Below are positions 1 through 47,812 of a stretch of 47,812 nt of DNA, piece after piece (the first letter of the stretch is position 1; the number at the start of each line of letters is the position of its first letter). The notes beneath the pieces are model-generated. The model was given only the letters and a program-made list of their open reading frames with translations, ran no database searches and was not told the origin of the DNA. A program made the translations under genes and the position numbers. Source of the DNA: Fibrobacterota bacterium. Lineage in GTDB: Bacteria > Fibrobacterota > Chitinivibrionia > Chitinivibrionales > FEN-1185. The DNA lies in NCBI GenBank assembly GCA_003165595.1, contig PLWQ01000032.1, positions 1-47,812 of the forward strand, in the 5' to 3' direction.

Positions 1-145
1 CTTTAGCCTGGACACTGTACTAGGCCTTTTCGGTAAAATTCCAAAGCACCTTTTCTCGATTTGTCATTTCAAAATAAGAGATCACTCAAAAGGCCATTTT
101 TGGGTTACGGTTCCGACAGGGCAGGAAACCGTCATACTAGTTTGC

Positions 146-478
146 ATGGTAACCAGCAAGGCCGAAAAACGGAGGGAGTATTATCGAAGATGCAAGAATT
201 TTGGTGCCATACCCTCCCTCGTTTCGGTTCCAGAGGGGACGTATGATTTCTTGCCTGATCCAGATACAATAGTTGAATGCAATTCGGCAATGTCCTTGGA
301 TCTTGCAATCTTCAAGGAAAAGGTCGAATTGAAATCGTTTTCACTGAAATGCGGCGACGACAAATTATCTCACGATTTGAAAAGAAGAATTGTCCAAGGC
401 ATAAAGGACAGCCCCGTCGTAAAGCATGGTGACAAGGCTATGATAAAGCATGTTTCTCTCGGCTCAACTCTATCCTGA
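146..478 (+). CDS. Hypothetical protein, doubtful
   Basis: A 110-residue open frame starting with ATG and ending before an AT-richer gap. The N-terminus is basic and the rest mixed charge, with no membrane segment and no motif I recognise. No good ribosome binding site precedes the ATG. The frame may be the remainder of a longer gene or chance. The 270 bases between it and the next gene hold no other coding frame I trust. Confidence 0.25.
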   Translation: MVTSKAEKRREYYRRCKNFGAIPSLVSVPEGTYDFLPDPDTIVECNSAMSLDLAIFKEKVELKSFSLKCGDDKLSHDLKRRIVQGIKDSPVVKHGDKAMIKHVSLGSTLS

Positions 479-671
479 TAACCTCACAAGCGAAGATCGA
501 AAAACCTGTATCAGCAGTAGACTGCCACGTAAAGAGCAGGCCTTGCTCTCCAGTCCTTTGCCCAAATCTGCCAAAATTGCCTTACCAATTCATGTGAAGC
601 GATTAAAGCCCCTGACAGAATGTCTTTGTTGATATTTTGTTGCAGATTTACTTAACAAATAGTAATAAATT

Positions 672-684
672 CGGTATATTACCG
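672..684. promoter_or_regulatory. 13-bp palindrome upstream of the TnpV-like gene
   Basis: CGGTA-TAT-TACCG is a perfect inverted repeat in an AT-rich stretch 70 bases before the ATG at 754. Its place and symmetry suit an operator for a dimeric regulator. No clear -35/-10 pair can be assigned, so this is a candidate only. Confidence 0.3.
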
Positions 685-753
685 TAATAGAGTCCTCTTG
701 TTGAAAGGGACAAGGAAAAGTCTTCGGCGAAGAATATCCGAAGGAGGCACAAA

Positions 754-1413
754 ATGTCGTGGGCAAGTCTGTACAAAGCGAACTTAAAGGAGAACCGCCC
801 GCAGATGTACCGGGAGCTGGTGGAGAGCGGGGAGATGGAGAAGGTGGCAAAGGAACAGGACCGGAAGGCTGGGGAGCTTTACGGAACGATGATAGAGAAG
901 GGGTCGAGGGTCGACGAGGCGAGAGAGGTAGCCTTGAAGGAGTATATTCTGCTGCCGAGTGAGGAGGACCAGCCGAGGCTTGGGGAGAGTCAGGAGGAGG
1001 AAGACAACTGGGGTCAGCAGACCCAGGAGCCGGAGCCGACGAACATCCTGCCGTTCAGGCTCAAGCGCTCGAATCCCCGCTCTAGGAAGGGGCCTAGCGA
1101 TCGAAGAAGAACGCGAAACCCGAAAGAAAGGATACCCACTGTCACAATCACGGATATCGTTGAACCCATCAAAAAGGTAGAAGAAGAAACCTTCAGAGTC
1201 AGAGACACTGATCAGGAAATCCAGTTAAAGAAACGTCTTGAAGCCTTGGCCCCTTGGTGCATGCCTGGTGATCGTTGGGCACTGCTGGAAAAAATTGCTT
1301 TTGGGAATGACATCGAACGCTGTGGGTACGACTACGTTGTCGATAGAGCTTTGGAAATGACTGACAAACAGCTAAAAGCAATTCTGTTTGACGTGAGCGG
1401 GCATAGGGTTTAG
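754..1413 (+). CDS. TnpV-like N-terminus with basic and C-terminal extensions
   Basis: 219 residues. The ATG follows a strong Shine-Dalgarno (AAGGAGG, 741-747). Residues 1-70 contain an LKENRP..Y.EL..SGE pattern, a DR.A stretch and an AREVAL..YILLP end. This resembles the small TnpV proteins carried by mobile elements; the match is by eye. Residues 70-130 are acidic then strongly basic and probably disordered. Residues 145-219 form a predicted folded tail (CMPGDRW, ERCGYDYVVDRALEMT). The stop codon overlaps the possible GTG of the next frame by one base, suggesting coupling. Function unknown; the long extension is unusual for TnpV proteins. Confidence 0.65.
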   Translation: MSWASLYKANLKENRPQMYRELVESGEMEKVAKEQDRKAGELYGTMIEKGSRVDEAREVALKEYILLPSEEDQPRLGESQEEEDNWGQQTQEPEPTNILPFRLKRSNPRSRKGPSDRRRTRNPKERIPTVTITDIVEPIKKVEEETFRVRDTDQEIQLKKRLEALAPWCMPGDRWALLEKIAFGNDIERCGYDYVVDRALEMTDKQLKAILFDVSGHRV

Positions 1414-1886
1414 TGGCCGATGCTGGAGACACTGGGGTGGGGTATGAACAACCCTTATGTCGATCCACGATTCTACGCGGCGGAGCTGCTTTCCACATGC
1501 GTGATTTTCGCGGCCCCGACGCCTCTTCGCCCTTTCACTGGGTCATTCCGATTGGGGTCCTACTTGGCTTCCCGCGGAAATATGCATTACGAGCGCTGAT
1601 ACACTTAACGAGAAGCCCCGCAAGGAACGAGAGCTATATTCCTCTCTGTATGCTTTACACCCCTGTAAAACGCGGGGCCAACCAAAACCCATCCCTTGGC
1701 CACCTTTTCATATATGTGCAATCCGGAAAATGGTACCAGACCTTGGATGATGCCAGACAGGTAATTGCCAATCGTATCAAGAACGACCCGAAGCCACCTG
1801 ACATTGTTGTAATGGAGGTAGAAGCAAAGGAAATATGGCAGGCTGAGGCAATGGTAAAAGCGAACCGATACACGATCCATGTCTAG
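1413..1886 (+). CDS. Hypothetical protein
   Basis: 157 residues if started at the GTG overlapping the previous stop. An ATG at 1497 (MRDFRGP) with a GGAG about 12 bases upstream is an equally good start and gives 129 residues. A hydrophobic stretch (FHWVIPIGVLLGF) lies just after that ATG. The C-terminal half (SGKWYQTLDDARQVIANRI and IVVMEVEAKEIWQAEAM) looks like a folded alpha/beta domain. No family recognised. It sits 45 bases before the SRAP gene in the same direction, so an operon with 754-1413 and 1932-2597 is likely. Confidence 0.5.
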   Translation: MADAGDTGVGYEQPLCRSTILRGGAAFHMRDFRGPDASSPFHWVIPIGVLLGFPRKYALRALIHLTRSPARNESYIPLCMLYTPVKRGANQNPSLGHLFIYVQSGKWYQTLDDARQVIANRIKNDPKPPDIVVMEVEAKEIWQAEAMVKANRYTIHV

Positions 1887-1931
1887 TCCCCGCAAAAAAA
1901 CTCAGATTCAGAGTGTTAAGGATCTTCACAG

Positions 1932-2597
1932 ATGTGCGGCCGATTCGTTCAAAAGTCAGACCTTCAAAAGATTGCCCCGCTATTCAAAGCAGCGGTGGTT
2001 GAGTCGGAGGTGTTGCCGAGCTACAACATTACCCCTCGGCAGCCGGTTGCCGTTATCATGGAAAAGGGCCAAAGGAAAATTGTCACCATGAAGTGGGGCC
2101 TTATCCCGCACTGGGCCAAAGATGAAACTATTTCGAATAAATTGATAAATGCTAGATCAGAAACTGTTGATGAAAAACCGAGCTTCAGGGATTCTTTTAA
2201 GAAACGTCGGTGCTTGATTATCGCGGATGGTTTTTATGAATGGCAGGGGGCCGGCCTTTTGAAGAAGCCATTCTTTATTTACATGAAAGACGAGGCGCCG
2301 TTCGGAATGGCTGGGCTTTTTGACTATTGGACGAACGCCAAAGGAGAAAAGGAAATAACCTGCACCATAGTAACGACCGAGGCAAACGAAATAATGATCC
2401 CGATACACCATAGAATGCCGGTCATTCTCTCGCCCAAATACTACGATCTGTGGTTGAGCCCGGACGAAACGGATACGGCAAAAATAAAAGCCCTTTTGAA
2501 GCCGCTCGCCTCAAATCTGCTCGCTACTAGGCAGGTCAGTTTAGTGGTCAATAATCCCCGAAACAATTCTCCAGAATGTATCTTGCCTATGCAATAA
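1932..2597 (+). CDS. SRAP-family abasic-site/DNA-protein crosslink protein (YedK/HMCES)
   Basis: 221 residues, normal length for the family. The chain begins MCGRF, leaving Cys2 as the N-terminal nucleophile after Met removal. The other SRAP landmarks are present: Asn73 in INARSET, Glu103 in GFYEW and His160 in HHRMPVIL. In HMCES and YedK, Cys2 bonds covalently to abasic sites in single-stranded DNA and shields them during replication. The start is fixed by the need for Cys2. SRAP genes are common on phages and mobile elements, often beside SOS polymerases; no polymerase is seen here. Two terminator-like hairpins lie 220-320 bases downstream. Confidence 0.92.
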   Translation: MCGRFVQKSDLQKIAPLFKAAVVESEVLPSYNITPRQPVAVIMEKGQRKIVTMKWGLIPHWAKDETISNKLINARSETVDEKPSFRDSFKKRRCLIIADGFYEWQGAGLLKKPFFIYMKDEAPFGMAGLFDYWTNAKGEKEITCTIVTTEANEIMIPIHHRMPVILSPKYYDLWLSPDETDTAKIKALLKPLASNLLATRQVSLVVNNPRNNSPECILPMQ

Positions 2598-2820
2598 GAT
2601 GCGCAATGCCGGCATGGGGATAAAGGAGCGAAGAGAAGCATTGAATTTGCGCGCGAAATGGCGAAAATGTATACTGAAAGCAACTGGACCTCTCACACTT
2701 TTCAAAGGATACATGATTTGACAAAATAAGACTGATAATGAATCAAAAAAGATAACGCATTTCTAGCTTAGTTCTGTTACGGAAACTGGCAGTTTTCAAA
2801 CTCTCAGAACGAGTAGAAAC

Positions 2821-2850
2821 GTGCGTCCCAAAGTGGGACGCGCTTTCTTT
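2821..2850 (+). terminator. Rho-independent terminator after the SRAP gene
   Basis: GCGTCCCA (2823-2830) and TGGGACGC (2834-2841) form a perfect 8-bp stem with a 3-base loop, followed by CGCTTTCTTTCG. It is the first strong terminator after the gene ending at 2597. The bases between 2598 and 2820 contain no supported gene. Confidence 0.6.
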
Positions 2851-2882
2851 CGTCTTGAGAGTTGGGTATGCCAGTACCCCGT

Positions 2883-2963
2883 AACAGGACGATTGATTGT
2901 CGCGTCCTTTTTATTTTTTTGCAGAGGATGGCCAATCAGGTGGCGAGGCAACAGGACGATTGA
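2883..2963 (+). repeat. 14-bp direct repeat upstream of the secreted repeat protein
   Basis: AACAGGACGATTGA occurs at 2883-2896 and 2950-2963. The first copy forms the left arm of a terminator hairpin. Just downstream CCCCC-AAAGATCA-GGGGG can fold in the 5' leader of the gene starting at 3024. Confidence 0.5.
2886..2920 (+). terminator. Second rho-independent terminator
   Basis: AGGACG (2886-2891) pairs with CGTCCT (2903-2908), followed by a run of Ts broken by one A (2908-2920). It stands in tandem with the hairpin at 2823-2841 and insulates the following gene from upstream transcription. Confidence 0.55.
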
Positions 2964-3023
2964 AGCACCCCCAAAGATCAGGGGGCGATTGTTGTGTTCC
3001 TTTGAAGTCGAAAGGAGTATACA

Positions 3024-4298
3024 ATGCCAGTCTTTCAAGAACAGGAATTGGTTCCGATCCTAAAAGGTGGTGTCCTGATCTTGTTTGTTCTTGGAGTTGC
3101 GTGTTTCGGCCAATCCACTTGGGTATCGAGATATTCCCTGTCCCAAGCTCATTTGTATTCGGTTACCTATGGCAACGGCAAGTTCGCGGCTGTCGGTGGC
3201 CAGACTGTCGCGGGAGGCAATGCAGCAAATCTGGTCTTGACATCTTCGGATGGTGCAACATGGGTAACAAGAAATTCAACTCTAAGCGGATTTCTACTTT
3301 CAGTTACATATGGGGATGGTCTCTTTGTGGCGGTTGGGGGCCCTTGGACTGGCGGGGCTGCCACGATATTGACATCTTCCGTCGATTCCGTGTGGACATC
3401 TCAAAATTCGGGCGTTGCGGCCTATGATCTCCAATCCGTAAGTTATGGGAATAATCAATTCGTGGCTGTCGGAGTTGTTATTTTGGCTTCTTCCGATGGC
3501 AAGAACTGGTCGATCAGAAACTTGAATGCATCCTACAGCCTCAGTTGTGTGGCTTTTGGAAACAATCAGTTCATGGCAGTGGGAGATTCTGGTACCATTT
3601 TGACGTCTTCCGACGCCATAAGTTGGACAACTAGCAACTTGGGTACATCATACAGCCTTACCTCGGTGGCCTATGGCGACAGTCAGTTTGTGGTTGTGGG
3701 TTCTAACTTCAATTCCGGGACGAGCAACAATTGTGCAATTTGGACCTCTTCAGATGGAACTTTCTGGACAAATAGATATTCCGACACGACTCTCAGCCTC
3801 AGCTCTGTGACTTATGGCAATGGTCAGTTTGTGGCCGTTGGAGACTATCGAATCGCGGGCCTTTCCTACGGCAGTGCGATTTTGATCTCATCTGACGCTA
3901 TTACCTGGACTGTCAAGAAGCCCGTCAATTCGGGAACAGGCCTCAATTCTGTGACCTATGGGGAAAATCAGTTCGTTGCCGTGGGGAGCGTGATTCTATC
4001 TTCAGGTGCAGACAACTCCCGTGTCATTTTTCAAGCCAGCAGTAGAAAGGGCGAAGTCAGCAAGCAAGAAATCTGTATTGCCAACAACCGCCTCTCTGTC
4101 CTGCTGCCACCTGCTTCGGTGGGTGGAATGAAACTCGGGATGTATACTGTTACCGGGAAGAGAATCTATTCAGCTACTCAGCAACCTGACAACGGTACCG
4201 TGAGTATTCCGGCTCTGGGTTTACCAACAGGCGCGTATTTGTTGTCTGTGAGCGGCCACAATACAAGTCTGTCCTTGCCTTTTGTGATAACCAAATAG
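3024..4298 (+). CDS. Secreted BNR/propeller-like repeat protein with C-terminal sorting tail
   Basis: 424 residues; the ATG follows GAAAGGAG. A hydrophobic segment at about 14-29 ends in CFGQ and serves as a signal peptide. Residues 30-325 contain about seven repeats of the form SVTYGNGQFVAVG...ILTSSDG..W, a beta-propeller-like repeat found in sialidase/BNR-type surface proteins. The last 70 residues (MYTVTGKRIYS, LPTGAYLLSVSG, ending FVITK) resemble the Por-type C-terminal sorting domain used by type IX secretion. The ligand is unknown. Its presence inside a mobile element is unusual; it may be cargo that alters the cell surface. Export route is inferred from the tail only. Confidence 0.75.
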   Translation: MPVFQEQELVPILKGGVLILFVLGVACFGQSTWVSRYSLSQAHLYSVTYGNGKFAAVGGQTVAGGNAANLVLTSSDGATWVTRNSTLSGFLLSVTYGDGLFVAVGGPWTGGAATILTSSVDSVWTSQNSGVAAYDLQSVSYGNNQFVAVGVVILASSDGKNWSIRNLNASYSLSCVAFGNNQFMAVGDSGTILTSSDAISWTTSNLGTSYSLTSVAYGDSQFVVVGSNFNSGTSNNCAIWTSSDGTFWTNRYSDTTLSLSSVTYGNGQFVAVGDYRIAGLSYGSAILISSDAITWTVKKPVNSGTGLNSVTYGENQFVAVGSVILSSGADNSRVIFQASSRKGEVSKQEICIANNRLSVLLPPASVGGMKLGMYTVTGKRIYSATQQPDNGTVSIPALGLPTGAYLLSVSGHNTSLSLPFVITK

Positions 4299-4346
4299 CT
4301 AAGCGCAACGAGACCTGCGTAGGTAGTATCTCACAGGAGGAACTAT

Positions 4347-4982
4347 ATGGAAGAGAAAGCGTCGGATTCCTCAAGAAGCCGGATGGAGAGGCTGGAATGG
4401 CTTTACCTGCCTTCCAAGTTTCCTACGCTAAGCATAATTGAATTGCCAGATGGCCAAAGGTTAAAGATTGTTAACGATGAGACTTTGGAGGAGATTCGCC
4501 CTTCAGGCGGAGTAGTCATCCTGCCATTCGGTTTGTTTCGTGTTCTTGGGCTTATTCTTCTTGCTCTTGCTGGCGGCCGCACATGGTACTATGTGGCAGA
4601 CTGGAGCTGCCGCAACATGAACTACATCCCATGCCCGGACAAAGGATCGGTGCCGTTTGTAACCTTCGTTACGGTTTGTATCTCTGCTGTTGCGTTAGCC
4701 ACACTGGCACTCACAAAGAATCTTGGTCGGACAAGATTGAAGATTGTCGTTCCCCCTTTGCTAAAGAAGCCCTTTGTGATTTGCGCTCTGTCCTTGGGCC
4801 TTGGCATTTCCGTTTATGCATTGACACAACGTACCGCCGTGATCAATGCTGGTAACGGCGTAGTTTACAAGACAGACCGTCTAACTGGTGTGACGTGGCG
4901 CGTACAAGGTCTAAGAGAAATGCAGGTGGTGAGAGTACGTGAAGAGGTGCCAAAAGTGCGTGAAGAAATGCCGGATCAGTAA
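4347..4982 (+). CDS. Predicted three-helix membrane protein, unknown function
   Basis: 211 residues, with a strong ribosome binding site (CAGGAGG) before ATG. A 55-residue N-terminal part is followed by hydrophobic segments at about 56-77, 103-121 and 141-160. Two Cys (WSCRNMNYIPC) lie between the first two helices, probably outside. The C-terminal 45 residues are soluble and end in a repeated EEVPKVREEMP pattern. It follows the secreted repeat protein by 48 bases in the same direction, so the two may be co-expressed. No family recognised. Confidence 0.65.
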   Translation: MEEKASDSSRSRMERLEWLYLPSKFPTLSIIELPDGQRLKIVNDETLEEIRPSGGVVILPFGLFRVLGLILLALAGGRTWYYVADWSCRNMNYIPCPDKGSVPFVTFVTVCISAVALATLALTKNLGRTRLKIVVPPLLKKPFVICALSLGLGISVYALTQRTAVINAGNGVVYKTDRLTGVTWRVQGLREMQVVRVREEVPKVREEMPDQ

Positions 4983-5122
4983 CCGTATTTTGGTATGGAT
5001 GACGTTTCTTTTTAGACCTCGCACTTTAAACATCTCGCTATGGGGTCTTACTGCCTTCTTATCCCCCCCTTCCAGAATTCTTAGAAATAATATCGTGCAA
5101 TTTCCTGGGTTATGTATTATAT

Positions 5123-5142
5123 TTAATTACGTAGTTAATTAA
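5123..5142. promoter_or_regulatory. AT-rich inverted repeat before the serine recombinase
   Basis: TTAATTA (5123-5129) and TAATTAA (5136-5142) are perfect 7-bp arms around CGTAGT, 33 bases before the recombinase ATG. It could be an operator or part of a recombination site. The 190-base gap from 4983 has no other feature. Confidence 0.3.
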
Positions 5143-5174
5143 TAATTGCCATTTGATTCCTCGGAGGTCTTGCT

Positions 5175-5894
5175 ATGAAAGCAATCGCTTACATCAGAGT
5201 TTCAACAGCCGGGCAGGCTGAAACGGGTGTTTCAATGTCCGAACAGGAGATGAAGATAAAACAGTATTCAGACCTCTACGGGATTGATATTATTGAAATC
5301 ATTTCAGACGGTGGGGAAAGCGCGAAGGATCTTAATCGGCCAGGCATTCAAAGGGTGCTCTCCATGATGAAACAAAGAGAAACCGAAGGGGTTATTGTTG
5401 CAAAGCTGGATAGGCTCACTCGGTCTGTCCGGGACCTGGCTGACATGATGGAGCTGGCAAACAAGAAGAGTATATCCTTGATTTCCGTCAACGAGAAGAT
5501 TGACACGGGAACGGCAGCAGGGAGAATGATGGTTAACATTCTGGGCGTGATTTCACAGTGGGAACGAGAGACAATAGGGGAACGCACCCAAGCAGCACTT
5601 GAGTACAAGAAGAAGACTGGCAGTGCATACAATGGGTATCCGCTTTATGGATACCAGAAGGTCGACGGAAAGCTGGTGCGGGACCCTAAGGAGCAGGACA
5701 TCATTGCTGCTATTTTCGAAATGAGCCAGGCAGGGTACCGTGTTTCAAGAATATGCCGGGAGCTTGAGAGAAGAGGCGTTCGCACTAGGCATGGCAGCGG
5801 AAGATGGCACTCAAAGGTCGTCAAAAAGATTGTGACAGATATTCCAGTGAGGAACAAAATCGACACCGGATGCGTTCTAAACGAGGCAGCTTAA
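5175..5894 (+). CDS. Serine recombinase (resolvase/invertase family)
   Basis: 239 residues, ATG after TCGGAGGTC. The N-terminal catalytic domain (1-140) starts AYIRVST with the nucleophile Ser10 and contains VAKLDRLTRSVRDL and the GVISQWERETIGERT helix. A short Recombinase-type domain follows (GYPLYGYQKVDGKLVRDP, ARRIC-like helix RVSRICRELERRGVRT, then W-S-KVVKKI), which is the expected DNA-binding part. It is longer than simple resolvases and far shorter than large phage serine integrases. It is the second recombinase of the element, and may resolve dimers or invert DNA while the tyrosine enzyme at 10,424 integrates. Confidence 0.9.
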   Translation: MKAIAYIRVSTAGQAETGVSMSEQEMKIKQYSDLYGIDIIEIISDGGESAKDLNRPGIQRVLSMMKQRETEGVIVAKLDRLTRSVRDLADMMELANKKSISLISVNEKIDTGTAAGRMMVNILGVISQWERETIGERTQAALEYKKKTGSAYNGYPLYGYQKVDGKLVRDPKEQDIIAAIFEMSQAGYRVSRICRELERRGVRTRHGSGRWHSKVVKKIVTDIPVRNKIDTGCVLNEAA

Positions 5895-5904
5895 GGTCAA
5901 ATTT

Positions 5905-5922
5905 ACCGCTCGTGCGAGCGGT
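5905..5922 (+). terminator. Hairpin after the serine recombinase
   Basis: ACCGCTC-GTGC-GAGCGGT is a 7-bp perfect stem with a 4-base loop, 10 bases after the recombinase stop. No run of T follows directly, so it may be a weak terminator, an mRNA-stabilising hairpin or an attenuator before the small gene at 5960. Confidence 0.4.
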
Positions 5923-5959
5923 TAATAAAAATGGCGTTTTTAGAAAGGAAACGGGAAAA

Positions 5960-6187
5960 GTGGCAAGACCGAAATCCAAACAGGAACTGGAACCGTACAC
6001 TACCATGCTTACCGTGGGCTTGCGTGAAAGAATTAAGGACCTCGCCTATGAAATCAGGAAGAGCGGTAACGTGGAGCCCAAAGCTGCTGAAATCATACGT
6101 GCGGCATTACAGAACTTCTTCAGCCTTTCTGGGAAAAAGCAATTTGAGCTTGTTGCAAAAGAGACAGAGGCCACCCGAGGCAAATAG
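5960..6187 (+). CDS. Small putative DNA-binding protein, ribbon-helix-helix type
   Basis: 75 residues from a GTG preceded by AGGAAACG. Starting at this GTG avoids a long non-protein-like extension that the frame allows upstream. The sequence has MLTVGLRERIKDLAYEIRKSG followed by AAEIIRAALQNFF, the strand-helix-helix pattern of CopG/Arc-like regulators. A basic N-terminus (ARPKSKQE) precedes it. Placed after the serine recombinase, it may regulate it or the downstream element genes. The assignment rests on pattern only. Confidence 0.6.
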   Translation: MARPKSKQELEPYTTMLTVGLRERIKDLAYEIRKSGNVEPKAAEIIRAALQNFFSLSGKKQFELVAKETEATRGK

Positions 6188-6190
6188 GCG

Positions 6191-6241
6191 TACGCATGCC
6201 AAATGCGGTGCGGCCTGCGAAATGGTCGGATCGCCAGTGGG
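6191..6241 (+). repeat. Direct repeat, copy 1 (partner at 9972-10022)
   Basis: About 50 bases match 9972-10022 with roughly four of five positions identical; the clearest shared block is GGTGCGGCCTG. It sits in a 220-base gap (6188-6406) with no convincing gene. The gap also holds an imperfect hairpin (about 6305-6372) and two CTGCGGA words just before the next start codon. Confidence 0.5.
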
Positions 6242-6406
6242 AAGCACAATATCTCACATGGGTTGCCGAGCCGCAAACTTCAGAGTATACTAGAGTAGTC
6301 GGTTACCGTAAGGGGAAGAAAAGGTCGGGCCTGAAAAGCCGGACTTCCGTACCGGTTCTCTTTCCCTTTCTAGTGACTGCGGACCCTACCTCTGCGGAGA
6401 CGCTCT

Positions 6407-7033
6407 ATGGATTCTTCCCCCCAAAAGAAAGCGCAAGCACTGGAAATAGCGACTGGTAAACTTCACAATAGGATTCAACGACTGCGAGAAAATCACCCTC
6501 TAAGAGGTGGAGTTTTTCACCATTTCGAGCAGGTAAATGAACCACTCTTGAATTTGGCCGGAGTTACTGAAGCAATTAGCAGCTATTCCGGACTTATGCA
6601 GCCAGAGGGTGCGAAGCACTTCCTTGAGAAATTGTTAGCAGCAGAAAGCGGTGTTCCGACAGATGTGAGCGGCTTGAATATTCCTTTCCTGAACATCTTC
6701 AATTACCGCTTGGTAAAGCACATTCAGTCCGAATTAGAAAGCTACGATGAGTGGCTAAGGCAGCATGGGGAGAATGCAAAGCAGGCCGGAGACAGCGGGC
6801 TAGTGGCGCATACCAAGTGTACCGGGAAACATTTCATGTGTATCGATGATATTTGGAAAGAAGAATTCCCAAAAGGAATAGGGCCAACAACACGAACGAC
6901 CTTTTACGCCCACAAGCGAAACGACCCACTATTTAGAGATTCAATCAAGAAATGTCCTGACAGTAGAGGTTATGATATCCATCCTAAGCAACTGAAGAAA
7001 ATGTACTCCTCTCTCAATCGCTCCAAGAATTAG
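6407..7033 (+). CDS. Hypothetical protein of the element
   Basis: 208 residues; ATG with GGAG 7 bases upstream. Soluble, mixed alpha, no signal peptide or membrane segment. It has a HFEQVNEPLLNLAG stretch, three Cys in the C-terminal half (TKCTGKHFMC and KKCPD) and an end rich in Lys/Arg that could bind nucleic acid. No family recognised. The 250 bases after it (7034-7283) hold no supported gene. Confidence 0.55.
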   Translation: MDSSPQKKAQALEIATGKLHNRIQRLRENHPLRGGVFHHFEQVNEPLLNLAGVTEAISSYSGLMQPEGAKHFLEKLLAAESGVPTDVSGLNIPFLNIFNYRLVKHIQSELESYDEWLRQHGENAKQAGDSGLVAHTKCTGKHFMCIDDIWKEEFPKGIGPTTRTTFYAHKRNDPLFRDSIKKCPDSRGYDIHPKQLKKMYSSLNRSKN

Positions 7034-7283
7034 TTCCGCTTAAGTTCCAAAAACGTCCAAGTTTTAGTTCGGTATTACCTCGTATTTGTCTCCATTAGAA
7101 TGCCTTCTTGCTTGCATCCATGCAGGGTTTACATGAATTGACATGACGGAAAAATGGAATAAAAGTGGTATTTTTATGATTGAAGCACGGGAAGCAAAGG
7201 AAGCCATTCAGGAGTATGATAGGTGAATCAGTAATTGCTGATAAAAGATTACGTTTGTGGACGTTATTGGTGGAGGATTGGGT

Positions 7284-7523
7284 ATGCAAAGTAAAGCAAG
7301 GGCACCTAGGAGCAATCTTGGTTGTGAATTCCTTAGTATCTCGCAGCTTTCGGCCTGGCTTGGCGTATCCGAAAAGTTCCTGAGAAAACACAATGCTGCC
7401 GGAAGAATTCCTGGTAGCACTCGAATGGGATCGCGCTGGATGTTTCGCCGATCAAGCATTGAGAAACAAATGATTGAAAGCGGAAAGCTTTTAGTTGAGG
7501 AGATGGCTGAAAATGACAATTGA
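7284..7523 (+). CDS. Excisionase-like HTH protein
   Basis: 79 residues from ATG at 7284, with a strong GGTGGAGGA six bases upstream. A longer frame from 7257 would include the ribosome binding site itself, so the shorter start is preferred. The core FLSISQLSAWLGVSEKFLRKHNAAGRIPGSTRMGSRWMF is a winged helix-turn-helix of the excisionase/MerR-like type (HTH_17), with the conserved recognition helix and a W wing. Such proteins direct excision or regulate early genes in islands and satellites. It sits directly before the structured leader of the replication gene. Confidence 0.75.
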   Translation: MQSKARAPRSNLGCEFLSISQLSAWLGVSEKFLRKHNAAGRIPGSTRMGSRWMFRRSSIEKQMIESGKLLVEEMAENDN

Positions 7524-7536
7524 TGACTCGGTAACG

Positions 7537-7641
7537 ACCGTAAGTACGGTTTGGATTACGAGTACTCTTGGCCGGGATAGTCTGTAGAGGCGAAAACGGG
7601 GAGCCTACACTCCCCGCATCCCGGTCTTCCTTGGTAGGAAG
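7537..7641 (+). promoter_or_regulatory. Structured 5' leader of the HTH replication gene
   Basis: Four stems can be read directly. ACCGT/ACGGT lies at 7537-7550. A 9-bp stem pairs 7570-7578 with 7618-7626. Nested inside it is CGGGGAG (7597-7603) with CTCCCCG (7610-7616). Finally CTTCC (7626-7630) pairs with GGAAG (7637-7641). The last stem hides most of the Shine-Dalgarno of the gene starting at 7649. An 18-base unpaired segment (7579-7596) is left. This looks like a riboregulatory leader, perhaps a copy-number or induction control. Confidence 0.55.
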
Positions 7642-7648
7642 GATTAAA

Positions 7649-8011
7649 GTGGTTGTCAATCCAACAATTTTCAGTAGTAGCAAATGGAAACGTCTTTCGG
7701 GTTCTATCCAAGCGGCAATCATACACGCGCTGCTTGTGCGTGCGGACAGGGACACCATGCGGGCCTATCCAAGCATTGAAACTATCGCAGCCGATACCAG
7801 GAGTTCGCCCAGATCGGTGAATAGGGCGCTGCCTGAACTTGAAAAAAAGGGTTGTTTCGTTATCATCAAAACTTACAAGCATTTTGTCAAAAGGGGCCGG
7901 AATACAATCAAGAGAAAAAACGAGTACGACCTATCACCTTGGAAACGGTTTTGTCATTTCCAGAAAAAGTCAAAAAGTGGACAAAATGACGCTTCACAAG
8001 ATTTACCATAA
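7649..8011 (+). CDS. Helix-turn-helix protein, probable replication initiator or regulator
   Basis: 120 residues from GTG at 7649 (VVVNPTIF), preceded by AGGAAGGA. An upstream TTG at 7568 would run through the stable hairpins and is unlikely. The middle has the winged-helix pattern common in phage and plasmid replication proteins: WKRLSGSIQAAIIHALL, then YPSIETIAADTRSSPRSVNRALPELEKKGCFVI, like GntR/RepA-type HTH_36 domains. The tail is basic (KRGRNTIKRKNEYDLSPWKRF). It lies upstream of the prim-pol, so a role in origin recognition is likely but inferred. Confidence 0.7.
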   Translation: MVVNPTIFSSSKWKRLSGSIQAAIIHALLVRADRDTMRAYPSIETIAADTRSSPRSVNRALPELEKKGCFVIIKTYKHFVKRGRNTIKRKNEYDLSPWKRFCHFQKKSKSGQNDASQDLP

Positions 8012-8068
8012 TGTCAATGTTGATACCATGAAAACCGTGTTGTGATGCGTCATAATGACACTTCACAA
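7985..8068 (+). repeat. Iteron-like direct repeats, candidate origin
   Basis: AATGACGCTTCACAA (7985-7999) and AATGACACTTCACAA (8054-8068) differ at one base. The second overlaps a perfect palindrome GTCAT-A-ATGAC (8049-8059). They lie at the 3' end of the HTH replication gene and before the prim-pol, where an origin is expected in satellites. An AT-rich stretch (8116-8148) and a C6/G5 hairpin (8153-8168) follow. Function inferred from place only. Confidence 0.4.
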
Positions 8069-8190
8069 AAACGCCAAAAGTGGCCAGGGTGGCGCATAAA
8101 CAGGTGTTCTAACAGGTAATTATTATAACAAGGAATAAGATATAAACACGAACCCCCCTTACAGGGGGTACACGTTAAGAGGGGTAAATT

Positions 8191-8994
8191 ATGATCCAAG
8201 AAGAAGACATCCAGGAGTGTTGGAGACAATCTCTAGTTGCATTACCGTCCTTTGTAAGAGTCCTCCAAGGGAAAAAGATCCTTTGTTGTCCTAATGGTCA
8301 TACGTGGCAAGAGATCACCAATCTTGCAGACGCCCTGCAATGGCTCAGATTATTCAAGGGAACCGCAAACACCCTTGTCTTGAAGACCGGCAAGGTATCT
8401 GGAATAACTGTTATCGACGACGACGCAAGAGGCGACACAAATCCGGCTCTATTGCAACTTATTCCTAACGGGACACCTACGGCGATTACTGCAAATATCG
8501 GACACCATTTCTTTTTTCAGTATTGCGCGGCTATTTCCACGACCTCTTACAAGATGGCAAGTATTGACCTGCGTAACGATGGCGGGCTGATTTTCCTTCC
8601 GCCATCCTGCATCGATGGCAAGCCGTACCGATGGCTCACGCCCGTGACCCGTGACGCGCTGGTGCCCATGCCGGAAGCATTGCAGGCTTTTTGTTTGTCT
8701 CTGGGAACGCAGCAACCCTGGATGCAACGGCAAGCAGGAACAAAGACCTATGAGCAGCTAACGGAAAAGCAGAAATATTGGCTCAACGTGTATCTTACCA
8801 GAAGCAAGCATGCGAAGAAGGGCGAGGACGATCGGAGTGGATGCGAGTATGCTTTGTGCTGCTGGTCCGTGAAATGTGGCCTATCACCTGATAGCCTTTG
8901 GCGTCTTGTTTTCAATTTGGGCAAGTTTTCGGAAAAAGGACATGGAAAGAAATATTTCGACATGACATACAAGAACGCATTGCGGACTGCATGA
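8191..8994 (+). CDS. Bifunctional DNA primase/polymerase (prim-pol) domain protein
   Basis: 267 residues; ATG after GAGGGG, 22 bases past a CCCCC/GGGGG hairpin. Motifs of the prim-pol domain are in order: NTLVLKTGKVSGITVIDDDARG with the acidic metal-binding Asp residues, TANIGHHFFFQ (the His-containing GRHLYF-type strand), and IDLRNDGGLIFLPPSCIDGKPYRW. A short helical tail follows (residues 185-267, with CEYALCCWSVKCG) but no helicase domain, so a separate helicase may come from host or helper. In plasmids and satellites the domain primes and extends DNA at the origin. Confidence 0.85.
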   Translation: MIQEEDIQECWRQSLVALPSFVRVLQGKKILCCPNGHTWQEITNLADALQWLRLFKGTANTLVLKTGKVSGITVIDDDARGDTNPALLQLIPNGTPTAITANIGHHFFFQYCAAISTTSYKMASIDLRNDGGLIFLPPSCIDGKPYRWLTPVTRDALVPMPEALQAFCLSLGTQQPWMQRQAGTKTYEQLTEKQKYWLNVYLTRSKHAKKGEDDRSGCEYALCCWSVKCGLSPDSLWRLVFNLGKFSEKGHGKKYFDMTYKNALRTA

Positions 8995-9100
8995 GAACGC
9001 GGCTTCAAGGAAAATAACTATCCATCCTTACCGGCACGAATACGGCGTGTGCCTGGCAGGATGAGGCTGGCCCACTTTAGTCATAGAATGAAGGTTAAGT

Positions 9101-9544
9101 ATGCCTCGTAAGAAGAACAATCTGATTGACGAGAGCGGGCTTACTCCTGTGGAAAAGGTGTTCGCATCTGAATACCTCGACAATGGCAACAATGGCACTC
9201 AGGCATATCTCAAGGCGCATCCCGAGGTAACCAAACATGCCGCAAGTACGTGTGCCGGCAGATTGCTAGCAAAAGTGGCCATTCAGCGGTATATAAAAGA
9301 GCTTGAGCAGAAGGCTTTGTACGCTGCTGGTGTGAGTAGAGAGAAGGTTATTTCAGAGATATCTTGCTATGCGTTTCAAAAAGGCGTGTCTTTGAAAGAT
9401 GCCGGGAATAAGCTAGCGGCGTTAGATAAGCTTTGTAAGATCTCAAAACTGTACAAAGAAGACGAGCTTCCTCCATGTGCTGGCGAGGAAGGCGCATCTG
9501 TGGTGGTGTACATTCCCCAAAATTCACGATTTCAATGCGCATAA
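9101..9544 (+). CDS. Phage terminase small subunit-like protein
   Basis: 147 residues starting MPRKKNNL. LTPVEKVFASEYLDNGNNGTQAYLKAHPEVTKHAASTCAGRLLAKVAIQRYIKELEQKAL is the typical Terminase_2 N-terminal helix-turn-helix that recognises pac DNA. A helix and a proline-rich tail follow. The usual partner, a large terminase with ATPase and nuclease, is absent from the window. A small subunit without a large one is a hallmark of phage-inducible islands, which use it to redirect helper-phage packaging. That role here is inference. Confidence 0.82.
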   Translation: MPRKKNNLIDESGLTPVEKVFASEYLDNGNNGTQAYLKAHPEVTKHAASTCAGRLLAKVAIQRYIKELEQKALYAAGVSREKVISEISCYAFQKGVSLKDAGNKLAALDKLCKISKLYKEDELPPCAGEEGASVVVYIPQNSRFQCA

Positions 9545-9591
9545 AAGTTCTCCCGATAATGGCTACACCGCAACAAACCTTGGATAGCTGA

Positions 9592-10059
9592 ATGACCAAA
9601 TACACAAACCCGGAAAATGCAGCATTTGAAGCCTACAGCCGGCAATTCGGGGACAGTTACAAAGTGCAGCTCGGTAAAGAGGGTATATGGGAGATTCTTT
9701 GTCAGAACGGAGATATTGAACCCTACAGCATGTCGGAACTTTGCTGCTATCAGGCATACAAGTCTGCGAGAGGTGTCAATAACCTTAAGAATCACTTGCC
9801 GAATTATTGCACGATTACGCAAGACGGCGGTTGGGAGATTGTTTTCAAATTCCCGAACGCTCGCCTTGATGAGGTTGCCGATGTTGTTCACACGATAAAA
9901 TGCAGAAAGCTGTCGCCAGAACAAAAAGCACGCAACATTGCGAGGTTGAGAACCTTCCGTTTTCAAAAAGCTACGCAACCCACGGTCGGTGCGGCCTGGG
10001 AATTGGCCGGATCGGCAGTGGGCGGTACCGATGGTGTCACGTCCTGGTGCTTTTCTTAA
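9592..10059 (+). CDS. Hypothetical protein of the element
   Basis: 155 residues, ATG 47 bases after the terminase gene; no strong ribosome binding site. Residues 1-100 look like a folded domain (SYKVQLGKEGIWEILCQNG, LSELCCYQAYKSARG-type helix, GGWEIVFKFPNARLDEVADVV). From about residue 127 the coding sequence runs through the direct repeat shared with 6191-6241, and the last 25 residues look unlike folded protein. The end may therefore be a secondary fusion of gene and repeat. No family recognised. Confidence 0.5.
   Translation: MTKYTNPENAAFEAYSRQFGDSYKVQLGKEGIWEILCQNGDIEPYSMSELCCYQAYKSARGVNNLKNHLPNYCTITQDGGWEIVFKFPNARLDEVADVVHTIKCRKLSPEQKARNIARLRTFRFQKATQPTVGAAWELAGSAVGGTDGVTSWCFS
9972..10022 (+). 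repeat. Direct repeat, copy 2 (partner at 6191-6241)
   Basis: Second copy of the roughly 50-base repeat. The best shared blocks are CGGTGCGGCCTG and CGGATCG.CAGTGGG. It lies at the 3' end of the preceding gene. The two copies enclose the replication and packaging genes of the element. Confidence 0.5.
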
Positions 10060-10076
10060 AGGGGGGAGTTGAAGTC

Positions 10077-10349
10077 ATGAGCGAAACGACAGCGACGGCC
10101 TTAGCGGACAGGGACCTTGGTGAGGCGAACAAAATCAGGTTATTGGAAGCAGTGCCTCTCTTTTCATTGCGGCGGCTTGCTGAATTCTTCGACTGCTTCA
10201 CGGATGAGGGAAAACCTGCTACGGATACCGTGCTTCAATGGTGGCATGATGGGAAGATTCCTCCGCCAGATTTGAGAGTAACTCGCAAGGCCATCTATTG
10301 GAAGCCGGAAACTGTAAAAGAATTTATTGAGAACGGTGGGAACCAATAG
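10077..10349 (+). CDS. AlpA/excisionase-type HTH protein
   Basis: 90 residues from ATG at 10,077, preceded by GGGGGGAG. A longer frame beginning at 9900 overlaps the preceding gene and lacks such a site. The body FSLRRLAEFFDCFTDEGKPATDTVLQWWHDGKIPPPDLRVTRKAIYWKPETVKEFI is an AlpA/Xis-like winged HTH: helix, WW, then the GKIPPP wing and W.PETV. In islands such proteins sit next to int and control excision and int transcription. It is 75 bases upstream of the integrase in the same direction. Confidence 0.75.
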   Translation: MSETTATALADRDLGEANKIRLLEAVPLFSLRRLAEFFDCFTDEGKPATDTVLQWWHDGKIPPPDLRVTRKAIYWKPETVKEFIENGGNQ

Positions 10350-10423
10350 ATGTTGTTTGGGGCACGGAAATACTTATTTTCATCGCTGCCAGACTATACC
10401 CTTGAGCCCGGAAGGGACAGGGT

Positions 10424-11599
10424 ATGGCTACTATGAAGCCGTGGAAGAATTCGGGCAAGTATCGCGTCGCTTGGGTTGATGCCGCGGGCGTGAGACATCG
10501 GCCGATTCTTCACAAAAAAGAAGCGCAAGAACTGTACGAACAAGTTTGCGCTCAAAAGGTCTTTGAAAGATCGGGTATAGCCCCTGAACTTGGGGCAAGG
10601 GCGAAGCACTTCAATAAGATGACATTCGGGGAGCTTGCAGAGCCATACAAAGAGTACCTTCTCAAGACGCGAGCGAGCGATAATGTTTCCTACATAAGCA
10701 GATTGGTCGAGAAGTGGGGGGAATGGCGGTTGAACCAAATCACGCCGGGGCAGGTGAAGCCGTGGATTCTCGGGCTAATTCAACAGCCAGAGGAGAAACG
10801 GAATGCCATTTCAACAATCAAAAAGCTTGTAGCGTATTTCAAGAGGGTCTTCAATTACGGCGTGGAAATGGAGCTCATTCCTCGCAATCCAATCATGAAC
10901 CTGGAAAATGCCCGCATCAAGAAAGAATTCCGGCGAGTGAATAAACGCACTCAAACTTTCTCTGCGGAACAATTTTGGGGCATGGTCAAGGACTTTCCGC
11001 AATGGATGCACCGACCGTGTGTTTGCGGGTGGTGCACTGGAATGAGGCTTGGGGAAGTAATCTCTTTGCAATGGCGGGACGTGAACCTTGTTGACCGCCT
11101 GATAATTCGGCAGGCAACGGACGACAAGGAAAGTGACGTCAAGACAATCGGCATAGAGCAAGACCTGTATGATGTTCTAATCGAAATCCAAGTGGAGCGC
11201 GGCGGGTGCAGGGCGGAAGAATACGTTTTCCTTTCATCCACCAACAAGATGATCGTGCGCGAATACTTCGAGAAGGCCTTCAGGAAGCACGCGGACGCGG
11301 CAGGTTTGCAGGAATACGTTTTTCATACCCTGAGACATTCATACACTGTGCGGAAGCGCCGGGAAGGGTTTGACAAATCGGTAATCAAGGCGCAAACCGG
11401 ACATCATACAGACCACATGTTCACGTGGTACGATAAGGTGGACAGGGAAGAAATTCAGCAAATGGCCGGGTACATGCAAGCGGATGGTGAGGTCTTAAAG
11501 GACGACGTTGAGCAGCTTGTACGCAAGGCGCGGGAGAACAATATCCCCCTGGGAGCGGTTCAATCAATGGTAGGTAGATTTTGGAGGGTTGCCGTATGA
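10424..11599 (+). CDS. Tyrosine recombinase (phage-type integrase)
   Basis: 391 residues; ATG after AAGGGACAGG. An N-terminal arm-binding region (1-65) is followed by a SAM-like core-binding domain (67-165) and the catalytic domain (178-345). The active site is readable: Arg208 in TGMRLGE, Lys239 as a possible beta-hairpin Lys, His301 and Arg304 in HTLRHS, His327 in TGHHT and Tyr336 in WYDKV. All needed residues are present. The gene ends 83 bases from the tRNA-Glu 3' end, which is the likely attachment site. A basic C-terminal tail of about 50 residues follows the Tyr. Confidence 0.93.
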   Translation: MATMKPWKNSGKYRVAWVDAAGVRHRPILHKKEAQELYEQVCAQKVFERSGIAPELGARAKHFNKMTFGELAEPYKEYLLKTRASDNVSYISRLVEKWGEWRLNQITPGQVKPWILGLIQQPEEKRNAISTIKKLVAYFKRVFNYGVEMELIPRNPIMNLENARIKKEFRRVNKRTQTFSAEQFWGMVKDFPQWMHRPCVCGWCTGMRLGEVISLQWRDVNLVDRLIIRQATDDKESDVKTIGIEQDLYDVLIEIQVERGGCRAEEYVFLSSTNKMIVREYFEKAFRKHADAAGLQEYVFHTLRHSYTVRKRREGFDKSVIKAQTGHHTDHMFTWYDKVDREEIQQMAGYMQADGEVLKDDVEQLVRKARENNIPLGAVQSMVGRFWRVAV

Positions 11600-11681
11600 T
11601 TTTTGATGCAAGATGGCAAAATATGGCAACGGGGACGAAACAGGACTTGCGGACAAACCTTGTAACTCATTGTATGATAAT

Positions 11682-11756
11682 TGGTAGTCCCTATGGGAAT
11701 CGAACCCATGTTGCAGGAATGAAAATCCTGTGTCCTAACCACTAGACGAAGGGACC
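11682..11756 (-). tRNA. tRNA-Glu (anticodon UUC)
   Basis: On the minus strand GGTCCCT (11,756-11,750) pairs with AGGGACT, followed by discriminator A and an encoded CCA ending at 11,682. The anticodon stem CAGGA/TCCTG encloses TTTTCAT with anticodon TTC. The D-arm (GTCTAGTGGTTAGGAC) and T-loop (TTCGATTC) are standard. Pair 1-72 is G-U. The 3' end faces the integrase, so the element lies downstream of an intact tRNA. Confidence 0.95.
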
Positions 11757-11786
11757 ATTTTCGTTTTTGCCGGCACATAAAATACC

Positions 11787-11807
11787 TTGCCCCGAATTTC
11801 GGGGCAA
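11787..11807. promoter_or_regulatory. GC-rich palindrome between tRNA-Glu and the next gene
   Basis: TTGCCCCGA (11,787-11,795) and TCGGGGCAA (11,799-11,807) form a 9-bp stem, followed on the plus strand by TCACTTTTTT. It is only 27 bases before the ATG at 11,835, so it could be a terminator for element transcripts or an attenuator. On the minus strand TTGCCC, 17 bases, TATTTT across the same stem could be the tRNA promoter. Confidence 0.45.
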
Positions 11808-11834
11808 TCACTTTTTTCCAAGGCTGCCCGTTTT

Positions 11835-12665
11835 ATGAACGAGAAATTTCGCGTTGTTCTCGCAATTCCTTCGGGCTATGCCCACGCAAAGTGTTTCACG
11901 GAAGCCGCGTTACTGCTCAAGAATTCGCTGCAGGACCTGGGCAGGGAATGCGATATTGCAATAAACGACTTTTCTTCGGACCGTACCAACGTAGTTCTTG
12001 GATACCATTTGCTTGCCGCAGGAGATAATTTGCGCCGATTCCGGTACATTCCTTACCAGCTCGAACAGCTGGGCGCATCCGAAAGCGTATTCTCCGATAA
12101 CGTAAAGAATATCCTTTCAGGCGCCGCGGCAGTGTGGGACTATTCACGGGAAAATATCGCATTTCTCGCACGTCACGGGATTGCGGCACAGCACCTTCCG
12201 GTTGGATATCACCGCGCGCTTGAGATGATACCCAAAGGCGCGGCCAAGGACATCGACGTGCTGTTCTTCGGAAGCATGGTCGAGCGCAGAAAGAAAGTGC
12301 TCGACGGTCTTGCCGCGTCCGGGGCCAGGGTGCATGCGCTGTTCGGAGTTTACGGAAAAGAACGCGACGCGTTCATTGCCCGCTCCAGAATCGTCATCAA
12401 CATCCACTATTATTCCGCGAAGATCTTCGAGGCGATCCGCACCTCGTACCTGTTCAACAATGCATGCTGCGTGGTGTCGGAGGAATCTGAGGTGTATCCC
12501 TATCCCGGCGTGTCGGCGATGCTGGTGCCCTACGAAGGACTGGTGGACAGCTGTTTGGGATTGCTGGAAAAAGGAGGCGCGCCAGACGAACTCGGCCAAA
12601 GGAATTATGAAGATTTCAGGGACGGGTACCTGATGAGGGATATGGTGAAAAAGCTGGTGGCGTAA
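11835..12665 (+). CDS. Glycosyltransferase-like protein
   Basis: 276 residues from ATG at 11,835; an upstream TTG would start inside the hairpin. The N-terminal half has a Rossmann-like start (FRVVLAIPSGYAHAKCFTEAALLLKNSL). The C-terminal half has DVLFFGSMVERRKKVLDGL, then RSRIVINIHYY, a KIFEAIRTSYLFNNACCVVSE segment with the acidic E of GT-B enzymes, and a YPYPGV/LVPYEGLV end. This matches the C-terminal domain of GT-B glycosyltransferases (Glyco_trans_1_2-like), but the chain is short for a complete enzyme. Substrate unknown. It is the first chromosomal gene right of the tRNA. Confidence 0.65.
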   Translation: MNEKFRVVLAIPSGYAHAKCFTEAALLLKNSLQDLGRECDIAINDFSSDRTNVVLGYHLLAAGDNLRRFRYIPYQLEQLGASESVFSDNVKNILSGAAAVWDYSRENIAFLARHGIAAQHLPVGYHRALEMIPKGAAKDIDVLFFGSMVERRKKVLDGLAASGARVHALFGVYGKERDAFIARSRIVINIHYYSAKIFEAIRTSYLFNNACCVVSEESEVYPYPGVSAMLVPYEGLVDSCLGLLEKGGAPDELGQRNYEDFRDGYLMRDMVKKLVA

Positions 12666-12871
12666 CCGATAGTTCCGTTTCTGCCTGCTCCTCATCGTCT
12701 CATTTTTCCCGCAGCAATCCTTATTGATCCCCATTCCCCAAAGCCACGTTATTGCTCCGCGGTAAAATCATTCTCTCGATCTTTTTCTTTCACCGAACTA
12801 TTACCCCCATCTGGGACGTATACCATAGAGAGATGGAAAGTGCGGCGGTTCTACCTCCGAAGGAGGCGAAA

Positions 12872-13186
12872 ATGCCAAGGATAACCACGGACCTCAATTT
12901 CGAATCTGACGTTCTCAACTCGCCAATACCGGTTCTCGTCAATTTTTGGGCACCATGGTGCGCTCCGTGCAGGGTAGTTGATCCGATTATAGACACAATT
13001 TCCCAGAAGGCCGGCACACAGGCGACAGTATTCAGGATGAACGTTGACGAAAATTCTTTGATACCCAGCCGCTACGGGATAACTGCCGTGCCTACGATCG
13101 TCGTTTTCACCAAGGGCAGGATTACTCGTGAAATTGTGGGAGTCGAACGCGAGGAGGTTTACGCGGGAGCGATACCCCTGTGGTAA
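12872..13186 (+). CDS. Thioredoxin
   Basis: 104 residues from ATG at 12,872, fixed by an AAGGAGG ten bases upstream. It has the whole thioredoxin fold: FESDVLNSPIPVLVNFWAPWCAPCRVVDP with active site WCAPC instead of the common WCGPC, then MNVDENSLIPSRYGITAVPTIVVFTKG with the cis-Pro (AVPT). No signal peptide, so cytoplasmic. It should reduce disulfides using thioredoxin reductase, which is not in this window. A second, lipoprotein thioredoxin follows. Confidence 0.9.
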   Translation: MPRITTDLNFESDVLNSPIPVLVNFWAPWCAPCRVVDPIIDTISQKAGTQATVFRMNVDENSLIPSRYGITAVPTIVVFTKGRITREIVGVEREEVYAGAIPLW

Positions 13187-13287
13187 AATGGGGCCAAAGA
13201 GTAACCGCCCGGATAGTGATGTGGGGTGAGTGGTCGGTATGATACCGGCGTGCAGGCAGTATATTGGTTAAAAGGGAGGCTTGGGCC

Positions 13288-13740
13288 ATGCGGAAAGACA
13301 AGGTTGCAGGAGCATTTTCGATCGCAATGGCATTGCTGATTGCCTCATGCGGAGAGCGGGGAGAAATCAGATCGGAAATGACCCGCATTCTCGCCATTGG
13401 TGAAGTGGACTCGGTGATCGACAAATCCGGAGATTCGCTGGTCGCCTTCGACATGTATGCAGACTGGTGCGGTCCGTGCCGGATCCTCACGCCCACGCTC
13501 GAAAAGGTCGCTGCGGCAAGCAAGGGGAAGGTTGTCTTTTACAGAATAAACCTGGACCAGGTGCCCGAGGCCGGGCAGGCGTTCGGTGTCGGCGGCATCC
13601 CGTTCGTCGTATTTGTCAAAAACAAAAAAGTGGTCGCCACATTTACCGGCGTGCAGCCCGAAGAATCATACCTGCGGGCAATTCAGCGATTTTCCAGCCA
13701 ACAAGAGACTTCGACGTCGCCTGGCGCGCAGAAGATGTAA
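13288..13740 (+). CDS. Membrane-anchored thioredoxin-like lipoprotein
   Basis: 150 residues; ATG after AAAGGGAGG. A signal peptide with lipobox (LLIASC, Cys at about 21) is followed by a linker and a thioredoxin domain: SLVAFDMYADWCGPCRILTPTLEKV, INLDQVPEAGQAFGVGGIPFVVFVKNKK. The active site is canonical WCGPC and the cis-Pro is in GIPF. It should act in the periplasm on disulfides, maturation of exported proteins or cytochromes; the partner is unknown. It follows the cytoplasmic thioredoxin by 100 bases. Confidence 0.87.
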   Translation: MRKDKVAGAFSIAMALLIASCGERGEIRSEMTRILAIGEVDSVIDKSGDSLVAFDMYADWCGPCRILTPTLEKVAAASKGKVVFYRINLDQVPEAGQAFGVGGIPFVVFVKNKKVVATFTGVQPEESYLRAIQRFSSQQETSTSPGAQKM

Positions 13741-13895
13741 GCGTAATAAAAGACTTCCTCCATTCCAATAATTACTCGAGATTGGCCAACATTCCCCGTG
13801 GTTTGTCACTCAAAAAGAAGTATTTTTCCTGTTCTCCGCCCGCAATGGCCGGGAAGAAGACTTGATACTTCATTCAATACAAGGAGCGTTATTCC

Positions 13896-15371
13896 GTGGA
13901 ATCAGCCGGAGCACCAACCGACCAAAGGTCGGTACGAATAGAGAAAATGAATACTCTCCGCGACGCGGGCATCCTGCCATACGCGGAGCGGTTCGAAAAA
14001 ACACACATGCTCGCGGAGGCCAAGGTCCTTGCGGACGGCACCAAACCGGTACGGGCCGCGGGCCGCGTCATCGCCGTGCGGGGATTCGGCAAACTCACGT
14101 TTTGCCATCTGCTTGACTTTTCTGGTACCATGCAGTTCGCGCTGCAAAAAAATAAGCTGTCCGGGCAGTTCGAATTGTTCATGAAAACAGTTGACATGGG
14201 CGATTTCGTGGGCATCGAAGGCGAGATCATCACCACACGGACCGGTGAAAAGACCATCGACGTCTCGAGTTGGACATTCCTGGCGAAATCGCTGCGCCCC
14301 CTGCCGGAAAAATTCCACGGCCTCACCGACCAGGAGCTGGTGTATCGCCGGAGGTACCTCGACCTCATCACTTCGCCCGAGCACATGGACCGGTTCAAGA
14401 AACGTACGCAGATCATCCGTACCATACGCCAGTTTCTTGACAAAAACGATTTCATGGAAATCGACACGCCCGTGCTCGCCAACAAGGCGTGCGGCGCCCT
14501 GGCAAAGCCGTTTATCACACACCACAACGCGCTTGACATCGACGTGTTTCTGCGCATCGCGCCGGAAACGTACCTCAAGCGCGCGATCGCAGGCGGCTTC
14601 GAGCGCGTCTACGAATTCGCGCGCTGCTTCCGCAACGAAGGGCTCGACGCGTCGCACCTTCCCGATTTCACGCTGCTTGAGTACTACTGCGCCTACTGGA
14701 ACTACGAAGACAACATGAACTTTACCGAACAGCTCATAAAGCACCTGCTCGCCACGGTGTCCGGTGGCCTCACCCTTACCTACGGAGGGACGCAGGTTTC
14801 CTTTGACGGCGCCTGGCCCAGGATCTCTTTTCGCGACCTGATCCTCAAGGACTGCGGCATCGACATCAACACGTGCGCAACCAAGGAAGACCTTCTTGCT
14901 CAAATCAAGGCCAAGGGCATCGCGTTCGAAGGCGACGTCGACATCGCGCACGCGGGCCGTGGAAACCTGGTGGACCTCTTGTACAAGAAAGTGTCGCGGC
15001 CCGCGCTTATCAATCCGGTGTTCGTGATCCACCACCCGCTCGATCTGTCGCCGCTGGCGAGAAAGAACGACGCAAACCCGCAGGTGGTCGACCGTTTCCA
15101 GCTCGTGGTGAACGGGTGGGAAATCGTCAATGCCTACTCGGAACTTGTCGATCCCCTGGATCAGGCGCAGCGCTTCGAAGAACAGGCCAGGGCGCGCGCG
15201 CACGGCGACCTCGAAGCAATGGAGGTGGACAACGACTTCCTGCTGTGCATGGAATACGGCATGCCGCCCATCTCCGGCTGGGGCATGGGAATCGATCGCG
15301 TCGTTGCGCTATTGACAAACGCGCCAAACCTGCGCGATGTAGTGCTGTTCCCGCTCATGAGACCGGAATAA
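13896..15371 (+). CDS. lysS: Lysyl-tRNA synthetase, class II
   Basis: 491 residues from GTG at 13,896 with AAGGAG seven bases upstream. An N-terminal OB-fold (about 50-150, VRAAGRVIAVRGFGKLTFCHLLDFSG) binds the anticodon. The class II catalytic core follows: motif 1 region FMEIDTPVL, motif 2 YEFARCFRNEGLDASHLPDFTLLEYY, and motif 3 GWGMGIDRVVALLT near the C-terminus. It charges tRNA-Lys in the cytoplasm. Two bases separate its stop from the lolC/E start, indicating one operon with lolC/E and lolD. Confidence 0.96.
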   Translation: MESAGAPTDQRSVRIEKMNTLRDAGILPYAERFEKTHMLAEAKVLADGTKPVRAAGRVIAVRGFGKLTFCHLLDFSGTMQFALQKNKLSGQFELFMKTVDMGDFVGIEGEIITTRTGEKTIDVSSWTFLAKSLRPLPEKFHGLTDQELVYRRRYLDLITSPEHMDRFKKRTQIIRTIRQFLDKNDFMEIDTPVLANKACGALAKPFITHHNALDIDVFLRIAPETYLKRAIAGGFERVYEFARCFRNEGLDASHLPDFTLLEYYCAYWNYEDNMNFTEQLIKHLLATVSGGLTLTYGGTQVSFDGAWPRISFRDLILKDCGIDINTCATKEDLLAQIKAKGIAFEGDVDIAHAGRGNLVDLLYKKVSRPALINPVFVIHHPLDLSPLARKNDANPQVVDRFQLVVNGWEIVNAYSELVDPLDQAQRFEEQARARAHGDLEAMEVDNDFLLCMEYGMPPISGWGMGIDRVVALLTNAPNLRDVVLFPLMRPE

Positions 15372-15373
15372 TA

Positions 15374-16621
15374 ATGGCCCGATCCATGGAACTCTTTGTC
15401 GCCATGCGATACCTGCGCGGCAAGCGCAGGATGGGGTTCGCCTCGTTTATAACCTGGACATCAGCTGCGGGCGTGTTTCTCGGTGCGCTGGTACTGGTGG
15501 TGGCGCTCTCGCTTGCCAACGGGTTCGAAAAGGAAGTGCGCGACCGGATCGTCGGGATTACCGCGCATGCCAAGATTCTCCAGTATTACAGCAGGCCCAT
15601 CGTGAATTACGATTCGCTGCGACTCCGCATTATCAAGTACCCGGGCGTGGTCGCGGCAACTCCGTACATCATGGAAAAGGGCGGAATAGAATACGAATCG
15701 GTGAAGGAAGGCGTCATGATCATGGGCGCCGCCGCCGCGACCGAAACCACGGTTACCGAAGTCGGCCAAAAGATCACCTTCGGGAAATTCGCGCTAGATT
15801 CCGCTTTGTCAAACAAGAACCGGAAGCTGCCCGGCATCGTCATCGGCATCGGCATGGCCGACAAAATGGGCGTCCGGCCCGGCGCAGAGGTGGTTGTGGG
15901 CGGCCTCACGGCCGAGGCAGCCGACGGCGAAATCACCTCCATCCCCATGGCGCGGTTTGTGGTGCGGGGCATTTTCGAAACCGGCATGTACGAATACGAC
16001 CTCAACCTCGTGTACATCTCAATCAAGTCGTGCGAAGCGCTCTTCTCCATGAACGGCGTTGAAGGCATCGCTATCAAGACCAACGACATGTTCCGGGCCG
16101 ACGCCATTGCGCATGCCGTCAAGGATTCACTGGGCGGATATCCCTACCGCTGCATCGACTGGAAATCGCAGAACAAGTCGTTGTTCGACTGGATGCGGCT
16201 CGAACGGTTTGTGATCTTCATCGTGATATCGCTCATTATCCTCGTGGCGGGGTTCAACATCGTGTCGTCGCTCGTGATGATGATCGTCGAGAAGCGTCGG
16301 GAGATCGGCATTCTCATGAGCATGGGTGCCACGAGCGGCGCCATCATGCGCATATTCATGTTCAACGGCGTGGTTATCGGCATCCTCGGCTCCACGCTCG
16401 GCGTGGCCGCGGGCGTGCTCCTGTGCCTCCTGCAATACCACTACAAGTTTATCCCGCTCCCCGGCGACATCTATTTCATCGACCGGCTGCCGGTCCTCAT
16501 CCGCTGGGCCGACGTGATCGCAATTTATGTAACGTCAAACGTCATCTGTTTCCTCGCCACGTTGTATCCGGCATGGAGCGCCTCACGCGTGCTTCCTGCC
16601 GAAAGCATCCGCATAGAGTAG
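15374..16621 (+). CDS. lolC: Lipoprotein-releasing ABC transporter permease LolC/LolE
   Basis: 415 residues starting MARSMELFVAMRYLRGKRRMGF, the usual start of LolC/E proteins. One transmembrane helix near 25-48 precedes a large periplasmic domain (about 50-270), then three C-terminal helices (about 276-300, 325-350, 375-400) form the FtsX-like permease domain with the coupling helix MMIVEKRREIGILMSMGAT. With LolD it extracts lipoproteins from the inner membrane for transfer to LolA. Only one permease gene is present, so it may work as a homodimer (LolF-type). Cotranscribed with lysS and lolD. Confidence 0.9.
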   Translation: MARSMELFVAMRYLRGKRRMGFASFITWTSAAGVFLGALVLVVALSLANGFEKEVRDRIVGITAHAKILQYYSRPIVNYDSLRLRIIKYPGVVAATPYIMEKGGIEYESVKEGVMIMGAAAATETTVTEVGQKITFGKFALDSALSNKNRKLPGIVIGIGMADKMGVRPGAEVVVGGLTAEAADGEITSIPMARFVVRGIFETGMYEYDLNLVYISIKSCEALFSMNGVEGIAIKTNDMFRADAIAHAVKDSLGGYPYRCIDWKSQNKSLFDWMRLERFVIFIVISLIILVAGFNIVSSLVMMIVEKRREIGILMSMGATSGAIMRIFMFNGVVIGILGSTLGVAAGVLLCLLQYHYKFIPLPGDIYFIDRLPVLIRWADVIAIYVTSNVICFLATLYPAWSASRVLPAESIRIE

Positions 16622-16630
16622 GGGACGGCC

Positions 16631-17305
16631 GTGAGCATGGTTGCTGTTTCCAATCTGACAAGGACCTTCGTGGACGACGCGGGGTCGTTTGACGTGATAC
16701 GCGACGCCTCCTTTGAGGTTGACAGGGGTGAAATGGTGTCGCTCGTGGGCGTCTCGGGCGCGGGTAAGACCACCCTGCTCCAGATCCTGGGCGGGCTGGA
16801 CAAGCCCACGTCGGGCGAGGTGCGCATCAACGACCAGTCGCTTTCCGCAATGTCCGCGTCCCAGCTTGCCGCGTTCCGCAACCTGCGACTCGGATTCGTG
16901 TTCCAGTTCCACCATCTGCTGCCCGATTTCACGGCACTTGAGAACGTGATCATTCCGGGGATGATTGCAGGCAAATCGAATCAGGAATGCATCGCCCGGG
17001 GCCGCGAGCTGCTCGATCTGCTGGGACTCACGAGGCAGGGTACACATTACCCTTCGGAGCTTTCCGGCGGAGAGCGCCAGCGCGTTGCGCTGGCGCGATC
17101 CCTTTTTAACGGTCCCGCACTCATTCTGGCCGACGAGCCCACGGGCAATCTTGACAAAAAGAACGGCCAGCTTCTGCTTGAGCTGTTCCAGAAGGCAAAC
17201 CGGGAGCTCAAGCAGACATTCCTCGTTGCCACGCACAATGCCGAACTCATTCATGGAATGCACCGGACGATTTACATTGAGGATGGGAAGATAGTGAGCA
17301 AATGA
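16631..17305 (+). CDS. lolD: Lipoprotein-releasing ABC transporter ATPase LolD
   Basis: 224 residues from GTG at 16,631 (ATG at 16,637 possible). Walker A GVSGAGKTTLLQ, Q-loop FVFQFHHLLPDF, signature LSGGERQRVALARSL, Walker B LILADEPTGNLD and switch H in VATHN are all intact. The FQFHHLLPDFTALENV segment is typical of LolD. It powers the LolC/E permease encoded nine bases upstream. Confidence 0.94.
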   Translation: MSMVAVSNLTRTFVDDAGSFDVIRDASFEVDRGEMVSLVGVSGAGKTTLLQILGGLDKPTSGEVRINDQSLSAMSASQLAAFRNLRLGFVFQFHHLLPDFTALENVIIPGMIAGKSNQECIARGRELLDLLGLTRQGTHYPSELSGGERQRVALARSLFNGPALILADEPTGNLDKKNGQLLLELFQKANRELKQTFLVATHNAELIHGMHRTIYIEDGKIVSK

Positions 17306-17334
17306 GCGATGCATATTAAATTGTCATGAGAGAA

Positions 17335-17490
17335 GAATTTGGGCGCCCCGCCTGCGGCGGCGGCCCTCCTTACGGGCTCGGCCGTTCGGCCTCGGTGCCG
17401 GATCGCCCCCACGCCTGCCGGCGGGGTCGACCGGCACTGCGCCTTGGCGCACCGCTCCAGTCCGGCCTGGCGCGGAAGAGAACAAAAATA
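17335..17490 (+). repeat. Dispersed GC-rich intergenic repeat A, copy 1
   Basis: The core at 17,374-17,409 reads GGGCTCGGCC, GGCCTCGGTGCCGGA, CGCCCC. Nearly the same core occurs at 23,413-23,448 and 35,656-35,691. A second shared block, CGACCGGCAC...GGCGC, follows in copies 1 and 2. The copy occupies most of the 347-base gap between lolD and mcsA; no protein in this gap is credible. Confidence 0.7.
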
Positions 17491-17652
17491 CCGTCTGCGG
17501 TTCGGCAAGCGGGCAGCAGTCACAGATACATGTTGTCCAGAATCCCCAAATGGTCGATGCACGCAAAAGCACCAACCAGATTTGCGTAAAAAGGCTCTCT
17601 GCTTATTGACAGCTAGGAAATCGTCAGAATAGTCAACAAAGGAAATGTTGCC

Positions 17653-18171
17653 ATGACCCCCTGTGAACACTGCCATACGTCCCCGGCGACGGTGCATATC
17701 ACCCAAATCTCAAACAACGAGGCCACGGTCTCCCACTTGTGCGAAACATGCGCGCGGGAGAAAGGGATCATGGTGGAGGTGCGGCAGGAAGGCTTGCTGC
17801 CGGAAATCGGCATCGACATTCAGCGGCAGGCGCAGGCTGCGCCCGGCGCGGCCCGGGAAGATGCCCGCGAATGCAGCCATTGTCACACGAAGTTCGCGGA
17901 GTTCAAGGCCACAGGAAAACTCGGCTGCCCGCGCTGTTACGAGGAGTTTGAAAAGGATATAGCCTCGATGCTCGCTCAGGTCAACGGCGAGCACCTGCAC
18001 AAGGGCAAACGGTATTCGCGCCGCGGTGCGAGTCTCATGGCCGGTGCCGACCTCGACAAGCTGCGCCGCGAGCTGGCCGATGCGATCGGCCGTGAGGAGT
18101 TCGAGCTTGCCGCACTCCTGCGGGATACGATGCGGGGGCTGCAGGCGCCCCGGACAGACGGGAAAAATTGA
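17653..18171 (+). CDS. mcsA: McsA, activator of protein-arginine kinase
   Basis: 172 residues; ATG after AAAGGAAA. Two Cys4 zinc-binding parts: CEHCH...CETC (4-33) and CSHCHTKF...CPRC (75-97). A C-terminal UvrB/UvrC-type coiled coil follows (LDKLRRELADAIGREEFELAALLRDTMRGL). This is the McsA layout. McsA activates McsB, whose phospho-arginine marks target proteins for ClpCP in Gram-positive bacteria. Neither ctsR nor clpC is next to it, unlike the Bacillus operon. mcsB follows after an intergenic repeat. Confidence 0.9.
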   Translation: MTPCEHCHTSPATVHITQISNNEATVSHLCETCAREKGIMVEVRQEGLLPEIGIDIQRQAQAAPGAAREDARECSHCHTKFAEFKATGKLGCPRCYEEFEKDIASMLAQVNGEHLHKGKRYSRRGASLMAGADLDKLRRELADAIGREEFELAALLRDTMRGLQAPRTDGKN

Positions 18172-18316
18172 CTCACCGCAAAGGCGCCAAGAACGCAAAG
18201 AAAAGGCATAAATATTGGTTTACAGAGAGGACAACTTGCCAGTCTCTCTCATCCTCCTCGACGATTCATCTCAATTTTGCGCTTCCTTTGTGTACTTTGC
18301 GTCTTTGCGGTGAATC
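18172..18316. repeat. Inverted pair of intergenic repeat B (CACCGCAAAG type)
   Basis: CTCACCGCAAAGGCGCC and GAACGCAAAG (18,172-18,200) are mirrored at 18,285-18,316 by CCTTTGTGTACTTTGCG and TCTTTGCGGTGAATC. The pair can form a long hairpin in the mcsA-mcsB gap. Related CACCACAGAG units lie at 20,959-20,997 and 22,678-22,755. Confidence 0.65.
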
Positions 18317-18332
18317 CTGAATACGGCGGATC

Positions 18333-19415
18333 ATGATCCAATCAATCTTGTCCCACCCCATGCCTCCTTGGCTTTCCGGCAACGGCCCGGACAGCGACGT
18401 GGTGCTTTCCACGCGGGTGCGGCTCGCGCGCAACCTTGCGCATCACCAGTTTCCCTGGCGCGCATCGCTGTTCGAGCGGACCCAGGTATTCGAGGAAACC
18501 TCGGCTGCGCTTACGGCCTGCGCCGGATGCGGGTCATACGAGGCTGTGGCGTTCGGAAATCTGGACAAGCGGCAGCAGGAATTTCTCGTTGAAGAGGGGC
18601 TCGCAAGCAGGGAGCTTACCTCCGGCGACGGCGACCGCGGCATCGTGCATGACCGCAATAGCCGCGTCGGCGTCATGGTGAACGAGGAGGACCATCTGCG
18701 GCTCGTGGCCCTGGATGCGGGTCTGCGATTGCGGGAGCTGTGGGCCGAACTCGACGCGCTTGACGATACCGTGGGCACGCACCTCGACTACGCATTTGAC
18801 AATCGAACGGGTTTCCTTACCTGCCGGCCCGCCAACGCGGGAACCGGTCTTCGCGTGTCGGTCTTTGTGCACCTGCCCGGGCTCGCGCTCACGCGTTCAC
18901 TGGACCCTGTTTTGCACGCCGCGAGTCAGATGGGTGTGGCAACGAAGAGCTTCTTCGGGGAAAATTCGAGCGTGACCGGAAATTTGTTCCGGTTAAGCAA
19001 CGGCGCGGCCATGGGATCGAGCGAGAGCCAGCTCGTGGACAACGCCGATGCGGTGGTACGGCAGGTGATTGAGTTCGAGCGAAAGGCGCGCGAGCGGATC
19101 CTGGCGGACGCGCGGCTGGAGCTCACCGACAAGATCTGCCGTTCGTGGGGAATTCTGTGCCAGGCCAAGCTCCTTACCGTGGACGAATTCTTCAATCTGA
19201 GCTCCGCCCTGCGCGTCGGGATTGAATGCAATTTGTTCGACAAGTGCACCTTGGCCGACCTCAACAGGCTCACGTTGTTTGTGTTGCCCGCCCACCTGGC
19301 GACGTGGTGCGGGAAAGCGCTCACACCCGACGAATGCGGAGAAGCTCGGGCGTCGCTCGTACAAACATTTTTCGCGCGAAACGCGCAGGAGACAAAACTC
19401 GATGAAAACGGTTGA
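18333..19415 (+). CDS. mcsB: McsB protein-arginine kinase
   Basis: 360 residues, normal length. Phosphagen-kinase-type landmarks are present: VVLSTRVRLARNL near the N-terminus, the diagnostic VMVNEEDHLRLV (about 110-121), LTCRPANAGTGLRVSVFVHLPGL, and GSSESQLVDN. The fold transfers phosphate from ATP to protein arginine. McsA, its activator, is directly upstream. The last codons overlap the start of the YedF-like gene by 14 bases. Outside Firmicutes the McsAB targets are poorly known; no Clp gene is visible nearby. Confidence 0.93.
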   Translation: MIQSILSHPMPPWLSGNGPDSDVVLSTRVRLARNLAHHQFPWRASLFERTQVFEETSAALTACAGCGSYEAVAFGNLDKRQQEFLVEEGLASRELTSGDGDRGIVHDRNSRVGVMVNEEDHLRLVALDAGLRLRELWAELDALDDTVGTHLDYAFDNRTGFLTCRPANAGTGLRVSVFVHLPGLALTRSLDPVLHAASQMGVATKSFFGENSSVTGNLFRLSNGAAMGSSESQLVDNADAVVRQVIEFERKARERILADARLELTDKICRSWGILCQAKLLTVDEFFNLSSALRVGIECNLFDKCTLADLNRLTLFVLPAHLATWCGKALTPDECGEARASLVQTFFARNAQETKLDENG

Positions 19416-20007
19416 CGCGCGCGGCATGGCCTGTCCCAAGCCGCTTATTCTCACAAAGAAAGCCCTCAATGAGCTGGGCCCCGGCGGGCGCCTTACGGTG
19501 CTCATCGACAACGAGACGTCGAAACAGAATGTGGAGCGGTTCTGTCTCGACAACGGCGTCGAGGTTTCTGCGGCCGCGGAGGGAGCGGTGTTTACACTCT
19601 CGCTTACCAGGCGGGGCGCGGGAACCATCGTCGCAACCGAGCAGGTATACTGCGCCCCGGAGGCGCAGCGGAAACCGCACGTTATCGTCTTCCGCAGCGG
19701 CACCATGGGCAACGGGCCGGAGGAACTCGGCGGCATCCTGATGAAAGCATTTGTCAACACCATCAAAGAGATTTCCCCCCTGCCGGGCCACCTGGTATTC
19801 TATAATACGGGAGTGCATCTCGTGGTGAACGGCTCGCCGCTGGTGGAGCCGTTTGCCGAGCTGGAGAAGAAAGGAATTGCGATCCTCGCCTGCGGCACGT
19901 GCCTCGATTATTTCGGCCTCAAGGCGAAGCTGGCGGTCGGCACCGTTTCGAACATGTTTACCATCCTCGAAACACTCAGCGCTGCGGGCAGCGTGATAGC
20001 CCCGTAG
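19402..20007 (+). CDS. yedF: YedF-like selenium metabolism protein (TusA + DsrE-like)
   Basis: 201 residues from the ATG inside the mcsB end. Residues 1-70 form a TusA/SirA-like domain beginning with DARGMACPKPLILTKKAL, carrying the catalytic CPxP Cys. Residues 95-200 are a DsrE-like domain (HVIVFRSGTMGNGPEELGGILMKAF, VFYNTGVHLV, ILACGTCLDYFGL with two Cys). This two-domain form is the selenium-associated YedF type. It probably handles reduced selenium or sulfur for selenophosphate synthesis. A DUF3343 gene, its usual neighbour, follows by 10 bases. Role inferred from family context. Confidence 0.88.
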   Translation: MKTVDARGMACPKPLILTKKALNELGPGGRLTVLIDNETSKQNVERFCLDNGVEVSAAAEGAVFTLSLTRRGAGTIVATEQVYCAPEAQRKPHVIVFRSGTMGNGPEELGGILMKAFVNTIKEISPLPGHLVFYNTGVHLVVNGSPLVEPFAELEKKGIAILACGTCLDYFGLKAKLAVGTVSNMFTILETLSAAGSVIAP

Positions 20008-20017
20008 GCCGGAATCC

Positions 20018-20257
20018 ATGACCAAGGTGATTGTCGTTTTCGGATCCACGCGCGCCGCGATACGCGCCGAACGTGCATGTCTTGCCGCAGGGCTCCTGTG
20101 CCAGGCGATCCCCATGCCGCGCGAAATCTCGACGGGATGCGGCATTGCATTGGAGATTCGCGAGCAGGACAAGGCCACGGCCGAGGCGATCATGCTCAGC
20201 GCCGGGATTCCGGACGCACGCGTCGTTCCTCGTCCGGCGAAACCGGACATTGCATAA
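20018..20257 (+). CDS. DUF3343 putative Se/S carrier protein
   Basis: 79 residues. VIVVFGSTRAAIRAERACLAAGLLCQAIPMPREISTGCGIALEI is the DUF3343 pattern: a small ferredoxin-like fold with RAE, the IP.PREIS.GCG motif and its conserved Cys. In many anaerobes this gene accompanies yedF, yedE and selD and is thought to carry selenium or sulfur. Located 10 bases after the YedF gene, clearly one unit. No selA, selB, selC or selD is in the window. Confidence 0.87.
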   Translation: MTKVIVVFGSTRAAIRAERACLAAGLLCQAIPMPREISTGCGIALEIREQDKATAEAIMLSAGIPDARVVPRPAKPDIA

Positions 20258-20366
20258 AACAACCCGGTGCGCGGCTGCGCAGTGTCGCAATTCTTCTTGA
20301 TCCGCGTTGTCCGGCCAGGTATTTTAAGCCGATTGACTACAAACAACACTAAGAAGGGATGGTGTC

Positions 20367-20942
20367 ATGAAATCCATCATAGGCTCGAAGACCGAGAAGA
20401 ACCTGTGCATGTCGTTCGCGGGCGAATCCCAGGCGCGCAACCGCTACACGTATTTCGCAAGCGTTGCGAAAAAGGAAGGGTTCATTCAGGTCTCCAATAT
20501 TTTTGGGGAAACCGCCGCCAACGAGAGCGAGCACGCCAAACGTATGTTCAAATTTCTTGAAGGCGGTACGGCGGAAATCACCGCGTCCTATCCGGCGGGC
20601 AAAATCGGCACAACGGCCGAGAACCTTGCCGCGAGCGCCGACGGTGAGCAAGAGGAACATACCCTGATGTATCCCTCATTTGCGAAGGCCGCTGCCGAAG
20701 AAGGCTTTCCCGAAGTGGCAACGATGTACAAGATGATAGGTGTTGCCGAGGCGCAACATGAAAAACGATACCGGGGCCTGCTCGCGAACCTTGAGCAGGG
20801 AACCGCGTTCAAGAAGAACGGGAAAGTCTACTGGCGGTGCAGCAACTGCGGATACATTCACGAGGCATCCGAAGCCCTGAAAATCTGTCCTGCCTGCAAT
20901 CATCCGCAGGGCTATTTTGAGTTGTTGGCCGAGAACTGGTAG
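20367..20942 (+). CDS. rbr: Rubrerythrin
   Basis: 191 residues; ATG after AGAAGGGATGG. The di-iron four-helix domain has the Glu ligands in [28 protein letters not shown] and [12 protein letters not shown]. The C-terminal rubredoxin domain has two Cys pairs, CSNCGY and CPACNH. It reduces hydrogen peroxide in the cytoplasm of anaerobes with electrons from rubredoxin, and a rubredoxin gene follows 60 bases later. Sequence complete, no anomalies. Confidence 0.96.
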
Positions 20943-20958
20943 TACAAAAGGAAACGCC

Positions 20959-20997
20959 TTTCACCACAGAGACACAGAGGACACAGAGAAAGAAGGA
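20959..20997 (+). repeat. Intergenic repeat B (CACAGAG type)
   Basis: TTTCACCACAGAG, ACACAGAGG, ACACAGAGAA: three imperfect CACAGAG units in the gap between rubrerythrin and rubredoxin. The last bases (GAAGGAGG) also supply the ribosome binding site of rubredoxin. Confidence 0.6.
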
Positions 20998-21004
20998 GGC
21001 TGGC

Positions 21005-21163
21005 GTGAAACGTTACGTTTGCAACGCCTGCGGATGGATTTACGATCCGGCAACCGGTGATCCGGACGGCGGAATCGCTCCCGGTACCGCGTTCGAAGAC
21101 ATTCCCGCCGATTGGGTGTGTCCTCAATGCGGAGTCGGCAAAGACGATTTTTCGCCTGAATAA
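21005..21163 (+). CDS. Rubredoxin
   Basis: 52 residues from GTG at 21,005, eight bases after [21 protein letters not shown]...[23 protein letters not shown] carries the four Cys of the Fe(Cys)4 site (C6, C9, C39, C42) and the conserved DWVCP..G...F. It is an electron carrier, here most likely for the rubrerythrin upstream. Confidence 0.95.
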
Positions 21164-21170
21164 GCCGCGC

Positions 21171-21338
21171 GTGCCCGGTACTGCAAAAACCTCCCTGGAA
21201 GACGGCGCAGCGAAGAAATACCCGTGCGCCGATTGCCATTTTTGCCAATGGTGCGCGGAGTCGCGGTGCGGCGAGTGCAGGCGCAAAAAGGGCGCTTGCT
21301 CCCGAGGATGCAAGCGCCGCGTCAAAAGAAAGCGGTAA
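21171..21338 (+). CDS. Tiny Cys-rich protein after rubredoxin
   Basis: 55 residues from GTG at 21,171, seven bases after the rubredoxin stop and two bases before zwf. Eight Cys fall in the core CADCHFCQWCAESRCGECRRKKGACSRGC, including four in a strict CxxCxxCxxC run. The ends are basic (CKRRVKRKR). Such spacing could bind a metal or iron-sulfur centre, but no known family is recognised. The position between rubredoxin and zwf suggests a redox role. The start is uncertain, as no clear ribosome binding site is seen. Confidence 0.5.
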   Translation: MPGTAKTSLEDGAAKKYPCADCHFCQWCAESRCGECRRKKGACSRGCKRRVKRKR

Positions 21339-21339
21339 C

Positions 21340-22665
21340 ATGGCGTGCAATGCGATAATAATCCTGGGCGCGTCCGGGGATTTGACAAAAAAGAAGCTTG
21401 TTCCCGCCTTGAACATGTTGTACCGCCGCGGCGAGCTGGCCGATTGTTTCCTGGTGGTCGGGGAGGGGCGTTCCGCACTTACCGACGAACAGTTCCGCGC
21501 GAGATTTGCCATTGCCGACGACTTTGGCCGTCTGCTTTCTTACCATCAGGGAATCAAGGGACTCAAGAAGTACCTTGCGTCGCGCGGGCAATTTTCCCGT
21601 CTTATTTTCTTCTTCGCCCTCCCGCCCGAGGCCTATGCCCCCACGGCGCAGGAACTCGTTGCCGAAGGGTTCGGTCGCGAGGTCTCCATCATCATCGAAA
21701 AACCGTTCGGTTCGGACTACGCGTCCGCTGCGGCGCTCAACAGAGAGCTTGTATCATTTTTCAACGAGTCGCAGATCTTCCGCAACGACCACTATCTTGC
21801 CAAGGAGGCGGTGCAGAACATCCTCGTGTTCCGGTTTGCCAATTCCGTGTTCGGTCCGGTATGGAACGGCGGATTCATTGAGTCGATACAAATTAACGCG
21901 TGCGAAGAATATACGGCATCGGACCGTGCGCAATACTTCGACAAAGCGGGGATAGTCCGCGACATGGTGCAGAACCACCTGATGCAGCTCCTGTGTCTCG
22001 TTGCCATGGAGCCGCCCGATTCACTAGGGGCGGAAGACATTCGCGGTCGGAAAATGGACGTTCTGCGCTGCCTCGCGGTGAGAGAATGCCGCCGCGCCCA
22101 ATACGAAGGATACCGCGCGGAAAAGGGCGTGGCCCCGGATTCGAGCACCGAAACGTTTGCGGAGCTGTCGCTGTCGATTGACAACGACCGGTGGCGCGGG
22201 ACGCCGGTGTACATCCGCACGGGCAAGGCTCTCCACCGCACCGGCACGGAAATCGGCATCAGGTTTAGGGCCCTGCCCAAAAGTCTGTTCAACGAGTCGG
22301 GGGCGGTGTCGAGCAACCTGATCGTGTTCAACATCCAGCCGTCTCCCGGCATCATCGTGAAATTGTCAAGCAAGAACCCGGGCACCGACATCCGCCTCAC
22401 CGACGCGCAGATGACGTTCTGTTACAGCGACACGTTCGCCGCCCAGATCCCCGACGCATATCAGAAACTGCTGCTCGACGCAGTGCGCGGGGATCACACG
22501 CTGTTTGTAAGCTCCGAGGAAACCGAGCTTTCGTGGCGCGTGCTCGACGACATCATTGACAAAGGGCCATGCGGCACCTACGCGAAGGGAAGCCTGCCGC
22601 CGCGAGGGCTGCCGGTGGACTGGATCGATTTCGACCGCTATGCGACGGAATGCGCTCCGGAATAG
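21340..22665 (+). CDS. zwf: Glucose-6-phosphate 1-dehydrogenase
   Basis: 441 residues, slightly short for the family (about 480-510). The NADP-binding start is IIILGASGDLTKKKLVPAL. The substrate-site signature reads RNDHYLAKEAVQN, where most enzymes have RIDHYLGKE; the catalytic His and Lys remain. C-terminal domain motifs include WRGTPVYIRTGKAL and DAYQKLLLDAVRGDHTLFV. It makes NADPH and 6-phosphogluconolactone. Its place after rubrerythrin and rubredoxin fits supply of reducing power for peroxide defence. Confidence 0.94.
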   Translation: MACNAIIILGASGDLTKKKLVPALNMLYRRGELADCFLVVGEGRSALTDEQFRARFAIADDFGRLLSYHQGIKGLKKYLASRGQFSRLIFFFALPPEAYAPTAQELVAEGFGREVSIIIEKPFGSDYASAAALNRELVSFFNESQIFRNDHYLAKEAVQNILVFRFANSVFGPVWNGGFIESIQINACEEYTASDRAQYFDKAGIVRDMVQNHLMQLLCLVAMEPPDSLGAEDIRGRKMDVLRCLAVRECRRAQYEGYRAEKGVAPDSSTETFAELSLSIDNDRWRGTPVYIRTGKALHRTGTEIGIRFRALPKSLFNESGAVSSNLIVFNIQPSPGIIVKLSSKNPGTDIRLTDAQMTFCYSDTFAAQIPDAYQKLLLDAVRGDHTLFVSSEETELSWRVLDDIIDKGPCGTYAKGSLPPRGLPVDWIDFDRYATECAPE

Positions 22666-22677
22666 ACGGGGACTGTG

Positions 22678-22755
22678 AAATCACCACAGAGGGCGCAGGG
22701 AAGAAATTGCAGAGAAAAGCCCGCTGTCTTGAAATCTCCGTGTTTCTGTGATGAG
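22678..22755. repeat. Intergenic repeat B, inverted pair
   Basis: AATCACCACAGAGGGCGC (from 22,679) is mirrored by CTCCGTGTTTCTGTGATGAG (22,736-22,755). The gap between zwf and the ferritin-like gene can thus fold into a hairpin of the same family as at 18,172-18,316. Confidence 0.55.
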
Positions 22756-22802
22756 TCTTTTGACTTGGAACCAAACGAAAACCATCATCCGAGGAGGAAC
22801 AC

Positions 22803-23297
22803 ATGGGAATTTCCTACAGCGCCGATGAAATTTACGAAATAGGCGTGGGGATAGAGAAGAATGGGAAGTCGTTTTATGAGGCGGCCGCCGACACGACGCA
22901 GCAGACTACCGTAAAGGATTTCTTCGGCAAGCTTGCCAAATGGGAGGCAAAACACATCGAATTGTTTTCGAGACTCAAGGCCGGTCTGCCGGACGGTGCG
23001 CGCGAACACGTTTCCTTTGACCCGGCGGACGAGCTTCCGTTGTACCTGAAGGCGGCTTCCGATTCTCACATTTTCAAAGCCGGCGTGGATATCGCGGGCC
23101 TCGTCTCGCGCTGCAAGACCGCGATTGACGCGCTGTCCATGGCACTGACTTTCGAAAAGGACTCGGTGGTCCTGTATTCCACGTTTCTGAACCTGGTGCC
23201 CGCCAACCTCGGCAAAAACGACGTGGAGCGGATCCTGCAGGAAGAATTGAAGCATGTGACGTATATTACGGATGAGATGAAGAAGTTGACAAAATAA
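22803..23297 (+). CDS. Ferritin-like/rubrerythrin-type di-iron protein
   Basis: 164 residues; ATG after GAGGAGG. Four-helix bundle with iron-ligand pattern: IGVGIEKNGKSFYEAAA, WEAKHIELFSRL (ExxH), ALTFEKDSVVLYSTF and EELKHVTYI. No rubredoxin domain, so it is a stand-alone erythrin domain of the COG1633 type. Likely part of oxidative-stress or iron handling with the upstream rubrerythrin group. The exact reaction is unknown. Confidence 0.85.
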   Translation: MGISYSADEIYEIGVGIEKNGKSFYEAAADTTQQTTVKDFFGKLAKWEAKHIELFSRLKAGLPDGAREHVSFDPADELPLYLKAASDSHIFKAGVDIAGLVSRCKTAIDALSMALTFEKDSVVLYSTFLNLVPANLGKNDVERILQEELKHVTYITDEMKKLTK

Positions 23298-23354
23298 AAC
23301 GAGAAGTTCTTTTTCTTTGTGGGGGAAGTTCAGCCTGTCTCAAATCTTGACAGT

Positions 23355-23520
23355 AGGTTTGGGCGTTCCCCTTCGCCCGCGTTAAAGCGCGGTCTTGGGT
23401 CGGCCTCCCTCCGTGCTCGGCCGATGGCCTCGGTGCCGGACCGCCCTATGCGCCTGCGGCGCTGGGCCGACCGGCACCGTGCTCTGGCGCGCACTGCGGT
23501 CCTTCCTAACGCTTGGCAGA
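23355..23520 (+). repeat. Dispersed GC-rich intergenic repeat A, copy 2
   Basis: The core at 23,413-23,448 (GCTCGGCC, GGCCTCGGTGCCGGA, CGCCC) matches the copies at 17,374 and 35,656. The following block GGCCGACCGGCACCGTGC...GGCGC matches copy 1. It fills much of the 353-base gap before the Smr gene, where no gene is credible. Confidence 0.7.
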
Positions 23521-23650
23521 TGATGAATCAACCATTGTTATTTCGGCCCGGGCATAGTATCTTGTTGACAAAAGGCGTTTGTGCCAAGCCACTTGAAACC
23601 TTGCCCTCCCAGAGTCATCGATGGCCCGGCAACGCGTGAGGTGAGATAGA

Positions 23651-24064
23651 ATGCCCGTACCTCCCAAGCCCGATCCCCGCGAAATCATCTTTCGCCATCT
23701 TGCCCGCTACGGCGTGCGCGACAAGGACGCTGTGGCCGCGGCGTCGGCGAAGGGAACAAAACCGTTGCGCGGCAAGATACAAAATGGCAGGCGAGTATTG
23801 GACCTGCACGGACTCACGGTGGACGCGGCGATCGCGACCCTTCGGGACGAAATTGATAGATGCGCTTCACATGGCGTTGCCGAACTGCTCGTCATTCACG
23901 GATACGGGCTTCATTCCAAGCCGGGAGAAGGCGGGGCGCTCAAGACTTCGGTGAAGCAGTATCTGGAGGAACTCTCCGATGCCGGGAAGATACGGAGCTA
24001 TGTATCAGCGATACCAAGAGAGGGCGGCGAAGGCGCGACGGTGGTGAGGGTCCGCCAGCGGTAG
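23651..24064 (+). CDS. Smr-domain protein
   Basis: 137 residues. A 45-residue basic N-terminus leads into the Smr domain: RVLDLHGLTVDAAIATLRDEI, ELLVIHGYGLHSKPGEGGALKTSVKQYL and the closing GEGATVVRVRQR. DLHG and HGYG are the conserved motifs; LHS replaces the frequent G.HS. The C-terminal domain of MutS2 and stand-alone Smr proteins act as nucleases on DNA or on mRNA of stalled ribosomes. Which applies here is not known. Last plus-strand gene before the block of minus-strand envelope genes. Confidence 0.88.
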   Translation: MPVPPKPDPREIIFRHLARYGVRDKDAVAAASAKGTKPLRGKIQNGRRVLDLHGLTVDAAIATLRDEIDRCASHGVAELLVIHGYGLHSKPGEGGALKTSVKQYLEELSDAGKIRSYVSAIPREGGEGATVVRVRQR

Positions 24065-24128
24065 GACGATATGGCTCGAAGTTGCCCCGAAACGCCTGGG
24101 ATAAAGTGGCGCCGCAGTCGCATCTTGT

Positions 24129-24497
24129 CTACTGACTGGTCACCGAAGTTGCATCTGAAGATGATTTGGCGAGCAAGAGGGAATAGGTGTTGCCGGACAC
24201 CGTGGATGTGACCACAAAGAGCCATTTCGTGGATTCCTTTTGAAACAGAATCGATCCGTCCGGCGGAGTGGACGCCAGGGTATCTCCCACCGGGACAATC
24301 GCGGAGATGCCGTAGTCGTAGGTCCCGTTTGGAATGTTGGCTATTGTCTGGGAGGTATGCGGGTTGATCTGATAGAGTGTGGCAATGAAAGTGACGTCTA
24401 TATTCACGTCGGCATCATTTCGAATAACCAGCTGGTTATCGTTGGCGCAACCGACAAGCGAACACAGGACCGCCGCCGCAATCAGCATTTTCTTCAT
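24129..24497 (-). CDS. Small lipoprotein, unknown function
   Basis: 122 residues; ATG after GGGAGAAACG. Signal peptide with lipobox SLVGC (Cys at 17), then a beta-rich domain (QLVIRNDADVNIDVTFIATLYQINP, GTYDYGISAIVPVG, WLFVVTSTVSGNTYSLLLA) that looks like a small immunoglobulin-like or transthyretin-like fold. Probably in the outer membrane facing the periplasm. A 10-bp palindrome ATTGTACAAT lies at 24,578-24,587, about 80 bases upstream, and may be an operator. Confidence 0.75.
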   Translation of the reverse strand: MKKMLIAAAVLCSLVGCANDNQLVIRNDADVNIDVTFIATLYQINPHTSQTIANIPNGTYDYGISAIVPVGDTLASTPPDGSILFQKESTKWLFVVTSTVSGNTYSLLLAKSSSDATSVTSQ

Positions 24498-24746
24498 ACC
24501 GTTTCTCCCGTAAAGGAACCTTTACCGTCCATCTCCAAAATAATACATACCCTCCCTGCAAACCACCGTACGCCCACATTGTACAATTATGTCAACCGAA
24601 AGGAAAGCGGATTCTTCGCGGGTCTCGCACCTGTCATGGGCTTCCGGAAGCACGCGCCCAACTAATCCACCCGCCTATGTGAGAACGGTGGCGGGCTCTT
24701 CTTCACTTTTCGACTTCTAAACTTTTCAACTCTTCAACTTTTCTTT

Positions 24747-27701
24747 TCATTCCAGCCAATCCTGGCTCCCGCTGTTCACCACCGCTTCATCGCCCGAACC
24801 GTCCGTTTTGACCTGGAAAATCCGTTTCGTGCCGTCGTTGTATTCGCGGGTGTAAATTATCCTGGCGGATGTGCCGGTCCCGATCAAACGGGGAGAAGTT
24901 TCGCGGTATTGTTTCTGCGCTGCGGCGGGGATAAGCGGCCCGGAGGTTTTCGACTCGACATCGACGCTGTACAGCAGGCTCGTGTCGCCGCCCGCGCTGT
25001 ACGCAATGGTCCCCGCGTTGACCCAGCAATAGGCCGTTACTTTTGCGTCTTTGGTGAGCTGCCGGAAAACGGGGGCGGAAAAATCGTAGACCCAGAGGTC
25101 CCGGCTGCCGCCGAAACTTGTCTTATCGGACAAGAGCGCGATTTTCTTTGCGCCCGGGCCAAAGCCGGGCGACACGTAATTGGCGGTGCCGTCGGTGAGG
25201 CACACCGGCTTGAGAGCGTCGGGATTGGACAGGAACAGCTGCCATTTGCCGTTGCCGTTGGAGGTAAACGCCATGTTAGCGCCGTCGGCCGAGAACGCGA
25301 TGTCGCCTTCAAGCGCGTTCTTCCAGGTCACCACCGGGTTCACGGTCGCGCCGTCGGGCTTGATGCGGAAAATTCCCTGCGTGCTGTCGCGCAGCCGCGC
25401 GGAGAAATACAACCACGCCCCATTGGGCGAGAAGGCTGCCACGGTAGCGCACGCCACGAGCGGCACGTCCCGCTTGCTGGTGCCCGCAAGGTCCATGATT
25501 CGCAGTGTCGGGCAGGCGGAATCCGGGTTACGCTCAAAGTATGCCACGCGGCTGCACGAAATCGAGACAACCGGTCTTTCGCAATCGAGCTTGCCGCCTG
25601 TGAGAGGAAATTCCGCGTTCTTCTCGGGTACCTTGAGGTAAATCGAGGCTGTACCGCGGCGTTTTGAGCAGAAGGCGAATACGCCTGCGGCCGTGGAGCG
25701 TTGAAGCGATTGGTTGCCCGCGCCGGCCGAGTCGAGATCTGTTTTCGCGGCGATCATGCGGGTTTTTGCCTCAACGGCGGTATCGGGTTGGATCTCTTCC
25801 GTAACCGGGATGAGATGGTTTTCGGTGGAGACGAGTTTCTTGTCGGGTGAGAATCGCAGCACGAGGTTTCCCACGTAGGCGCCCCGTTCGCCGGCCGACA
25901 CGACCATGGCCGGCCCCACCTTCATGGGTTGCGCGAACTCCTGCTTGATGCTTGCGCAGAGAATGATGTCGCCGATGCGGAGGCACGAGGCGTAGAGCGG
26001 CATGTTTTCCCAGGTATCGTGGACTACGATTATGCGGACATCGGCCGCCGTCACGTCACCGGCGCCCAGAGTTCGCCGAAGCTCATCGAGCGGCGGCAGC
26101 AGCTTGTTTCGGTCCTGCTGCGGAACGAGCGACGGCGAGATAACCGAAAGGAACGCGATTTTGTATCCTTTTGTCAAAATGATTTTCTTGATAAAAACAT
26201 TCTCCAGACCGGAACGGTCGGCCAGGTTGGAGGCCACGAACCCCGTGGTGTGGTTATTGACTAAAGCGAAATATGCGGCCGGACCGTAGGCCAATTCCTG
26301 GTCGCCGACCGCGGCTGCGTCGTAGCCCATGTCGTTGCAGAATGTCTGTGCGAGCTGGCATTTGAGCGGATGCGCGGTCGCCGTCACCATGTTGCCGCCG
26401 TCCACGAGCACGCTGGTGGGGAATTGGCTGCGCAGAATCCTGATGATCGTGGCCATGCGGGCCAGCCCGCCCAGAGCGCCCTTTTCGAGCTGCATCGGAA
26501 GGAATTGCGCACGCGTGTTTCCCGTGTAGATAATTCCTATTTCAAGATTCTTTTCGCGCCGCTCGCGGGTGTTAACCATGGCGATGAGCGCGTGCGCCTT
26601 CCACATGTTGGGATCGAGCGCAAGGGCCTTTTTCGCATTGTAAACGCACAGGAACTTCCGGTTGCGCTGATAGAAGCGCTGCGCCGTTGTGTAGTAGTCT
26701 TCCGCGGTTTTCTGCACCACTTCTCTCAGGTTGAGGCGCACCGACACCGCCCACACCGACCCAAGATCGTCCGATTCGTACTTCCACCCCGCGTCGGCGC
26801 CGAAATGTCCCACATCGATGCCAGCCCCGGCACCCAGTCCCACGGGAAACGGCTGGCGATCGAGCGAGTAATCGTAGCCGGCGCGGACGACGAACCGTTT
26901 GAACATGCGCGCCTCAATGCCCCCGCCGGCAACAAGCGGCATGTCGGCGATTTTTTTTGCTCCGGCCGTGATCCTGAGCCCGATAATGTCCGAGATGTCC
27001 TCGCGCAATGCAAACGGCATCACTTCCGCGCTGAGGCCGGCCTGCGCCGGCAGCGGCTCGCCCACGTCCCAGTAGGTGAGGCGCGGCCCGATATTGTCCG
27101 CGTACAGATGCACGCCGGCAATCGGAGAGGGACGGTACGAGGCGTCGGCGCCGGCAAACATGGTGCCGCCCACGGCATTGACGTCGAGCCTGCTTTCCAC
27201 ATAGGAAATTGACGCTCCCAGAGACAGCGATTTCCGGAAGAAAGCGCGGGCGAACGAGACGCCCGCGGCGAGATCGAACATGGTGGGGTGGGACGGTTCC
27301 TGGTCTATGGTGTAGGCATTGTCGAACGACCCGGGCGTAAAAATGCGGGCGTAGCCGCCCACCGTGCCCACGTCGACAATGGGGAAACAGGCGCCCGCAT
27401 ATTCGAGCCGGGTGTCCATGAGCCATTCGCAATGCGTGGCGGCAAGGCTCTGAAAAGTAAACAAAGCCGTGTTCGACGTAAACACGGGAATGTCGGTTGC
27501 GTCCATCATGCCCGTGGAGGCGGCATCGCTCATGGAAAGGACCGCTGCGCTCACCGGGAACACCAGCGAATTCACCACGGTGTGGCCGGAATTCTGGCCG
27601 CGCAGGTCCTCAAACCACGTGAGCGGCGAAGACGTCTGCGAAAAACACGTTGCGGCAAGACAGCCGGCAAGCCAGGCGACACGGGCATTAGTGGACATCA
27701 T
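24747..27701 (-). CDS. Fusion: OM barrel, degenerate 5'-nucleotidase-like domain, TolB-like propeller
   Basis: 984 residues from the first of two adjacent ATGs (27,701, 27,698), which puts a signal peptide (VAWLAGCLAATCFSQ) at the start. Residues about 20-330 resemble PorV/UPF0164-type outer-membrane barrels (many G-rich strands, ending VSVRLNL). A TPR-like segment follows (AQRFYQRNRKFLCVYNAKKALALDPNMWKAHAL). About 395-640 align with UshA-type 5'-nucleotidases (GGLARMATIIR, VLVDGGN, YDAAAVGDQELAYG, GFVASNL), but the His/Asp metal ligands are mostly replaced. About 690-980 is a TolB/WD40-like propeller (AAFSPNGAWLYFSARLRD, IAFSADGANMAFTSNGNGKWQLFL). Role unknown; I expect a surface or periplasmic scaffold. 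Confidence 0.75.
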   Translation of the reverse strand: MMSTNARVAWLAGCLAATCFSQTSSPLTWFEDLRGQNSGHTVVNSLVFPVSAAVLSMSDAASTGMMDATDIPVFTSNTALFTFQSLAATHCEWLMDTRLEYAGACFPIVDVGTVGGYARIFTPGSFDNAYTIDQEPSHPTMFDLAAGVSFARAFFRKSLSLGASISYVESRLDVNAVGGTMFAGADASYRPSPIAGVHLYADNIGPRLTYWDVGEPLPAQAGLSAEVMPFALREDISDIIGLRITAGAKKIADMPLVAGGGIEARMFKRFVVRAGYDYSLDRQPFPVGLGAGAGIDVGHFGADAGWKYESDDLGSVWAVSVRLNLREVVQKTAEDYYTTAQRFYQRNRKFLCVYNAKKALALDPNMWKAHALIAMVNTRERREKNLEIGIIYTGNTRAQFLPMQLEKGALGGLARMATIIRILRSQFPTSVLVDGGNMVTATAHPLKCQLAQTFCNDMGYDAAAVGDQELAYGPAAYFALVNNHTTGFVASNLADRSGLENVFIKKIILTKGYKIAFLSVISPSLVPQQDRNKLLPPLDELRRTLGAGDVTAADVRIIVVHDTWENMPLYASCLRIGDIILCASIKQEFAQPMKVGPAMVVSAGERGAYVGNLVLRFSPDKKLVSTENHLIPVTEEIQPDTAVEAKTRMIAAKTDLDSAGAGNQSLQRSTAAGVFAFCSKRRGTASIYLKVPEKNAEFPLTGGKLDCERPVVSISCSRVAYFERNPDSACPTLRIMDLAGTSKRDVPLVACATVAAFSPNGAWLYFSARLRDSTQGIFRIKPDGATVNPVVTWKNALEGDIAFSADGANMAFTSNGNGKWQLFLSNPDALKPVCLTDGTANYVSPGFGPGAKKIALLSDKTSFGGSRDLWVYDFSAPVFRQLTKDAKVTAYCWVNAGTIAYSAGGDTSLLYSVDVESKTSGPLIPAAAQKQYRETSPRLIGTGTSARIIYTREYNDGTKRIFQVKTDGSGDEAVVNSGSQDWLE

Positions 27702-27866
27702 GCGATTTACCCTGAACGCGTCACAGGAGCGCGCCGCGCAGCAAAACGCCACGTTTGCGCCGTACCCTAATTATATCGGTCGGGGGGGTGAAAATCATCA
27801 CAAAATAGCGGGGAGCGCCACGGGTCCTTTGCAGGTGTTTCGGTTACACCACGAGCCACGCGAGCG

Positions 27867-28802
27867 TCAGGCGGCGCCGTAGAACCGATCGCCCGCCACA
27901 ATCCGAACCGATACGCCGCCGCGCTTGACGAGAAGCGACAGCGCCGATGCGGTGTCGTTGATGGGACGGCCGGTGGTAACCGCAAGATCCTCCACGGTGC
28001 AGGGCCGGCGGCGGAGGGTGGCGAGGATGGTAGACGCCAGCGCCGAGTCTCCGACGGATGCCGCGGGCGCGGTATAGGCGCGCGAGATGATCTCAACGGG
28101 CGCGGGTCGCAGGAAGTTCGCAATGTCGAGCAGCTCGGCGGTCGTGGCCGGCCGGACCGAGGCGCTCGCGCCGGGCCTGTCCAGCGTATTGAGCTGCACG
28201 CGGCCCGGCGCTATCGACAGGATCGCGCCTTTGAGCAGCGCCAATTCGTTCAATGAGTCGTTGACGCCGGGCACGATAAACACCTCAAGCCACAGGCGGC
28301 CCTTGTACTCGCGGGCGAACTGCGCTATGCCGGCGATGATCGCGGCGCTATCGAGGCCGCGAAGAGGGCGATTTACTTTAGAAAATGTTTCATCCGATAC
28401 CGCGTCGAGCGAGGGCAGCACGCAGTCGAACAGGTGCGCCGCCCTGCGGACCTCCGGGAGGGAAAGCAGCGTGCCGTTGGTGAGCAGCGCGGTTGTATAC
28501 CCGGGGAAGGATTGCTTCACAAAAGAGACAACGGCGTCGATCCCGGTGTTGAGCGTGGGCTCGCCCGAGCCGGTTATCGTCACCACGTCGAGCTTCGGCG
28601 AGGTTGCGAGAAAATCCGAAAGCTCGGCGATAATGGCTAGCGGCGGCGCCCATTCCTTGCGTTCGGCCGAAAGGACCGTGGTTTTTCCGCATTCGCAATA
28701 CACGCAGTTGAGATTGCACACTTTTGCCGGAACGATGTCGACGCCGAGCGAGAGCCCCAGCCGGCGCGATGCAACGGGGCCGAAAAGATAGGTGTATGAC
28801 AT
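27867..28802 (-). CDS. Radical SAM protein (COG0731-like) with C-terminal winged helix
   Basis: 311 residues from ATG at 28,802; a GTG at 28,814 is also possible. The start YLFGPVASRRLGLSLGVDIVP and the CNLNCVYC cluster (Cys29, 33, 36) are the signature of a common radical SAM family related to TYW1/COG0731. ITGSGEPTLN binds SAM and GVNDS marks the later strand. Residues 240-311 form a small HTH domain (ALASTILATLRRRPCTVEDLAVTTGR). The substrate is unknown. It is transcribed away from the DUF1573 gene after a terminator. Confidence 0.85.
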   Translation of the reverse strand: MSYTYLFGPVASRRLGLSLGVDIVPAKVCNLNCVYCECGKTTVLSAERKEWAPPLAIIAELSDFLATSPKLDVVTITGSGEPTLNTGIDAVVSFVKQSFPGYTTALLTNGTLLSLPEVRRAAHLFDCVLPSLDAVSDETFSKVNRPLRGLDSAAIIAGIAQFAREYKGRLWLEVFIVPGVNDSLNELALLKGAILSIAPGRVQLNTLDRPGASASVRPATTAELLDIANFLRPAPVEIISRAYTAPAASVGDSALASTILATLRRRPCTVEDLAVTTGRPINDTASALSLLVKRGGVSVRIVAGDRFYGAA

Positions 28803-28817
28803 AGGGTTCCGCACAAA

Positions 28818-28846
28818 AGAAACGGGCCCTGGAATTCAAGGCCCGG
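28818..28846 (-). terminator. Terminator of the DUF1573 gene
   Basis: On the minus strand CGGGCC and GGCCCG (plus positions 40-45 and 23-28 of the 28,800 block) form a stem around a 10-base loop, followed by TTTCTTTT. It ends the transcript of the gene finishing at 28,873 and overlaps the leader of the radical SAM gene. Confidence 0.6.
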
Positions 28847-28872
28847 ATCGAAAAGAACGTGACGCGGTATCG

Positions 28873-29631
28873 TTACTTCTTTGTTTCGGCGCTCACGTCG
28901 ATAAATCCGTTTGCCTTGAGTTCCGGCATGTCCGGATGGTTGGAGACAATGGTGAATTCGCCGAACCTGTTTTCCTTTATGTCAACAATATCTTCCGAGA
29001 GCTTGAGCTTGTAGTCCCACGAACCGTCGGCCGTGGGTTTGTCCGGCTTTGTCAATGTGAACATCAGGTGGTCGGGCAACGACGACAACCATGCCGCCTG
29101 ATTGGGGCCGGTTCCCTGTGAAGACTTGAAGGTCGCTTCCTTCACCACGAGATCGGGCTTGTCGGTGGAGAGCGTAATCTCCACTTCGAACTTGCCGCTC
29201 TTGCTCCGCCTCATCTGGATATAGTCCGGGTTCGCCGCGAGCGGCACCTTGAGCGTCATCTTGACGCACAAATGCAGGTCGGGCTTGTTCCTGGCGTTTG
29301 AGCTGACCGTGACGCATTTACTGAACGTTCCGCCGTGCGCCTTGGCGAGATTCACTTCCGGTGTAATGGAACCTTCCCGACCGGGAAGGATGGTGGTATC
29401 GAAACCCACCACGGTGCATCCTCAGCCAGGCCTCACGTCTCTGATGACCAGCACGCTGTCGCCGGTATTCTTCACCTTGAATACGTACTTGGCCGACGCC
29501 TTCGTACCCTGCTTTATGGTGCCCAGGTTGACTTCTTCGGAATCAACCGAGATCATAGGGCCGGTCTTGCAGGCAGCGGGTACAACGAGCAGCATTGCCA
29601 TCACAAAGAGTGTCGCGAGCGTTTTCTTCAT
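28873..29631 (-). CDS. DUF1573 exported protein, candidate selenoprotein (in-frame UGA at 29,424-29,422)
   Basis: 252 codons read through one in-frame TGA. ATG at 29,631 follows AAGGAG. A signal peptide with a lipoprotein-like end (VPAAC, Cys21) precedes a DUF1573 domain: NLGTIKQGTKASAKYVFKV, NTGDSVLVIRDVRPG, then TGA, then GCTVVGF, ILPGREGSI and GGTFSKCVTVSSNA. Family members normally read RP.CGCT here; TGA replaces the first Cys, giving U70-G71-C72. No frame change occurs, and similarity continues on both sides. A SECIS-like hairpin follows the TGA. Residues 120-252 are a further beta-rich domain. Protein function is unknown; the U-G-C pair suggests redox chemistry or metal binding. A point-mutated pseudogene is the main alternative. 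Confidence 0.8.
29372..29411 (-). promoter_or_regulatory. Candidate bacterial SECIS element downstream of the in-frame UGA
   Basis: Counting from the base after TGA: bases 11-16 (TGGTGG) pair with 26-31 (CCACCA), leaving a 9-base loop that begins GT at 17-18. Bacterial SECIS elements have a loop 16-37 bases after UGA with a G in its first two positions, so this fits. A second hairpin at 33-50, CCTTCCC-GGTC-GGGAAGG, has the same GGUC loop as E. coli fdhF, but its loop at +40 is slightly too far. Part of it is dictated by the family's PG..G codons. Confidence 0.6.
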
Positions 29632-29732
29632 GAATCGTGGCTCCTTCGTGGGTACTTCCAGGACAAAAGTGAAGAACCTCCCAGCAAGCTGCGAGGCATC
29701 TTCCATCCGTAAGGAAGAAGAAATTTATAGTC

Positions 29733-29779
29733 GTTTGCTAACCCCGAAACAAGCTTCGAGGTTAGCAAACTTTGGGATT
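29733..29779. repeat. Inverted repeat C, copy 1 (hairpin between GyrI-like and DUF1573 genes)
   Basis: GTTTGCTAACC (29,733-29,743) and GGTTAGCAAAC (29,760-29,770) are perfect arms, extended inside by CGAA/TTCG. Bases 29,746-29,779, including AAGCTTCG and GCAAACTTTGGGATT, recur in opposite orientation at 47,777-47,812. It may act as terminator of the GyrI-like gene. Confidence 0.6.
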
Positions 29780-29847
29780 CACAACAAGCCTAAATATAAT
29801 ATATCGCGGAAAACGGAGAATGTTCCTTTGCGACAACGCGGCCGCCC

Positions 29848-30423
29848 CTACCGTAGCAAGTCGAGATAGGCGGCCATGGGAATCTCGTATGCCATCACGT
29901 ACTCGATCCTCCTTCGGGACAGATCGTAAATCTCCATGACCGGGCGCGGATCGATTTTCCTTTCACTTGCGTATTTCATCATCCTCGGATAGACCTTGAC
30001 CACGCCGATAAGTATCGACAGCGGCCCTTTATACGGAAATTCAGCGTACACCGCTTTTGCCGGCGGCAGGTGTGCAGTCTTGTATCCTCTCGTCTTGAGT
30101 GAGTCGGCCCTGGATTCGTCCTGCGAATCCACCATGCAGCCGCCCAGGCTGCGGAGCTTTTCCTGCGGCGCTTCGCGAGGATTGTCGTAGTAGAGCCCGA
30201 AGCCGCGGGGTGATGCAATTTTCCCTTTTGTGAGGAGGGTCAGGTACGTCGAATCTATAACGGACCGGATTTTCCCGTAATCGCCGATGTGCTTGGCATA
30301 TACGATGGTGGCGCGCGGCATGGTTCTTTCGGAAACCGTCACGGTGGAAAACGCGCCGAAATTCCATAGCGCGGCAAGGCCGAGGGCAAGGCTTGCGCCA
30401 AGGACAATGAGGACGGTTCTCAT
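29848..30423 (-). CDS. Membrane-anchored GyrI-like (SOUL/BacAv-type) domain protein
   Basis: 191 residues; ATG after GGAGGCAGC. One N-terminal hydrophobic anchor (VLIVLGASLALGLAALWNFGAF) is followed by a GyrI-like small-molecule-binding domain: ATIVYAKHIGDYGKIRSVIDSTYLTL, GLYYDNPREAP, LPPAKAVYAEFPYKGPLSILIGVVKVYP and VMEIYDLSRRRIEYVMAYEIPM. In AraC regulators this domain binds ligands; here there is no DNA-binding part and the protein faces the periplasm. Its ligand is unknown. Confidence 0.75.
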   Translation of the reverse strand: MRTVLIVLGASLALGLAALWNFGAFSTVTVSERTMPRATIVYAKHIGDYGKIRSVIDSTYLTLLTKGKIASPRGFGLYYDNPREAPQEKLRSLGGCMVDSQDESRADSLKTRGYKTAHLPPAKAVYAEFPYKGPLSILIGVVKVYPRMMKYASERKIDPRPVMEIYDLSRRRIEYVMAYEIPMAAYLDLLR

Positions 30424-30448
30424 GCTGCCTCCGGGGAAATAAAAATTC

Positions 30449-30883
30449 CTATCGTTTCACGTAAATCCCTGCGCCGGCCAAGGCTGAGTCGCGGCACACC
30501 GGGTGCGCGGTGGCGGAGTTTTCCGAAACAACGTACAACGAGTCCTTGTCGGGCGACAGCGAATAGTCGAAGATATAGCCGGTCATGGAGGACATTGCAT
30601 ACCCAATGTTACCGTTATTTGCCACTGGCTTTGAGTCGGTGGCAAGGATGGAACTGCCGTCGAAGGTGATGTTGTTCGCGGAAAAAACCCAGGTCATACT
30701 GTCCATGACGGTGTCAAGCGACGGAAGATAGAATGCCCATGTGCCGATCAGATTGGCGCTTACGCCGGCGTCAACAAAAGTCTTGCCATTGCCGGACGTG
30801 CTGGTGGGATTGGAATTCTTGGAACAGCTGATGAGGCCGACGAGTATTACGCCAACAACGAGGGCAGGAACGAGTCTGGTCAT
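30449..30883 (-). CDS. Lipocalin-like lipoprotein, paralogue of the next gene
   Basis: 144 residues from ATG at 30,883 with AAAGGAG upstream. Lipobox LVGLISC with Cys near 20. The mature part has GTWAFYLPS, a middle of short strands and YIFDYSLSPDKDSLYVVSEN, ending GIYVKR. The same landmarks occur in the lipoprotein at 30,924-31,346, so the two are tandem paralogues. The GTW start and strand pattern recall lipocalin-like domains, but no ligand can be named. Confidence 0.72.
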   Translation of the reverse strand: MTRLVPALVVGVILVGLISCSKNSNPTSTSGNGKTFVDAGVSANLIGTWAFYLPSLDTVMDSMTWVFSANNITFDGSSILATDSKPVANNGNIGYAMSSMTGYIFDYSLSPDKDSLYVVSENSATAHPVCRDSALAGAGIYVKR

Positions 30884-30923
30884 GCGGATTCTCCTTTGGC
30901 AAAATTGTCCGTTATCCAAGCGC

Positions 30924-31346
30924 CTAGTGTGAGCGAACGAAAATGGTGTAACCGAACACGCTCAACGGAGGGGTATAGCTGGAGGTGTTATCCTCCACCA
31001 TGTAAAGCGTGTCTGCTTCCGCGCTCAAGCTATAGTCGTAAATATAAAAGGGTTCGGTGGCATTGGCGTAGTAAGCGAAGACCTGGCCGTCACGGGCATT
31101 CATGGGACTTGTGGGACCAAAATTGCCCGATTTATACACAAAGGAATCCCCGCCGCATGCCAAGGCACGGGAATCATGCAAAGGCGAAATCTCGTCCCAT
31201 GTCCCCGCGATCTTCGGATCAATTCCGCCATAAAATCCTCCGTTGTTCTTCGGGTCGGCAGGATTATTGAAATCGCCCACACATCCCTGTAAACAGGCGA
31301 TGCAAACAATGGTCATGAGCGCAACGAGCAAGCGGTTAGAACGCAA
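30924..31346 (-). CDS. Lipocalin-like lipoprotein, paralogue of the previous gene
   Basis: 140 residues from TTG at 31,346, which has GGAGGG just upstream and gives a clean signal peptide (LLVALMTIVCIACLQGC). The frame stays open further upstream but there it overlaps the CsgG-like gene. The start overlaps that gene's end by 11 bases, so translation is coupled. The mature part has KIAGTWDEISP, YIYDYSLSAEADTLYMVEDN and YTIFVRSH, matching the neighbour at GTW, YDYSLS..D.LY.V and the final strand. Function unknown; together with the CsgG-like protein it probably forms an envelope unit. Confidence 0.72.
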   Translation of the reverse strand: MRSNRLLVALMTIVCIACLQGCVGDFNNPADPKNNGGFYGGIDPKIAGTWDEISPLHDSRALACGGDSFVYKSGNFGPTSPMNARDGQVFAYYANATEPFYIYDYSLSAEADTLYMVEDNTSSYTPPLSVFGYTIFVRSH

Positions 31347-32160
31347 AGGTGATCCCTCCGCCGATGAGCATGATCGCGGAAAGCCCGGCGCATACGTATG
31401 CCGCGATGTCGCCCCCGGTCGTTGCGTTGCGGAACTGCTCCACGCGATGCGGGTCGACCGCTGCGCGATAACTGTCGTACGACGAATTGGCGTACAGCGC
31501 GCCGGCGATGGCGCCGCCTGCGGCAACCACGCCGCCAATAAACAGGGACGCGCGCAGAACCCGTACCTGTTTTGACGGGCCGGTCACGAACATGTTCCGA
31601 TAGCCGTGTTCCTTTGCAAAAGCGTCGAGCCGTTTCGCATCGTACCCGCAGAGCTTTGCCGCCACCACGGGTATGGCCATGGTGAGGATGTCGTCGATTT
31701 TGCCTTTGATCTTCTCCGACGAAACGCGAACCACCACGCCCGACTGCACATCGACAACGCGTACGTTTACCACATACGTTTGCCCGAGTTTTCCCATGCC
31801 CCCGGCGACCAGGAATTTTGCGCCGAGCAGTTTTCCCGCCTCAACCGCGCATTCCGAACTGGTGCACCCGGTCTGCTGAAAGCCCTGCTCCTTGAGAATT
31901 TCCTGCATCTGGCCGCGTTCGACAACGGTGTATTCCTTTAACTCCGCTATTGAGTTTCGCAGAGCATCGCTCACCGCGCTCGCCTCCAGGCGGGAAACGC
32001 CCTGGGCGTCGAGGTCGAGGATGGCGAGGGTGGGACCAACGCCGGTCTGGGCAAGGCAGAATGCTGCAAGCGCGAGCACGACATGCAGGCCTGCCCGCAG
32101 CAGGGGCATGTGCCGGATTTGCGCTTTGCGAAACAGAGGTGGTCTTGCCGATGCGATCAT
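31336..32160 (-). CDS. CsgG-like outer-membrane assembly protein
   Basis: 274 residues from ATG at 32,160; an ATG at 32,109 would give a more usual signal peptide (MPLLRAGLHVVLALAAFCLAQ). Neither has a good ribosome binding site. The CsgG/FlgO-type domain is clear: GPTLAILDLDAQGVSRLEASAVSDALRNSI, YTVVERGQMQEILKEQGF, then AGKLLGAKFLVAGGMGKLGQTYVVNVRVVDVQSG. Two hydrophobic segments near the C-terminus (LFIGGVVAAGGAIAGAL and AYVCAGLSAIMLIGGGITFAF) suggest membrane attachment. CsgG itself is a curli secretion pore; this protein lacks the lipobox Cys and its role is unknown. Confidence 0.7.
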   Translation of the reverse strand: MIASARPPLFRKAQIRHMPLLRAGLHVVLALAAFCLAQTGVGPTLAILDLDAQGVSRLEASAVSDALRNSIAELKEYTVVERGQMQEILKEQGFQQTGCTSSECAVEAGKLLGAKFLVAGGMGKLGQTYVVNVRVVDVQSGVVVRVSSEKIKGKIDDILTMAIPVVAAKLCGYDAKRLDAFAKEHGYRNMFVTGPSKQVRVLRASLFIGGVVAAGGAIAGALYANSSYDSYRAAVDPHRVEQFRNATTGGDIAAYVCAGLSAIMLIGGGITFAF

Positions 32161-32301
32161 GGATTCATAAAATAATATCAGCGGAAACAGCAGTCCCTAT
32201 TCACCTGCCGATGCCCCCGGGTCCCCGGCAAACCGCCTCGACCAAACAGCAACACTTATATTTATTGTTTGCGCTCGCTGACAACAAAACCCGGACGACC
32301 A

Positions 32302-33057
32302 ATGACGACAAGCGGAAATTTCGACCTCGAAAAAATAACCTCGCTGCTCGAAGGCCTTGAAGAAACCATTATCTTCAAACTCATTGACAGAGCGCAATTC
32401 CGGCTTAATCCGGCCGTATACATGCCCGGCCAGAGCGGTTTCGCGGGAGCGGCGCAGCAGAGCCTTTTCTCCCTCAGGCTGCGCAGTCAAGAGGAGATGG
32501 ACGCCCGGTTCGGCAGATTCTGCGTTGCCGAGGAACGTCCGTTCTGCGCAAGGCTGCCCAGACCCCGGCGCACGGCGGCGCTGCCGCCCACGGGACTGTG
32601 CATCGAGGACATCAATGCGGTAAACTTGTCGGGGAAGATCCTTTCGACCTATCTGGACCTTGTGCCCAGGATTTGCAGGAAGGGCGACGACGGCCACTAT
32701 GGTTCGAGCGTCGAGCACGACGTCTACGCTTTGCAGGCAATCGCACGCCGGATTCACTACGGCGCGCTCTATGTTGCCGAAAGTAAATTCTTGCACGACC
32801 GCAGCCGTTACACGCGGTTGATCCTGGAGAAGGACGTCAAGGGTCTCATTTCTCTTCTCACGAGGCCCGGCGTGGAAGACAGGATCATGGTGCGGATACG
32901 CGACAAAGTGGATTTTGCCCAGGCTAACGTGAACCGAACGAGCAGGCACGTGATAGATTCGGGCGTTGTATTCAGGTTCTACCGCGCCGCCGTTATCCCG
33001 CTTACCAAACGGGGCGAAGTGCTGTACCTTCTCAACAGAACATTGGACCAGCAATGA
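32302..33057 (+). CDS. Chorismate mutase, yeast/plant type (AroQ)
   Basis: 251 residues from ATG at 32,302. The all-helical eukaryote-type chorismate mutase is recognisable: LIDRAQFRLNPAVYMPG near the N-terminus, ILSTYLDLVPRICRKGDDGHYGSSVEHDVYALQAIARRIHYGALYVAESKF, YTRLILEKDVKGLISLLTRPGVEDRIMVRIRDKV and the C-terminal FRFYRAAVIPLTKRGEVLYL. The GDDGHYGSS loop and the Arg and Lys/Glu residues of the active site are present. It makes prephenate, the substrate of TyrA and PheA encoded next to it. It overlaps tyrA by 4 bases. No obvious regulatory domain beyond the fold. Confidence 0.9.
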   Translation: MTTSGNFDLEKITSLLEGLEETIIFKLIDRAQFRLNPAVYMPGQSGFAGAAQQSLFSLRLRSQEEMDARFGRFCVAEERPFCARLPRPRRTAALPPTGLCIEDINAVNLSGKILSTYLDLVPRICRKGDDGHYGSSVEHDVYALQAIARRIHYGALYVAESKFLHDRSRYTRLILEKDVKGLISLLTRPGVEDRIMVRIRDKVDFAQANVNRTSRHVIDSGVVFRFYRAAVIPLTKRGEVLYLLNRTLDQQ

Positions 33058-34178
33058 ACCGCCATGCTGCCGTATTCTCTCCAAAGACAGTGGCCATCTA
33101 CGGCGTCGGTCTGCTCGGCGGTTCCATCGGGCTGGCGCTCAAGACCTCGGGGCACAAGGGACGGATTGTCGGCTTTTCATCGCCGGCGGCGATCAAAACC
33201 GCCCTCGAACTCGGCTGCATCGACGAAGGCCATGGGTACGATTCTCTTGACACTATCGTCAAATCGATTGATTGCCTGTTCCTGTGCGCGCCCATTCACG
33301 CCATTATCACTGCGATAGAGCGGCTGGGATCGCTTTCGCTGCCGGTCGGCTGCATTATTACGGACGTGGGCAGCACCAAGAGCGAAATCGTTGCCGCCGC
33401 GCGGCGGTTCCTGCCGGAGCAGGTGCATTTTATCGGCGGCCACCCCATGGCGGGATCTGAAAAACGGGGTCCGTCCGCGGCAGACCCGTACCTGTTCCAG
33501 GACTCGATCTATGTCTTGACACCAGGAGAAAACGCTCCTGCCGGCATGGTGAGCGGTTTTGCCGCCTTCCTGGAGTCCAATCTCGGGTGCAGGCACGTCC
33601 TGCTTTCCCCCGACACGCACGACACTATCGCCGCGGCAGTGAGCCATGTCCCGCATCTCCTCGCAGTAGCTCTTGTCAACACTGCCGCGGCGATGAATGG
33701 CCGCATGCCGGGCACGCTGGCCCTGGCTGCGGGCGGATTTCGCGACATGACGCGCATCGCCTCGTCGCCCTATGCCATGTGGCGCGACATCCTGGCCACC
33801 AACAAATCGCGCATCGCGCCGCTGGTCGGGGAATTCGCGGCGACCCTGAACGTCATGAAGGACGAACTGCTTCGCGACGGGCTGGGCGACGCATTCAACG
33901 CCGCAGCCGAGACGCGCGCGAAGATTCCGCGGTCAAGCAAGGGTTTCATCGGCGCTCTGTACGAAGTATTTGTAATTGTCAAGGATCAACCGGGCATGAT
34001 CGCACTCATGGCCAACGTGTGCGCAAAGGAGAACATCAACATCAAGGATATAGAGGTACTCAAGGTACGGGAAAACGAGGCAGGGACAATCCGGCTTGCG
34101 TTCGAGACGCGCGATATTGCGCGTCGGGCCGTGGAACTCCTCAGGAACATCGGCGTCACGGCGTGGGAAAGGGAGTAA
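33054..34178 (+). CDS. tyrA: Prephenate dehydrogenase with ACT domain
   Basis: 374 residues; ATGA overlap with the mutase. NAD-binding start VAIYGVGLLGGSIGLAL. Catalytic region TDVGSTKSEIV, FIGGHPMAGSEKRGPSAADPYLF, then SPDTHDTIAAAVSHVPHLLAVALV with the His residues that bind prephenate. Residues about 300-374 are an ACT domain (EVFVIVKDQPGMIALMANVCAKENINIKDIEVLKV), the usual site of tyrosine feedback inhibition. Makes 4-hydroxyphenylpyruvate. One base separates it from the EPSP-synthase-like gene. Confidence 0.93.
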   Translation: MNRHAAVFSPKTVAIYGVGLLGGSIGLALKTSGHKGRIVGFSSPAAIKTALELGCIDEGHGYDSLDTIVKSIDCLFLCAPIHAIITAIERLGSLSLPVGCIITDVGSTKSEIVAAARRFLPEQVHFIGGHPMAGSEKRGPSAADPYLFQDSIYVLTPGENAPAGMVSGFAAFLESNLGCRHVLLSPDTHDTIAAAVSHVPHLLAVALVNTAAAMNGRMPGTLALAAGGFRDMTRIASSPYAMWRDILATNKSRIAPLVGEFAATLNVMKDELLRDGLGDAFNAAAETRAKIPRSSKGFIGALYEVFVIVKDQPGMIALMANVCAKENINIKDIEVLKVRENEAGTIRLAFETRDIARRAVELLRNIGVTAWERE

Positions 34179-34179
34179 C

Positions 34180-35526
34180 GTGCTGGAAATCAAACAGGCC
34201 AGGGAAATACGGGGATCGGTGCGGATTCCGCCGAGCGGGGATCTTTTTTTTGTGAGCATTGTGGCTTCGCTCGCGGCGAAAACAACAACCAGGATATCGC
34301 CGGTCACGGATATTCCTCTCGTGCCGTGGTGGGAAAAGGTGTTCGCGGGCCATGCCGCTTTTTCCTGCGAAGGCGACAGCTGCATTGTGCAACCCGTGGA
34401 CGATCCCGGCGCGCAGCCCATCACCCTGTCGTACGACGAGATACCCTACCGCGATTTCGTGGTGTTCGCGCTTCTGGGGCTCGGCAAGACCATGTTCATC
34501 GACCCGCTGCCCGGGGCCAGGGTCGAGGTATGGACGAAATGCGCGGCAGACCTTGGCTGCAACCTGCACACGGTTGATTTCAACGGGAAGCAGGCCCTGA
34601 AGCTTGACGGAGGGGATAACTTCCGGGTGCGCGACACGGTAAAGCCGATCGACGAGGTGCATCCGATTCTGGGCCTGGCGCTGGGACTAGCCAGGCAGGT
34701 GTCGTTTGTCACCGACGAAGTATTTACGAGCCCCATCCGCCATGCGCTCACCGCGTTCGGCTACACGCTGTCGGTCACCAACAACCTGCGCGACAAGAAC
34801 GAAGATCCGCTTATCCGTCGCATGCGTTTTATGCAGATCGGTAAGAAATCGGAAGGCCCGGTGCTGTTCACCGTTGCCGCCGATCTTTCCAAAAGGGAAG
34901 ACATCGCTCCCGTCATTACGCTTCCCGGCGACGACGTCCTGTGCGCCATTTTTGCGGTCGCAAAATGCATAGTTCCCAAGGGCAGCCTCATTATAGAAAA
35001 TGCGGGGCTCGAATCGTGGAGCATGGCCACGCTTTCGCTGTTCCGGAAGATGGGAGGCGCGGTCGCGATGCAGGAGACCGGCGCCACGTCATTCGGCTCC
35101 TGCGGAACCGTCACGTTCACCAAGTTCGGCCACAGCGGCCGGAAAGTTGAATGCGTGCCGCTGTTCCAGTATGCGCCGCAGCTGCCCGCCATGGTGGTAC
35201 TTGCGGCGTACGGCGCCGGCCAGTCGGTGTTCCGCGGATGTGCCGACCTCAGGAACGACGAACCGGACGGCATCGAGCAGATTCTCTCATGCGTAAACCT
35301 TTTGGGCGCTCGCCACGGCGAAATGCCGGACGGCATCGTGATCGACGGCGGCCGCCAGTTCGACGGGTTCGATTTGCCGGACCATGTTCCCGCCCATCTT
35401 GCAGCCAGCTTTGCCGTTGCCGGCCTGCATTGCTTGGGAAAGACGATGGTGAACGACGAGGCGATACTGAGAAAGTGGCCGAGGTTTGCGGAGATGCTGT
35501 TGTCGATTTGCCAATTCAGGGAATAA
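34180..35526 (+). CDS. EPSP-synthase-like protein lacking most catalytic residues
   Basis: 448 residues from GTG at 34,180 (AAAGGGAG upstream), the length of EPSP synthases. The fold is recognisable from the IRGSVRIPPSG start, repeated strand-helix units and the end DEAILRKWPRFAEMLLSI. Active-site signatures are changed. PGSKS..NR at the N-terminus is PPSGDLFFV; no NAGT..R; no SSQ; the KE(S/T)DR motif reads NDEPDG; DHR reads DHV. Only the Lys before the final P.F remains. It sits inside an aromatic cluster, two bases after tyrA. It may be a non-catalytic partner, a changed enzyme or a relic. The coding frame is intact and well started. Confidence 0.7.
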   Translation: MLEIKQAREIRGSVRIPPSGDLFFVSIVASLAAKTTTRISPVTDIPLVPWWEKVFAGHAAFSCEGDSCIVQPVDDPGAQPITLSYDEIPYRDFVVFALLGLGKTMFIDPLPGARVEVWTKCAADLGCNLHTVDFNGKQALKLDGGDNFRVRDTVKPIDEVHPILGLALGLARQVSFVTDEVFTSPIRHALTAFGYTLSVTNNLRDKNEDPLIRRMRFMQIGKKSEGPVLFTVAADLSKREDIAPVITLPGDDVLCAIFAVAKCIVPKGSLIIENAGLESWSMATLSLFRKMGGAVAMQETGATSFGSCGTVTFTKFGHSGRKVECVPLFQYAPQLPAMVVLAAYGAGQSVFRGCADLRNDEPDGIEQILSCVNLLGARHGEMPDGIVIDGGRQFDGFDLPDHVPAHLAASFAVAGLHCLGKTMVNDEAILRKWPRFAEMLLSICQFRE

Positions 35527-35635
35527 GAGTACTTCTTGACATTTCGAGAAAGAAAGGTTTGTTTAAAGGGGGTTACGAGTAGGGGCACAAAATTTTGTGC
35601 CTCTACAAAATGCCGACCTATAATCCGCCCTTCCT

Positions 35636-35730
35636 ATTGGGCGGGTTGAATCTTCGGGCTCGGCCTGTCGGCCTCGGTGCCGGACCGCCCCTTGGTCGCC
35701 TTCGGCGCAAACTGGCCCGTTGTAATTTGC
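35636..35730 (+). repeat. Dispersed GC-rich intergenic repeat A, copy 3 (shorter)
   Basis: The core at 35,656-35,691 reads GGGCTCGGCC, TGTC, GGCCTCGGTGCCGGA, CCGCCCC, nearly identical to copies at 17,374 and 23,413. The GACCGGCAC block of copies 1 and 2 is missing. It lies between the EPSP-like gene and nadK, which rules out nadK starts upstream of 35,776. Confidence 0.7.
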
Positions 35731-35775
35731 AATCTGGAATCTGGAATTTCCTTTGACCCGAACCCCGGGGTTCCC

Positions 35776-36672
35776 ATGAAACCCGTCACCTCCTTCGGCA
35801 TCGTCGCCTTCAAGAAATCGGACAAGGTCCGGTTCACCCTCGACCGGATTCTCGCATGGTCGGAGCAGAGCGGCAAGCCGGTATTTTTTCATCCCGCGCT
35901 CGCATCCTACATCCGCAACGCCGCCTACGTGTGCGCCACCGAGGCGGAGTTGCTTGTCAAGAGCGAAGCGCTCGTATCGGTGGGCGGCGACGGCACGTTC
36001 CTGTCTACCGTGCACCTGTCGCATTTCTCCGGCAAACCGGTTATCGGCGTCAACACGGGGGGCCTGGGGTTTCTTACCGACATCGGGCCCGAAACCCTTG
36101 AGCAGGACCTTGATCGGATTGCACAAGGCGACTTCACCACGTTCGTGCGCATGCTTCTGGAGGCCAGGGTTCTGCGGGACGGCGCCGAAATCAAGGTGAT
36201 GCGCGCGCTCAACGACATCTTTATTAACCGGTGCGACAAGCCCAAGCTCATGTCGGTGAAGGCCTGGAGCGGCGACCAGTATATCAGCGAATTTGTGGCC
36301 GACGGCCTCATCGTGGCATCGCCCTCGGGATCCACCGCGTATTCGCTTGCCGCAGGCGGCCCCATCGTGCACCCGCGTGTAAAGGCGCTGCTGCTCACTC
36401 CCATTTGCCCGCACTCGCTCACCGAGCGGCCGCTTATCCTTCCCTGCGACCTGCCGGTACGCATCCTGATGAGCCAGGACAACGCCGAAATGGTGCTCAG
36501 CGCCGACGGCATCGACAACATGCGCCTCAAGACCGGCGACGAAGTGATCGTTACCTATTGCGGCGATCAGACCAATCTTGTGCAGCTTTCGGGACGCTCG
36601 TATTTCGACCTGCTGCGTTCCAAGCTGGGATGGGGAAAAGACCACAAGGCCGGCGAGGTAACCGACGCATGA
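35776..36672 (+). CDS. nadK: NAD kinase
   Basis: 298 residues from ATG at 35,776; in-frame upstream codons run into repeat A. Motifs: LVSVGGDGTFLSTVHL (GGDGT), VIGVNTGGLGFLTDI, ALNDIFINR (the NE motif reads ND here), and VADGLIVASPSGSTAYSLAAGGPIVHP. It phosphorylates NAD to NADP in the cytoplasm. The stop overlaps the recN start (ATGA), a common nadK-recN arrangement. Confidence 0.95.
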   Translation: MKPVTSFGIVAFKKSDKVRFTLDRILAWSEQSGKPVFFHPALASYIRNAAYVCATEAELLVKSEALVSVGGDGTFLSTVHLSHFSGKPVIGVNTGGLGFLTDIGPETLEQDLDRIAQGDFTTFVRMLLEARVLRDGAEIKVMRALNDIFINRCDKPKLMSVKAWSGDQYISEFVADGLIVASPSGSTAYSLAAGGPIVHPRVKALLLTPICPHSLTERPLILPCDLPVRILMSQDNAEMVLSADGIDNMRLKTGDEVIVTYCGDQTNLVQLSGRSYFDLLRSKLGWGKDHKAGEVTDA

Positions 36673-38336
36673 TCCGGGAACTGCGCATTCGCAATCTCGC
36701 GCTCATCGAAGACGTGCACGTGGAGTTTTCGAGCGGCTTCTCGGTGTTTACGGGTGAGACCGGCGCGGGCAAGTCGATACTTGTAGGCGCCATCGGGCTT
36801 CTTCTGGGCGAGCGGGCGTCGAGCGAACAGGTGCGAAGCGGCAGCGACGAGGCAGAAGTAAACGGCGTGTTCGAGCTTCACGACATGCGAAAGCCGCTCG
36901 CCGAAGTCTTTGAACAGAACGGCATCCCTCGCGAGGCGGGCGAGTGCATCGTGCGCCGCGTGATTTCCCGCAGCGGGAAGAACCGCGTCTACATCAACCA
37001 GGTGCCGCTGCCGCTGTCGGTGCTCAAGACCGTGGGCGACAACCTTGTGGATTTCCACGGCCAGCACGAGCACCAGTCGCTGCTTGATCCGGACAACCCG
37101 AGCCGCACTATTGACGGCCTCTCTGGAGTAGCCGGCCCTGCCGCGGAATACGGCGCCAGGTATGACGCGCTTGCGGCCGCGCGGGAAGCGCTGAGCGCGC
37201 ATGACAGGCGGGCCGCAGACCTTGCCGCCCGCAGGGACGTCATCGAGTTCGCCCACAACGAAATCAAGACCCTCAGCCTCGCCGCGGGCGAGGAATCGCG
37301 GCTCGAAGAAGAGCTTGCGCTTCTTTCGTCGTCGTCCCAGCGGCTGGAGTGTGTCTCAAAAATCAATGACCTGCTGGCCGACGACGAAACCGGCATCAAC
37401 CGCGCCATCGGTACCATCAGGAAGAGCCTCGAAACGCTTGGCAGGTTCGATCCGTCGGCCTTGCCGTGGCTCACCGATATGCAGCCGCCCGCCTCGGTTT
37501 TTTCGGCGCTGGAAGCGTATTGCGGATCCTACCTGGAGAAAGCAGGGGCCGCGCTCGATCCGTCGCAGCTGGACGCCATCAATGCCCGGCTCGCAAAAAT
37601 CCAAAGGCTCAAGAAGAAATACGGCTGCGATTTTGACGGTCTTATTACAAAAGAGAAGCAGCTCGCTGCCGATCTCGTGGCGCTTGGAAACACCGGGGCC
37701 GACAGGGAGTTGCTGGCGCAACAGGAAGCATCCGCCCGCGGCGCGTGTCTCAAGGCAGGGGCGGCGCTTTCGGCCGGCCGCAGGAAACAGGCGGCCGCTT
37801 TCGACAGGGCGATAACCGCGGAAATGGCCAAGCTTGGCTTTACCGGGGGGGAATGGAAAACGGAGTTCGTGCCGTTTGATTCGCCGCAGGCCTTCGGGCT
37901 CGAGGACGCGCGTTTCCTGGTGCGCACCAACCCGGGCGAACCGCTGCTTCCTCTTGTCAAGATAGCATCGGGCGGGGAGGTTTCCCGGCTCATGCTGGCG
38001 ATTAAGACCGTGCTCGCCTCGCACGACCACATTCCCATTCTCGTGTTCGACGAGATCGACTCCGGCATCGGGGGCATGCTTGCCAAGGAGGTTGCCGTTG
38101 CGCTCGTTTCGCTGAGCGCTTCGCATCAGGTGCTCTGCATTTCGCACCTGCACCAGATCGCCTCTCTTGCCGACCATCACTACCACGTGTACAAAGACGC
38201 ACAGGCGGGCCGCACCGTCACCATGGTGAAGCAGCTTACCAAAGAGGAGCGGATTGACGAGATTTCACGGATGCTGGGCGGCGATTCCGCGATCGCGAGG
38301 AAGCATGCAGAGGAATTGCTTAGAAAAAAAGGATGA
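36669..38336 (+). CDS. recN: DNA repair protein RecN
   Basis: 555 residues. SMC-like ATPase with Walker A FTGETGAGKSILVGAI, then DFHGQHEHQSLL, a central coiled-coil part (about 170-400), signature IASGGEVSRLMLAIK and Walker B ILVFDEIDSGIGG, ending CISHLHQIASLADHHYHVYK. It helps join broken chromosome ends in recombinational repair. Overlaps nadK by 4 bases. The 226-base gap to the convergent pheA gene holds only GAAGGATGA-type repeats in both orientations (about 38,328-38,351 and 38,542-38,562). Confidence 0.96.
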   Translation: MIRELRIRNLALIEDVHVEFSSGFSVFTGETGAGKSILVGAIGLLLGERASSEQVRSGSDEAEVNGVFELHDMRKPLAEVFEQNGIPREAGECIVRRVISRSGKNRVYINQVPLPLSVLKTVGDNLVDFHGQHEHQSLLDPDNPSRTIDGLSGVAGPAAEYGARYDALAAAREALSAHDRRAADLAARRDVIEFAHNEIKTLSLAAGEESRLEEELALLSSSSQRLECVSKINDLLADDETGINRAIGTIRKSLETLGRFDPSALPWLTDMQPPASVFSALEAYCGSYLEKAGAALDPSQLDAINARLAKIQRLKKKYGCDFDGLITKEKQLAADLVALGNTGADRELLAQQEASARGACLKAGAALSAGRRKQAAAFDRAITAEMAKLGFTGGEWKTEFVPFDSPQAFGLEDARFLVRTNPGEPLLPLVKIASGGEVSRLMLAIKTVLASHDHIPILVFDEIDSGIGGMLAKEVAVALVSLSASHQVLCISHLHQIASLADHHYHVYKDAQAGRTVTMVKQLTKEERIDEISRMLGGDSAIARKHAEELLRKKG

Positions 38337-38562
38337 AGGCTGAAGGATGAATAAGAAAGATGAAGGCGGAAGAAAACAGGGGGCAGAAATATGAGCGGAT
38401 GCGAAAGAGAAGAATGCAATTAACGCGCGTACTGGTCATGGAGATGTGGCATGGATCGCGGTCATCCCATAGCGGTCGAGGCGGACGAAATAATGGCAAT
38501 AATGTAACTTGCGCAAAAAAGTGAAGGCTAGATAAGGGAGTTCTTTCATCCTTCATCCTTTC

Positions 38563-39414
38563 TTATCTCTTCTTGCAATCCGGCTCAACCAGCTTGCCGC
38601 GATCGTAGGAGCCCAGCGGCCGCAGGAACATGGTGATTTCCCTGAGATGGTTGAGCGCGTTCTGCTGTCGCTCGTCGCCGAAATCTCCCGCAAAGTCAAG
38701 ATAAAAAAGGTATTCGAAGGGCTTGCCGTGCACCGGCCGGGACTCGATCTTGAGCAGATCGATGTCGCGAAGCGCAAACACGCTGAGTGCCTTAAAGAGC
38801 GCGCCGGGAATGTTCTTGAGCGAAAACACCACGGTCGTCTTGCGGCTTCCTGCGCCTTTGGACACGGCCGCCCGGCGCCGCGACAAAATGAGAAACCGTG
38901 TGATGTTCGCTTTGTTGTCCTCTATGTTCCGGGCGAGCACGTTCATGTCGTAGTCGATGGCGGCCTGCAGCGAGGCAATTGCCGCCGCGTCAAGAAGCCG
39001 TTTGTCGCGTATCGTCCGCGCGGCAACCGCCGTGTTGGAGACAGGGACCCGTTCCACCCGCGGGAGCCTGTCCAGATACCTCTTGCATTGAGCAAGTCCC
39101 TGCGGATGGGAAAACACGCGCCGGATATCGCGCGGCCGCACCCCGTGATTGGCGATGAGGCAATGTGCCACGCGCAGGAAGATTTCCCCGGTAATAAACA
39201 GATTGCTCTTCAGGAGCAAGTCGTAGTTCTGGTGGATGCTTCCCGTGAGCGAATTCTCAATGGGAATGATGCCGTGCACCGCCTTTCCCCGGGACACTGC
39301 GGCGAATACGTCGTCGAACTCGGGAACGGGCACCAGCGAGTTACGGACGCCAAAGTACTGGGACGCCGCGAGCTCGGCAAACGCGCCTCGTTCACCTGCA
39401 AAAGCGATTTTCAT
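38563..39414 (-). CDS. pheA: Prephenate dehydratase with ACT domain
   Basis: 283 residues starting MKIAFAGERGAFAELAA, typical of the stand-alone enzyme. Catalytic motifs: GIIPIENSLTGSIHQNYDLL, VFSHPQGLAQCKRYL, VSNTAVAA (in place of the frequent STA.AA) and NITRFLIL, the TRF motif. ACT domain: VVFSLKNIPGALFKALSVFALRDIDLLKIESRP, the phenylalanine-binding ESRP site. Converts prephenate to phenylpyruvate. Transcribed toward recN; overlaps the NlpC/P60 gene by 4 bases. Confidence 0.94.
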   Translation of the reverse strand: MKIAFAGERGAFAELAASQYFGVRNSLVPVPEFDDVFAAVSRGKAVHGIIPIENSLTGSIHQNYDLLLKSNLFITGEIFLRVAHCLIANHGVRPRDIRRVFSHPQGLAQCKRYLDRLPRVERVPVSNTAVAARTIRDKRLLDAAAIASLQAAIDYDMNVLARNIEDNKANITRFLILSRRRAAVSKGAGSRKTTVVFSLKNIPGALFKALSVFALRDIDLLKIESRPVHGKPFEYLFYLDFAGDFGDERQQNALNHLREITMFLRPLGSYDRGKLVEPDCKKR

Positions 39415-39956
39415 CGGAAAACCCTCCGTAGCATTGCAAAATGCTTTGTGTAGTACTCGTCGTCAAGCCTGTCGTAGCGGATACCCTTGGATGAACTCGC
39501 ATGAACAAACGCGCCGTTTCCCAGGTAAATGCCCACGTGGTTGATGGAACCGAACGCGCCCCCCTTGACAAAAACAAGATCTCCCGGCCGCGCGTCCCTC
39601 CTGGAAACTTCCCGCCCAACATGCTTGAGGTCCCTGGTCGACCGCGGAAGCCTGACGCCGCTCAGTTCGCGAAACACCGTCACCACGAACCCGGAACAGT
39701 CGAAGCCGCGCCGGTCCATGCCGCCGGTCTTGTACCGAACGCCGAGGTAGGAGTCAACGACCTTCCGGAGCTTGTCTTCGAACGCTGTGCGAATCTCGCC
39801 ACCGCTTGCGTCCGAAGAGGTCTCCTCGCCGGATGTTCCCCGGCCGGCGGGGCTGAGGCGGGACGATGAAGCGCAGGAAACAACAAGGGCAAACAGCAGG
39901 GGAGCGGCACAAAGAATAATTCGCGTTACGACAGCGGACTTGTTGCCCATGCGCAT
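39411..39956 (-). CDS. NlpC/P60 peptidoglycan hydrolase lipoprotein
   Basis: 181 residues from ATG at 39,956 (39,950 possible). Signal peptide with lipobox (LLFALVVSC). NlpC/P60 domain: YLGVRYKTGGMDRRGFDCSGFVVTVF with catalytic Cys, LPRSTRDLKHVGREVSRRDARPGDLVFVKG, and INHVGIYLGNGAFVHASSSKGI with the catalytic His. It cleaves peptide cross-links of peptidoglycan from the outer-membrane side. A plus-strand TATAAT at 39,965-39,970 lies just upstream, pointing the other way. Confidence 0.9.
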   Translation of the reverse strand: MRMGNKSAVVTRIILCAAPLLFALVVSCASSSRLSPAGRGTSGEETSSDASGGEIRTAFEDKLRKVVDSYLGVRYKTGGMDRRGFDCSGFVVTVFRELSGVRLPRSTRDLKHVGREVSRRDARPGDLVFVKGGAFGSINHVGIYLGNGAFVHASSSKGIRYDRLDDEYYTKHFAMLRRVFR

Positions 39957-40002
39957 GACACAAATATAATAGAGGCGCTTTGGTGATTTGTGCGGGTCCC
40001 GC

Positions 40003-40160
40003 CAGGGTGCGCCCCTGTCGGCCCTTGCAATGCGAAAATGCACCCCGTCCGCACAGGAGCTTGTGAGTGCCCAAACACCCTTTAGGAAAAGCGCTTGCGC
40101 GAAATACCGCTCCTGTGTGGACGGGTCGCTTCTGCAAGGGCCTTTCGGGGCATCACCCTG
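40003..40160 (+). ncRNA. Long imperfect hairpin, candidate structured RNA
   Basis: Three nested stems: CAGGGTG.GCCCC (40,003-40,015) with GGGG...CACCCTG (40,147-40,160); GGCCCTTGCA (40,020-40,029) with TGCAAGGGCC (40,133-40,142), perfect; CCCGTCC.CACAGGAGC (40,044-40,060) with 40,108-40,124, one G-U pair. The 47-base tip is weakly paired. The roughly 160-base rod with an internal bubble resembles 6S RNA in shape. A plus-strand TATAAT (39,965-39,970), with TTGCCC 16 bases before it, could drive it. A miniature transposon remnant is the main alternative. Strand uncertain. Confidence 0.4.
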
Positions 40161-40277
40161 TCACCCACACAAAACCCCGATGGCTCTAATATCATAGAAG
40201 AGGGACCGGTTGCTGACGGGGAAAGCTGGGAAGTACGTGCCGGGAAGATCGCCCGCGAATTGGTCGGCCGGCACCGG

Positions 40278-41870
40278 CTACATTCCGCTTTTCTTCGCGC
40301 CTATCGCGTAAAAAGCATTCACCCCGAATTCCATTGCGCCTTCGGGCCTGCTTTGCATAAGCGAACAAAATCCAAGCAGAAGGTCCACGCCCGCGGTCCG
40401 GTTGAAAAAGGTCGCCCCGGTGCCAATTGTAAAGCGGCTGATCCGCACGTCGCCGCCGAGCGTCGGACGGTACGGGCTTTCGCTTCCTGATCTGAGCGCG
40501 CCGGACGACAGCGCCGTGAAATCCCTGAACTCGTCGCCGTAATACGCGCCGAAGCGGCTGTCGGTGCGGATATTGACATAGCCGAGCCGGCCGAAAATCT
40601 CAATTGACTGAGGAATACGCAACGCGGGAATCGCATGGATGTTTGCCTCGAGTCCCAGAGCGATGCGGTCGAATCCCCGTTGTGAATTGGGGTATCCGAC
40701 ACCCTTTTCGTACGAAAGCCCGAAGAAGTCGTGTCCGTACTCCAGAAAGGCCCGCCCGTAGTTCCACATTGTTACTGCCGAGCCTGCTCCAAGGGTGAAG
40801 CACGAAATAGTCCAGCCGCTGTCGCTGCGTACGGGACCGTAGTCGAGCGGATAGTTTTTGTCGCCGGGCACGCGCCGGTTCACCGCCGACCGCATGAAGG
40901 CGAGAGACAGCGCAGGTTGACACACAATACCGGCAAACGCCGGGATGCTGCCGACCGTGTTCCACGAGGCATACAAGCTGTCGGCAACAACCGCGTCCTC
41001 GTTGCCGTCCGGTGCGGCGGACGGTTTTGCGACATACACGAAATGGTTCTGTGCAACGTCCAGCGACAAGATGCTTCGCACCGGCAGTGACCCTCCGCCA
41101 ACGCTGATGTCGCCTCCATAGGTGGGTATGGTGCCGTAGAAGAAACGGTCCTCGGTGAGGCCGACGGTATCGCGCAGAGAATCGAGCGCGGCGGTCACTC
41201 CGCCCCGTATGCCGATTCGCACCAGGGGATGCACTTGACTTCCAAGATACGCGGACAGCGCGGTAAGGCCCAGGTGAGTTCTCGTTGCGGATTGTCCTGT
41301 GGTACCCTGCTGCGTCCCGACAAATCCCTGCGCAAGCACGCCGAAGCGAAAGTATTTGCCCGGGGTTTGCGCGGCCGACATCAGCCCGAACCGGTGCAGC
41401 GGAGACAGCGCGGTTCCCGCGGCATCGGATTTTTCGGACAGCCACGACGGTTCGTAGAACAACCGGAGATACATGACCTCGCGCTTGCCGACGAGGATGT
41501 CGGGCAGTGAGGCAACCTGGGCATTGCGGGACATGCTATCGCCAGAGCCCGATTCGTTGTAGCTCTTGAATCCCAGCGAGAAGCGCATGTCTGCGTTTTC
41601 CGCGTCGAGCATACCCAGCGGCGAGCCGCACAGGTTCCATTCATTGTACAAAGTCGTATCGGTAAATGCAGGATTGCCCATTGCCTGGCGTTCGATTGCG
41701 GGAGGCGTAACCAGCCCTGTTTCGCTCACTCCTGCGCACGCCGAGCTTGCCAACAGGAACAGGAGAACAACCGGTACCTGTGGCCGCCGGCCCTCGCCGG
41801 TTCCGGCCGCCCCGAGGAGCGGCTGTTCGGAAGAAAAATGAGCGTCTGCGCGAAGCTGCCTGGCGTTCAT
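40278..41870 (-). CDS. Outer-membrane beta-barrel protein, unknown function
   Basis: 530 residues. The hydrophobic signal VPVVLLFLLASSACA sits at 32-46 after an unusually long charged N-terminus, so the true start may be a downstream alternative codon. The mature part alternates short amphipathic strands (FSLGFKSYNES, VMYLRLFYEPSW, YFRFGVLAQGF, IEIFGRLGYVNI, RPTLGGDVRISRFTIGTGATFF) and ends MEFGVNAFYAIGAKKSGM, typical of barrels annotated in Fibrobacteres. The ATG overlaps the stop of the FmdB gene by 4 bases (ATGA). Cargo unknown. Confidence 0.7.
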   Translation of the reverse strand: MNARQLRADAHFSSEQPLLGAAGTGEGRRPQVPVVLLFLLASSACAGVSETGLVTPPAIERQAMGNPAFTDTTLYNEWNLCGSPLGMLDAENADMRFSLGFKSYNESGSGDSMSRNAQVASLPDILVGKREVMYLRLFYEPSWLSEKSDAAGTALSPLHRFGLMSAAQTPGKYFRFGVLAQGFVGTQQGTTGQSATRTHLGLTALSAYLGSQVHPLVRIGIRGGVTAALDSLRDTVGLTEDRFFYGTIPTYGGDISVGGGSLPVRSILSLDVAQNHFVYVAKPSAAPDGNEDAVVADSLYASWNTVGSIPAFAGIVCQPALSLAFMRSAVNRRVPGDKNYPLDYGPVRSDSGWTISCFTLGAGSAVTMWNYGRAFLEYGHDFFGLSYEKGVGYPNSQRGFDRIALGLEANIHAIPALRIPQSIEIFGRLGYVNIRTDSRFGAYYGDEFRDFTALSSGALRSGSESPYRPTLGGDVRISRFTIGTGATFFNRTAGVDLLLGFCSLMQSRPEGAMEFGVNAFYAIGAKKSGM

Positions 41871-42388
41871 AGTTCGTACACCGTTTCGTCCCGGGTTGGT
41901 TGCGCTTTGCGAAGAGCGCCGGTTCTTGCAGTTTCCTTCTTTTCCGGCAGGACAAACGGATCTTCGTTTTCGAGCGCATCGCCCATCTCGGCCTCTATCG
42001 CCTCGGGATCCTCTCCGGTTTCCAGCCTGCTGAGAGCCTCATTCATCTTTTCGGTATAGTGCAAGCCGGTCATATCCGAGAACTTCCTCATAAGATTGGC
42101 CGCCTGGTGAGGATCGTCTTCGCTCAGGTGTTCGGCTTCACCGGCCAGGGCTTCCATTGCTTTTGTCATCTTTGCCTCGTCGATGGGCAGATCGTCCCGT
42201 CTACGCCCGTCTGAATCCTCGCCCCCGCTTTTTGCCGCTCTCCCGGTTACTGCGAAAAGGGAAATCCGTCGCTCAAGCTTTCGTACACGGCATTTGGGAC
42301 AGTCCGGGATTGTCTCGGTATTGACGCGGCGAGAGAAAAAATTGAAAATCACATTGCAGTCGGGACAATAGAATTCGTAAAAAGGCAT
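41867..42388 (-). CDS. FmdB-type zinc-ribbon protein
   Basis: 173 residues; ATG after GGAGGG. The first 40 residues are the FmdB/CxxC zinc ribbon: MPFYEFYCPDCNVIFNF (Cys8, Cys11) and IPDCPKCRVRKLERRIS. The remainder is helical and acidic (MTKAMEALAGEAEHLSEDDPHQAANLMRKFSDMTG), a common tail in this family. Binding partner unknown; FmdB proteins are often called regulators without proof. Cotranscribed with the barrel gene. Confidence 0.85.
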   Translation of the reverse strand: MPFYEFYCPDCNVIFNFFSRRVNTETIPDCPKCRVRKLERRISLFAVTGRAAKSGGEDSDGRRRDDLPIDEAKMTKAMEALAGEAEHLSEDDPHQAANLMRKFSDMTGLHYTEKMNEALSRLETGEDPEAIEAEMGDALENEDPFVLPEKKETARTGALRKAQPTRDETVYEL

Positions 42389-42575
42389 GAACGACCCTCC
42401 ATTATCCGTACCGGGACTTCCAATGCGGCAGGATGTTTAAAAAATAACTCCTGAACACGCGCGAGATGTGTGCGCAGCGGAAAATCAAAAAAGTAAACGC
42501 AACGCCCTCGCAAAATGCGATATTGTTGGCAAACGTTTCCGCTGGTGTTCGCAACCTATGCAAAAGGAGCCGATC

Positions 42576-42881
42576 ATGCCGAATCCGCTGTCTGCCATGT
42601 ACAAACTGGACCCAGGCCTTCAGTCTCACATGGATGCCGTCAACAAATTTGTTTATTCCGAAGGCGCGCTTCCGAGGAAATACAAACTCATTATCGCCCT
42701 GGCGTTCGACGCGGCGCACGGCGCAGAGCTGGGTGTGAAGTCGCTTGCCGCTTCGGCAATGCAGGCCGGCGCGACAAAAGAGGAAATCGTGGAAGCCGTG
42801 CGCGTTGCGTACCTTCTGAGCGGCGTCCCCGCATTGTTTACAGCGTCGCAGGGGTTGGCCGGGCTGGCAGGGGAGGCGTAG
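42576..42881 (+). CDS. Carboxymuconolactone decarboxylase-like protein without CxxC
   Basis: 101 residues from ATG at 42,576 (AAAAGGAG upstream). The CMD/AhpD-like fold is seen in LPRKYKLIIALAFDAAHGAELGVKSLAASAMQAGATKEEIVEAVRVAYLLSGVPALF. AhpD-like redox members carry a CxxC where this chain has AAHGAELG, so no Cys remains anywhere. It cannot do thiol-based peroxide chemistry; decarboxylase-type or unknown activity is likelier. A strong hairpin terminates the transcript. Confidence 0.78.
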   Translation: MPNPLSAMYKLDPGLQSHMDAVNKFVYSEGALPRKYKLIIALAFDAAHGAELGVKSLAASAMQAGATKEEIVEAVRVAYLLSGVPALFTASQGLAGLAGEA

Positions 42882-42890
42882 CCCCGGCGA

Positions 42891-42920
42891 AAGCCCCCCG
42901 CAGCTTGCTGCGGGGGGCTT
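42891..42920 (+). terminator. Very stable hairpin after the CMD-like gene
   Basis: AAGCCCCCCGCAGC (42,891-42,904) and GCTGCGGGGGGCTT (42,907-42,920) pair perfectly over 14 bp; only two bases separate the arms. It starts 10 bases after the stop. No T-run follows, but position and stability support a terminator. Confidence 0.6.
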
Positions 42921-43016
42921 CACTGGTCCTGCCACGGTATATTTTAGGAATGGCGGAATGCCCAACCCCGCATGCGATTGACAATAATCAAGAAACCATT
43001 TTGAAAGAGGTTTGCG

Positions 43017-43652
43017 ATGAAAATGCGCAGCTACGTTACGGTCGCCGTAGGTCTGTTCTGCATCATTGCGCTGCTGCAAGGCTGCGCAACTTCTGGACTC
43101 GTGAAACAGTGGAGTGACACTTCATTTCGTGGCCCATCACTTTCCAATATTCTTGTCGTTGCTGTCGCTAAAGACCCCGTGAAGCGTCGCGTATGGGAAG
43201 ATGCTTTCGTGGCAGGGCTGGCCAAACTTGCGGTGAACGCCGTGCCGTCCTACCGGCTGTTTCCCGAGGCAATACCGGACTCCAGTCAAATGCCCGCGGC
43301 CGTGGCGCAATACGCCTTTAACGGAATTATCGTTACGCGTCGGCTTCCCAAAACAGTCTCAACGACTTATGTGGCGGGCTATGTCAGCACGGAGTCCGAA
43401 ACAAAATATAGCAGGCGCAGGCAGGAATTTAGAACCTACTATCACGACGTTGAGCATCCGGGGTACATTGACACCCAGAAAGTCGCCAATCGATCGATTG
43501 ACGTATGGACTGCTGGCGCCGACAGCAGGCCGATCTGGAGCGCGGTGAGCGAGACGACGGAACCAACCACGCTCGAAGACATGAACCGGGACGTCGTCAA
43601 CCTGGTTGTGGGCGATCTTCTGAGGAAGGGCCTGGTCATCAAAGCCAAGTGA
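43017..43652 (+). CDS. Lipoprotein, DUF4136-like
   Basis: 211 residues; ATG after AAAGAGG. Lipobox LLQGC (Cys23), with the start CATSGLVKQWSDTSFRGPSLSNILVVAVAKDPVKRRVWEDAF typical of small lipoproteins with a DUF4136-like fold. A TTYVAGYVSTESETKYSRRRQEFRTYYH middle and a DVWTAGADSRPIWSAVSETTEP end follow. Probably attached to the outer membrane; function unknown. Confidence 0.75.
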   Translation: MKMRSYVTVAVGLFCIIALLQGCATSGLVKQWSDTSFRGPSLSNILVVAVAKDPVKRRVWEDAFVAGLAKLAVNAVPSYRLFPEAIPDSSQMPAAVAQYAFNGIIVTRRLPKTVSTTYVAGYVSTESETKYSRRRQEFRTYYHDVEHPGYIDTQKVANRSIDVWTAGADSRPIWSAVSETTEPTTLEDMNRDVVNLVVGDLLRKGLVIKAK

Positions 43653-43790
43653 TTTGCTGATGCCGAAGTCGCGCTGCCGCGGTTCCGTGGGAAATCCGAT
43701 TTTCACACCAAAGCACCTCTCGGCGGAACCGCTCCCTCGCGCCGCGTTCGCGTCGGAGGAGGCAAACGAACGGAAGCGCGACGGTCCCAG

Positions 43791-45239
43791 TCACCCCAGC
43801 TGTTTACTCTTCGTCAACTCCTGGGTCGCAAACCCCAATTTCAACAGCGTGTCTTCGCGCCACTTGGGCGCCATGAACTGCACGCCCACGGGAATGCCGT
43901 CGGCTTTTCCGCAGGGAACGGAAATGCCCGGAATGCCGGCGAGGTTTGCCGAAACGGTGTAGATATCGGTGAGGTACATCTGGAGGGGATCGTTGCACTT
44001 TTCGCCTATCCGGAACGCGGGCGCGGGTGCGACCGGTGAGACCACCGCGTCGCACTGGGTAAATGCATTGTCGAAGTCCCGGGCGATAAGCGTGCGCACG
44101 CGGGCCGCCTTGAGGTAGTACGCGTCGTAGTAACCGGACGAAAGCACATAGGTGCCCAGCATGATGCGGCGCTTTACTTCTGCGCCGAATCCCTCACGCC
44201 GCGTGGTCCGGTACATGTCGATGAGGGACTTCGGGTTTGCGCTCCGGTACCCGTACTTGACGCCGTCGTAACGGGCAAGGTTGCTCGAAGCCTCGGCCGT
44301 GCACACGATGTAATAGGTAGCTATGCCATAGCCGAGGTTGGGCAGGGAGACGGGAACCGTCTTGCATCCGGCCTGCGCAAGTCTTGCCAAAAGGGATTCG
44401 ATGGGTCCGCGCACTTCGGGTGACAGGCCCTGGGCAAAGTACTCCTTTGGAACGCCGACGGCGAGCCCGTTTACCGCTCCCGCGTAAAGATCGTCGCTGT
44501 CTGTAAACTGCTTGCCGGCGCAGGTGGAGTCTCGTTTGTCCGGAACCGAAAGCACCGAGAGGAGCAGGCCGATGTCGCGCACGTCGGATGCGATGGGGCC
44601 GATCTGGTCGAGCGACGATGCGAACGCAACCAGGCCGTACCGCGACACGCGCCCGTAGGTGGGCTTGAGCCCGACGCAGCCGCAATGGCAGCACGGCTGG
44701 CGAATGGATCCGCCGGTGTCCGAGCCGAGCGCCAGGGGAACCATGCCTGCCGCAACAGCGGCCGCGCTGCCGCCGCTCGATCCGCCCGGGATATGGTCCG
44801 GGTTATTGGGATTTCTGGTCGCGCCGAAATAGGAGTTCTCGGTGCTCGACCCCATGGCGAATTCGTCGAGGTTCGTTTTTCCCACAATGACGGCGCCTGC
44901 CGCAACCAGTGCCTCGACGACCGTGGCATCATAGGGCGGAACGAAGTTTTCGAGGATTTTCGACGCGCACGTGGTGGCGACGCCCGCGGTGACGATGTTG
45001 TCCTTGACCGCCACGGGAATGCCGAAGAGCGGCATTGATTCCCTGGCTGCCAAGGGGAGTTTGTCAAGATACTCGGCTCGATAAAGCGCTGCTTCGGGCT
45101 GTGTCGAGATAAAGGCGTGCAGCGCGCCGTCCTGCGCGGCGATACGGTCGAGGGCCCGCTTTACGAGCTCACGCGCCGTCACCGTGCCCCTGCGGCATTG
45201 TGCGGCCGTGCCGGCCGCGGGCTCCGTAAGAAAAGTCAT
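43791..45239 (-). CDS. gatA: Glutamyl-tRNA(Gln) amidotransferase subunit A
   Basis: 482 residues from ATG at 45,239 (AAGGA upstream). Amidase signature with the Ser-cisSer-Lys triad: IPVAVKDNIVTAG (Lys), GGSSGGSAAAVAAGMVPLALGSDTGGSIRQP (both Ser). The KPTYGRVSRYGL segment is typical of GatA. GatA releases ammonia from glutamine for transamidation of Glu-tRNA(Gln). gatB and gatC are not in the window. The unusual PCCHCGCVGLKP, with four Cys, replaces a motif that is usually less Cys-rich (PAAFCGVVGLKP). DUF4321 lies directly upstream. Confidence 0.94.
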   Translation of the reverse strand: MTFLTEPAAGTAAQCRRGTVTARELVKRALDRIAAQDGALHAFISTQPEAALYRAEYLDKLPLAARESMPLFGIPVAVKDNIVTAGVATTCASKILENFVPPYDATVVEALVAAGAVIVGKTNLDEFAMGSSTENSYFGATRNPNNPDHIPGGSSGGSAAAVAAGMVPLALGSDTGGSIRQPCCHCGCVGLKPTYGRVSRYGLVAFASSLDQIGPIASDVRDIGLLLSVLSVPDKRDSTCAGKQFTDSDDLYAGAVNGLAVGVPKEYFAQGLSPEVRGPIESLLARLAQAGCKTVPVSLPNLGYGIATYYIVCTAEASSNLARYDGVKYGYRSANPKSLIDMYRTTRREGFGAEVKRRIMLGTYVLSSGYYDAYYLKAARVRTLIARDFDNAFTQCDAVVSPVAPAPAFRIGEKCNDPLQMYLTDIYTVSANLAGIPGISVPCGKADGIPVGVQFMAPKWREDTLLKLGFATQELTKSKQLG

Positions 45240-45256
45240 TCGAACGGTCCTTGCGT

Positions 45257-45556
45257 TTACTTGTACCACCGGAAGAGGTAGAGGCTCACGAAGACGCCGA
45301 TCACCGACAGAAGATTGAATTTCATCTGAAATCCGAGCTGGAATTTGATGGCCGCGAGATCGATGAGCATCGGCTTGTTGTTGACAAAATCACCGAATCC
45401 GAAGGAAATAAAATTGTAGGTGAAAAAGGTCTTCACGACATTGCTGCCTCCGGGAACAAGGCCAACGAGCGTGCCGAGATATGAGCCGATAAGGATTCCC
45501 ACGATAACGATGAGGACAAGGGTCCAGAAATTGCGTTCCTTAAGGCCTACTGCCAT
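45257..45556 (-). CDS. DUF4321 membrane protein
   Basis: 99 residues. NFWTLVLIVIVGILIGSYLGTLVGLVPG is an N-terminal transmembrane helix; NLLSVIGVFVSLYLFRWYK is a second at the C-terminus. Between them FFTYNFISFGFGDF and LIDLAAIKFQLGFQMKFN match the DUF4321 pattern. Function unknown. It lies 17 bases upstream of gatA in the same operon, as in several clostridial and FCB genomes. Confidence 0.8.
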   Translation of the reverse strand: MAVGLKERNFWTLVLIVIVGILIGSYLGTLVGLVPGGSNVVKTFFTYNFISFGFGDFVNNKPMLIDLAAIKFQLGFQMKFNLLSVIGVFVSLYLFRWYK

Positions 45557-45739
45557 GGTATCTTCCTTTTTCGGGGTTTGAGTGTGTGCGTTGTGCGCAA
45601 ATCAGGGCGCGGACCGGCCGACGGATTGCGGTACCTCAACAATATACTTCTTACCCCGCTTTTCTTTGCCCTCTCCGGGTTTGTTCAACGAATTTTTAAC
45701 CGGTCACTCGCTCAAGTCGCGACTCCCGTCCGCGGCGCT

Positions 45740-46978
45740 TCACCGTTTTTCCTTGTATTCGCCAAGCACAATGGTGTTTTGCATCGGCTTGCCCTTGCGA
45801 ACATAGCCTATGACAACCGAATCGCCCACAAAATAGTCGAGAAAGAATCCTCCGATGTCGGCCGAACTGTTGATGGGCCGGTTGCCCATCTGGACGATGA
45901 TGTCCCCTCGAAGGAGCCTGGCCGCTTCGCCGGGGCTGCTTTTTGATATTTCCGATACGACAACCCCCGCGGTCTTCCCGTAGCCGAGCGCATGGGCGAT
46001 GGGCTTGGTAAGGTCCTGCACCGATATGCCTGTGTATATGAGCCGCCGTTTGCCGTAGGTGATGAGCTCCTTTGACACCCGCTTTGCCCGGTCTATGGGA
46101 ATGGCGAATCCGATGCCGATTGACCCGCGATAGTTGTCGCTTCCCGTAAAGATGAAGGTATTGATACCAACCACTTCGCCGAGCGCATTGACGAGCGGTC
46201 CGCCCGAATTGCCCTGGTTGATCGCGGCGTCGGTCTGTATCATGCCCTGGTAGTAGACACCCTCGCTCGGCGCGAAGTTGCGGTCTACCGCGGAAATCAC
46301 CCCCAGCGTCACGGTTGGCCGCGCGTCGTTGATGAAGAACCCGAAGGGATTGCCGATGGCGATGGCCCATTCGCCGATCATGAGCTTGTCGGATTCTCCG
46401 AGCTTTGCAGACGGGAAGCTTGCGCCCTTCACGGTGATAACGGCCAGATCGGTCTGCGGGTCGACGCCCACGGTTTTCCCCTCGATCTGGGTGCCGTCGG
46501 AGAGCGTCACGAACAGTTTCTGCGCCTGCTCGACGACATGGTAGTTGGTGAGAATGTATCCGTCCTTGCTGAAAAAGAATCCCGATCCCATGCGCTCCAC
46601 TTCGCGCACGCGGGGCACGAGCTCGGGGCTAAAGAAGAAATCGAAAAACTCGTCGGACGAGTACGCGCGGCGCACCACCTGCAATTGCGTCACCACGATG
46701 CCCACCACGCTCGGAGACACCAGTCTGGTGGCCCGCACGATGGCGTTGCTGCGGGAGGAGGTGACGTTGTCGGCCGCGATCGCCGCGGCAGTTTCTCTGC
46801 CCGAAACGCTTGCGGCGGCATCGGCAGCGCCGGACTGCGCCGGCTGTGCCATCTGGGGCAAATAGAACCTGCGGAAGAATTCTACCCCGGTTATGCCGCC
46901 CGCGACAAGCCCGAGCAGCAGAAGCAGAGCATACAAGCCGGCCTTGCCGGAGTCGGACCGCACACAACGTTTCGGCAT
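45740..46978 (-). CDS. HtrA/DegQ-like serine protease
   Basis: 412 residues from ATG at 46,978 (AAGGATCAGGA upstream). An N-terminal membrane anchor (LYALLLLLGLVAGGITGVEFF) places the protease in the periplasm. Trypsin-like triad: His in LTNYHVVE, Asp in DPQTDLAVI, Ser in INQGNSGGPLVN. One PDZ domain (about 310-405; LIYTGISVQDL, ISKSSPGEAARLLRGDIIVQMGNRPI) recognises misfolded or specific substrates. Part of envelope stress control. Cotranscribed with truA. Confidence 0.93.
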   Translation of the reverse strand: MPKRCVRSDSGKAGLYALLLLLGLVAGGITGVEFFRRFYLPQMAQPAQSGAADAAASVSGRETAAAIAADNVTSSRSNAIVRATRLVSPSVVGIVVTQLQVVRRAYSSDEFFDFFFSPELVPRVREVERMGSGFFFSKDGYILTNYHVVEQAQKLFVTLSDGTQIEGKTVGVDPQTDLAVITVKGASFPSAKLGESDKLMIGEWAIAIGNPFGFFINDARPTVTLGVISAVDRNFAPSEGVYYQGMIQTDAAINQGNSGGPLVNALGEVVGINTFIFTGSDNYRGSIGIGFAIPIDRAKRVSKELITYGKRRLIYTGISVQDLTKPIAHALGYGKTAGVVVSEISKSSPGEAARLLRGDIIVQMGNRPINSSADIGGFFLDYFVGDSVVIGYVRKGKPMQNTIVLGEYKEKR

Positions 46979-46991
46979 GATTCCTGATCCT

Positions 46992-47723
46992 TTACTTTTG
47001 AGGATATTCCACGTGGTCGAGCACCAGCCCGCACGCCGGCGCCGTTTCGCCCACGGCATTTCTGTCTTTGCTTTCGATGATGTCGCGCATTGTGGCGGTG
47101 AGTTTTCCCCTGCCGATGTCGACAAGCGTACCCACGATGGAACGCACCATTTTGTAAATGAACCGGTCGGCCGTTATCGTAAAGACCCGCAGGTCGCGCT
47201 CCTGGGCCAGCGACGCGTCCCGTACCGTGCAGACCATGTTGTTGGTGGATGTGCCGGCGGCGCAAAACGCCGAGAAATCGTGCGTGCCCAGAAGACCCGG
47301 GATGTTCGCGCTCACCTTGTCCCAATCCACTTCGTAAAAGACCATCCAGACCCTCTTGTAAAGAAGCGGCCGCTTTCTGAGCGCCATGGAATACCGGTAC
47401 CGTCTTCCAACCGCCGAATAGCGCGCATGAAAGTCCGGGGCCGCGGGTGCAAGGCCGTACACGCATATGTCGTCGTCGAGCACGGCGTTTACCGAACGCT
47501 CGCACCGCGCAGCGTCTACGGCCGCGTCGATGTCCACGTGCGCGCCCTGGCCGGCCGCGTGCACGCCCGCATCGGTGCGGCCCGCGCCCGTCACCTTGCA
47601 CTCGCCGCGCGTCACCGTGGTGAACGCGGCGCTCAGCGCGTCCTGGATGCTCGGCGCGTTTTCCTGCGACTGCCACCCGCCGTAGCGCGTGCCGTCGTAT
47701 TCGACCCGGAAGAAATAGCGCAT
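46992..47723 (-). CDS. truA: tRNA pseudouridine(38-40) synthase TruA
   Basis: 243 residues starting MRYFFRVEYDGTRYGGWQSQ, as in TruA. Catalytic Asp in TGAGRTDAGVHA; other motifs are DFHARYSAVGRRYRYSM, HDFSAFCAAG and FIYKMVRSIVGTLVDIGRGKL. It isomerises uridines 38-40 of the tRNA anticodon arm. Thirteen bases separate it from htrA. Confidence 0.95.
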   Translation of the reverse strand: MRYFFRVEYDGTRYGGWQSQENAPSIQDALSAAFTTVTRGECKVTGAGRTDAGVHAAGQGAHVDIDAAVDAARCERSVNAVLDDDICVYGLAPAAPDFHARYSAVGRRYRYSMALRKRPLLYKRVWMVFYEVDWDKVSANIPGLLGTHDFSAFCAAGTSTNNMVCTVRDASLAQERDLRVFTITADRFIYKMVRSIVGTLVDIGRGKLTATMRDIIESKDRNAVGETAPACGLVLDHVEYPQK

Positions 47724-47776
47724 CGGTCCCTGCCGTGAAAATGCCGTGCTCGCGCCGCGTAAAGCAGCTCCGGTCC

Positions 47777-47812
47777 AATCCCAAAGTTTGCGGATTCCCC
47801 GAAGCTTGCTTC
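47777..47812. repeat. Repeat C, copy 2 (cut by window end)
   Basis: AATCCCAAAGTTTGC and CGAAGCTTG.TTC match the reverse complement of 29,746-29,779. The window ends inside it, so the second arm is not seen. No gene can be supported between 47,724 and 47,812. Confidence 0.5.

Follow-up and report, generated by a model that had tools for sequence, protein, structure and literature searches.

The stretch of DNA that we analysed (the window, 47,812 nucleotides of contig PLWQ01000032.1 from a Fibrobacterota bacterium) has two open reading frames on its minus strand, one ending at 29422 and the other extending from 29412 to 28873. They share the same frame and are separated only by a TGA codon (Table 1). 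Read as a single gene, they begin at an ATG at 29631, with a sequence resembling a ribosome-binding site (AGGAG) just 5' of it, and terminate at a TAA at 28873. The read-through product matches the DUF1573 domain (PF07610) with a score of 69.3 bits, against a cut-off of 26.1 bits; the match covers residues 27-118 and has the TGA inside it. There is also a match of 41.5 bits to a HYDIN/CFA65-like Ig domain. A preliminary description of this DNA had already proposed that the two adjacent frames are one frame split only by the TGA, and that reading through it yields one DUF1573 protein; the sequence and the domain match bear out both points.

Table 1. Features of the DUF1573 locus and of the associated genes discussed in the text.
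Feature	Position	Strand	Description or basis
Candidate DUF1573 selenoprotein gene	28873..29631	-	252 aa with read-through; homologues read through in 13 genomes
Parts of the DUF1573 protein			N-terminus resembling a signal peptide; DUF1573 at residues 27-118; a second domain at about 125-250
TGA codon, probable Sec, residue 70 (U of U-G-C; C72 is the second Cys)	29422..29424	-	Column comparison with homologues
Whole SECIS-like element, inside the coding sequence	29372..29424	-	Covariance model and synonymous differences
Hairpin 1, 3' of the UGA (columns 13-35, counting from the first letter of the TGA)	29390..29412	-	93% of cells paired
Hairpin 2, probably the SelB-binding hairpin of the SECIS (7 pairs; GGUC tetraloop at 29382-29379, invariant)	29372..29389	-	Pairing and covariation
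Radical SAM gene, conserved downstream neighbour	27867..28814	-	Next to the orthologue of the DUF1573 gene in 17 of the 18 genomes that have it
Terminator-like hairpin with T-rich tail, between the DUF1573 and radical SAM genes	28823..28845	-	9 pairs, 7 of them GC; z = -3.4
selA and selB, side by side	contig 23		Sec genes of the window's genome
selD	contig 27		Sec gene of the window's genome
Cys-form orthologues			G005, G029, G030, G032 and G037; selA not found

The TGA lies at residue 70, the position of the first Cys in the CGC motif of DUF1573 proteins; two paralogues in the window's own genome have the motif RPGCGCT. Across 23 homologues, residues U70 and C72 are the only invariant Cys/Sec positions, and no other Cys, Met or His is invariant. 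The N-terminus, read by eye, consists of MKKT followed by a hydrophobic stretch, and relatives show A-x-A before the domain, so the protein looks as though it is exported by an N-terminal signal. Cys21 is not conserved, which argues that the protein is generally not a lipoprotein. A sequence search found no relatives of the protein in the PDB, and predicting its structure from this sequence alone was uninformative (pLDDT 45.6).

We found a radical SAM gene directly downstream on the same strand. It is next to the DUF1573 orthologue in nearly every genome that has one, whether in the Sec or the Cys form, so the DUF1573 protein might be a substrate or partner of the radical SAM enzyme. We think this unlikely: the radical SAM gene is present in 36 of 40 genomes, in at least 18 of them without a DUF1573 orthologue as its neighbour; in the window, a terminator-like hairpin stands between the two genes; and radical SAM enzymes are cytoplasmic whereas the DUF1573 protein looks exported. 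Because the radical SAM gene also occurs in genomes without the orthologue, and because of the intervening hairpin, we did not adopt a functional unit of the two genes and built no mechanism on the neighbour. On the other side, between a GyrI-like gene and the DUF1573 gene, there is a 16-pair inverted repeat on the minus strand at 29733-29770 (GTTTGCTAACCTCGAA...TTTCGGGGTTAGCAAAC; fold z-score -4.5). No T-run follows it, and it may be either a terminator or a regulatory site.

We searched for homologs in 151 relatives and in 168 genomes of the phylum, and found that the family occurs across most of the order but hardly beyond it. In the 40 genomes of the order, 14 homologues from 13 genomes have one internal stop codon, which is always TGA and always in the same column, the first Cys of CGC, and their homology to relatives spans the full length of the protein past the TGA. 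We compared 38 further homologues, none of which has a stop at this position: in 37 the residue is Cys, within a C[GS]C motif, and the one in genome G002 reads CEC. The remaining TAG, TAA and TGA codons reported inside homologues are ordinary termini. The alignment thus bears out the placement of the TGA exactly at the first Cys, and the exchange between TGA and Cys in that column, that the preliminary description had led us to look for. Conservation of TGA at one column in so many genomes rules out chance and a sequencing error–for example, a misread TGC or TGT–and on the same ground we rejected a pseudogene and an alternative genetic code. Were the TGA an ordinary stop, the locus would be either a pseudogene or a pair of distinct small proteins, and this is the picture that conventional gene callers would give, since with a TGA in frame they would yield two ORFs; more generally, standard gene calling would cut or split DUF1573 genes of this type. 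We regard this reading as extremely improbable, given the shared column and the homology beyond it, and it leaves the link to selA and the RNA element described below unexplained. Some further details emerged from these searches. Genome G039 has a second, divergent TGA-containing DUF1573 gene (G039:C288:2744-3409; L063) with the same two-hairpin element; the window's genome has a tandem pair of Cys-form DUF1573 paralogues that belong to a Cys-only clade (G000:C41:230197-231748; L054); and a scan of named genomes gave only a single match of 18 residues (L053), which is probably due to chance. A scan of viral contigs gave no match.

The genome to which the window belongs (5.39 Mb; 98% complete) contains the genes expected if the TGA is a Sec codon, and for which the preliminary description had called for a search. 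There is a gene for tRNA-SeC with anticodon UCA, followed directly by selA (468 aa; 508 bits against TIGR00474), which in turn adjoins selB (292 bits; cut-off 242), and there is a selD gene (369 bits). We found no Sec-containing formate dehydrogenase in this genome. When 380 kb were scanned by codon usage for more TGA-interrupted genes, the positive control, the DUF1573 gene of the window, was not recovered, so that scan carries no information. In genome G003, contigs 6 and 244 each have a tRNA-Sec gene with selA nearby, making two Sec loci in one genome.

Across the order, selA is present in 14 of the 40 genomes, and the TGA form of the gene occurs in 13 of these 14 and in none of the 26 genomes without selA (Fisher P = 1.2 x 10−9, a value that overstates the significance because the genomes are related and so not independent). 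The exception, G002, has selA and tRNA-Sec, and no TGA homologue was found in its assembly, which is 79% complete. This distribution bears on the possibility that the TGA is read through or recoded as something other than Sec–for example, as Trp or by a suppressor. The frame does remain open past the TGA, which speaks for it. We nevertheless consider it very unlikely, because the homologues place Cys and not Trp at the TGA column, because the TGA form is found only alongside the Sec machinery, and because the other stops of the region act as stops.

The same relationship holds when only genes at the same locus, recognised by the radical SAM gene directly downstream, are compared. These orthologues have U in all 13 genomes with selA (counting the copy in G031, which lacks the radical SAM neighbour) and C in all 5 genomes in which selA was not found (Fisher P = 1.2 x 10−4). 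In a phylogenetic tree the Cys orthologues fall among the Sec ones, most clearly in the cases of G029, G032 and G037, and the paralogues from the window's genome sit in a separate group that has only Cys. Both states occur even within one genus, where G019 has U and selA, and G032 has C and no selA that we could find. G005 has a tRNA-Sec gene scoring above the cut-off together with a Cys-form orthologue, and selA was not found in its assembly, which is 83% complete; this pattern reflects either the incomplete assembly or a recent loss of the trait. The order offers a natural series of Sec-to-Cys changes that is unusually clean and tracks the loss of selA.

From the UGA onwards, the alignment of the 14 TGA genes is free of gaps over 57 nt, and it predicts two hairpins. 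Hairpin 1 pairs columns 13-20 with 28-35, and hairpin 2 pairs columns 36-42 with 47-53, with 93% of cells paired in the latter. Hairpin 2 is present in the Sec forms, which have 6.5 of its 7 pairs, and absent from the Cys forms, which have 1.9 of 7, and three of its pairs have changed on both sides in a compensatory manner. The contrast is weaker for hairpin 1, whose best 7-pair register is 94% paired in Sec forms and 58% in Cys forms. Taken together, the two hairpins have a covariation score of 0.249, compared to 0.136 in shuffled alignments and at most 0.097 when the pairing is slid. We searched the 40 genomes with a covariance model of the element (R1), which gave each of the 14 TGA genes a score of 66-83 bits and nothing else more than 39 bits. 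The next-best match, at 39 bits, is the Cys orthologue in G032, apparently a decayed remnant of the RNA element. Genome G024 has a dispersed 46-bp repeat at about 50 places that matches the model weakly (17 bits) and is probably an unrelated repeat family.

Synonymous differences point to the same region. Among the Sec genes, codons for the same residue differ in 33% of cases within the 17 codons that follow the UGA, compared to 61% downstream and 59% upstream; the corresponding values for the Cys genes are 62%, 65% and 62%. This reduction over both hairpins, in Sec genes only, indicates an additional constraint on the RNA. The window's own 57 nt fold into both hairpins with a z-score of -1.3, which is modest, so the case for a SECIS element is a comparative one.

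The position of hairpin 2 is unusual. Under the bSECIS model, bacterial SECIS elements have an apical loop of 3-9 nt, an upper stem of 4-16 bp and a G in the first two loop positions, and in most of them the apical loop is 16-37 nt from the UGA, with exceptions noted (PMC13188914). Hairpin 2 fits this model in its 7-bp stem and in its four-nucleotide loop, GGUC, which opens with G, but in all 14 genes this loop does not begin until 39 nt past the UGA, just outside the range of 16-37 nt. Hairpin 1 is within this distance but has no invariant loop. The SECIS of E. coli fdhF is similar in being a hairpin that lies within the coding sequence, 3' of the UGA, and in having GGUC as its apical loop (L122); its loop, however, starts 18 nt after the UGA, and it does not have the extra conserved hairpin that lies in between in the DUF1573 element. 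The 21 nt by which this distance exceeds that in fdhF roughly match the length of hairpin 1, from which we infer that hairpin 1 probably acts as a spacer. A covarying SECIS-like element that departs from the usual spacing rule is ready for direct use in a reporter.

Because the TGA falls in a Cys column, the TGA form occurs with selA, an RNA element is conserved and synonymous differences are halved over it, we conclude that the UGA of the DUF1573 gene is very probably decoded as Sec, with a probability of roughly 0.9 on this comparative sequence evidence. At that level of confidence, the comparison settles the DUF1573 proteins of this lineage as selenoproteins. In the mechanism that we propose, SelB carrying Sec-tRNA-Sec would be recruited by the GGUC hairpin and would insert Sec at codon 70, with hairpin 1 probably absorbing the added length that separates the GGUC hairpin from the UGA. 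The N-terminal signal would direct export of the product, in which U70 and C72, exposed on the outer side in the Ig-like DUF1573 domain, would act as a selenol/thiol pair, forming a U-G-C selenenylsulfide. In lineages that lose the Sec machinery, the codon would go back to Cys and the RNA element would decay. A more tentative and rather doubtful extension of this proposal is that the two-hairpin SECIS might represent a distinct bacterial class, in which a spacer hairpin folds away about 21 nt to leave the GGUC SelB hairpin at an fdhF-like distance, and that DUF1573 might be the main reason why the order keeps selenocysteine.

An exported selenol/thiol pair is the simplest reading of the invariance of U70 and C72 and of the lack of any other invariant soft ligand. 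Judging from the sequence, we give about even odds to a redox role for this pair, most probably in chemistry with thiols or oxidants; a soft-metal site is less likely. The main rival reading is still a selenoprotein, but one in which U70 and C72 either make up a site for a soft metal such as Cu or Hg or form a structural selenenylsulfide, and do not serve as a redox catalyst. We take this second reading seriously, while judging it somewhat improbable: DUF1573 resembles non-enzymatic Ig-like domains (the HYDIN/CFA65-like match), the function of the family is not known, and U-X-C spacing could chelate a metal, but the protein has no other invariant Cys, Met or His, and Sec in bacteria is mostly found in redox sites (PMC13188914).

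The preliminary description had presented this gene as a candidate new selenoprotein and did not place DUF1573 among the published selenoprotein families. The Sec assignment stands, on the TGA column, the sel genes and the relatives, and the claim of a new family does not. Each of the three findings that the description named as refuting Sec is contradicted: the genome has sel genes, relatives have TGA-containing homologues, and the shared TGA is no misread TGC or TGT. A 'DUF1573 domain-containing protein' (pfam07610) with UGC is tabulated as a selenoprotein in PMC9312934 and PMC13188914, and OS_HP2 (pfam07610, UxC) in PMC2398784, so that published tables from 2008, 2022 and 2026 include it and the main claim of novelty falls. 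PMC9312934 and PMC13188914 credit the DUF1573 UGC selenoprotein to Zhang & Gladyshev 2007, on the Olavius symbiont (reference 63 of PMC9312934). A full-text literature search turned up just three papers with any mention of DUF1573. All 23 of the aligned relatives match the NCBIfam model NF041425 (OS_HP2_seleno) with an E-value of 1e-3 or better. The window's protein scores 69 bits against this model, under its curated cut-off of 100, which indicates a divergent branch. Judged by its sequence, the gene is almost certainly a well-supported additional member of the published DUF1573/OS_HP2 kind and not a new family. What is new is an order-wide branch with two domains, a clean exchange between Sec and Cys that tracks selA, and a SECIS-like loop 39 nt from the UGA.

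The new branch shares with the DUF1573/OS_HP2 family its PF07610 domain, the Sec at the first Cys of CGC and the frequent occurrence of Cys homologues. It differs, as far as the family is represented by NF041425 and by the table descriptions, in that the window's protein includes an additional region, about 125 residues long; the branch is also spread through one order and has unusual SECIS spacing. The TlpA-like and Prx-like selenoproteins that contain UGC have an identical U-G-C tripeptide (PMC13188914, PMC2398784), but in those proteins it is carried by a thioredoxin-like domain, in contrast to the Ig-like domain of DUF1573.
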